From IMG/VR virus record IMGVR_UViG_3300005549_000019, positions 1-33,904 of that record: 33,904 bases of DNA; one strand, written 5' to 3'. The notes under the pieces are model-generated. The model made no database searches. It saw only the letters and a program-made list of their open reading frames with translations, and was not told the DNA's origin. The stretch comes from a virus. The position numbers were made by a program, and so were the translations under genes. Numbering within the stretch: position 1 is the first letter of the stretch; each line of letters opens with the position of its first letter. Below, in pieces: positions 1 through 33,904 of this stretch.

Positions 1-29
1 CCACGACCACGACCACGACCGCGACCACG
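1..29. repeat. Hexanucleotide tandem repeat at the window edge
   Basis: The first 29 bases are about five copies of CCACGA, with the fourth and fifth imperfect (CCGCGA, CCACGC). On the minus strand this reads TCGTGG repeated. It lies inside the ORF that runs off the edge and probably continues to the left. Confidence 0.6.
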
Positions 30-54
30 CTTCGGAAAGGATTGCCTGATTCAT
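1..54 (-). CDS. 5' end of a small ORF running off the left edge
   Basis: An ATG at 54-52 overlaps the TAA of the upstream gene by one base (TAATG), which is the usual junction in this operon. The readable product begins MNQAILSEAWSRSW and then turns into a Trp-Ser alternation, because the DNA is a hexamer repeat. The gene is cut by the window edge, so neither length nor function can be judged. The Trp-Ser run is odd for a real protein. The frame may end just beyond the edge, or the repeat may be an assembly artefact. Confidence 0.35.
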   Translation of the reverse strand, partial: MNQAILSEAWSRSWSWSW

Positions 55-341
55 TACTTTTGACTCCGTGGGATCGAGGCACGTTCGCAAGCGTCGAGGA
101 TCGCCCCGCGGCCGATGATGACTTCTACGTCCGCCGGCCACGGCTCAACTTCTGCGAACTCGCCGCCGGCCATCGCCTGCGTAAAGCGGCCGTCGTCGGC
201 AATCCAAGCGGCGTCAACAAAAACAAGCTCGGTCGCATAGACTGCCACCAGTTTGCCGGTGTAGTGGTGTGTCACTGTCCGAATGAAGTAGTTCGCTCCG
301 ATTTTCCAGGGCGCGTACTGATTGGCTGCTTTCGGTTTCAT
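54..341 (-). CDS. Small phage protein of unknown function
   Basis: This 95-residue ORF has an ATG start preceded by a strong ribosome site (AAGGGGACCT directly before the ATG). No known motif is visible. The composition is that of a small soluble alpha/beta protein with many aromatic residues (APWKIGANYFIRTVTHHYTG near the N-terminus). It belongs to the minus-strand run of small early genes and is joined to the next ORF by TAATG. Genes in this position next to a recombination exonuclease are usually early, non-structural and poorly characterised. I do not assign a function. Confidence 0.65.
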   Translation of the reverse strand: MKPKAANQYAPWKIGANYFIRTVTHHYTGKLVAVYATELVFVDAAWIADDGRFTQAMAGGEFAEVEPWPADVEVIIGRGAILDACERASIPRSQK

Positions 342-363
342 AGGTCCCCTTGGTTGATGGTGA

Positions 364-576
364 CTAGCGCTTTCCCATTTCTTTTTTCAACGTCTCCACA
401 ACATGCCCTTGCGCGAACACTGCCCCGCGGCTAAAGCCATTGTCAAAAATCTGCTTGATCAAAGAGCCTGCCGTGGTCGCTGCGAGCGAATGCAGCTTCG
501 GATGTTGGCGCAGGAACTTGAGCCAAGCGACGTTGCAGGCTTCATTGATTTCGGCCAGGGCGATTTGTTCGCTCAT
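364..576 (-). CDS. Small alpha-helical phage protein, unknown function
   Basis: This 70-residue product starts at MSEQIALAEINEACNVAW. I chose the ATG at 576 because it overlaps the stop of the preceding gene as ATGA (573-576). An upstream extension to 636 exists but lies inside that gene. The sequence is predicted to be mostly helical, with no catalytic motif and no membrane segment. It is probably translationally coupled to its neighbour in the early operon. Function unknown. Confidence 0.6.
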   Translation of the reverse strand: MSEQIALAEINEACNVAWLKFLRQHPKLHSLAATTAGSLIKQIFDNGFSRGAVFAQGHVVETLKKEMGKR

Positions 577-902
577 TGTCCGGTAGCCTTTCTGATCGCT
601 CGGCGTGCCTGTGCGGCCATTGGTGACTCGTCGCATTCAACCGGCCTTATGTTGTCGAAGTGGGCAAGGCAGCGTTGCAGCGCGGCCAAGAGGTCAGGCG
701 CGGCCGTCATCAATCGAGCGTTCGCAAGCAATTCCTCTTCCTTGGGTCCGTGCGGACCTGGGAAAGAATGGATGCCGTCAACGTAAATGCACGCATGGCC
801 CATCTCGCGTCCACAGGTCCCCGGAAACGGGCCGATCTTGTGACAGACGCCTACCTGCGTCTTCACAGTTTCAAGCGTCCAGGGCCCGGTTGTGTGGCTC
901 AT
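573..902 (-). CDS. Phage early protein of the PGPW...NARLxxAAPDLLAAL type
   Basis: This product has 109 residues and starts with MSHTTGPWTLETVK; a longer frame exists, but this ATG forms an ATGA overlap with the exonuclease stop (899-902). The N-terminal TGPW and the C-terminal NARLMTAAPDLLAALQRCL are the two signatures of a widespread small protein of temperate phages, often found near replication and recombination genes. Its biochemical role is not known to me. Cysteines at CHKIGPFPGTC and GHAC could bind a metal, but that is speculative. Family placement is fairly safe; function is open. Confidence 0.75.
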   Translation of the reverse strand: MSHTTGPWTLETVKTQVGVCHKIGPFPGTCGREMGHACIYVDGIHSFPGPHGPKEEELLANARLMTAAPDLLAALQRCLAHFDNIRPVECDESPMAAQARRAIRKATGQ

Positions 903-1804
903 TGCTGCTGTCCCCAGATCATTTCCTGCTCTCTCGCCTCCCACTTCGTCAGTGCATAACTCGGCGTCTCGGGAAAGTTGGTCACTGGCGCGTAGCATGG
1001 CCACTTTCCGTTTCTCAGGCATTCGATCCACTGAAAAACTGCCTGTTGCAATTGCTTCCGGCCCAGCGTCAAGACCGCTTCGGAAAGTTGGTTGACCACA
1101 AGGCCGAACGGCGGATTCTGCTCAATGCTGATGAATCGATAGACGCGCTTGCCGGCGTTCTCGGGGTCGAGGACGTTCAAGCCGCGGTCAATTTGCGCCG
1201 CTTGGATCTGCCAGCCAGAGTCATCCATGCGGCGCCCAGCCTCATGCGGTGGCACGACCAACGACGTGGTTTTCAGGTCCGTGATAACCCGCCGATCCTT
1301 GGAAAGATGGTCGATCAGGGCGCGGAACCAAATGCCGTCTTCCTGCCAGAAGATTGCAACTTCGGAATCGCCATCGGGCAGCGGGCCGGCTTCGTGGACT
1401 GCCAGGAACATTGTGAAGAACTTGGCCACGGCCTCGGCCTGGTCGCAATGAGCTCTCAGGATTGGAAGCTTGCCGGCGGCATAGGCGGCGTCCCTGGCCT
1501 CTTTCGCTGCCTTGGTCCGCATGTCGGCAGCGTCAATGATCGCGATATCCTTGCCCCTGCCCAGAATGAGCTTGTGGGCGACGTCTCCGATCGCGCGGGC
1601 CTTGACGTACTTTTCCGCGTCGTCTTCCTCGGGCCTGACCTTGGCGAATTTGGGGTGCTGATACATCGCATGGGCGCAAGAACTGTCAAGGATGATCTTG
1701 GCCAGCGATTGCGTCAACGACGGGCCGGGTGTCGGGTCGCTGTGGTAAACGTCAATCGGGAAGTCCGGATAAATGCCGGGCTCGGTGATGCTGGTAGCGG
1801 TCAT
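899..1804 (-). CDS. RecE-like (exonuclease VIII-type) PD-(D/E)xK exonuclease
   Basis: This 301-residue product matches the C-terminal nuclease domain of the RecE/exonuclease VIII group, phage enzymes that resect double-stranded DNA ends for single-strand annealing recombination. The N-terminal half has the conserved helix ARAIGDVAHKLILGRG with His77. The nuclease core shows Glu148 (SEVAIFW), Asp165 (RALIDHL) and the D-x-K pair Asp176/Lys178 (VITDLKTTS), followed by an AAQ helix typical of the family. It overlaps a 51-residue ORF upstream and the PGPW gene downstream by ATGA. No annealing protein is visible in the window; one may lie beyond the left edge. Family call confident, exact subfamily less so. 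Confidence 0.85.
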   Translation of the reverse strand: MTATSITEPGIYPDFPIDVYHSDPTPGPSLTQSLAKIILDSSCAHAMYQHPKFAKVRPEEDDAEKYVKARAIGDVAHKLILGRGKDIAIIDAADMRTKAAKEARDAAYAAGKLPILRAHCDQAEAVAKFFTMFLAVHEAGPLPDGDSEVAIFWQEDGIWFRALIDHLSKDRRVITDLKTTSLVVPPHEAGRRMDDSGWQIQAAQIDRGLNVLDPENAGKRVYRFISIEQNPPFGLVVNQLSEAVLTLGRKQLQQAVFQWIECLRNGKWPCYAPVTNFPETPSYALTKWEAREQEMIWGQQQ

Positions 1805-1956
1805 TCTTTGGTTGCCTTGTACGTAATGCCGGCTGCGGTCAGAATTCTTTCGAGCAAGCCAAACGCTTCGTTGTCAAACACAACGCAAAGCGATTTCCAA
1901 AACCCGTCGCCTTTGCCGTGTTGATCGGATTCCCAGACATAGAATCGAACGGTCAT
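1801..1956 (-). CDS. Small ORF upstream of the exonuclease
   Basis: A 51-residue ORF (MTVRFYVWESDQHGKGDGFW onward) starts with ATG at 1956-1954 and ends with TGA at 1803-1801. The stop overlaps the exonuclease ATG as ATGA, which supports it being translated. It has no recognisable motif and is too short to classify. The ribosome site is poor (purine-rich GGGCGGCAGAGC before the ATG). Confidence 0.5.
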   Translation of the reverse strand: MTVRFYVWESDQHGKGDGFWKSLCVVFDNEAFGLLERILTAAGITYKATKE

Positions 1957-2003
1957 GCTCTGCCGCCCCCGTTCTCGCCCAAGTCGTTCCAGTCTTCGAA
2001 TGG

Positions 2004-2237
2004 TTACTCGTGAATCGTTCCGGCGAGCGGGCCGCCGGCAACCCTGTCGGCCGGCCTGGTCGAAAGCTTTTCGAGCGTGCCCCGGTCGAACACGCGCAGC
2101 AACCGCGCGGCCTGTCGGAACTGCTCAAAGCGCTCTCGCGTGTGATCTGTGCGCGGGTCCCATCCAAGCGCTTTCGAGAATTCGAGTAGGCCCCAATTCC
2201 ATTCGTTGCCGCAGAAAACTTCGGTGTCGAGCAACAT
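2004..2237 (-). CDS. Small early phage protein, unknown function
   Basis: This 77-residue product has an ATG preceded by GGGGAGGAATTGAA, a very good ribosome site, one base after the stop of the gene before it. The sequence (NEWNWGLLEFSKALGWDP, then a helical Arg/Glu-rich stretch) shows no known motif. It has no membrane segment and is probably cytoplasmic. It belongs to the early minus-strand run that begins near 2515. A short non-coding stretch of 47 bases separates it from the next ORF. Confidence 0.6.
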   Translation of the reverse strand: MLLDTEVFCGNEWNWGLLEFSKALGWDPRTDHTRERFEQFRQAARLLRVFDRGTLEKLSTRPADRVAGGPLAGTIHE

Positions 2238-2238
2238 T

Positions 2239-2433
2239 TCAATTCCTCCCCGCGTCAGTGTGGTAATGACCCATCGAGGTCAGGATTTGCGTCTTGTACC
2301 GGCTCCGGCTCTCCATCTCCAGGAAGCGCGTCACGCACACATAACGGTTGTCGCCCACGTCCAAAATCGTGGGCTCCGTCTTACGAATCCGGATGCTCCA
2401 TCCCGTCTTGCGGTCCGTCGATTTCGTCTTCAT
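2239..2433 (-). CDS. Small basic early protein
   Basis: This 64-residue, Lys/Arg-rich product begins MKTKSTDRKTGWSIRIRKTE. The ATG sits after CAAGGAGGAATCGGAGG, a very strong ribosome site. The predicted fold is a small beta-rich domain without cysteines. The basic charge could suit nucleic-acid binding, but no motif proves this. Its 5' part overlaps in another frame with the possible GTG-initiated membrane ORF. Confidence 0.55.
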   Translation of the reverse strand: MKTKSTDRKTGWSIRIRKTEPTILDVGDNRYVCVTRFLEMESRSRYKTQILTSMGHYHTDAGRN

Positions 2434-2515
2434 CCTCCGATTCCTCCTTGAATGCGTAGGCCACTAAACAAATGACCAAGGTCGCCAACCCTGGCCAAAA
2501 CTCGAATTCGCTCAC
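2381..2515 (-). CDS. Possible GTG-start single-span membrane peptide
   Basis: A 44-residue ORF begins with GTG at 2515-2513, preceded by AAAAGGATTTTGCC, and ends TAA at 2383-2381. The product has one hydrophobic segment (FWPGLATLVICLVAYAF) followed by an acidic tail (EESEDEDEID). It would be the first gene of the leftward early run. It overlaps the next gene by 53 bases, more than is usual here, so it may be only a leader peptide or a chance frame. Confidence 0.35.
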   Translation of the reverse strand: MSEFEFWPGLATLVICLVAYAFKEESEDEDEIDGPQDGMEHPDS

Positions 2516-2635
2516 GGCAAAATCCTTTTCGTGTGTCCATTCCGCCGGGCGTTTGGCGATTAGCTATGTGACGGATCTTCCTGTCCGCTTCCCGTTGGTT
2601 TTCAAAATCATCTCAACCGGCTGGCGAAGTAGTAT

Positions 2636-2660
2636 GCCCCGGAGCGTGTTGCTCCGGGGC
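2636..2660. other. Perfect 10-bp hairpin upstream of the integrase
   Basis: GCCCCGGAGC and GCTCCGGGGC form a perfect 10-base stem with a five-base loop (GTGTT). It lies in the 182-base gap between the leftward early genes and the rightward integrase. Neither strand has a T-run after the stem, so it is not a typical intrinsic terminator. It could insulate the divergent units or regulate the integrase message. Confidence 0.6.
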
Positions 2661-2697
2661 GATAGGCTTCCTGCCGGGTGACACCAGAGGGAAGCCG

Positions 2698-3330
2698 ATG
2701 AATGCTGCATTGCGCTTGTTCAATCCCGATCAATCGCGCGAAAGGCCGGCAAAGCAACGGAAGCGGTTGCCTCAATTCCTGCGCTGGCCGGATGCCGAAA
2801 AGCTCTTGGCTTGGTGCGTCGAGGAAATCGAGCGGCGCCGCGGCTGGCGCCGGGAAGCGTCGGCACGTCGGGATGAGGCGATTATCCGCGTCGGCCTGTA
2901 CCTGGGTCTGCGTTGCGCGGAGATTCAAAACCTTGACGTGCCCGACGTGGACCTTGCCAACCGCTCGGTTTTCATCCGGCTCGGCAAGGGCTGCAAGGAT
3001 CGCTACGTCCGCATTCCAGAAAAGCTCGTTCCTCACCTTGACCAGCTGCTTGCCGGCCGCAAGGAAGGAATTTTGATCGTTGGCCGCGATGGACTCCGCG
3101 TGAACGGCCGAACAATTCGCTGGCGGGTCGCCAGGGCGGCACGTCGCGCGGGCCTGGCCGTCCAGATTCACCCACACACCTTGCGGCACACATACGCAAC
3201 CCATTACCTGGAAACTGGCGGGAATATCCGGCGTTTGCAGGCGCTGCTGGGCCACGAGTCCTTGCAGACGACGGCCATTTATCTTGACCTGGACGTTGAA
3301 AAATACGCCGAAGACGTGAACCGGCTTTAA
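2698..3330 (+). CDS. int: Tyrosine recombinase (compact phage integrase)
   Basis: This 210-residue site-specific recombinase would catalyse phage integration or excision, or dimer resolution. All active-site residues are present: Arg72 (GLRCAEI), Lys97 or Lys100 (LGKGCK), His160 and Arg163 (HTLRH), His186 (LGHESLQ) and the nucleophile Tyr195 (TTAIYLDLD). It is short for a phage integrase: there is no arm-binding domain, and only about 30 residues precede the catalytic domain, so most of the core-binding domain is missing. That makes it resemble XerC/D- or integron-like catalytic cores. The start ATG follows AGAGGGAAGCCG. It is one of four rightward genes in the window. Confidence 0.9.
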   Translation: MNAALRLFNPDQSRERPAKQRKRLPQFLRWPDAEKLLAWCVEEIERRRGWRREASARRDEAIIRVGLYLGLRCAEIQNLDVPDVDLANRSVFIRLGKGCKDRYVRIPEKLVPHLDQLLAGRKEGILIVGRDGLRVNGRTIRWRVARAARRAGLAVQIHPHTLRHTYATHYLETGGNIRRLQALLGHESLQTTAIYLDLDVEKYAEDVNRL

Positions 3331-3487
3331 ACTTGCCATCTTGCATTTTGGCCAACTTTCGCTAGAGGGCGTAACGTTAAGTGGCCAGTTTGAGGGGGAT
3401 TCCCCCCCTGACAACCTGGCGTCCGCACAGTCAGCGAAGGGCGCTGATTGAGTCTTATCGGCCGCACAGGAAGTCAAGGAGGTTCTC
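3331..3487. other. Dyad-rich non-coding segment next to integrase, candidate attachment site
   Basis: This gap holds several inverted repeats: the palindrome TAACGTTA near 3371-3378, a GGGGG/CCCCC dyad at 3394-3406, and TCAGCG/CGCTGA near 3431-3447. Phage attachment sites usually lie next to the integrase gene, so this is the most likely place for attP. No duplicated core can be seen in the window, so the assignment is an inference. The end of the segment carries AAGGAGG, the ribosome site of the next gene. Confidence 0.3.
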
Positions 3488-3691
3488 ATGGATCAGTTGA
3501 AACCCGGAGACGTTGTTAAGCTTGTAAGCGGGAGTAGCCCAAAACTGTCGGTCCAATGGCTTCACCCTGGACCGCATGGGGTTCAGCTAGCGCACTGCAT
3601 CTGGTTCACTGCGCGAGAATGTACGCTTTGCTCGGGAGACTTTGCCGTTGACAGCTTGGTCAAGCAACCGGCCGGAAACTCGGCGGATTGA
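3488..3691 (+). CDS. YodC-like (DUF2158-type) small protein
   Basis: This 67-residue product starts MDQLKPGDVVKLVSGSSPKL and contains AHCIWFTARE and FAVDSLVKQ. These are the three landmarks of the YodC/DUF2158 group: GDVVxLKSG, CxWF and FxxxxL. The function of these small beta-barrel proteins is unknown; they recur in prophages. The ATG has an excellent ribosome site (CAAGGAGGTTCTC). Its 3' end runs into a second, convergent YodC-like gene on the other strand, and the two ORFs overlap by 109 bases. Confidence 0.65.
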   Translation: MDQLKPGDVVKLVSGSSPKLSVQWLHPGPHGVQLAHCIWFTARECTLCSGDFAVDSLVKQPAGNSAD

Positions 3692-3810
3692 TATTGGTCG
3701 CCGGCAAAGTGCCCGGTAAGGACGGTGCCTAGCGGCCCTTGTTCTACGATCGTCATGGGCGGGCCGCCTGATTTGAGTTGAACGACGTCGCCGGTTTGGA
3801 ATTCGCTCAT
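3583..3810 (-). CDS. YodC-like (DUF2158) small protein, convergent with its paralogue
   Basis: This 75-residue product starts MSEFQTGDVVQLKSGGPPMT, a near-perfect match to the DUF2158 N-terminal signature. Its conserved part ends around EFPAGCLTKL (about residue 53). The last roughly 22 residues lie antisense to the facing YodC-like gene and look like read-through of the overlap. A strong promoter (TTGACA, 17-base spacer, TATGCT) lies about 110 bases upstream, facing this gene. It is the only minus-strand gene between the integrase and 4.8 kb, so it may be expressed separately from the lytic genes. Function unknown. Confidence 0.7.
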   Translation of the reverse strand: MSEFQTGDVVQLKSGGPPMTIVEQGPLGTVLTGHFAGDQYQSAEFPAGCLTKLSTAKSPEQSVHSRAVNQMQCAS

Positions 3811-3904
3811 GGTTCGCCTCACTGAGTAAACAGGAACGGCCCCGGAGGATGGATTGCAACCACAACCGGCCGTTCCCGGTTTCCCCGCCGTGCTGCTTTG
3901 GCGG

Positions 3905-3948
3905 GTTGACAAGGGATGAGCATAGCGACACGTAAATATGTTGTCAAC
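3905..3948. promoter_or_regulatory. Long inverted repeat GTTGACAA...TTGTCAAC, candidate operator
   Basis: Two perfect 8-base arms, GTTGACAA (3905-3912) and TTGTCAAC (3941-3948), enclose 28 bases. Each arm contains TTGACA on its own strand, so two -35 elements face each other. The right arm is the -35 box of the leftward promoter. A dimeric regulator bridging the arms, for example the ribbon-helix-helix candidate at 4011, is plausible but unproven. Confidence 0.5.
3919..3947 (-). promoter_or_regulatory. Strong sigma70-type promoter, leftward
   Basis: On the minus strand TTGACA (3947-3942) is followed after 17 bases by TATGCT (3924-3919). The -35 box is perfect and the spacing ideal. It points to the YodC-like gene starting at 3810, leaving a leader of about 100 bases. 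Confidence 0.75.
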
Positions 3949-3966
3949 GCAACTTTCTAGAAAATC

Positions 3967-3994
3967 TTGAACGACGGGGCGTTGTAGTTATAAT
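3967..3994 (+). promoter_or_regulatory. Sigma70-type promoter of the ribbon-helix-helix gene
   Basis: TTGAAC (3967-3972), a 16-base spacer and a perfect TATAAT (3989-3994) precede the ATG at 4011. The expected start of transcription, near 4001, falls inside the ribosome site GAGGA (3998-4002), so the message would have an extremely short leader. The promoter is back-to-back with the leftward one. Confidence 0.75.
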
Positions 3995-4010
3995 ACTGAG
4001 GATTCGTCAC

Positions 4011-4226
4011 ATGAAGAAAGCGAAAAAAATCGTGCGGCTTACCGTTCCCCTTCACGTCCCGATCAGTCCAGCGCTCAAGGATGCCGTCGATCGCGCCGCC
4101 ATGGCCGCGAACCTCCCGACAAATGAATGGGTGGCCAAGACGCTTGCTGAGAGCCTGCAAAAGCCGGAACTTGCACAAATCCCGCGCAAACCATTCGGCC
4201 GGCCTCGCACGCTTGCAACGGCGTAG
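4011..4226 (+). CDS. Probable ribbon-helix-helix DNA-binding regulator
   Basis: This 71-residue basic protein begins MKKAKKIVRLTVPLHVPISP (a strand segment), followed by two helices in PALKDAVDRAAMAANLPTNEWVAKTLAESL. That strand-helix-turn-helix layout with a short loop matches Arc/CopG/ParD-type ribbon-helix-helix proteins, which bind operators as dimers. It sits directly behind a good promoter and beside a large inverted repeat, so autoregulation is a natural guess. No toxin partner is evident next to it. The C-terminal tail (FGRPRTLA) is basic and probably disordered. A phage regulator role is inferred from position only. Confidence 0.6.
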   Translation: MKKAKKIVRLTVPLHVPISPALKDAVDRAAMAANLPTNEWVAKTLAESLQKPELAQIPRKPFGRPRTLATA

Positions 4227-4256
4227 TTCACTGGCACAAGCCCTACCTGGTGTCGT

Positions 4257-4814
4257 ATGGCAAACATCAAAGTGCCGTGCGTCCGATGCAAGACGGTCTT
4301 GTCGATGCCAGAAACCATCGAGAAGGTTCGCTGTCCTGTGTGCGGCAAGTCATTCTCTCTCTGGGAGCCAGAGATTGACGTTGAGCCTGTCGAGGTGCCG
4401 CCTCCAAATCTCACCGTTCCCCAGGACTTCAATTTCACTTCCGAACCTAGCTCCGGTCCGCGTCATGCTCGCCGCGAGCGGCATTCGGTGGGAGCCGTTT
4501 TAATTGGTACGGCTGTCGTTGGGATGCTGGTATTGATTGCCGGCATTCTTGTTTACTGGCAGCACAGGGAAAACAAAATAGCTGGGATGCATGAGGACAT
4601 CAGGGCGTTGCTCGCTCGCGGACAGCAGCTTGAAAAGGGAATGGATGAACTGCGGGAGCTTCGGAAAAAGCTTGACGCGTTTGGCGCTTTTGACGGAACT
4701 GACGCGCAAGCCAGGGCGCAAATCGACCGGGCCATGCGAGAATTCATTGGCGAAAAGGTATCGGTGGAATTCAAGATTACAGAGCTACAAAAGAGAATCA
4801 AGAGCCACCGATGA
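4257..4814 (+). CDS. Zinc-ribbon, single-span membrane, coiled-coil protein
   Basis: This 185-residue protein has an N-terminal zinc ribbon with Cys8/Cys11 (CVRC) and Cys26/Cys29 (CPVCG). A Pro-rich linker, one strong membrane segment at about residues 78-101 and a charged coiled coil to the end follow. The topology suggests a cytoplasmic zinc ribbon and an extracytoplasmic helix, or the reverse. Similar MJ0042-like zinc-ribbon plus TM proteins are common in planctomycetes and myxobacteria. It is the last rightward gene and lies in the putative lysogeny module, so it may be expressed from a prophage, for example in membrane-level exclusion. That role is inference. The ribosome site is weak, so the start is less certain. 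Confidence 0.6.
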   Translation: MANIKVPCVRCKTVLSMPETIEKVRCPVCGKSFSLWEPEIDVEPVEVPPPNLTVPQDFNFTSEPSSGPRHARRERHSVGAVLIGTAVVGMLVLIAGILVYWQHRENKIAGMHEDIRALLARGQQLEKGMDELRELRKKLDAFGAFDGTDAQARAQIDRAMREFIGEKVSVEFKITELQKRIKSHR

Positions 4815-4851
4815 ACCCCCGCACAACCTACCGCGTGGTGATTGCGCGCAT

Positions 4852-4882
4852 AAAAAACCCGGCAGACAACAAGTCTGCCGGG
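4852..4882 (-). terminator. Intrinsic terminator ending the late operon
   Basis: A perfect 10-base stem CCCGGCAGAC/GTCTGCCGGG with a five-base loop (4858-4882) is followed on the minus strand by TTTTTT (4857-4852). It lies just after the last leftward gene and between convergent units. In the plus direction the stem lacks a T-run, so it mainly stops leftward transcription. Confidence 0.9.
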
Positions 4883-4899
4883 CCGGACGCCTGATTCGG

Positions 4900-5193
4900 T
4901 CAAGGTGTAATCGGCTCATCGAGGATCGAGGGCGGCTCGGGTGGCGTCTCGCGCGGGGCGCCGAACACGTCGCGCAGGAAGTCCAAGACTTCTTGGACCG
5001 TGATGCCATCTTTGAGCATGGCCAAAATCTGCGGGATGTACCTGCCAAGCAGTTGCAGGACTGTGAGCCAGGGAATCCCCAGGTCGATCAGGCCGTTGCG
5101 GATTTCACGCAAGGGGTTGTGAAACGCGGCCGGCGCCTTCTCCATCAGGCCGGGCATGTGGGCTTCCATCGCGGTAGCCATTGCTGCATTCAT
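4900..5193 (-). CDS. Last gene of the late operon, unknown function
   Basis: The 97-residue form starts at MNAAMATAMEAHMPGLMEKA, behind GAAAGGACACCG. The same AAAGGAC motif precedes the 5247-5600, 5634-5852 and 9579-10193 genes. A longer form from an ATG at 5250, overlapping the previous stop as ATGA, is possible and would add 19 residues. The middle has a hydrophobic helix (GIPWLTVLQLLGRYIPQILAM) and then an acidic and Pro-rich tail. A similar IPW-x3-LQ helix occurs in the gene before it, so the two may be distant paralogues. The terminator follows the stop within 20 bases. Confidence 0.55.
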   Translation of the reverse strand: MNAAMATAMEAHMPGLMEKAPAAFHNPLREIRNGLIDLGIPWLTVLQLLGRYIPQILAMLKDGITVQEVLDFLRDVFGAPRETPPEPPSILDEPITP

Positions 5194-5246
5194 CGGTGTC
5201 CTTTCGAAAAGGGTGTCGTAATCGAAGCTGTAGAGGGATGGGAAAC

Positions 5247-5600
5247 TCATTCGCCGGCAAGCTGCTTCGCGGCATCGGCCAACTTCGCGAGTTGCGGCGT
5301 CTCCATCTGGCCAACAGCCTTGAAGCCGACATTTAAGGCGGCTTCAACCGTCCGGCGGTTTTCGTTCCATCCGAGGTGCCGGCGGGCGATGCGGTAGCCG
5401 CGCAGCCTGGTAAACAGGCCAGGGCTCGCCGCGCGTTGCTTCATTTCCTCGGGCGTCGGATCTTCGCCGCAACCAGAAAATAGCTCCATGACGATTTGAA
5501 GAATAAGCATCCAGGGGATTGCCAACCCAACGGCGGCGGCTTCGGTCTCAATCGCGCCCTTGGCTGCGCTCATTGGTTCATTCATTTCGGCTTCAATCAT
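5247..5600 (-). CDS. Small protein with one hydrophobic helix, unknown function
   Basis: This 117-residue product has an ATG behind CGAAAGGACAGCAGCC. An Ala/Glu-rich N-terminus is followed by AVGLAIPWMLILQIVMELFSGCG, a membrane-like or amphipathic helix, then a basic helical region (RLRGYRIARRHLGW). No signal peptidase site is clear. It pairs with the following gene, which has a comparable IPW-x3-LQ helix. It lies at the promoter-distal end of the accessory cassette. Membrane association or a role in lysis or exclusion is possible but not shown. Confidence 0.55.
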   Translation of the reverse strand: MIEAEMNEPMSAAKGAIETEAAAVGLAIPWMLILQIVMELFSGCGEDPTPEEMKQRAASPGLFTRLRGYRIARRHLGWNENRRTVEAALNVGFKAVGQMETPQLAKLADAAKQLAGE

Positions 5601-5633
5601 GGCTGCTGTCCTTTCGAGGTGAGTGAGTGAGGG

Positions 5634-5852
5634 TTAACGCCGGCTGAGGATAATTGCCAACCGGCCGCCAAGAGGGACCCATGGCCGGGAATAGGTGCGG
5701 GTGCGAGCCGTGGCCCGATAGGTCGAAGTAGTCCGCGTACCTGACCAGCTGCTTACCGATGATGCGCGGACGGTCCGCGAGCTGTGCCACTGCGCGGCCG
5801 CTGGGAGGGTAAGCAAGATCAGGGTCAAGAGAGCGAGCGCGAAGCTTTTCAT
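5634..5852 (-). CDS. Small secreted Ser/Thr/Arg-rich protein
   Basis: This 72-residue product starts MKSFALALLTLILLTLPAAA, a textbook Sec signal peptide with a likely cut after PAAA before QWHSSRT. The mature part is about 50 residues, rich in Arg, Ser and Thr (TYRATARTRTYSRPW). I chose the ATG at 5852 because it follows AAAGGACCCGCA; an ATG at 5867 that overlaps the previous stop is the alternative. The protein is probably exported and basic. No family is recognised. Its neighbour is the cytochrome-like secreted protein. Confidence 0.6.
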   Translation of the reverse strand: MKSFALALLTLILLTLPAAAQWHSSRTVRASSVSSWSGTRTTSTYRATARTRTYSRPWVPLGGRLAIILSRR

Positions 5853-5863
5853 TGCGGGTCCTT

Positions 5864-6796
5864 TCATTCAAGGCCAGGGAAGGGGTCAGAAAGAACGGTG
5901 TCGCCGCCTGGCACAAGGCCGGTCGAGTAACCCCCTGTGCCGGCTTCGCTATGGCAGGAAAAGCACGTTTGCCCGCGTAGGCCCTTGTAGCCGGGCGGGT
6001 ATTGACTCCGATCTCGGAAAACGACCTGGCTTGTCCACTCGCCGGCCGATTTGCGCCTTTCTCTGTGCTCGAAGACTTTGCCGGTCTCCGCGTTTGAAAG
6101 CACGTCGAAAAAGACCGTGCCGTCCGGGTAGCTGCGCAGGTGGCCTAGTTCGTGCTGGAAGTATCCGAAGCTGTTGAGGACTGGAATCATGCCCTGCCAG
6201 GTCCGGCCCCTGTCGGTCGGGATGATCTTGTAGAGGTCAGATCTCCACCCGACGACGTTTTCCATTCCCCCGGGGACCTGCCATTTCGGAAGCAACGCCG
6301 ATCGGTGAACGCGTTGAATCGCCGACGCGTTGTTGCTGGTGAAAATACTCTGGGTGAATTGAGCGGGCCGATACAAAACGGCGCCATCGGGAAAATCAAC
6401 GTCCTCGGGCCAGGGACCCCCGGCCTCGCCCTCATCGTCAACAGTTTGCCGGCGCGCGGGATCGAGAAACAGGCGCTTGAGAAAAGGGCGCGGCGCCTGC
6501 CTCACCTCCGTTCTGTTCAATTCGCCAAGGTGCTCGACTATATCGAGGTCGGACCAATCGAGCGGAAACGCGGTCTTATACCACTGCTTGCCCTTGTTCC
6601 AGGTCGAAACCTTGAACTGTCCTGAGACAACGTAGAGCGGGTTGGGCGCGCGGTAAACATTGGGCTGGTTGGGGCCCAGGACGATTACCGTCGGAGCGGC
6701 CGGCTTGACCTGCGCGGCGGCCAGGGCCAGGGCGGCGCGCGCGTCGTCGTCGGGGCCGGCGACAAGCATCAAAGCGAGTGTGAGAAATCCATTCAT
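5864..6796 (-). CDS. Secreted protein with a single CxxCH haem-attachment motif
   Basis: This 310-residue protein starts MNGFLTLALMLVAGPDDDAR, a short Sec-type signal. Near the C-terminus is GQTCFSCHSEAG (Cys278, Cys281, His282), the covalent haem-c motif, followed by GGYSTGLVPGGDTVLSDPFP. The stretch before it (RSYPDGTVFFDVLSN ... GEWTSQVVFRD) resembles the cytochrome P460-like arrangement, in which a beta domain ends in CxxCH. The ATG overlaps the HNH gene stop as ATGA. A c-type cytochrome is unexpected among phage late genes and looks host-derived. HELGH at 215-219 also matches the HExxH metallopeptidase pattern, but without a clear third ligand. Haem binding is not proven. Confidence 0.65.
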   Translation of the reverse strand: MNGFLTLALMLVAGPDDDARAALALAAAQVKPAAPTVIVLGPNQPNVYRAPNPLYVVSGQFKVSTWNKGKQWYKTAFPLDWSDLDIVEHLGELNRTEVRQAPRPFLKRLFLDPARRQTVDDEGEAGGPWPEDVDFPDGAVLYRPAQFTQSIFTSNNASAIQRVHRSALLPKWQVPGGMENVVGWRSDLYKIIPTDRGRTWQGMIPVLNSFGYFQHELGHLRSYPDGTVFFDVLSNAETGKVFEHRERRKSAGEWTSQVVFRDRSQYPPGYKGLRGQTCFSCHSEAGTGGYSTGLVPGGDTVLSDPFPGLE

Positions 6797-7224
6797 CGGG
6801 TATTGCCTCCTTTTGGAACTGCGAAAAGTCTGCCGTTTCTCCAACCTTGCTTCCATCGCCAGTGCAGCGTGAAGTAACTCAGGCCCAAGATTCTGGCCCA
6901 CTCTTTTAGGTTCTTGGTCTCTCCATTGCGCTCGGCGTTGATGTTGTTACGTCGATTGTGCTGCTGTTCGGTCCAAGTTGCCCAACGAACGTTGCCCGGC
7001 TCGTAGTTGCCATTTTGATCTGGGAACCGATCAAGGGTGTGCCTTGGCGTTGGCTTTGGCCCGACGTCACGCAAGAAAGCATGAAAGTTTTTTCTCCACT
7101 CGGGACAAACGCAGATGCCACGGCCACCGTAAAGGTGAAAGTCGTTGATTCCTTTCACCTCGCAGCGATTGATCATTCCTCGCCAGGCCGCATACTCTGG
7201 CGTGCGATACCATGCCTTTCCCAT
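6793..7224 (-). CDS. Free-standing HNH-type homing endonuclease
   Basis: This 143-residue protein has the layout of phage HNH-like homing nucleases. TPEYAAWRGMINRC opens the domain and LYGGRGICVCPEW contributes cysteines. The nuclease core is HTLDR (His62), NGNYEPGNVRWAT (residues 71-82) and EQQHNRR. A C-terminal helix-turn-helix of the NUMOD type (TKNLKEWARILGLSYFTL) would give DNA specificity. Such genes insert between phage genes as selfish elements; here it sits between the peptidase and the cytochrome-like gene. The ribosome site is weak. Catalytic competence looks intact. Confidence 0.85.
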   Translation of the reverse strand: MGKAWYRTPEYAAWRGMINRCEVKGINDFHLYGGRGICVCPEWRKNFHAFLRDVGPKPTPRHTLDRFPDQNGNYEPGNVRWATWTEQQHNRRNNINAERNGETKNLKEWARILGLSYFTLHWRWKQGWRNGRLFAVPKGGNTR

Positions 7225-7233
7225 GACACAACT

Positions 7234-8199
7234 CTAGACAAACCAGTCCAAAACCTTGGGCTGCGCTGGCGTGTAGGTCAGGTGTGACATGAGCATGCAC
7301 TCGCCCCCGCCCATGCCGTACTGACTGAACGCTTTCATAACCTCGCTCTCGGGAATCCAAATACAACAGCGGCCGCCGCCGGCGGGATCGCGGGGATAGG
7401 TCGACGTCGGCCACTGATTCGAGTAGAGGTAAAGGGGGCCGTTGTCGGGATGGTCCCAATAGCCAAGGAAGCAAGTGGCGTGTCCCCCGCGACCGTCATA
7501 GGCTCCGCGCACGTAAGCGTTTTCGCCCTCTCCGTGAATTTGTCCACTCCCCACGTACAGGTTGCATCCGTTCAGGCAGGGATAGCCGTTGATGATGCCG
7601 GCGCGGATGCTCTGGGCGTCATAGACGGGCGAGCAAGAGCCAAGGGGGAATTCCCTGGCAATGTTAATCCAGGCTTCGACTAGGGACGAATCGCCATCGC
7701 TCCAATCAAGCTCCGTCTGCTCGGACAAATAAAGTCCGTCGCCGCGGTGGAAGTTTGGAAGCTCGGGCCGGCCGGCGTTAAAGCAGCCTTCGCGGACCAA
7801 CACTTGCGACATGAGCGAAGTAACGGCGCCCTCGCCCTTCCGCGTGGCGCCGCCGGCCAATCGGCAGCGACCGTAGGGGAACGGCCACCACGGAATGAAA
7901 GCCTTTGTGGGCGTCTCCCCGATGCAGCGCTGAATGCAAGAGAGCGTACAAATGCCGTCGCCCTCGGATGCGCCGACGCAAGAGCCCGTCAACTGGTGGA
8001 AGCCGTCGAACTCGAAGCCGATATCTTCGATTGCCTCGGGGCGTTTCCAGTAGCGCGTAAGATCGACCTTGACCGGGCCGCCTGGCTCGGTGAACGGCAG
8101 CGCGAAGCGCGGCATTGCGGCGAGCGCGGCCGCGTGGGCGTCCTGCTGCTGCTGGGTGCGATCCTCGGGCGTGATGTATCCAAGGGGGTAAGCGAGCAT
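7234..8199 (-). CDS. Papain-like (C1-type) cysteine peptidase
   Basis: This 321-residue protein has the landmarks of the papain fold. Gln69 and the nucleophile Cys74 lie in HQLTGSCVGAS, His240 in GRGGHATCFLGYWD, and Asn261 and Trp263 in YSNQWPTS (papain: Gln19, Cys25, His159, Asn175-Ser-Trp). The order and spacing fit a complete catalytic set. Many other cysteines (CNLYVG, RCCIW) suggest disulphides. There is no obvious signal peptide, so export would depend on a holin, the virion or another route. The ATG overlaps the preceding stop as TAATG. It could be a cell-wall or surface-protein lysis enzyme or a virion peptidase. The substrate is unknown. Confidence 0.7.
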   Translation of the reverse strand: MLAYPLGYITPEDRTQQQQDAHAAALAAMPRFALPFTEPGGPVKVDLTRYWKRPEAIEDIGFEFDGFHQLTGSCVGASEGDGICTLSCIQRCIGETPTKAFIPWWPFPYGRCRLAGGATRKGEGAVTSLMSQVLVREGCFNAGRPELPNFHRGDGLYLSEQTELDWSDGDSSLVEAWINIAREFPLGSCSPVYDAQSIRAGIINGYPCLNGCNLYVGSGQIHGEGENAYVRGAYDGRGGHATCFLGYWDHPDNGPLYLYSNQWPTSTYPRDPAGGGRCCIWIPESEVMKAFSQYGMGGGECMLMSHLTYTPAQPKVLDWFV

Positions 8200-8846
8200 T
8201 ACTTCAATCCCTCCAGAGCTGCTTGAACGCGCTGGCATTGCGCAAGGATCTTCGCGCGGTTTTCCGGTGTCAGTGCAAGATTGTTGGTCGTGAGGGTGCG
8301 ATTCAATTCGTCCGCGATAGCGCGGCGGGTTTTGGGTAGGGCCTGCTCGATCAGCGCTTCGGCGGCCGTGTGCATCGTCTCCAAGACTTCCTTAGCCGTC
8401 TTGAACTTCTGATTGTTGACGGTCGGGCCGGCGTTCCGCCAGATCGCGGCGAGCTGGGCCGCCAGAACGGCCGGCTTGCCGTCCGCGGCGTAGGCGGTCC
8501 GCAAGGCGAGTTGGAATTGATCCTCGGGCGCTGGCGGCGGCGGGGGCGGCGGCGGAATCTTCCCCGTCGAAGTGATTACCCAAACCTTGCCCTTGGACCC
8601 TTCGGCAAGAAAGAGAAAATACTCGCCGTCTTCGGTCGGGAAGATCTGCAACTTGATCGTTGCCGGGTCCGCGTCGTATTCCCGGAAGAGCTTGATATTC
8701 TTCTCGGGCCTGACGAGAAAGCTTGCATCCTTGCCGGCCTTGATCACGATTTGCGTGAGGTCGCCAGTCTTGGCTTTTACCTGCGTGTCCTGAGCGAAGA
8801 TCGGCGCGGCGAAAAAAAGAAAGGCGGCTGCGGCTGCGCGAAACAC
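8199..8846 (-). CDS. Secreted protein with a proline-run linker
   Basis: This 215-residue product uses a GTG start behind AAGGAGCATTCATC. The N-terminus MFRAAAAAFLFFAAPIFA is a Sec signal, probably cut before QDTQVKAK. A beta-rich domain of about 75 residues follows, then a run of eight prolines (near residues 98-105), then an alpha-helical C-terminal domain (KTAKEVLETMHTAAEALIEQ). The two-domain, proline-hinged, exported design is typical of host envelope proteins. It is coupled to the papain-like peptidase by TAATG, so the two may act together. No family assigned. Confidence 0.65.
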   Translation of the reverse strand: MFRAAAAAFLFFAAPIFAQDTQVKAKTGDLTQIVIKAGKDASFLVRPEKNIKLFREYDADPATIKLQIFPTEDGEYFLFLAEGSKGKVWVITSTGKIPPPPPPPPAPEDQFQLALRTAYAADGKPAVLAAQLAAIWRNAGPTVNNQKFKTAKEVLETMHTAAEALIEQALPKTRRAIADELNRTLTTNNLALTPENRAKILAQCQRVQAALEGLK

Positions 8847-8880
8847 GATGAATGCTCCTTATTGAAGAACGGGGCGACGT

Positions 8881-9054
8881 TCAGGGGCGCGGTGGATAGC
8901 TGTTGATTGCCCGTATCAGGCAGACGATTCCAAGTGCGAGCGCGGCAAACCCCATGATTGGGTTGCTCCACTCAACCTTGATGTTCGTCACCGTGAAGAT
9001 GCCGAAGATCAAGGCCCAAATTCCAAGCAGAATTAGAATCAGCCTGTCCGACAT
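8881..9054 (-). CDS. Small two-span membrane protein, holin candidate
   Basis: A 57-residue ORF with ATG at 9054-9052 and TGA at 8883-8881 begins four bases after the stop of the upstream gene. It has two hydrophobic spans: LILILLGIWALIFGIF and, after a short polar turn with NIKVEWSN, PIMGFAALALGIVCLIRAI. Two-span small proteins at this position, after tail fibres and before secreted enzymes, are often holins. No sequence family confirms it, so this is an argument from topology and position. Confidence 0.55.
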   Translation of the reverse strand: MSDRLILILLGIWALIFGIFTVTNIKVEWSNPIMGFAALALGIVCLIRAINSYPPRP

Positions 9055-9058
9055 TACG

Positions 9059-9532
9059 TCACCCCTTGGGTTTCGATTTCGACTCGTAGTTACCGTGTTC
9101 GTCGCGCTCCACGGTCACGGTGTCCGGATCCGCGTCAATCTTCGCTTCCGCTTTGGCTTCCGCTTTGGCTTCTTTGTTCTCGGCTTTTACTTCGGCGGCT
9201 TTATCCGCTCTGCCCTTCAATTCGCCGGCGCTCAAGGCTGCTTCTTTGGTCGCGGCAACCAATGCGTCTTTCATGCTGTTGGTGGACATCTCCACCTTGT
9301 GAACGTCCTCTTTGACCACGCCAACCTCTGATCGTAGGTCGGACACATTGTCCTTGACGTGCCCAATATCAGTATGGACGGCCTCGGTCTTTACCTCTGA
9401 GCGATTGGCCGATAGCTCCGCACGCAAGGCCGCCTGCTTGGACAGGTAGGCCAAAACGATGCTCGCCAGCACACCGATAGCCGTGATGACGTTGGCTATA
9501 CCCGACCAATCTATCGCGGCGAAAAGTTCCAT
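9059..9532 (-). CDS. Membrane-anchored coiled-coil protein
   Basis: This 157-residue protein has one N-terminal membrane span (about residues 13-30, ANVITAIGVLASIVLAYLS). A long charged coiled coil follows, and a highly charged Lys/Glu/Ala tail with repeated KAEAKAEAK. I start it at the ATG at 9532, which lies at the same distance from the shared upstream promoter module as the portal and protease starts. A longer frame to 9778 lies wholly inside the previous gene. It heads the membrane/secreted cassette. It could be a holin partner, a spanin-like protein or a virion anchor; the topology is clear, the role is not. Confidence 0.65.
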   Translation of the reverse strand: MELFAAIDWSGIANVITAIGVLASIVLAYLSKQAALRAELSANRSEVKTEAVHTDIGHVKDNVSDLRSEVGVVKEDVHKVEMSTNSMKDALVAATKEAALSAGELKGRADKAAEVKAENKEAKAEAKAEAKIDADPDTVTVERDEHGNYESKSKPKG

Positions 9533-9539
9533 CTTTCCA

Positions 9540-9580
9540 ACTTTACCCGGCTGGGCAACCGCAAGGAAAGGTTGGCAGTT
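9540..9580 (-). promoter_or_regulatory. Late promoter-like module, copy C (membrane/secreted cassette)
   Basis: Reading leftward, AACTGCCAACCTTTC starts at 9580 inside the TAA stop of the coiled-coil gene. A TAAAGT box lies at 9545-9540, eight bases before the ATG at 9532. The upstream block and the box keep the same spacing as in the two other copies (29745 and 31576). Confidence 0.7.
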
Positions 9581-10193
9581 AGGCCATTTTCTCGCGGGCA
9601 AGCTTTGCGGCCTCGCCGGCCTTAATCTTGGCGTCCAGGTCGGCAATCTCTTTGGCCTTGCGCGCGGCAATGACGTCGGGATGTGTGGCGAAACTGTCCC
9701 GCTCTTTCTCGGCCGCCAGTGCCCGGGCGTCTGCCGCTGCGGCGCGCGTCGTCGCCTCCCTGGCGGCTGTCTCGGCATCCTTCGCTCGCTGGGTCAGGGC
9801 GGCAACCAGCGTGTGTCGGTCTGCCAGCTCCATCGCATATGCGACACGCTCTTTCTTCAATTGGTCGAGCGTCGGTACAACTTCGGCAAGTGTCTTTTCT
9901 GCTTGTCTTATCTTGGCCTCGGCAATCGTCAGGTTCCGCTGCTCGTTTTCGAGGTCTTTCGCGGCCTTCGTAGTTGATGCAGCAACCTCTTGTTTCCAAG
10001 CTTCATGGCTTGCGCGTTCAAAGTCTATCGACTTTTCGTGTTCAAGGCGCATGGCGTCCATTGCGAGCTGAACGGACGCCGCGCGCTCGGTTGCCTCCTT
10101 GACCTGGCCGCGAAGTTGTTCGGCTTGATGCCGGTCGAGGGCTCCGTCTGGAAGCGTGCCTATAGTCGCGTCTTTGTCTTTGTCGTTCGCCAT
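9579..10193 (-). CDS. Long alpha-helical coiled-coil protein
   Basis: This 204-residue product has an ATG behind AAAGGACGGCGGCA. From about residue 20 to the end it is one continuous charged Ala/Glu/Lys/Arg-rich helix with heptad character (LENEQRNLTIAEAKIRQAEK). It has no membrane segment and no cysteine. It is the last gene of the tail run; the next promoter module begins within its stop codon. It may be a fibre accessory, a virion spacer or an assembly factor. Low-complexity composition makes distant similarity searches unreliable. Confidence 0.6.
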   Translation of the reverse strand: MANDKDKDATIGTLPDGALDRHQAEQLRGQVKEATERAASVQLAMDAMRLEHEKSIDFERASHEAWKQEVAASTTKAAKDLENEQRNLTIAEAKIRQAEKTLAEVVPTLDQLKKERVAYAMELADRHTLVAALTQRAKDAETAAREATTRAAAADARALAAEKERDSFATHPDVIAARKAKEIADLDAKIKAGEAAKLAREKMA

Positions 10194-10205
10194 TGCCGCC
10201 GTCCT

Positions 10206-11870
10206 TTATGCTGCCGATTTCCAATTGACGTTTGAGAACTTGAGAACGATATCATTGGTGGCGTTCGAGCTGGTTCCGGTGATTTTGAGAATGTTGGTCC
10301 CGGAGAGCGTTAGCCCGGTTATCCGCGTGTAGTTGCACTTCGCGAACGCCAGGTTATTGAGGTCGACCATGGACACGGAGCATCGCACCACGGTTGACGA
10401 TTCCCGGATGACGATTGCCCTGATTTCCCAATTGGCCGCGGCCACGGTGGCAATCGCCGTCGAATCGAAAATGAGCGTGCCGCCGAAGTAGACACGAAAG
10501 CGGCGCGTGTCGCTGGCGTGGGCGACTGTGATGCCAGCGTACAGAGCTTCAAACTTGTCCCCGTTGGTGCCGAGTGCCGATGCAACGGTGATATTTGAGA
10601 CTAAATCCGTCTCGCTTGTGGTGGTGTTGCCGGCGTCCGCGAAGCTGTTGAATATCGCCCCGCCACACTTGGCCAAGCCGGTCGACGTTCCTTGCCGTAC
10701 TCCAAAAGGACCGCCCTGCGGAACGGACCACAGCTTGTTTCCGGAAGCATCCAATAAATTCCAGTCGCTCTCCAACGCTTTGCATCCCAATAACCCTCGG
10801 TGCGTGCCGTTGCTCTTGAGGCCGAGTTGAGCAACCCCGGTCGTGCTGCTTTCGATCCGCAGTTCCGGCTGGGCGGCGTAGAAGTGCCCAACGCATCCCG
10901 AAGCCGGGGTAATCCCCACACCCATCTGTCCGGCCGCAAGCCAGATGGTGTCAGTTGAGCCGATCTTGATACGGAACTTGTCATCGGCCGCCGCAGTATA
11001 GATGTCCCATCGATCCGTTGAATTCGTCGTGCCCCTGATGGCAATGGCAGTTGTCGTTGACCCTTCAACGCGAGCGATTGGAGTTGCTCCATAGACGCGC
11101 AGTCGATCAGTTCCAGGCGCCGCGCCGCAACCCACGTCCTGGAAAAAGCAATCGGCCACGGAGCGGAAACCGAAGTTATTGGTCGCGAACACCAGGGCCG
11201 GGCAGTCGAATCCGACTTGTGTTCCGCCGCTCCCGGTGCCTGATGCGTCCACAACAGTGTGGTGAATGATGCTGGACACAACCCCGGTGTTGAAGACGGG
11301 CGCGGAATAGAAGCCGCCATACGTGCCAACCGTGCCAGTGTGGGCAAAAGCTGGCCTCGCCTGGAAGGCCTGGTAATGGTCCATGCTCGCGATGCCGCTT
11401 CCGATGATCGGGTAAGCGTCAAAGCTGTTCATGCCTACGGTGTTGTCGGCGGCGCTTAGTGTTGTGTTGTCGGCGAGCCCATGGCGGCTGGTAAGGGCGG
11501 CGTCGGACACTACGCGATTGATAAGGATGCTGGAATTCTGGCTGTTGACCGTGCTGCAATCGCCGGTTTGTACGTTGCCTTCGTTGTCTATCTCAAGATG
11601 CATTGCGGCGATGTTGCCCACACTGAAAGTTGAGCCATCGAACTGCAATAGCGGATTTTCGGCAATGACCCCGCCCTCATCCAGCAAAATCATGTTGTCG
11701 CTGCCGCCGGCAATCGTGGTGCCGATCGCTACGGGGTATTGCCAAGACAGATCGTCGCGTAGAAACTTTTCGCCGTTCGGTGTGCCGCTGCCAACGTCGG
11801 TAGCATCTGCGGCGTTCACAGCGGACACCAGCCCGAAATCGACAATTCCGATGCTTTTTACGACACTCAT
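10206..11870 (-). CDS. Tail fibre / receptor-binding type protein
   Basis: This 554-residue protein is rich in Gly, Thr, Ser and Asn, with beta-strand periodicity, and has no signal peptide. The N-terminus (VDFGLVSAVNAADATDVGS, then LRDDLSWQYP) resembles phage tail-fibre N-termini. The middle has repeated short beta motifs. The last roughly 150 residues (from TTTSETDLVSNITV) look like a compact beta-sandwich, as in receptor-binding heads. It overlaps the other fibre gene as ATGA and is followed by the coiled-coil gene. No fibre chaperone is recognised. Function inferred from composition and position. Confidence 0.6.
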   Translation of the reverse strand: MSVVKSIGIVDFGLVSAVNAADATDVGSGTPNGEKFLRDDLSWQYPVAIGTTIAGGSDNMILLDEGGVIAENPLLQFDGSTFSVGNIAAMHLEIDNEGNVQTGDCSTVNSQNSSILINRVVSDAALTSRHGLADNTTLSAADNTVGMNSFDAYPIIGSGIASMDHYQAFQARPAFAHTGTVGTYGGFYSAPVFNTGVVSSIIHHTVVDASGTGSGGTQVGFDCPALVFATNNFGFRSVADCFFQDVGCGAAPGTDRLRVYGATPIARVEGSTTTAIAIRGTTNSTDRWDIYTAAADDKFRIKIGSTDTIWLAAGQMGVGITPASGCVGHFYAAQPELRIESSTTGVAQLGLKSNGTHRGLLGCKALESDWNLLDASGNKLWSVPQGGPFGVRQGTSTGLAKCGGAIFNSFADAGNTTTSETDLVSNITVASALGTNGDKFEALYAGITVAHASDTRRFRVYFGGTLIFDSTAIATVAAANWEIRAIVIRESSTVVRCSVSMVDLNNLAFAKCNYTRITGLTLSGTNILKITGTSSNATNDIVLKFSNVNWKSAA

Positions 11871-13759
11871 GGATAGGTACCTGCGGGCAGGCCGCCCTGC
11901 GATTGCAACAAGGCCAGTATTTCAGTGTCCATGAACCCTGTAAGTTGGTCGGGGCCGACTAGGATTCCGCCAGCAAAACCCATGGCTAGGCTTGTGGCAC
12001 CGTACAGGACCGCGCCGTCATACCGGACGTTGAAACCCACACACGCCACGATACGGCCATCGTTGCGGACGTACCCTTGCAGGGTCCCGCCCACTTCGAA
12101 AAACACGGACGGAAACGGTCCTGAATCAAGATCGTCGTTGTCTTGCAACAGCCGAACGTAGCCAGCTCCGGGACCTGAGCCGGCCACGTCGAGTACCAGC
12201 GCTCCCATGATGGCCTTTGAGCCAGTGCCCAGATACTGCACTTGATCGATAGGGGTAACGCTGATGACGCCGGGTGTTTCGATATCGGCATTGCCGGCCC
12301 CGATCCACACGGACCTGTCAATCCCGTCGTAAGACGCTGGCGACGTTTCACCCAGGCAGTAACCGAAAAGCAGCTGGGTAGCCTTGCCACCATTGAAGTA
12401 GACGGGCGCAATTTTCTCGAACGTCAACGGGGTCGTGTCGAGCGTGATTGGATCGGCGGTTTCGAGCTGCCAGAGCCCATAGTGATAGGTGCTTGGATCG
12501 ACTTCGACTAAGAGCCCGGTCCTAAACATCTCGTCGCGGTCCAAATCGAAGACTCTCTTGTAAACTCTCTCGGTGTCGATGCTTTCCCAATAATTACCCC
12601 AATTGGGGCCTACTCCTGGCTCGTCGTCGCCGCTTGACGTGTGATCGGCAATGCACTGGTATTGAACGTCGTCGTTGGAAACATAGTCGCCGGCCGCGTA
12701 TGCGGTCGCTGTCCCCCAATCACTCCCGGTCAAGTGCGTAAGCGGCTGACTGCCTTCTGCTACCCAGACGCCATTATCTGCGGAACCGCCGGTGATGTTC
12801 AGGAGAAAGCTTTTTCCGTTGGCAAGGATAACTCCGCCTATGCTTCCGGCCGGGGCGTACATGAAGTGACCCTCGCGCACGTGATCAAGCACGAAAGCGT
12901 ATTCGTCGGTCAGGTAGAGGCGCGTCAGTGGGTGCGGAAGGAAATTCAGTCGCGTTGTGTTCAGCGTGATCGGGCCAAGGGTGGCAAGTCGCCAAATTGT
13001 TCCGGCCGCCTCGTTGCCCTCAAGGATCTCCACAAGCAGGCCGGGCCGCATGCGCGCGGATGTGTCGGCGTCTTGGCTTCTGCTTGCTGACCAGTCGTTG
13101 TTATCATTCAGGTGGTAATTCCAGACTCCGTTCTCTGGCTCCCCTCCTAATGCGTTTGGCAAGTTGATTAGAAACCTATCGCCTTCGACAAGCGTAATGC
13201 CGCCGGTGTATTTGCTCGCAATTGGGCCGGCCCCATCGTCGCCGATGATCTTGTTGCCTGTCCGTGTGTAGTCGGGGGGCAGGACGTTCACGTAGGCGCG
13301 GACTGCTACCAGTGCAGGCGATGGCTCCGGGTTGCGAATCACGTTAACGAGTCCGGCCGCGGCTCCGCCGACAATCAAGAATCCGGCGGCGGCTACCGGC
13401 TCGCCTATGTTGTGATCATCGCGGACGATGTTCTTTTGCAGCAACCAACTGCCGGCGGCCGTTGTCCAGATTTCGCCAATCTCGGGCGTGGCGCCGTCCT
13501 GATATGCAGCGATTGCCGGAAAAGTTTGGTGGCCTTGCCCATAAGAAAGCGTCGGGTTGATCGAATTGTAAGGCGCGATGGGAGAGGGGCCATTGAAAAA
13601 CACGTCGGTTGCGCCGGCTCGCGTTGGCCGCCTGACGGGAATTGCTCCGTCGTCGCTAACCGTAGAATCCTGGTCAACCTCCATCACGGCGAATGGGGGA
13701 ACGCCGGTTGATGATCGGTTGCAAACCAAAGTCCAATTGATAAGTGGCTCGCGAATCAT
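11867..13759 (-). CDS. Tail fibre with a duplicated beta module and carbohydrate-binding-like insert
   Basis: This 630-residue protein contains two copies of a module of about 90 residues. Copy 1 (about 186-273) runs from GGITLVEGDRFLINL to GPITLNTTRLNFL. Copy 2 (about 308-448) runs from GGVILANGKSFLLNI to DPITLDTTPLTF. Copy 2 is interrupted after SDW by roughly 47 residues (ATAYAAGDYVSNDDVQYQC ... NWGNYWESI). This insert matches the W/Y...GD-V...Y-x-C...W pattern of CBM5/12-like chitin-binding domains seen in phage fibres. The C-terminal part is Gly-rich. ATGA overlaps join it to hub and fibre neighbours. A role in host surface binding is likely. Confidence 0.65.
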   Translation of the reverse strand: MIREPLINWTLVCNRSSTGVPPFAVMEVDQDSTVSDDGAIPVRRPTRAGATDVFFNGPSPIAPYNSINPTLSYGQGHQTFPAIAAYQDGATPEIGEIWTTAAGSWLLQKNIVRDDHNIGEPVAAAGFLIVGGAAAGLVNVIRNPEPSPALVAVRAYVNVLPPDYTRTGNKIIGDDGAGPIASKYTGGITLVEGDRFLINLPNALGGEPENGVWNYHLNDNNDWSASRSQDADTSARMRPGLLVEILEGNEAAGTIWRLATLGPITLNTTRLNFLPHPLTRLYLTDEYAFVLDHVREGHFMYAPAGSIGGVILANGKSFLLNITGGSADNGVWVAEGSQPLTHLTGSDWGTATAYAAGDYVSNDDVQYQCIADHTSSGDDEPGVGPNWGNYWESIDTERVYKRVFDLDRDEMFRTGLLVEVDPSTYHYGLWQLETADPITLDTTPLTFEKIAPVYFNGGKATQLLFGYCLGETSPASYDGIDRSVWIGAGNADIETPGVISVTPIDQVQYLGTGSKAIMGALVLDVAGSGPGAGYVRLLQDNDDLDSGPFPSVFFEVGGTLQGYVRNDGRIVACVGFNVRYDGAVLYGATSLAMGFAGGILVGPDQLTGFMDTEILALLQSQGGLPAGTYP

Positions 13760-15987
13760 GGCTGGCCTGGTAGCTCTCCAAGGTTTCGTACGCGCTGGGT
13801 TTCTGCGGCACGCTCGGCGGTCGGGCGAAGGAACTCCGCGCGTCGCCGGGCCGGGTAGGGCGGTACGTTAACGTCATGCTCCGTATTGCGGCTGGCCGTC
13901 GTCTTGGGACCGTCGCGGCCGATCTCCCAAGAAACCTGGGCAATGGCACCGTCGAGGTCGATTGAAACCAATCCGTTATAGTCGATGGTCAAACCTTCCG
14001 ACGTGATGTACTGTGCGGCCATGCCGTCGAGGTAGTAAACCGAACGGGCAAGCGGATCGGCTTCAAGGATCGTCGCCCCGGTGATGTTCTCGTTTCCGTC
14101 GTATTGACCGATGATGCTCATTTGCACGTCTTCGTAGGTGCGGACGGCAAAGTTCGTGGCCCCCTTCATGCCGGGCAACAGGCGCTGAGCGGTGAAAACT
14201 TCCGGCGCGTTCGTCTCTGCGTTCAAGATGTTGATGCCGGTTTGTAGGATGAGGGTTGGCGCGACAACTCCGCTCGCGCTCCGGAAGAAAACTGGCTTCT
14301 CGAAGGTGCATACCTGATGCAGCTTGTTAATCCTGAAATCCACAAAGACTTGTTCTGACTGCCGGGTGTTGAACTGCGGGCGCGTCCCGTTCCAGAAGTA
14401 CTTTTGGCAAAAGACGCTGATTGCCCCGAAGATCGCCGCCGGCTTCGCTCGGCTGTAGCCGTCATAGATGCTCAGCGTTTGCGGGATCCCGCGTTCATCA
14501 AAAAGCCTGTCATCGCCGGGCCGCGGCGTGATTTGCTCTACCTGCTCGTCAAGCAAAATAATTTGCTGGCGGCGTACCAAGAGGCCGTAGCCGGGCACGG
14601 TCAACGGCTTCACGTTCACAATGATCGGTATACCGCCTCTGCCGCCTGGGTAGTCGCTCAGGTAGGTAAGGTTTGGGTCGCCGATCTCGGCGGAAAAGTT
14701 GGCCAGCTGGTAGCATCGCCACACGGATCGTCGCGCAAGGTCTCTTGCTTCAACAAGAGTAAGCCTGTCGGTTGCGCGAATGCCTGGAAAGTCAGGCGGC
14801 GGGGCCTGCGACCAATCGGTAGTCCCCGGTCCGTTTGGCCGAACGATATCCACCTTGATGCCAATAATGGGGTTGTTCTCGCCGGCATCCACTTCGACGG
14901 CAACGCCGAAAGGTTGGCCGGCAACCCTCGCGGTGATCTCAACTTGCCCATCGTCGCCACTGGCGAAGGGTGTCGCGGTCACCCTTCCGCTGACATTGGG
15001 TGATACGCTGCCGTTGATCCGGTTGGCGAGCGCGGTAGCCACGTCAAGCGCGTCTTCGCCTGGGGCCGGCTGATAGGAAAACCTGACACCGTTCAGGGTG
15101 ACAACGAACGTGAGCCCCTGAATCTCGACGGCGGCGCCCGTGATCGTGACAAGGTTCTGTTGCTTGATCGCTCCGCGAACTGGCGCATAACTCAAGCTGT
15201 TGATCGGCCGATAGCTGCCGTCCCAATCCAGGCCAACGGGTACCAAGAGTAAGCGGGCTTGAACAATGGTCGGGGCTCCGGCCACGGTAACCCCGGTAGG
15301 TGTCTCCGGGCTTTTCATTGACGGGGCGACTTTACTAAATGAACCCTCCGGCAGATCGGCGCCAACTCCTGGCAGGGCAATCAGAATCCGATTCTTTTTG
15401 AGCTGGTAAATCACTCTTCGGCCGTACAACGCGGCCAACTTGGAAAGCGCGATCGCCGGCGGCTCGGCCTTCCAGACGGTGCAAGGATTGGTACCTGTCG
15501 TCGGGGTCACTCCGACCCATGGCGGATTCATCGTTGACGCCAGCGCGCCTATTTTGGAATCCAGGCCGACGGGCAGGTCAATCGAGTAGTTTTTCTCACC
15601 CATCTTGTCCAGGCAAAGAATCGCTAACTCGGTCGGGCTCCGGATCGTCCACGGGCGCAACTTGCCATGATCGTCGAGTTGGTTGTACTCCCCGCTGATG
15701 CCGCCCAGGTCGCGCCACTTCCAACGGCGGTCAACGATTTGCAGTAGCCACACAAATCCGTCAATGTCGCGCTCGGTTTGCAGGTTGTCAACCTTGCAAT
15801 CAGGAATCAAGATTCGGTCAAACTTGTCATAGAGAAGTAGGTCGCCCACTTCGGCCGGCGGCGTAGTCTGCGGCAGAATGCGGAGAATCGCCGTGCCCGG
15901 CGTGATGCCGTGCGAAATGGTATACTGGCAAGCGTCGATACTGATGGCGCCTGGCCAGCTCGCAACTCCCTGACGCTCTCCTGGCAT
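13756..15987 (-). CDS. Probable tail hub / baseplate protein
   Basis: This 743-residue protein starts at MPGERQGVASWPGAISIDAC. That ATG follows AGGAAAGCCA and comes nine bases after the previous stop, which is better than an upstream ATG at 16029. Position (after distal-tail-type genes, before fibres) and size fit the hub that links tail tube and fibres. The N-terminal part (SIDACQYTISHG ... LLLYDKFDRILIPDCKVDN) resembles hub-type late-control proteins. An inserted beta domain at about 282-372 (FVVTLNGVRFSYQPAPGEDA ... VEITARVAGQPFGV) is shared with the preceding gene. No peptidoglycan hydrolase motif was seen. Confidence 0.6.
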   Translation of the reverse strand: MPGERQGVASWPGAISIDACQYTISHGITPGTAILRILPQTTPPAEVGDLLLYDKFDRILIPDCKVDNLQTERDIDGFVWLLQIVDRRWKWRDLGGISGEYNQLDDHGKLRPWTIRSPTELAILCLDKMGEKNYSIDLPVGLDSKIGALASTMNPPWVGVTPTTGTNPCTVWKAEPPAIALSKLAALYGRRVIYQLKKNRILIALPGVGADLPEGSFSKVAPSMKSPETPTGVTVAGAPTIVQARLLLVPVGLDWDGSYRPINSLSYAPVRGAIKQQNLVTITGAAVEIQGLTFVVTLNGVRFSYQPAPGEDALDVATALANRINGSVSPNVSGRVTATPFASGDDGQVEITARVAGQPFGVAVEVDAGENNPIIGIKVDIVRPNGPGTTDWSQAPPPDFPGIRATDRLTLVEARDLARRSVWRCYQLANFSAEIGDPNLTYLSDYPGGRGGIPIIVNVKPLTVPGYGLLVRRQQIILLDEQVEQITPRPGDDRLFDERGIPQTLSIYDGYSRAKPAAIFGAISVFCQKYFWNGTRPQFNTRQSEQVFVDFRINKLHQVCTFEKPVFFRSASGVVAPTLILQTGINILNAETNAPEVFTAQRLLPGMKGATNFAVRTYEDVQMSIIGQYDGNENITGATILEADPLARSVYYLDGMAAQYITSEGLTIDYNGLVSIDLDGAIAQVSWEIGRDGPKTTASRNTEHDVNVPPYPARRRAEFLRPTAERAAETQRVRNLGELPGQP

Positions 15988-15995
15988 TGGCTTTC

Positions 15996-17216
15996 CTACG
16001 TGATTCGCACGTTGATATTCTTGCCGCATTCAATGGTGACGTCTTCGAGTCCGCAACGGTCGAGAACCGTGGCGTTCGTCCAAGTGATCTTGTGGCCGGG
16101 GTCAAGGATGGTTGCCCCTGCCTTGATCGTGGAATTCGTGATCGTGGCGGCGGCGTTGCGCTGGCTCCGGTCGAGGGTCGCCGCGTTTCCGAGATTCAAG
16201 GTTGCGAGCGTGCCCGTTGATTGCCAGTACAGATAGCCCTCGTCGCTGTTCAGCGTGGCCAGCGTTGCCGAACCGCGTAGCGTGCCCGTCCCCTTCGTCA
16301 TCGTCCAGGTAGTGACGTTGCTTTCCGCTTTCACGTCGCCACCTACCTGGTTGATCGTGGTTAACGCGGCTCCGGGACCGGCAAGAATTTGCACGTCGCT
16401 TGCCGGATTGGTCAGGCTGCCGATGTTGATGGTTGCAAAGGTGCAGGTGTCAGCGACAAGGCCGAAACCTACGGACCCCTGCATTGCGTTCAGGATCGAG
16501 TTTGCGCCACAACCCTTGATCGTGAAAGCCGGCTGATTGGCATCCAGCGGACTCCCGGCCGCAAAAGCGTTGACGGTAACGCTTGCCGTGCCGCCCTGAT
16601 CGATCTTAATTCGTCCGCTCTGACTCTGATTGGTGACCGTTGTTGCGAGCGTTTGCAGGAACTTTTCGCGGTACTCGTAGTAACCGCCGTCTGACCAGTC
16701 GGGCAAGCCGATGTTGCCGCTGAAAGTTTCGTCGAAAAGGATCGAGGTGGGCGCGATCGCAGCGAGCGCGGCCAGTCCGTAGTAAGCGTTAACGGCGCCG
16801 CTGAACAAAATGCTGTCGGTTGCATCGACGGGCAGCGCTCCGGTAGTCCAGTTGGCCAGCGTGGAAATATCCTCGGGGCCGCTGCTCGCCGTTGTCGCCG
16901 TCGTGATGAGTGTTGCCGTGCCGCCGGCTGCGGCGCTCGTAATGGTGAACGGTTTGCCGGGCGTACGCGCGGTCAATGTTAGAGCGGTCGTGATATCGGC
17001 CGCCTCTACTTCGGCGAACTCGGCTATCGTCGTTGCGGCCAGGAGCGCGACAAGGCCGGCTGTCACGTTGGCCACTGTACCAGCGGTTGCGGTGAACGTG
17101 ATCACTTTGCCGTTGCAGGTTAAAGAAAATGTGTTACCGATCCCGACATTGGCAGGAGTCACGGTGTTGACCTGGGCCACGGCTGGCGCGTCGCCGCGAA
17201 AACGATTCTGGGCCAT
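15996..17216 (-). CDS. Beta-rich tail protein, probably a beta-helix
   Basis: This 406-residue protein has an ATG behind GAGGTTGAACA. Residues about 17-107 form a domain (FSLTCNGKVITFTATAGTVA ... LTLTARTPGKPFTITSAA) that also occurs inside the next gene. ANWTTGALPVDATDSILFSG follows, a motif that often begins right-handed beta-helix regions. The rest repeats short strands with Asn/Thr turns, ending in ATITNSTIKAGATI. There is no catalytic signature. It may be a distal tail or side-fibre component. Placement between the distal-tail-like gene and the hub supports a virion role. Confidence 0.55.
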   Translation of the reverse strand: MAQNRFRGDAPAVAQVNTVTPANVGIGNTFSLTCNGKVITFTATAGTVANVTAGLVALLAATTIAEFAEVEAADITTALTLTARTPGKPFTITSAAAGGTATLITTATTASSGPEDISTLANWTTGALPVDATDSILFSGAVNAYYGLAALAAIAPTSILFDETFSGNIGLPDWSDGGYYEYREKFLQTLATTVTNQSQSGRIKIDQGGTASVTVNAFAAGSPLDANQPAFTIKGCGANSILNAMQGSVGFGLVADTCTFATINIGSLTNPASDVQILAGPGAALTTINQVGGDVKAESNVTTWTMTKGTGTLRGSATLATLNSDEGYLYWQSTGTLATLNLGNAATLDRSQRNAAATITNSTIKAGATILDPGHKITWTNATVLDRCGLEDVTIECGKNINVRIT

Positions 17217-17225
17217 TGTTCAACC

Positions 17226-17942
17226 TCATTTCCAAAGGTGCGGTGCGCCGATCAGAGGCGTAGCGCTCTCATATCGGTAAATCCAAGAAAGCTTGTACGT
17301 GTCGTATTGGCTCCCGCGAAAGTTCGGCGTTGTTCGCTGAAACTCCGGATCGTCTTTCAAGGCGGTTGGCCAGATTGCGCCGGGTGGCAGCGGGTACCGA
17401 CGAAAGCCCACAGCCTCGCCGGTCTGCATGACCGAAAAAATACTTCTGGAGTAAAGCAGCTGCTTTTGCGGTGGCCCATTGACAGCCAACTTGTGAGCGT
17501 AAATCGGGCCACCCCCTTTGAACTCCAAGCGCTCGGTAAAACTGATCAATAGGTTTTGCGTGCCGGCAACCGGGTACTCGGCCTCGGCGGTAAACTCGAA
17601 TTTCCGAAACTGGTTGTACTCGCCGCCGTTGTTCTCTTTGAATTCAGGCCCGCGCGTGATCACAACCCCGCCAAGACTGCCGGCGTTATAGAGTCCTGTT
17701 GCTGACGCGCTGCCGTCGTCTTTGAGGAAAACCAGATCCTTATAGGGCTGGGCCAGCGCGGTAATCAGGCCGTTCATCGCCAGCGTGATCGCCGCTTGCC
17801 CGTCCGCTTCCAGGAATCCGGCCACTTCCAATGTTTGCTTGATCTTGAGCGGCCGGCCGTTGTCGGCGCGGAACGTCTCGGACAGCGCGCGAATCTCGCA
17901 AGCGTTGGCGTTGAACGGATATGCTCCCCAATAAAGTCGCAC
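17226..17942 (-). CDS. Possible distal tail protein
   Basis: This 238-residue product uses a GTG start (17942-17940), three bases after the tape-measure stop, with only a weak ribosome site, so re-initiation is likely. The product (MRLYWGAYPFNANACEIRAL ... KIKQTLEVAGFLEADGQAAI) is mixed alpha/beta. Its position immediately downstream of the tape measure is where the distal tail protein lies in siphoviruses. No further motif supports this, so the name rests on synteny. Confidence 0.5.
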   Translation of the reverse strand: MRLYWGAYPFNANACEIRALSETFRADNGRPLKIKQTLEVAGFLEADGQAAITLAMNGLITALAQPYKDLVFLKDDGSASATGLYNAGSLGGVVITRGPEFKENNGGEYNQFRKFEFTAEAEYPVAGTQNLLISFTERLEFKGGGPIYAHKLAVNGPPQKQLLYSRSIFSVMQTGEAVGFRRYPLPPGAIWPTALKDDPEFQRTTPNFRGSQYDTYKLSWIYRYESATPLIGAPHLWK

Positions 17943-17945
17943 TGT

Positions 17946-20900
17946 TTATAACCCGCTGTTGACTACCGCGCGGCCGGCCTGCATGTTCCGGCGTACTTCG
18001 TTTACCTGTGCCTGCAAACTCTGAATCATTTCGCCGTACACCTCGCGAAAGGCCCGCAATGTGTGCCGGCTAAACTCTCTGGCGTCGAGGTTGACGTTGA
18101 CTCGGATATCCGCTCTTGCGTTGTCGATTTGACGATCTTGCTCGCGCAGGGGAGTTGCTTCATAGCTCGGCCTGAATCCTTCGCGGATTGCCTGCATGCG
18201 CTCCGGGCTTTCCTCCCCGATACGTACCTGTTGCTCGCGAGCGTACTCAGGAGCGAAACGCTGGGCATAAGACCACGCTTCCGGGCCGGCGCGCTCGCCA
18301 TGCTCGCGGACCTGACGCAAAGCAGACAGGCCAAGACTTCTCTCGATTGGGCTTGCGGCCCCCCAGGTGGCCGCGCCTTGCTCGGTCCGCGAATACCGAT
18401 CTTCCAGATTGCCAAGCTGCGCGCGTTGTTCATCAATTGCGTTTCGACGTACTGCGGATCGCGCCTGGGCCTGCCTGCTACTGGCTGCCTCCGCCACTCC
18501 AAGAGCGGTATCGTAGGTCGGCCTTATCGCGCTCTCCGCTTGGCTTGCGCGCTCCCTTGCATGGGCGGCAAGCTGCAACTCTCGCGGGTCGCTGCCGCGA
18601 AAAGCTCTCTGGTATCGCTGCTCGGTCGCCATCACGTTGCGCAGGGCCACAGCTTGCCGGTCGGTCGCCTGGGCGAGTTGCTGCTGTGCAAGCTGTTGAT
18701 CGCGCGTTGCCGTGAATTCTTCGCGCTGCAATTCAACGTGACGATCCTGCAACGGCAATAGCCGCTGATACTCGGCGTGTTGCTGGCGTCCGGCCACTGT
18801 TTGCCGGTCGAAGGTTTGCAGGGGAGCGTAACCAACGGCAGAGGTAGCGTCGTGCCTTGCCTGTCGGGTGCCAAGCTCCCTTTCTATTTGATTGGTGCGG
18901 CCAGTTACTTGGGCTTGAACTCTGTCGACGGCAAGGTTTTCCTGGTGGCGTACCGTGTTCTGCCGCATTGATTCCGTGGTGCCGTCGAGGGCGCGGCCGA
19001 ACTCGCGCAAGCTCTTGAGGAGCCCGCCAACGACGGGAACGCTATCGGCAATCTGGTTTCGCTTCTGGGCGTCGGTCAAGTCGGTTCGCTGGGAAGTATT
19101 CATGGCCTGCGCGCCGAACGCTAGGCCATGCTCCAATGACTTGATGCCGGCGTAAACGGCCATGGCAACGTTGGCGCCCATCGCCATTGTTAAGCCCGAC
19201 CCTCCCGCGGCCGATCCGCTGAGTGCCGGCGTCGGGCCTTGCGGTGGCGGCGTGCCTCCGCCCCCCATCGCGTTGTAGCCGCGCCTGGCGAGCTTCGCAG
19301 CCTCGGCGGCGGCCAGATAGGGAAGCGTGGCGGCGGCTGTGGGTATCGGAAAGCCGGTAACGGCCGATCCGCCCCAACTGGTGGCGGTCGCGGCGCCCAT
19401 GATCGCGCGTGCGCCCGCCTTGCCGTAACGATTCTCCATCGCCTGCTTTGCCTGTGCCGTCTTCCTTCGGACTGGCCCGGTTACGGGCTCAAGCGTCTCT
19501 CCGATGATCGATAGAGCTTCCTTTGTCTCGGCCATCGCCGCCGATGCCGCGCGCTTGATACCGGCCGGGCTGACGGTCTGGCGAATGCCCTGGAAAGCCT
19601 GCGTCCACTCGGCGGCAAGAGTGTTCAGGCCCTTGGAAATGAGGTTGGCGAAACCAAGGCCGCCGGGGACGGGCAGACTACCGGCGGCGGTTGGCGGCGG
19701 CTGAGTCTTCGCGGCCTCGCGTGCATAGCGCTTGGCGGTCGATTCGGCCAATCCGCGTTGCTCCATCAGCAACTTGACGGCGCTTTCAGAGGTCCCGCCC
19801 CCGGAAAGATGCTCGGAGACGGCTTGCAGGTGGAGGGCACGGGCGCCCGGGCCTTTGGGGGCCCGGGCGCTGTGCCGCTCTGGCGAAGAGGCAGATTCAG
19901 CGGCAATGACCGTCGCGGCCTTGCCCATGCGCGTCTTGGGGGCTCCTACGCGCTCACGGCGGGCCTGTGCGGCGGCCTGGCGGTCGAGCTTGGCTTGAGC
20001 GACGCGCGCGGCAACCTCGGCGGCGGGCGGATAGACCTTCTCGGGCCCAGGGCGGCGCTCAAGGCCGACTTCCTCGGCCGGCGCGGGCGTGACCGACGGC
20101 TTTGGCCGGGCGGTCGCCCTCGGCCTGGTCGCCTCCCTGACGTATTTGTCGGCCGTCGAGCGTTCAACCCCGCCGGCCTCCATGACGGCCACGGCTGCGG
20201 CGCGCTTGCTGGCCCCCTGGGCGAGCGCTGCGGCTGCCGTCTGACGGTTCGCCTCGGCGGCGCCGTGGGCTCCGAACATCTGCGGGCGGGTGTCCTGCCA
20301 GCGTTCTTTATCCGCTCGCGCGGCTGCCGTTGCGGAAAGCTGGCCGGAAATCGTTCCGGCTACCAGTCCGGTGCCGATTGCGCCGCTGATTCCCTGTTTT
20401 TCCGTCGAGGGGGCCAGTCGGCCGGTCAAATCACGGAGCGCGATAGTATTCGCGTCGAGGGAGTGCCGAAGATCCTCAAGGCCCGGCATCTGGCCCGCGG
20501 CGGCGATTCGGCCGGCTGCCGGGCCGCGCGCCTCGGCTCGCGCGCCGCCTCCAAGACCGCTAAGAAGGGAAGCGATCGGGCCGGGCAGGGCAAGGCTCCC
20601 GGCCCCCATGAGGAATTGACCCCAACCGGATTTGGCCTGTGAACCTACCCGTACCTCGTCATCGTGGATGCCGCCGGCTCCGAACGCTCGGCCGCGCGGG
20701 GCCCCTTTGGTTCGCCCCTCGGCCCGCGCGGTGGCTTTCTGTTCGCGGGCTTCCTCCTGGGCTCGCCTGACTTCGATCTTCGCAAGCTGGGCCTCGGCCT
20801 GCGCGCGGGCCAACGCCTCGCGAGCTGCCGGCCGTTGCTCCCCGGTCGAGGTCTGCACGGCCAACCGGGCGCGGGCAGCTGCCTCTGCGGTGTCGTGGAC

Positions 20901-21515
20901 GCGCTGGCGGGCCTCGGGAAGCCCGGGCGTCCGGCCTCTGATCTCCGGAGCGTTCAGGGCTTCGCGGAAGGCCTTGCCGATCTCGGGCGCTAACGCTGCT
21001 TGCGGTCGGGCGGTCTGTGCGGCTGTCGGCTGTGCGGTGTGCCCGAATAGCCTGGCGCTCTCCTGGGCGCGTTTCTCGGCTGCCGTGTGCACGCGTGGCG
21101 CCGGTCGTTGCTCGGTCGCCGCTGCCATGGCCGGCGGCGCTTGCGTGATCGGCGTTCGCGCGGGCGTGCCCGACGTCGTTCCCCGGAGTTGGGCAATCTC
21201 GGCATGGATCGAGGGCGCGACATTGGGGTATCTCGCGACCATGGCTTCGAGGGTTTGCAGGCGCGTCGCCCCGGTCGGTGTGGCGCTCTGCGTCGAGGAT
21301 ATGGCCGCGCGATTTTGCGTGCGCTGCTCGGTCTGTTGCTGGGCCTGATAGCGGGCAAAGGATTTTTCCTGCTGACGCTCCAGGTAGGCCAGCTGGGAAG
21401 AAGAGACTTGTTTCGGCGCGCTGGCTGATGGGCCGGCGCCAAGTCCCCAAGACGATTGGAAACGCTGGATGCTGCGCTCGTGAATCTCTTTCAGGGTTTG
21501 CCGATCAGCGGGCAT
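17946..21515 (-). CDS. Tape measure protein
   Basis: This 1189-residue protein is the longest in the window and sits between the tail chaperones and the distal tail genes, as tape measures do. It is overwhelmingly helical, rich in Ala, Gln, Arg and Glu, with coiled coils at both ends and hydrophobic Gly/Ala segments (about 302-322 and 770-800) typical of tape measures that insert into the host membrane. It starts 11 bases inside the preceding gene. Two related motifs of about 34 residues (about 431-464 and 570-603), sharing G..STA-x-[KR]-Y-x-REA, look like helix-turn-helix units. The length would imply a tail of roughly 180 nm by the usual 0.15 nm per residue rule. Confidence 0.88.
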   Translation of the reverse strand: MPADRQTLKEIHERSIQRFQSSWGLGAGPSASAPKQVSSSQLAYLERQQEKSFARYQAQQQTEQRTQNRAAISSTQSATPTGATRLQTLEAMVARYPNVAPSIHAEIAQLRGTTSGTPARTPITQAPPAMAAATEQRPAPRVHTAAEKRAQESARLFGHTAQPTAAQTARPQAALAPEIGKAFREALNAPEIRGRTPGLPEARQRVHDTAEAAARARLAVQTSTGEQRPAAREALARAQAEAQLAKIEVRRAQEEAREQKATARAEGRTKGAPRGRAFGAGGIHDDEVRVGSQAKSGWGQFLMGAGSLALPGPIASLLSGLGGGARAEARGPAAGRIAAAGQMPGLEDLRHSLDANTIALRDLTGRLAPSTEKQGISGAIGTGLVAGTISGQLSATAAARADKERWQDTRPQMFGAHGAAEANRQTAAAALAQGASKRAAAVAVMEAGGVERSTADKYVREATRPRATARPKPSVTPAPAEEVGLERRPGPEKVYPPAAEVAARVAQAKLDRQAAAQARRERVGAPKTRMGKAATVIAAESASSPERHSARAPKGPGARALHLQAVSEHLSGGGTSESAVKLLMEQRGLAESTAKRYAREAAKTQPPPTAAGSLPVPGGLGFANLISKGLNTLAAEWTQAFQGIRQTVSPAGIKRAASAAMAETKEALSIIGETLEPVTGPVRRKTAQAKQAMENRYGKAGARAIMGAATATSWGGSAVTGFPIPTAAATLPYLAAAEAAKLARRGYNAMGGGGTPPPQGPTPALSGSAAGGSGLTMAMGANVAMAVYAGIKSLEHGLAFGAQAMNTSQRTDLTDAQKRNQIADSVPVVGGLLKSLREFGRALDGTTESMRQNTVRHQENLAVDRVQAQVTGRTNQIERELGTRQARHDATSAVGYAPLQTFDRQTVAGRQQHAEYQRLLPLQDRHVELQREEFTATRDQQLAQQQLAQATDRQAVALRNVMATEQRYQRAFRGSDPRELQLAAHARERASQAESAIRPTYDTALGVAEAASSRQAQARSAVRRNAIDEQRAQLGNLEDRYSRTEQGAATWGAASPIERSLGLSALRQVREHGERAGPEAWSYAQRFAPEYAREQQVRIGEESPERMQAIREGFRPSYEATPLREQDRQIDNARADIRVNVNLDAREFSRHTLRAFREVYGEMIQSLQAQVNEVRRNMQAGRAVVNSGL

Positions 21516-21936
21516 TAAGGTCTACTCCAAGACGCGCGGCCAATCGAAGCAAAGGAACGCGGTCCCATCGATCATGAACATCGCGGCAGATTCGCGCCGC
21601 CCAGCGGACTATCGGGTCATCGGGCCAGTGATTGACAGCGCGGCATTCCAGGAAAAACAGGTACGCTTGCCGAAGTTGGGGCGTCAACTCCAGTGCGTTT
21701 TCCCGGATCGTCAACCGGCCCAACGGAATCTTCGGGCATGACGCGCAGGGCGTCGGCACGGTCAAGGGCCTCGGCGTTGGCGGGCCTGTGAGTCGAGGGC
21801 GCCGAATGATGTTGCCGGCCTCGTCGTACAACCACTTCGTGCAGTCGCTGCAATCACGGTCAAACTCAGGATGCCAGAGCAACAGGTAGACGCCATGCCG
21901 CAGAGTCCTCTCCAACCGTTCCCAGCGCGTCAACCG
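21505..21936 (-). CDS. Tail assembly chaperone extension (gpT-like), made by -1 frameshift
   Basis: This 143-codon frame has no ATG or usable ribosome site of its own; the first possible start is a TTG at 21933. It begins exactly one frame back from the preceding gene at an A AAA AAC slippery site, so it is most simply read as the extension of a 256-residue fusion, as with lambda G-GT. It encodes two CxxC pairs (CSDC and CASC) that could hold zinc, then a helical C-terminal half (RQAYLFFLECRAVNHWPDD). It overlaps the tape-measure start. In other siphoviruses the longer chaperone contacts the tape measure and tail tube protein during assembly. Confidence 0.7.
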   Translation of the reverse strand, partial: RLTRWERLERTLRHGVYLLLWHPEFDRDCSDCTKWLYDEAGNIIRRPRLTGPPTPRPLTVPTPCASCPKIPLGRLTIRENALELTPQLRQAYLFFLECRAVNHWPDDPIVRWAARICRDVHDRWDRVPLLRLAARLGVDLNAR

Positions 21937-22274
21937 TTTTTTGGATCGGCCTCGGGTATCGCGTAGCCGGTGACCAGATCGAGGATTTTTTCAAGCTGCG
22001 GGTGAGGCAGCTTTTTCCAGTGCTCGGGGAGACAAGGAAGGGTCTCGCCGGGGCCGGTCGCGGGAATGTCCCACGCTACCAGCTGGTCAGTCAGCAGCGC
22101 GACGGCGGCGCCGATCCGCTTGGCGCCGTTGCCGCCGAAGGCAACGGCTTGCCAGTCGTAGACCTTCTCGGCCGTCGCCGGCCGGTAGGTGATGTTGAAC
22201 GCGGGCCATGGCCCATGAGCGCTGATGTAGGCGGAAATCGTGAAACCGTCTTTGATAAGGGGACCGACGAACAT
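21930..22274 (-). CDS. Tail assembly chaperone (gpG-like)
   Basis: This 114-residue protein (MFVGPLIKDGFTISAYISAH start) has an ATG behind a GGAG site. It lies between the tail tube gene and the tape measure, the position of the G gene of lambda-like tails. The product is a small alpha/beta protein with C-terminal helix HPQLEKILDLVTGYAIPEAD. Two codons before its stop, AAA AAC forms the slippery heptamer A AAA AAC that allows a shift into the next frame. Sequence similarity to known chaperones is not obvious; synteny and the slip site carry the call. Confidence 0.7.
   Translation of the reverse strand: MFVGPLIKDGFTISAYISAHGPWPAFNITYRPATAEKVYDWQAVAFGGNGAKRIGAAVALLTDQLVAWDIPATGPGETLPCLPEHWKKLPHPQLEKILDLVTGYAIPEADPKNG
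21936..21942 (-). promoter_or_regulatory. Programmed -1 ribosomal frameshift site
   Basis: Reading leftward, the zero frame is CCA AAA AAC GGT TGA. The heptamer A AAA AAC is a canonical slippery sequence. Slipping back one base gives AAA AAA CGG TTG ACG and enters the open 143-codon frame. The zero-frame stop follows only one codon later. Confidence 0.75.
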
Positions 22275-22309
22275 TTGAGCTTTCTCCGTGGTGAATGGGC
22301 GAGCGAAAA

Positions 22310-23185
22310 TTACACTGTGCTGTCGAGCGTCGTAACAAGCTCCAAGGTGGACCCAGACTTGTAGGCTTGACCCTCCAACGGAAGCAAGATTTCATCCTTG
22401 GCGCGGACCGGCGGCGTCCGGCGCGGGAAGGCAACCTTGACGAAATCGAAAATGATTGAAACTGTGCCGTTGGTAAACGTGCCAACAACGGCAACCCCGC
22501 CGGGTCCGCTGTTGTAGGCGGCCGTCGCCGCGGTGTAGGGCAGGTGCGTGGAAACGGTGATAATCCGATCGCGCGGATAGGCGGCGGTCAACGTCTGGGA
22601 GTTGAAAAACCGTCCGTCGTCGATTTGGAAGTCGATCAGGATATCGATATCTTTCGGCGTGTACGTGACCCCGCCCACGGTCCAAACCGAGTCCGTGAAC
22701 ATGAAAGGGCCGGTCGTGTCGATCAGGGACAGCGCGGGGAAAGTAGCCGCGGCGCCTACTGCCTCGTCAATGCCGATCAGCGACAATTCGACCGTGAGGG
22801 GCATTCCCTCACTGCCCTTGAATCGTGCCTGGTTGACGGCAACCCCGTTGTATGTGAAAACCTTGTCAACCTCGTCCTGGCAGACGAATCGCGTTGGCCT
22901 GGTCTCGGCCAGGGCATACACGTTGCCGGCCGCGGCGGTGCCAAGAATCCAGGGCAAGAGCAAGGCGAGCTCGCCGGCGTTCGCCTCCATTACCATCGGT
23001 TGGGGCGTGTAGATTTTCCGATTGTTGCGCCGCACGCGCTCGATTGAATGGGCCAGCGTGCCGCGGAGCTGGTTGCCATCATGGAAGGCTTCCTCGCACA
23101 CTACGCCGGGGCCGGTGTAGTCGAATTTCTTCGTGACGGGATCGACGGTATCGATGCCCAATTGAGTCATTTTGCCGTAACCCAT
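22310..23185 (-). CDS. Major tail (tube) protein
   Basis: This 291-residue protein starts MGYGKMTQLGIDTVDPVTKK behind GAGGGGATAGCA. It is beta-rich, with the pattern of siphovirus tube proteins: an N-terminal arm, a strand-rich core (FTDSVWTVGGVTYTPKDIDI, where the ...D..ID-hydrophobic strand is typical), and a C-terminal segment PLEGQAYKSGSTLELVTT. It lies between neck genes and the chaperone pair, as the tube gene does in other long-tailed phages. It polymerises into the tail tube around the tape measure. Confidence 0.78.
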   Translation of the reverse strand: MGYGKMTQLGIDTVDPVTKKFDYTGPGVVCEEAFHDGNQLRGTLAHSIERVRRNNRKIYTPQPMVMEANAGELALLLPWILGTAAAGNVYALAETRPTRFVCQDEVDKVFTYNGVAVNQARFKGSEGMPLTVELSLIGIDEAVGAAATFPALSLIDTTGPFMFTDSVWTVGGVTYTPKDIDILIDFQIDDGRFFNSQTLTAAYPRDRIITVSTHLPYTAATAAYNSGPGGVAVVGTFTNGTVSIIFDFVKVAFPRRTPPVRAKDEILLPLEGQAYKSGSTLELVTTLDSTV

Positions 23186-23187
23186 TG

Positions 23188-23910
23188 CTATCCCCTCACG
23201 GTTCGAGTGATGAAGCCGAATTTCAATTCGGAGTAAAACACGTTCTTTTGGAAAAGCTCTCGGTCAAAGTCCTCTGTCTCGATTGGCAGACAGGTATTAA
23301 CCTCTGTCACGCCGGCCAGGCGCTGGTAACGGAAGGCACTCAGGATATCCCATCGCCAACCCAAGTTCCGATCCTTGTTCCTGATGAAGTTGGACGATTG
23401 CGTATCGAGGATCGCCACTAGCACAGGGACCACAATGTCATCCTTGCTGCACAGGACAACGGGAAAGGTCCACGTCCCGCCGGGGCAAATCTGGATGCAA
23501 GGATCGGGGTCAACACCTTTCACCTTTCGCGGCAGCAACAGCGGAACAACGCTTGAGTTTGAAATCAGGCCCAGCGCCTTTACTCGCAACTCCACGGCGT
23601 CATAGATTTTGCCCGGTAGCTCCAGGTCCCGGGAAATCTTCTGGAAAACCTCTACCTGGGTCAGGACGCCGGCGGCAACGCTGTTGAGTCGCCAGAGGTA
23701 ATAGCCCAGCGCTGTAGGGCTCGGGCTCACAATCGCTATCGTGCCGTCCCCAACAATCGGCACGTCGTTTTGCGTCCATGTGAGCGTCCCGTAGTCTCCA
23801 GAGAACGGGGCCCGGTAAAGCGTGTTCGTCGATCCTGCCGGGCTCCCTGCAATCGTCGCGGTCCCGCCGGTGCCGTCTTCTGCGTCAAAGATCGTCAGGG
23901 CCACGGCCAT
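23188..23910 (-). CDS. Neck / tail completion protein with Ig-like N-terminus
   Basis: This 240-residue product is coupled to the previous gene by TGATG. The first roughly 90 residues (LTIFDAEDGTGGTATIAGSP ... YLWRLNSVAAGVLTQVEVF) look like an Ig-type beta sandwich. The remaining 150 residues (KIYDAVELRVKALGLI onward) are mixed alpha/beta, as in neck proteins that close the head and join the tail. Position directly before the tail tube gene supports a tail terminator or head-closure role. No precise family is recognised. Confidence 0.5.
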   Translation of the reverse strand: MAVALTIFDAEDGTGGTATIAGSPAGSTNTLYRAPFSGDYGTLTWTQNDVPIVGDGTIAIVSPSPTALGYYLWRLNSVAAGVLTQVEVFQKISRDLELPGKIYDAVELRVKALGLISNSSVVPLLLPRKVKGVDPDPCIQICPGGTWTFPVVLCSKDDIVVPVLVAILDTQSSNFIRNKDRNLGWRWDILSAFRYQRLAGVTEVNTCLPIETEDFDRELFQKNVFYSELKFGFITRTVRG

Positions 23911-24533
23911 CAGGCAATTACCAGCGTGTAATCTCGGGCCTTCGTAAAGCCGGCGATGTCGGTTGCCGTGACGGTGAACGTCGAGCTTCCTACCGTCGTC
24001 GGAGTGCCGGATAACCGGCCGGCTTGCGCGCCTGATGCCGTGAGGGTCAGGCCGGCGGGCAAGGTCCCCGTCGTAACCGTGTAGGTGTAAGCCTGGTTGC
24101 CGATCACTGCGTCAAGGCCGCCGGAAGCTGTGATCTGTTGTGAGTAGGCAACCGCGTGCGTGCCGCCCGGTAGACTGCTCGGCGCGATCGCCAGCGCGGG
24201 AACGGCGTCGGCCAACATGGCGTAACATCGATAGATGTTCCGGTCCATGCTGGCGGTAATACGCTTCACGGTCCAAAGGTTCGTTCCGTCGCTGAGCGCG
24301 TCAAGCTCCTTTGGTTGCGTCGTCTGTCCATTCAGGTACAGATCGACCGTCTTCCATCGTTCGCCGATCACGGCGCCCGCAATCAACAATTCCTCCAAGT
24401 CGGCCGGCTGCTCTTTCCCCCGCCAACCCGCGGCGCTGTACGCCTCGCCTGCCCCGCGCGAAAGCAGGCCGTATTGATGCTGGTCAGGCATCAGGCCTAG
24501 AAATCTCTGTGTGGCTATCGCGCTGGTCAACAT
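23910..24533 (-). CDS. Neck-region protein with a C-terminal putative Ig domain
   Basis: This 207-residue form starts MLTSAIATQRFLGLMPDQHQ. I chose the ATG at 24533 because it lies one base after the connector stop and behind GTGGGG; an ATG at 24566 would overlap the connector by 32 bases. The N-terminal half is helical. The C-terminal part (about 115-207) carries TLPAGLTLTASGAQAGRLSG followed by TPTTVGSSTFTVTATD, the signature of the He_PIG type of Ig-like domain found in surface-exposed proteins. It could be a displayed Ig domain at the portal/neck. Confidence 0.6.
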   Translation of the reverse strand: MLTSAIATQRFLGLMPDQHQYGLLSRGAGEAYSAAGWRGKEQPADLEELLIAGAVIGERWKTVDLYLNGQTTQPKELDALSDGTNLWTVKRITASMDRNIYRCYAMLADAVPALAIAPSSLPGGTHAVAYSQQITASGGLDAVIGNQAYTYTVTTGTLPAGLTLTASGAQAGRLSGTPTTVGSSTFTVTATDIAGFTKARDYTLVIA

Positions 24534-24534
24534 C

Positions 24535-25206
24535 TCAACCCCACGGAAGATTGCGGTATCGGGCAAGGGCTGCTAACGAGTCCCCCGGCATCCCGCCGAA
24601 AGCCGCGTCAACTATTGGCCGAAGTTGGTAGCTGTACGTCTCCAAAGTTTCGGACAGAACCGCCTCGCCAAGATTCGCCTTCGAGCGAACCGAAGCCGCG
24701 AGAATAAATGCGGCTTGCTTCACGTCGGCGGGCACGGTCACAAAGCCGCCGGTGTACTCAACCTTGATGTTGCCGATTGGCGCGCCAAGCGCGGCGCTTA
24801 TCTGCCCAGCCGTGTACTCGGGCCAGCGCGTCCAGGTCCCGGTAATTCGGTAGAGGATGCCGCTGCGGCTCGTTTCCCCGTCCGGCTGGTCAATCGCAAG
24901 AGCGTAGTCAACACCTAACACAAGCTCGGCGTCGTCGCCAAAAACGTCTTGAGCCTGACCCCAATAGCCCATGTCACTTTGCCAGACGGTCAGATCGTCG
25001 AGGATAACCGGCCGGTTTCTCAGGCAGATTTCCCGGCTGCCGTTCCCGCAAATGAACTCGGTGTAGTCGTCTTGCAAAAACGTCCGGCCGCAGAATTCTT
25101 CGATGCGCGCGACTACTCCGGGAATGATCGCGTCAAGCTGGGCATCGGCTGCTATGGCCTGACCCATGAACGCTTGCAACTCAGAGCGTGTGATCCAGTC
25201 GGCCAT
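24535..25206 (-). CDS. Head-tail connector (gp6-like adaptor)
   Basis: This 223-residue protein begins MADWITRSELQAFMGQAIAA. The N-terminal helical repeats (QLDAIIPGVVARIEEFCGR), the strand block FICGNGSREICLRNRPVILD, the WP motif in the centre and a C-terminal helix with AFILAASVRSKANLGEAVLS are the classic layout of HK97 gp6 / SPP1 gp15-type adaptors. These form a ring under the portal. It is coupled to the upstream gene by TAATG. Confidence 0.8.
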   Translation of the reverse strand: MADWITRSELQAFMGQAIAADAQLDAIIPGVVARIEEFCGRTFLQDDYTEFICGNGSREICLRNRPVILDDLTVWQSDMGYWGQAQDVFGDDAELVLGVDYALAIDQPDGETSRSGILYRITGTWTRWPEYTAGQISAALGAPIGNIKVEYTGGFVTVPADVKQAAFILAASVRSKANLGEAVLSETLETYSYQLRPIVDAAFGGMPGDSLAALARYRNLPWG

Positions 25207-25649
25207 TACGTGGGATCTTCAAGTTTATCGATCTGGAGGTTGACAATTGCGGCGCTGGCATTGGTGATGTAGAGCGCGGTAACGTTGGCTGTCAGCGGGT
25301 TCGCCAAACCGCTGGACGAATTCCAAAGTATTGGAGTGTTCGCTGCCAACAAAATGGGGGCCTGTCCAACGGCGCCGCCGTGTACGTCGTTTGTGCTGAT
25401 TGAGATAATGCCATCGGCCTCAATGCGCAGGGCTTTGAGCTTGGCAATGACGCAAGCGAAAGCTAGTGGCGTGTCGGCGGCAATGGGCATAGGCTCGCGA
25501 ATGGCCTGATCGCTGCCCCCGGAAACGGAAACGGTCCGTGGCGCGCCTTTGGCAACCCCGTTCACCGAAAGCGTCGTCACAAAATCATAGGTAACCGTGG
25601 CGCCGGCAACGGTCAGCAAAACCAGAAGCAAGCCAAGAAGTAAGAGCAT
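25206..25649 (-). CDS. Virion-region protein with N-terminal hydrophobic segment
   Basis: This 147-residue product starts MLLLLGLLLVLLTVAGATVT behind CGAGGATTTGTC. The first 17 residues are a pure hydrophobic stretch like a signal peptide or anchor, and the rest is a beta-rich domain like small decoration proteins (GGSDQAIREPMPIAADTPLA ... ILLAANTPILWNSSSG). A longer frame upstream crosses a terminator hairpin and is rejected. A hydrophobic leader on a protein encoded among head genes is unusual. The adjacent 262-residue protein has a similar leader. Confidence 0.6.
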   Translation of the reverse strand: MLLLLGLLLVLLTVAGATVTYDFVTTLSVNGVAKGAPRTVSVSGGSDQAIREPMPIAADTPLAFACVIAKLKALRIEADGIISISTNDVHGGAVGQAPILLAANTPILWNSSSGLANPLTANVTALYITNASAAIVNLQIDKLEDPT

Positions 25650-25668
25650 GACAAATCCTCGGTAAGAG

Positions 25669-25704
25669 AAAAAGGGCCGGGCCGTTTTGGGAACGTCCCG
25701 GCCC
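25669..25704 (-). terminator. Intrinsic terminator inside the head operon
   Basis: On the minus strand GGGCCGGG (25704-25697) pairs with CCCGGCCC (25681-25674), with two further pairs past one mismatch, and is followed by TTTTT (25673-25669). It lies after the 262-residue gene and 20 bases before the next start. It would reduce read-through from the highly expressed capsid genes into connector and tail genes. Confidence 0.75.
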
Positions 25705-25737
25705 CCGCGCAAGCAGCCGTCACCACGGACAGAAAGG

Positions 25738-26526
25738 CTACTCGATGGTCCCGATTGAAACTCCCTGCATCGTCATAGCGGTCGCGCTCGTGAACGTGCA
25801 GACAAAGGTTCTTGTGGTTTTCGTGGCAACCGTGGCCGTGCCGGTGATTGTCACGCCTACCCCTGCGGTAACGGTAACCGTGCCCCCGCCCTGGCTAATG
25901 ACGGTCAGCAAAAAGCTCATGCCGATCTGTGCGTTGGGAACATCCCCAAACATCTCGGTAGCCGTCCGCGTGGTTAGCGCGATGCCTCCCGCGCCGGCTG
26001 CTGTGGTCTGATAGAAGTTGTGGGCCGCCCCGGTCAACGTGTTGGCCGCTGCCGTGATTGTCGTATCAGTGGCAATGGTCGTGAACTTCGCCGCCGGCAG
26101 ATTGCAAAGCGGCTCGGTCGATTTGCCAAGGATAGTAACGGCCGTGCTGCTGTCGATGGTGACAAGGAAGACACCAACGCTGAGCGGCGGAATCTTGGAC
26201 AGGCCGGCAAGGGTTACCCCAACCCCGGCAGCCAAGGTCTGCGTAAAAGCAACCGTGTTCTTGATCGTCAACAGCCAGGACTGACCGGCGCGGTAGCGGG
26301 GCACGGCTGCAATGATCAGCGCGGCCGTGTCGGTCGTGTCGGTGTAAGCGGCCGTCGATCCGCTGCGCGTGATCAAGCCGGCCGTAATGCCGGCGGCGGT
26401 CAGGGTGCCGGCGCCAACGGTGGTAATGGCCACGTTGGAAACAACCTGATAGCTGCCGTAGCTCGTGCGCACGATGGAAGCCACGATAACCAGCATGGCC
26501 AGGAGAAGGCAGATTGACAGGAGCAT
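25738..26526 (-). CDS. Head-region protein with two tandem beta domains
   Basis: This 262-residue product begins with a hydrophobic leader (MLLSICLLLAMLVIVASIV). The rest is two related domains of about 110 residues, each with TxxAAxxI then a SWLLTI- or SFLLTV-type strand, then GVGVTL/GVGVTI and a closing strand (FLVTIDSSTAVTILG in copy 1, FVCTFTSATAMTMQG in copy 2). This Thr/Ala-rich repeat recurs in phage capsid-decoration and fibre proteins. A hydrophobic leader on such a protein is unexpected. Function: probably a surface decoration protein. Confidence 0.6.
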   Translation of the reverse strand: MLLSICLLLAMLVIVASIVRTSYGSYQVVSNVAITTVGAGTLTAAGITAGLITRSGSTAAYTDTTDTAALIIAAVPRYRAGQSWLLTIKNTVAFTQTLAAGVGVTLAGLSKIPPLSVGVFLVTIDSSTAVTILGKSTEPLCNLPAAKFTTIATDTTITAAANTLTGAAHNFYQTTAAGAGGIALTTRTATEMFGDVPNAQIGMSFLLTVISQGGGTVTVTAGVGVTITGTATVATKTTRTFVCTFTSATAMTMQGVSIGTIE

Positions 26527-26550
26527 GGGAGGTACCTCGTGAGTGAATCC

Positions 26551-26572
26551 ATGGGGCCATCGTCGGCCCCAT
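26551..26572. other. Perfect 8-bp hairpin between head genes
   Basis: ATGGGGCC and GGCCCCAT pair around a six-base loop, between the 135-residue gene and the 262-residue gene. No T-run follows on either strand, so it is more likely an RNA processing or attenuation element than a full terminator. Confidence 0.5.
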
Positions 26573-26592
26573 TTCGTGCCATTCCCTGGTTG

Positions 26593-27000
26593 CTACGTGG
26601 ACGGCGAGCGGTCATAGCCGTAGCTGGCCGGGGCGTCTTTCTTCATGGCAAGAATCGACATGCCGATGATTGAAGACGTTCCGGAAACCAGCGTGCGCAC
26701 AGCGCGGGCATAGCGGCCGTGGCGCGTGTAGCTCAAAATCGTAATGCCGGCCGCGCTGATCTGGCCGCTTAGCGCGTCGGCGCCTGGCTCGGCGGTCCAT
26801 GCGGAATTGTCGTCACTGTACTCCATTTGGACGGTCCAGATTGCCGCGCCCGTGACGGCGCCATTGTCAATGATGCAATGAGTCCGGACGTCCCCATTGA
26901 GTAGGTCAACGCCGGTCCCGTTGCCGGTCGCGGTCGCGGCAACAGGGGCCAAGCTCTGGCCGATCACAACCCCGTTTTTAAGGTCCGTAAGAAGTTGCAT
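26593..27000 (-). CDS. Probable capsid decoration / stabilisation protein
   Basis: This 135-residue product (MQLLTDLKNGVVIGQSLAPV) lies directly downstream of the major capsid gene. The pattern QSLAPVAATATGNGTGVDLL, MEYSDDNSAWT and a C-terminal strand (SIIGMSILAMKKD) is one I recognise from small beta-sandwich proteins encoded next to capsid genes of siphoviruses. They bind the outer capsid surface. No catalytic residues. Decoration is inferred from this similarity and synteny. Confidence 0.65.
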   Translation of the reverse strand: MQLLTDLKNGVVIGQSLAPVAATATGNGTGVDLLNGDVRTHCIIDNGAVTGAAIWTVQMEYSDDNSAWTAEPGADALSGQISAAGITILSYTRHGRYARAVRTLVSGTSSIIGMSILAMKKDAPASYGYDRSPST

Positions 27001-27044
27001 TGAAAAACCCTCGGAAGGTCAGAGGTCGAAAAACGCGGCCAGAG

Positions 27045-28526
27045 TTACGCTACTTGGAGCTTGTCAACCCACGCGAAAGCGCCCGGGTGCCGCGCGCCGC
27101 CGTCATAGAACATGATCGATTTCAAGCAGAATTGATCTTGCTTGAACAAATCGGCGCCCGTCGTGCCGGACGGGTTTCCCTGGGTGGCAACAACGAACTC
27201 CATCATGGGCGACATGAGAATCAGGTAGTCGGGCCAGTAGCCGTAAATGATGTAGGTCAGGTTTGTCGTTGACCCCTGTACGCGATCTTGCCCGACCTGT
27301 GTTGTGGTGACGACGCGCTGACCGTTGATGTTCTTGCCATTCATCGGGTCGCCGATCTGGCGGAACGGCGAGAAGGTGAAGGCTCCGGAGACGTCGCCCG
27401 GAACGGCCGCGTCATTGCGGCGCTTCTGCAAGGCCCAATACATTTTCGGCCGCATGATATAACTGCAACCGGCGTCGTCGGGCACGTTGTTTTCCTCCAC
27501 GGCCGACGTGAAGGAATACAGATCCTCGGGCGCGAGTAGCGCGCCAGTGTTGCCGGTCGCCGCCGTCGTTGGGGTTACCGCGGTGATCATGGGATTGTTG
27601 ATGATTCCCATGGGCCGAACTTCGCTGCCAATCGCTTCGAGTAATGCCTTGTCGGCGCCAAGCACCATCGAGCGGGTAAGGTCCATTCGCAAAAGCTGCT
27701 CGGCGGCGGCGCCGGCGAATTGCAGGAACTCACGCGAATAGATCAGCAGCGACATGAGCTTTTTCGAGGACAGCGTAAACTGTCCGGTCTGAACGTTGGT
27801 TGTCGTGCCGGCCTCGGATTCGCCGACGTGGTAAGCGACGGATGCCGTGGTCTGCCGCGGTGCCACGAATCGGCCACTGGCGGGCATCGGGCCGAACGTC
27901 GCCCCGGCCCGGATCAAAGCATCCTGATTGCGGAACAAATCGATAGGCTCGCCAAACTGCGGCGGGCCAACGAGCGAACCGCCAAGCGTTTGATTCAGCC
28001 AGGATTGCGGATCGGCCTTGGTGCGGTGCGCGCCCATGATTTGGAAGCGCTTGGCCAGAAATTGCATTTCGTCGAGGTCGGCGCCTTCGACCCCGCCGTA
28101 AAGCAGCTGCTTGATCTCGCGGGCAAAGCTTCCCTTGCTCAATTCCTCGGGAAGCAACTCGGAACCGAAGGGGGCCAGGTAACCACCTTCGAAGGGCGCG
28201 GCCGTGCCGGCGCCGTGCGGATAGAGCTTTTGAAAGGCAAGGTGTACGTCGCGTTCAACCGTCGCATGGGCCCACGGATTCGGGGCCCCTTGCTCCTGGG
28301 CAATTTTCGCTTGGATCAAGTTGACCATGCGGAAGCCGCGGCTGGTCAGAGGATCCTCACCCTTGCGCGCGGTCGGGGCGGCGCCTGGAACGCCGAAAAC
28401 CTGTTCGGGCGTCGGCGTGTTCGGATTGGGGGCCGGCGTCTGGCTGCCCGTCTTGGCGGCCTTGACTTCCTCGGCCAGGGCTTCGACCTTGGCCAGCTTG
28501 TCCAACACTGCCGAATTCTTTGCCAT
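27045..28526 (-). CDS. Major capsid protein, HK97 fold
   Basis: This 493-residue protein has an ATG behind GAGGTTTCGACA. The N-terminal part (about 1-60) is a helical, scaffold-like delta region (LDKLAKVEALAEEVKAA) followed by a Pro-rich linker. The HK97 core starts around ALIRAGATFGPMPASGRFVA and includes the E-loop region TTASVAYHVGESEAGTTTN, the spine helix region (LTRSMVLGADKALLEAIG) and A-domain strands (MRPKMYWALQKRRNDAA ... INGQRVVTTTQV). The order protease-scaffold, capsid, decoration is standard. It forms the icosahedral shell. Cleavage of the N-terminal region by the neighbouring protease is expected. Confidence 0.9.
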   Translation of the reverse strand: MAKNSAVLDKLAKVEALAEEVKAAKTGSQTPAPNPNTPTPEQVFGVPGAAPTARKGEDPLTSRGFRMVNLIQAKIAQEQGAPNPWAHATVERDVHLAFQKLYPHGAGTAAPFEGGYLAPFGSELLPEELSKGSFAREIKQLLYGGVEGADLDEMQFLAKRFQIMGAHRTKADPQSWLNQTLGGSLVGPPQFGEPIDLFRNQDALIRAGATFGPMPASGRFVAPRQTTASVAYHVGESEAGTTTNVQTGQFTLSSKKLMSLLIYSREFLQFAGAAAEQLLRMDLTRSMVLGADKALLEAIGSEVRPMGIINNPMITAVTPTTAATGNTGALLAPEDLYSFTSAVEENNVPDDAGCSYIMRPKMYWALQKRRNDAAVPGDVSGAFTFSPFRQIGDPMNGKNINGQRVVTTTQVGQDRVQGSTTNLTYIIYGYWPDYLILMSPMMEFVVATQGNPSGTTGADLFKQDQFCLKSIMFYDGGARHPGAFAWVDKLQVA

Positions 28527-28589
28527 TGTCGAAACCTCAAAGAGTCTTGGAAAAAGGAACGGTTGTACGCTCGGCGGCCTGCTGCTAAA

Positions 28590-29054
28590 TCAGGCCGGCC
28601 GTTTGCGGAGCAATCGAAGCTCGTGTTTCAATTGGGATTCCAGGCGGTTCGCGCGATCGAGGGCTTTTTTCTCGTCGTCGGAAAGCTCCTCATCATCGGC
28701 CTTTTTCTCATCGGCCGGCTTGTCTTCGTCCTCGTCGTCATCGTCGCCGATTGGGTCCGAGTCCTTGTAGCGGTCGCCGTGCAACTCCTTGATCGAGGTC
28801 GCGTGTCCCGCGCAGCCCTCGGCAATCTCATCGCCAAAGGTCTTGATCTCGTTGTCATCGTCCAGGCCGGCAACCGCCTTTGTGACCGCCTTGCCGCATG
28901 CGCTCACGGCTTTGAAAATCTTGCGGAGCGCTTTGCTGCCGTGCTTTTCCTCGGCTTCCTCTTCCTCGGGTTCGTCGTCCTTCTTGGCTTTGGTGACAAC
29001 GGGCGGAATTGCGGCCGGGGTCGGTGCCGCCGGCTTTTCGTTTGGCGTGGCCAT
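28590..29054 (-). CDS. Nested scaffold-like protein from an internal start
   Basis: An in-frame ATG at 29054-29052 inside the protease gene is preceded by CCGAGGCAAAAAAC, a good ribosome site. It would give a 154-residue protein (MATPNEKPAAPTPAAIPP start) equal to the acidic, helical C-terminal domain (EPEEEEAEEKHG ... DDDDEDEDKP ... LESQLKHELRLLRKR). Lambda C/Nu3 is the known precedent for a protease gene with a nested scaffold read from an internal start. Separate production is inferred from the ribosome site. Confidence 0.5.
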   Translation of the reverse strand: MATPNEKPAAPTPAAIPPVVTKAKKDDEPEEEEAEEKHGSKALRKIFKAVSACGKAVTKAVAGLDDDNEIKTFGDEIAEGCAGHATSIKELHGDRYKDSDPIGDDDDEDEDKPADEKKADDEELSDDEKKALDRANRLESQLKHELRLLRKRPA

Positions 29055-29696
29055 GTTTTTTGCCTCGGATGTGAAACCGTTCGCCCAGGTCGGGGCCGGG
29101 CTGGCGTAAGGACTGAGGGCGGCGCGAATCGATGGAGACAGAGATTTACCGCAGAGGTCGCGGGAAAGAATCTGGCGAACAGCATCAGGGTTGCAGGGGA
29201 TCGGGCACCACGAAATTTCAAGCTGAGTCACTTCCAAGAGATGAGTGCCGATGTACCTGTCATCCTCGTAGATTCTCTCGATTTTTTTCTCTTTGTACCC
29301 AATCGATTGCCCGCGGATCATTTTTTCCATGACCAGCGCGGTCACTTGCGCGGCGAGCAACGTTGATTGGCTAAAAAACGTCGTCGCCTCGGCGTAGTCG
29401 TCGTAAAGCTTGACCGTGAAATTCCCGTCTTCATCCTCGGCCTTGCCGATGGGTTTCTGCCCGTCCGGGTCGCGATAGTCGAACGAATGAAGCCAGAGTA
29501 TCAGAGGGTTTTTTGAATGAACTGACAGGTCAATGCCCTTGATCTCCAGCACATCGCCTACGTGATCTTTCGACTTGGAAGCATAGATGCCGGTTGCGGT
29601 GGCCTTCCCGGTATCAACGGAAAGCTCTTTCGTGCGCAGACAGTCGATTGCCCGAAAGCCATTGGGAACGTCGTAGGCATGCGCCGCGCTGCTCAT
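28590..29696 (-). CDS. Prohead protease fused to scaffold domain
   Basis: The 368-residue form starts MSSAAHAYDVPNGFRAIDCL at 29696, which fits the spacing of the upstream promoter module; an ATG six codons upstream is possible. Residues about 10-180 match the HK97 prohead protease family: His70 in LILWLHSFDYRD, Ser131 in RGQSIGYKEK, and the strand EVTQLEISWCPIPCNPDA. From about 215 the protein becomes acidic and helical, like a scaffold. It processes capsid and scaffold during head maturation. It lies between the portal and capsid genes. Confidence 0.88.
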   Translation of the reverse strand: MSSAAHAYDVPNGFRAIDCLRTKELSVDTGKATATGIYASKSKDHVGDVLEIKGIDLSVHSKNPLILWLHSFDYRDPDGQKPIGKAEDEDGNFTVKLYDDYAEATTFFSQSTLLAAQVTALVMEKMIRGQSIGYKEKKIERIYEDDRYIGTHLLEVTQLEISWCPIPCNPDAVRQILSRDLCGKSLSPSIRAALSPYASPAPTWANGFTSEAKNMATPNEKPAAPTPAAIPPVVTKAKKDDEPEEEEAEEKHGSKALRKIFKAVSACGKAVTKAVAGLDDDNEIKTFGDEIAEGCAGHATSIKELHGDRYKDSDPIGDDDDEDEDKPADEKKADDEELSDDEKKALDRANRLESQLKHELRLLRKRPA

Positions 29697-29704
29697 GGCG
29701 GTAG

Positions 29705-29745
29705 AAATTAACACGCGAGCGCGCGCGAAAGAAAGGTTGGCAGTT
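29705..29745 (-). promoter_or_regulatory. Late promoter-like module, copy B (protease/capsid)
   Basis: AACTGCCAACCTTTCTTT starts at 29745, five bases after the stop of a tiny ORF. A TAATTT box lies at 29710-29705, and the ATG of the protease is at 29696. Spacing from the block to the ATG equals that of the portal copy exactly. Confidence 0.72.
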
Positions 29746-29750
29746 GGGAA

Positions 29751-29921
29751 TTATTTCGGCGCGATCGCGGATTGCAAGAGGTCAAGGCCGGCGGGACTGT
29801 CTTTCAGCGCGTCGAGGTAGGTTAGCAATTCGGCGTCAACGCGCTTCGGAAGGAGCTTTTGTAGGGCTCGGAGAATGGCGGTTGTCTCGATAATGGCGGC
29901 CTTGAATTCATCTCGATCCAT
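29751..29921 (-). CDS. Tiny helical ORF between portal and protease
   Basis: A 56-residue ORF starts with ATG at 29921-29919, overlapping the previous stop as TAATG, and ends TAA at 29753-29751. The product (MDRDEFKAAIIETTAILRAL ... LLTYLDALKDSPAGLDLL) is predicted to be two helices and is soluble. The overlap supports real translation. Unknown function. Confidence 0.5.
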   Translation of the reverse strand: MDRDEFKAAIIETTAILRALQKLLPKRVDAELLTYLDALKDSPAGLDLLQSAIAPK

Positions 29922-30079
29922 TACTTGCATCCTTCATTGACGCGAACCAACTTGCCTTTGCGGAAACGGTAGGCGCGCTTGCTTGTAACTCTCGGAATGG
30001 CCGGACGTGGGCGCAAGAGAAAGCTGGCCCGTTCCAGGGCTTGAATCTGCTCGCTAATCGTCGGTGGCCTGCTTTCCAT
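29921..30079 (-). CDS. Tiny basic ORF downstream of the portal
   Basis: A 52-residue ORF starts with ATG at 30079-30077, two bases after the portal stop, and ends TAA. It begins MESRPPTISEQIQALERASF and ends in a basic stretch (SKRAYRFRKGKLVRV). A longer frame upstream lies inside the portal gene and is rejected. It joins the next tiny ORF by TAATG. Function unknown; basic charge could mean nucleic-acid contact. Confidence 0.5.
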   Translation of the reverse strand: MESRPPTISEQIQALERASFLLRPRPAIPRVTSKRAYRFRKGKLVRVNEGCK

Positions 30080-30081
30080 GG

Positions 30082-31527
30082 TTACCCCCTGATCGGCTTC
30101 AAAGTCCCGTTTGTCTTCCCATGCTCCAACGCGGTCAGTAACGCCTCGCGGCGTTGATCGATCTTTTCCCAACTCGCGTCAACGAGGTGCTTCGGGCGCG
30201 AATTGTTTGAATCAGGATCTTCCCCTTGCCCGTCTTCCTTGGGGCCTGGATCTTTGCCCCCCGGCGGTGGCAACTGCGTCTGTATCGCGCGCTCGTTCAC
30301 CCAAGGCTCATCGAGGTGATCGAAGTTGCGATACCGACGGCGTTCTTGCAGGGTGGCCGCGCCGCATTTGATATCGTTTGCCCACTTCAATTCTTCGAGG
30401 GCCTCGTCTTTGAACTCCGGAGCAAGGATCGACATGCCGTATTCCCGGCCCCACGTCGGGCGCATGATGTGTTTGTTCCAGCCGGCGCCGACGCGCAACA
30501 GGACGGGCCCCAAGCTCAGATAGGAGAAGGCACGGAGGCTTGAATATAAAGTCGCGTACGAAAGATTGCTTTGAAGTCCGGCAACGGCCATCGGCACGCC
30601 ATAGCACGCAAGGATGAAATCAAGGATCTGTGTCCATCCTTCGGTCCATCCCATTTCGGCCGGCGTCGTGGAAATCTTCGAGAACTTGGCGCCTGGCGGC
30701 GGAATTAATACCTTGCCCGCGTTCTGGGGTCCGGCATACAACGCGGTCAACTGCGCGCGAATGCGGGCAAGGTCGGTGTTGTCCGGACTGATTGTTTCGC
30801 CGTCGAGGTCGAGGGACAGGGTTTGCTCGCAACCCTGTGTTTGGGAATTGAAGCGGCTTTTGTCAATGCCTTCAATGGTGTCGACCTGAAGCGCGATCGC
30901 AGACAAAACAGCATAGCCGTCATACCGAAAAATTGGATGCTGATTGCGAGTCCGCTTGACCTGCTCGGCCGGGATCGTCGCCCCTGCACTCACTTGGCCA
31001 ACGGGCGCGCCGAACAATCCGTATGGATATGGCAGCACTCGGTAGGCGCCGTTCGGATAGTCCGGGCTCGGTGGCATTGGCCAAGCTGTCGAGGAAGGCA
31101 GGTTGTACAGCTCGCCAATGTCGCCCTTGCGATCTCGGCTCGGCACTGCCCACGTTAGCGCGATGCCGGTCAGGCTCAATTGTTGAACCGTCTGATACAT
31201 CAGGTCAATGAAGGTGTCTTGCGGGTTCGGATCTTCCCACAATTCGCAAATTGGGTCGAAGTGGTGGAGTTGCCGCTTCCCCTCGGGCGCGTCCTCATCC
31301 TCGGTCCGCTCGTAAATCTCAAGGCGGCTCCCGCTCGCCTGGGTGGCAAGCGTGTTGATTGCCAAGAAGGCGGCGCCGGTGAAGTGACGGGCAAGCTCCG
31401 TGATGTTCGAACTCCACTGGCCGGGCGCGCCTGTTCGAAGTGTGCCAAGCAGTCCGGAGATATCGGAACTTGCCCGCTTGACTTGCGGGGCCTCGGTGTG
31501 CCTGTCGGTGTAACGCGCTCGGGCCAT
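30082..31527 (-). CDS. Portal protein, HK97 type
   Basis: The 481-residue form starts MARARYTDRHTEAPQVKRAS at 31527; a longer frame overlaps the upstream small gene and the promoter module. Family features are present: a clip/wing region with IYERTEDEDAPEGKRQLHHF, the strand-rich crown, GKVLIPPPGAKFSKISTTPA, and the helix FILACYGVPMAVAGLQSNLSY followed by the LRAFSYLSLGPVL segment. The portal forms the dodecameric ring through which DNA enters. The C-terminal 60 residues are Pro/Asp-rich, then basic and helical. It lies between terminase and protease as usual. Confidence 0.9.
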   Translation of the reverse strand: MARARYTDRHTEAPQVKRASSDISGLLGTLRTGAPGQWSSNITELARHFTGAAFLAINTLATQASGSRLEIYERTEDEDAPEGKRQLHHFDPICELWEDPNPQDTFIDLMYQTVQQLSLTGIALTWAVPSRDRKGDIGELYNLPSSTAWPMPPSPDYPNGAYRVLPYPYGLFGAPVGQVSAGATIPAEQVKRTRNQHPIFRYDGYAVLSAIALQVDTIEGIDKSRFNSQTQGCEQTLSLDLDGETISPDNTDLARIRAQLTALYAGPQNAGKVLIPPPGAKFSKISTTPAEMGWTEGWTQILDFILACYGVPMAVAGLQSNLSYATLYSSLRAFSYLSLGPVLLRVGAGWNKHIMRPTWGREYGMSILAPEFKDEALEELKWANDIKCGAATLQERRRYRNFDHLDEPWVNERAIQTQLPPPGGKDPGPKEDGQGEDPDSNNSRPKHLVDASWEKIDQRREALLTALEHGKTNGTLKPIRG

Positions 31528-31535
31528 GGGTTCAG

Positions 31536-31576
31536 ATTGTAGCGGGGCGGTCTGGGGCAATGACAGGTTGGCAGTT
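31536..31576 (-). promoter_or_regulatory. Late promoter-like module, copy A (portal)
   Basis: AACTGCCAACCTGTC starts at 31576, inside the TAA stop of the preceding small gene. TACAAT lies at 31541-31536, eight bases before the portal ATG at 31527. The block and box line up base for base with copies B and C. Confidence 0.75.
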
Positions 31577-31823
31577 ATCGGGCCGGCGCGGGAAACGACG
31601 TGCGCATATGTACGGCGTCGTGAATGGATAGGCCACAGTGCCCGCAAAGGTCCGTGCCATCGCCTCGCGATTCGTGGACGTGCGGAACCATTCCAGGCGG
31701 TGCTTTGGGCCGCAAGCGTTCCAGGGCATCAATCGCGACGTCGAGGGCCTCCCGTTCTTGGGGGTAAATCATGCAACTTGTCCGGAGGTTCTTGAGCGCG
31801 TCAATCGCTTCGTCGAGTTTCAT
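31575..31823 (-). CDS. Small protein with a C-terminal zinc-ribbon-like motif
   Basis: This 82-residue product is joined to the terminase stop by ATGA (31820-31823). The N-terminal half is a helical hairpin (MKLDEAIDALKNLRTSCMIY ... EALDVAIDALERLRP). The C-terminal half has histidines and a CGHC pair (HVHESRGDGTDLCGHCGLSI) that could bind zinc. Helical repeats of the form LDEAIDALKNLR and LDVAIDALERLR look like an internal duplication. It may be a packaging accessory given its position between terminase and portal, but this is position-based. Confidence 0.6.
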   Translation of the reverse strand: MKLDEAIDALKNLRTSCMIYPQEREALDVAIDALERLRPKAPPGMVPHVHESRGDGTDLCGHCGLSIHDAVHMRTSFPAPAR

Positions 31824-33517
31824 TTCAGGAGTCCTTTATCGCGGAGATACTTCCTCGCCTTCTCTGCCGTCTCCGCGTCGGCAGGGTCGGGCGGTAACAC
31901 GTTCTCGGGATCGCGGCCAAGTGCTTCCATCGTCATGTTGGTGGCCAGCGCTGCCGCGCGATCGGTCGAAAAGTCACCGAAGCCGATCGCGCCGCCGTCA
32001 ATGTGGACGGTCCAGCAATCGTAGGTTTCCAGGTAGCGAATGCCGGTGTACTTGGTCTCGGGCCTGGGCGTCGAGCTGCTCGGGCTGTCGGCGGTGACAA
32101 TCTGGATTTCCGGCTTAATGATCCGCTTGACGGCGGCCTGCACTGCGAGCGCGAAACCGATAGCGCGATCGTCATGGCTGCCGAAAGGCGCTTCGAGGTT
32201 GGCCACGTCGAGGGATGCGAGTTGATCGAAGGTTGCCTTGCTGTGGATCACGCAACCGCCAACACGCACTTGTTCCGCGACGGAATCGTACATCAGGTTT
32301 TTGCTGACCTCATCGGTCCACCATCCAAGGTGTTTATCTCGGCCCATGAGGATGCGGGCCTTCTCGCGCCGCAAGCTCTCGATAAACTTCGTGCCGTGCT
32401 GCGCGTTCCGCTCGGGGAGGATTTCGGCGTTGCTGTAGTAGCGGGCCAGGAGCGCGCAACGATAGCCGTGTACGGTCGGTTCGATTTTCCCGCACAGGAC
32501 CGCGCATTCCTCCAAGGTCTCAGCGTCGAGGACTTCGCCGGTCGAGTCGTCGCTGTTCGGGTTGCCCTTGGCCACGTCGGCGCCAAGCACATAACGGCGG
32601 TCGGGCTCGGGAAGCTTGTAGAACTCGATCAGGTGTTGCCAGCCTTTGAACGGTGTCCCCTTGGGAATGGGTAGCGGCTTGCGCTCCTGGAAGACGGTCA
32701 ACAGCTTTGCGACGGGGAAGCGCTTGTCAAGCTCGCGGGCGGCAAGGGCCTCCTCGGGGCTCGCCGGATAGTTGGCGTACAACTCATCGCGGGAAAAGGT
32801 CCTGTCCTCAATTTCCTTGGCCACGTTCCGATACCATTCCGCATTGCGGCCCGGGCGTGCCCACCATGGGACAAAGATCGGTTGAAACTCAGATCGGCCG
32901 GCCAGGGCGGCGCGCATGATGTTTTTGAAACTGCTCTTTTCCGCGTGAACGCTGCTTTTCTCGGAACGGGAGAGAATGACCAACTTGCCGCCGGCGTCAA
33001 TGGTCGGCTTGGCTCCGGAAAGCAGAATGTCCAGGTTGCGGATAAGGTCGGCCTCGTCAATGACAACAACGTCGGCCGTGTACGAGTCGCCGCCGCTCGC
33101 CATGCTGCCGAAACTGATAAGCCGGCTGCCGTTCGTTAGCTCAAGCTCCGTCGTGCTGTCCTTCGTGAAGCCTCGCGGCTGCAACCATTCGGGCAACCCC
33201 TTGAACGTGGCGCGGATCCTCTTGAGCAAATCCTTTGCCTCTTGGTGAGACTTGGAAAAAAGAAGCGTGGTCCAGGGCGCGTCATAGATCGAATGATGGG
33301 CGGTATCGGCGGCAATGAGAGAAGTAAAGCCGGTCTGCCGGGCCTTGAGCATGGCAACGAACCGCTCGCGTCTCATGGTCTTGAGCGATTCAACCTGGTC
33401 GGGCCAAAGACGGAAAGGATCATTCTTGGGAGGGAGTTTGCAATAGTTGTGGATGAAGTACAGGGGATTCGAGCAACGGATTATTTCGGCGTCGATTTGG
33501 TCGAGGGTGGCGGTCAT
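31820..33517 (-). CDS. terL: Terminase large subunit with an AP2-like C-terminal domain
   Basis: The 565-residue form starts MTATLDQIDAEIIRCSNPLY at 33517, where the ATG overlaps the previous stop as ATGA. The ATPase shows a Walker A-like LKARQTGFTS (about 58-67) and Walker B VVVIDEADL (about 150-158). The RNase H-like nuclease shows Asp314 in VLGADVAKG and SHDDRAIG (447-454). Residues about 487-533 (KYTGIRYLETYDCW, then IGFGDFSTDRAAA) fit the AP2 DNA-binding pattern Y-x-G-[VI]...W-x-[AV]-x-[IV]...G-x-F-x-T...AA. It packages DNA into heads. No small terminase gene is in the window. Confidence 0.9.
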   Translation of the reverse strand: MTATLDQIDAEIIRCSNPLYFIHNYCKLPPKNDPFRLWPDQVESLKTMRRERFVAMLKARQTGFTSLIAADTAHHSIYDAPWTTLLFSKSHQEAKDLLKRIRATFKGLPEWLQPRGFTKDSTTELELTNGSRLISFGSMASGGDSYTADVVVIDEADLIRNLDILLSGAKPTIDAGGKLVILSRSEKSSVHAEKSSFKNIMRAALAGRSEFQPIFVPWWARPGRNAEWYRNVAKEIEDRTFSRDELYANYPASPEEALAARELDKRFPVAKLLTVFQERKPLPIPKGTPFKGWQHLIEFYKLPEPDRRYVLGADVAKGNPNSDDSTGEVLDAETLEECAVLCGKIEPTVHGYRCALLARYYSNAEILPERNAQHGTKFIESLRREKARILMGRDKHLGWWTDEVSKNLMYDSVAEQVRVGGCVIHSKATFDQLASLDVANLEAPFGSHDDRAIGFALAVQAAVKRIIKPEIQIVTADSPSSSTPRPETKYTGIRYLETYDCWTVHIDGGAIGFGDFSTDRAAALATNMTMEALGRDPENVLPPDPADAETAEKARKYLRDKGLLK

Positions 33518-33846
33518 TGCTTGCCCCGGAAGACAAGCAGCATGGACGGGAACGGCGCGGTGTTGGCTCCGTTGAAGCGCAGCCGGCCGCGGCAAAAACG
33601 AATCTCGGCAACGCGCGGCAAGACCAGATCGTGAAACCATGCCGTGTCCGTCCGGCTCGGCACAAGGTAAACGACGATCGAGGCGTTCCCTTCGTCAAGC
33701 TCGCGGATGCCCTTGGCAATCCATTCGCGCCGGTCGAGGTCGGCGCGCAGCGCGGCCGGCGTTGACCAGTGATCGGACTGGCGAGAAAAAACTACCCGCG
33801 ACATTGGCGGGCGGTCCAGGACTTCAAAATCAGGGAAAAGAGGCAT
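33514..33846 (-). CDS. Internally deleted Dam-family phage methyltransferase
   Basis: This 110-residue protein reads as the two ends of a phage N6-adenine methyltransferase (Dam family). The start is SRQSDHWSTPAAL, and the end is VYLVPSRTDTAWFHDLV, AEIRFCRGRLRFNG and TAPFPSMLLVFRG. The middle, which in intact members holds the D-x-DPC segment and the catalytic NPPY (DPPY-type) motif, is absent; the junction is at LRADLDRREWIAKG. The frame is intact, so this is an in-frame loss of perhaps 50-60 residues. Methylation activity is not expected. The ATG has AGGA six bases upstream. The frame is open to the right edge, so an upstream start cannot be excluded. Confidence 0.7.
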   Translation of the reverse strand: MPLFPDFEVLDRPPMSRVVFSRQSDHWSTPAALRADLDRREWIAKGIRELDEGNASIVVYLVPSRTDTAWFHDLVLPRVAEIRFCRGRLRFNGANTAPFPSMLLVFRGKQ

Positions 33847-33904
33847 GGAATTCCTGGCGCCGGGTGAAAAATGGAAACTTTTGCGCGTAAAGAGAGGCGC
33901 GCCC

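Follow-up and report, generated by a model that had tools for sequence, protein, structure and literature searches.

A phage large terminase subunit (TerL) carries a 98-residue C-terminal extension (residues 468 to 565) beyond its nuclease domain, which ends at about residue 467. The extension was found in none of the other terminases compared, resembles AP2 domains above chance and is acidic. The best explanation for these observations, to which we give as a whole a probability of about one-half, is that an AP2-like module was captured by an ordinary TerL and now acts as an accessory contact module, with the small terminase subunit (TerS) encoded elsewhere. Terminases usually have their small and large subunits as distinct proteins, and it is still debated how the packaging motor finds phage DNA. 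If a fold of the DNA-binding type had been joined to TerL in nature, the fusion would make it simple to test whether recognition can move into the motor. The case for an AP2-like module is weak but real and that for its use in DNA recognition is weak, and on present evidence the fusion has the more modest value of a case in which an essential packaging gene appears to have acquired a domain of the homing-endonuclease type.

The large terminase and its relatives

The window analyzed is the whole of IMG/VR record IMGVR_UViG_3300005549_000019 (33,904 b), from a soil-type phage. Its late genes lie on the minus strand and run leftward in the order Dam-like open reading frame (ORF), terL, 82-aa ORF, portal, prohead protease, major capsid protein and further structural genes (Table 1).

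Table 1. Position of terL, of the parts of its product and of other genes discussed in the text
Feature	Position	Strand	Basis or remark
terL, large terminase subunit, 565 aa, T4 gp17 type	31820..33517	-	ATG at 33517; phrog_2, E 1.6e-22
ATPase and nuclease domains, residues 1-467	32117..33517	-	Confidently modeled
Ser/Pro-rich linker, residues 468-487	32057..32116	-	Low confidence, pLDDT < 50
AP2-like segment, residues 488-533 (KYTGIRYLETYDCWTVHIDGGAIGFGDFSTDRAAALATNMTMEAL)	31919..32056	-	AP2 HMM and shuffles, ORF ranking, hhalign
Predicted C-terminal helix, residues 548-560	about 31838-31876	-	Block pLDDT about 72
Dam-like ORF, 110 aa	33514..33846	-	Pfam Dam, E 8.7e-7; phrog_111, E 8.7e-19
82-aa ORF between terL and portal	31575..31823	-	CxxC/H-rich C-terminal part, CGHC...H pattern
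Portal protein	30082..31527	-	phrog_2662, E 1e-26; next structural gene after terL and the 82-aa ORF
HNH endonuclease	6793-7224	-	phrog_3377, E 5e-46; overlaps the CxxCH ORF in another frame

Sequence and predicted structure indicate that the TerL core is an ordinary gp17-type large terminase and probably active. T4 gp17 was the best match both by sequence in the PDB (3ezk; E = 3e-12) and by predicted fold (mean pLDDT of 85 for the full chain), for which Foldseek returned 3cpe (E = 8e-30) and, for the ATPase, also 2o0j. Both features that define the gp17 type, the ATPase motifs and fold and an RNase H-like nuclease with an acidic active site, were found. The ATPase motifs LKARQTGFT (LKARQxGxT) and VVVIDEAD are kept in TerL and its relatives. 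The nuclease domain gave Foldseek matches to those of G20c and RB49, and across 48 sequences its acidic residues D314, D449 and D450 are invariant, while E369 is present in >90%. The phage protein is thus like the T4 gp17-type TerLs (3cpe and 3ezk) in combining an ATPase with an RNase H-like nuclease and in having a gene that adjoins that of the portal, but gp17 and the 127 distinct complete TerLs compared have no AP2-like extension.

Relatives were gathered by alignment-guided scans of IMG/VR and GTDB genomes; an alignment of seven TerL sequences was too divergent for searching, and narrower alignments were used. Exact-peptide scans with TerL, the major capsid protein and the portal returned only the same phage, plus one TerL of 25% identity (L002). 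The collection comprised 153 complete TerL ORFs (127 distinct) from IMG/VR and genome contigs; genomes of the phylum to which the Chloroflexi metagenome-assembled genome (MAG) G001 belongs supplied others. The original prediction had called for homologous terminases to be compared for the tail, and a profile search found the AP2-like segment in 0 of the 127 other distinct complete TerLs, including about 17 from the phage's own clade. These clade TerLs share 34 to 42% identity with it over about residues 1 to 470 and end soon after the nuclease domain. The clade (L092 to L106 and the Chloroflexi MAG contigs L172, L173, L191 and L199, with 36 to 42% identity over that region) likewise has terL upstream of the portal gene wherever this can be read, but its TerLs lack the extension, which among the sequences compared was seen only in this phage. 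The open-access papers searched also described no AP2-terminase fusion.

Homologues of the tail were sought in phages, plasmids, 301 genomes of the G001 phylum and IMG/VR, which returned the phage itself and otherwise matches no better than chance. No separate AP2 gene was found beside terL in the loci of relatives or, with the Pfam model, in the virus records of the clade, and the 7.2-Mb MAG G001 contained only two AP2 matches, both below the cut-off. An insertion of a different kind was seen in a gp17-type TerL of 715 aa from a genome of the G001 phylum (L196:1402-3546; Chloroflexi MAG): it lies inside the ATPase domain and is intein-like in look (HPLFTSLGWINAEDL...VISSNT).

A second record of the same phage, IMGVR_UViG_3300025922_000080, carries the same sequence, with one mismatch in 8,082 b, located outside terL; the two records are 33.9 and 9.5 kb long, and both assemblies may share reads. 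This agreement between the records, together with continuous GC and GC3, led us to reject a frameshift in one assembly as the source of the extension. Both records (L001 and L011) stop at the identical base, 387 b upstream of terL. When an extension of the right end was sought, the sole other contig ended at the same base and no longer contig was found, and the shared end at position 33904 suggests that the assembly broke there or that the sequence has a genuine terminus or repeat at that point. At its left end (positions 1 to 30), the record lies within a short CCACGA-type tandem repeat, where the assembly likely broke as well.

Resemblance of the extension to AP2 domains

The AP2 pattern initially read from the TerL tail is present in full (YTGI, WTVHI and GDFST, then DRAAALA, which has AA). 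For comparison, an AP2 HMM was built from 15 phage AP2 domains, for which the Pan5 HNH-AP2 protein served as seed; three scanned members of this reference set also match Pfam AP2, below its cut-off. Against this HMM, whose reference set is not fully independent because Pan5 had come up as a weak match of the tail itself, the tail scored 15.5 bits, compared with a maximum of 7.2 bits for 5,000 shuffles of the tail. Among 16,590 ORFs of the collected loci, the terL ORF and its identical copies scored highest of the nonreference ORFs (13.2 bits for the full ORF, with 9.1 bits for the next). Alignment of the tail with phage AP2 by hhalign gave a probability of 77% (P = 2e-5). With a correction for about 24,000 families, the AP2 score of the tail corresponds to an E value of about 0.02, which makes the AP2 call credible yet weak.

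Like AP2/ERF domains (PF00847), the tail has the conserved aromatic, Gly and Thr positions and, as predicted at low confidence, the order strand-strand-strand-helix. Unlike them, it gave no match to PF00847 at an E value of ≤10 (none occurred in the record at ≤0.001), and its hairpin between strands 2 and 3 is shorter by two residues than that of the AP2 references. Genuine phage HNH-AP2 proteins, too, score under the cut-off of the Pfam model. Sequence searches with the tail in NCBIfam and the PDB gave no AP2 match. The sequence resemblance to AP2 domains is nevertheless above chance and may be called weak but real.

Modeled alone with AlphaFold, the tail forms three strands followed by two helices, which agrees with the AP2 order, at a mean pLDDT of 41, and in the full-length model, which included the 48-sequence alignment, residues 468 to 521 have a pLDDT of <50. 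The structure prediction that the original note had proposed as a check gave the order of strands and helix at low confidence. Foldseek with the low-confidence tail model returned nothing significant; crystal structures of the AP2 domain of TEM1 (7et4 and 7et5) stood at ranks 4 and 8, with nonsignificant E values of 2 to 3.5. This result is not taken as proof, because the tail models are of low confidence. The claim of an AP2-like domain on TerL is accordingly borne out for sequence resemblance (HMM and hhalign), and for the fold it has the low-confidence model; we regard an AP2 fold as probable on the predicted strand order.

The tail might instead have a small fold unrelated to AP2, or be largely disordered, with a spacing of W, G, F and T that fits AP2 by chance; this possibility deserves serious weight even if we would bet against it. 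Such a reading would account for the absence of Pfam, NCBIfam and PDB sequence matches, for the low AlphaFold confidence and the lack of a significant Foldseek match, and for a hairpin that is short and a segment that is acidic; a score of about 15 bits is, with the number of families considered, also weak. It sits less well with a score twice that of the best shuffle and above those of all other real ORFs ranked, with a strand order that agrees even though it was predicted without AP2 input, and with the two AP2 structures, nonsignificant as they are, near the top of the Foldseek ranking.

DNA recognition and the small-subunit locus

AP2 domains contact DNA through the sheet. The basic DNA-contacting sheet that characterizes them was not found in the tail, whose sheet has a net charge of −3, compared with +1 to +7 in the 15 phage AP2 domains. 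The AP2-like segment has a net charge of −4, and the pI of its core is 4.6, compared with 6.8 to 10.0 in the same 15 domains. The putative DNA-facing sheet has one Arg within it and one Lys beside it, and at the seven base-contacting positions of plant AtERF1 in its complex with DNA, the tail keeps one Arg only, the other six not being kept. These features argue, though not decisively, against sequence-specific DNA recognition by the tail and so tell against the original proposal that a built-in recognition domain replaces TerS.

That proposal, in which the tail would recognize the packaging start site in place of TerS, draws on the resemblance to AP2, on the scanned ORFs of the record having given no TerS and on the occupation of the usual TerS position by another gene. 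We consider it unlikely. Besides the acidity of the would-be DNA-contacting sheet, with the record ending 387 b upstream of terL, the next gene out may be that of TerS, and a TerS-less arrangement was found in no relative. TerS of T4 regulates the ATPase of TerL and forms rings (PMC9958956), and it is not obvious how a domain of 46 residues could take over these functions. An elaborated version, in which TerL picks the packaging site through its own AP2-like domain without TerS, possibly with the methylase-like protein encoded at the TerS locus, which lacks its catalytic motif, as a second DNA-recognition part, is more improbable still.

The earlier observation that no TerS is seen is true of the record, whose scanned ORFs gave no TerS family match, but is uninformative because the sequence ends so close to terL. 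The Dam-like ORF overlaps the terL start (ATGA) and sits where relatives have TerS. Compared with intact relatives, it lacks the NPPY catalytic segment; among the 75 IMG/VR loci retrieved, 73 keep an [NDS]PP[YFW] motif, and of the 2 without it, one is this same phage and the other is cut off by its contig end. In clade members with upstream sequence, a candidate TerS gene overlaps or just precedes terL. Its product matches phrog_6299 in L092, L097 and L172, phrog_1206 in L103 and L105, and Pfam Terminase_2 in L100 (E = 1e-22); TerS matches are weak in L099 (phrog_2538) and L102, and in L094, L095 and L106 the candidates are identified by position only. In most clade loci with upstream sequence, a gene resembling that of TerS thus overlaps the start of terL, at the place that the Dam-like ORF takes in this phage.

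Origin and possible role of the extension

We propose that in one phage lineage a gp17-type TerL gained a tail made up of a flexible linker, an AP2-related segment and, at its end, a helix. The AP2-related segment would most likely have come from a neighboring HNH-AP2 homing endonuclease, the AP2 part of which became joined to the 3' end of terL. Phages often carry such endonucleases, which occur close to terminase genes in 14% of 431 neighborhoods (PMC10448857), and AP2-bearing phage proteins match phrog_3377, the same family as the HNH endonuclease of this phage. The presence of that endonuclease and the occurrence of HNH-AP2 proteins near terminases are counted in favor of a capture. The 82-aa ORF at the junction of terL and portal is missing in most relatives, in which the portal gene comes straight after terL, and also points to insertion at that site. 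HNH-AP2 homing endonucleases (Pan5 UXO94102 and the ICP1-like IPA-HNH) share with the tail the pattern Y.G[VI]...W...I.dG...G.[FY].T..AA but differ from it in having basic sheets and an HNH nuclease domain. No HNH domain was recognized in the tail and no HNH remnant was visible beside it, and no intermediates linking the tail to AP2 homing endonucleases were found in phages, plasmids, the 301 genomes of the G001 phylum or IMG/VR. GC and GC3 of the tail match those of the rest of terL; this gives no sign of recent capture and counts against the proposal.

After capture, the DNA-facing surface of the module would have lost its positive charge. A capture of this kind and the later loss of the basic surface would explain the facts by known processes. 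The tail would then most likely serve as a protein-contact or tethering module, facing the portal, an unseen TerS or other motor subunits, with DNA contact that is at most weak and nonspecific, and the packaging site would still be chosen by a TerS encoded upstream, beyond the record.

Other genes of the record were noted in passing. The left end encodes an exonuclease VIII-like protein (899-1804, minus strand) and a short tyrosine integrase of 210 aa (2698-3330, plus strand), mostly the catalytic part. The ORF at 5864-6901 (minus strand) is predicted to encode a protein whose N-terminal segment is hydrophobic and which has a CxxCH motif (CFSCH) of the kind found in c-type cytochromes; it matched no Pfam family and is an unusual neighbor for phage structural genes.
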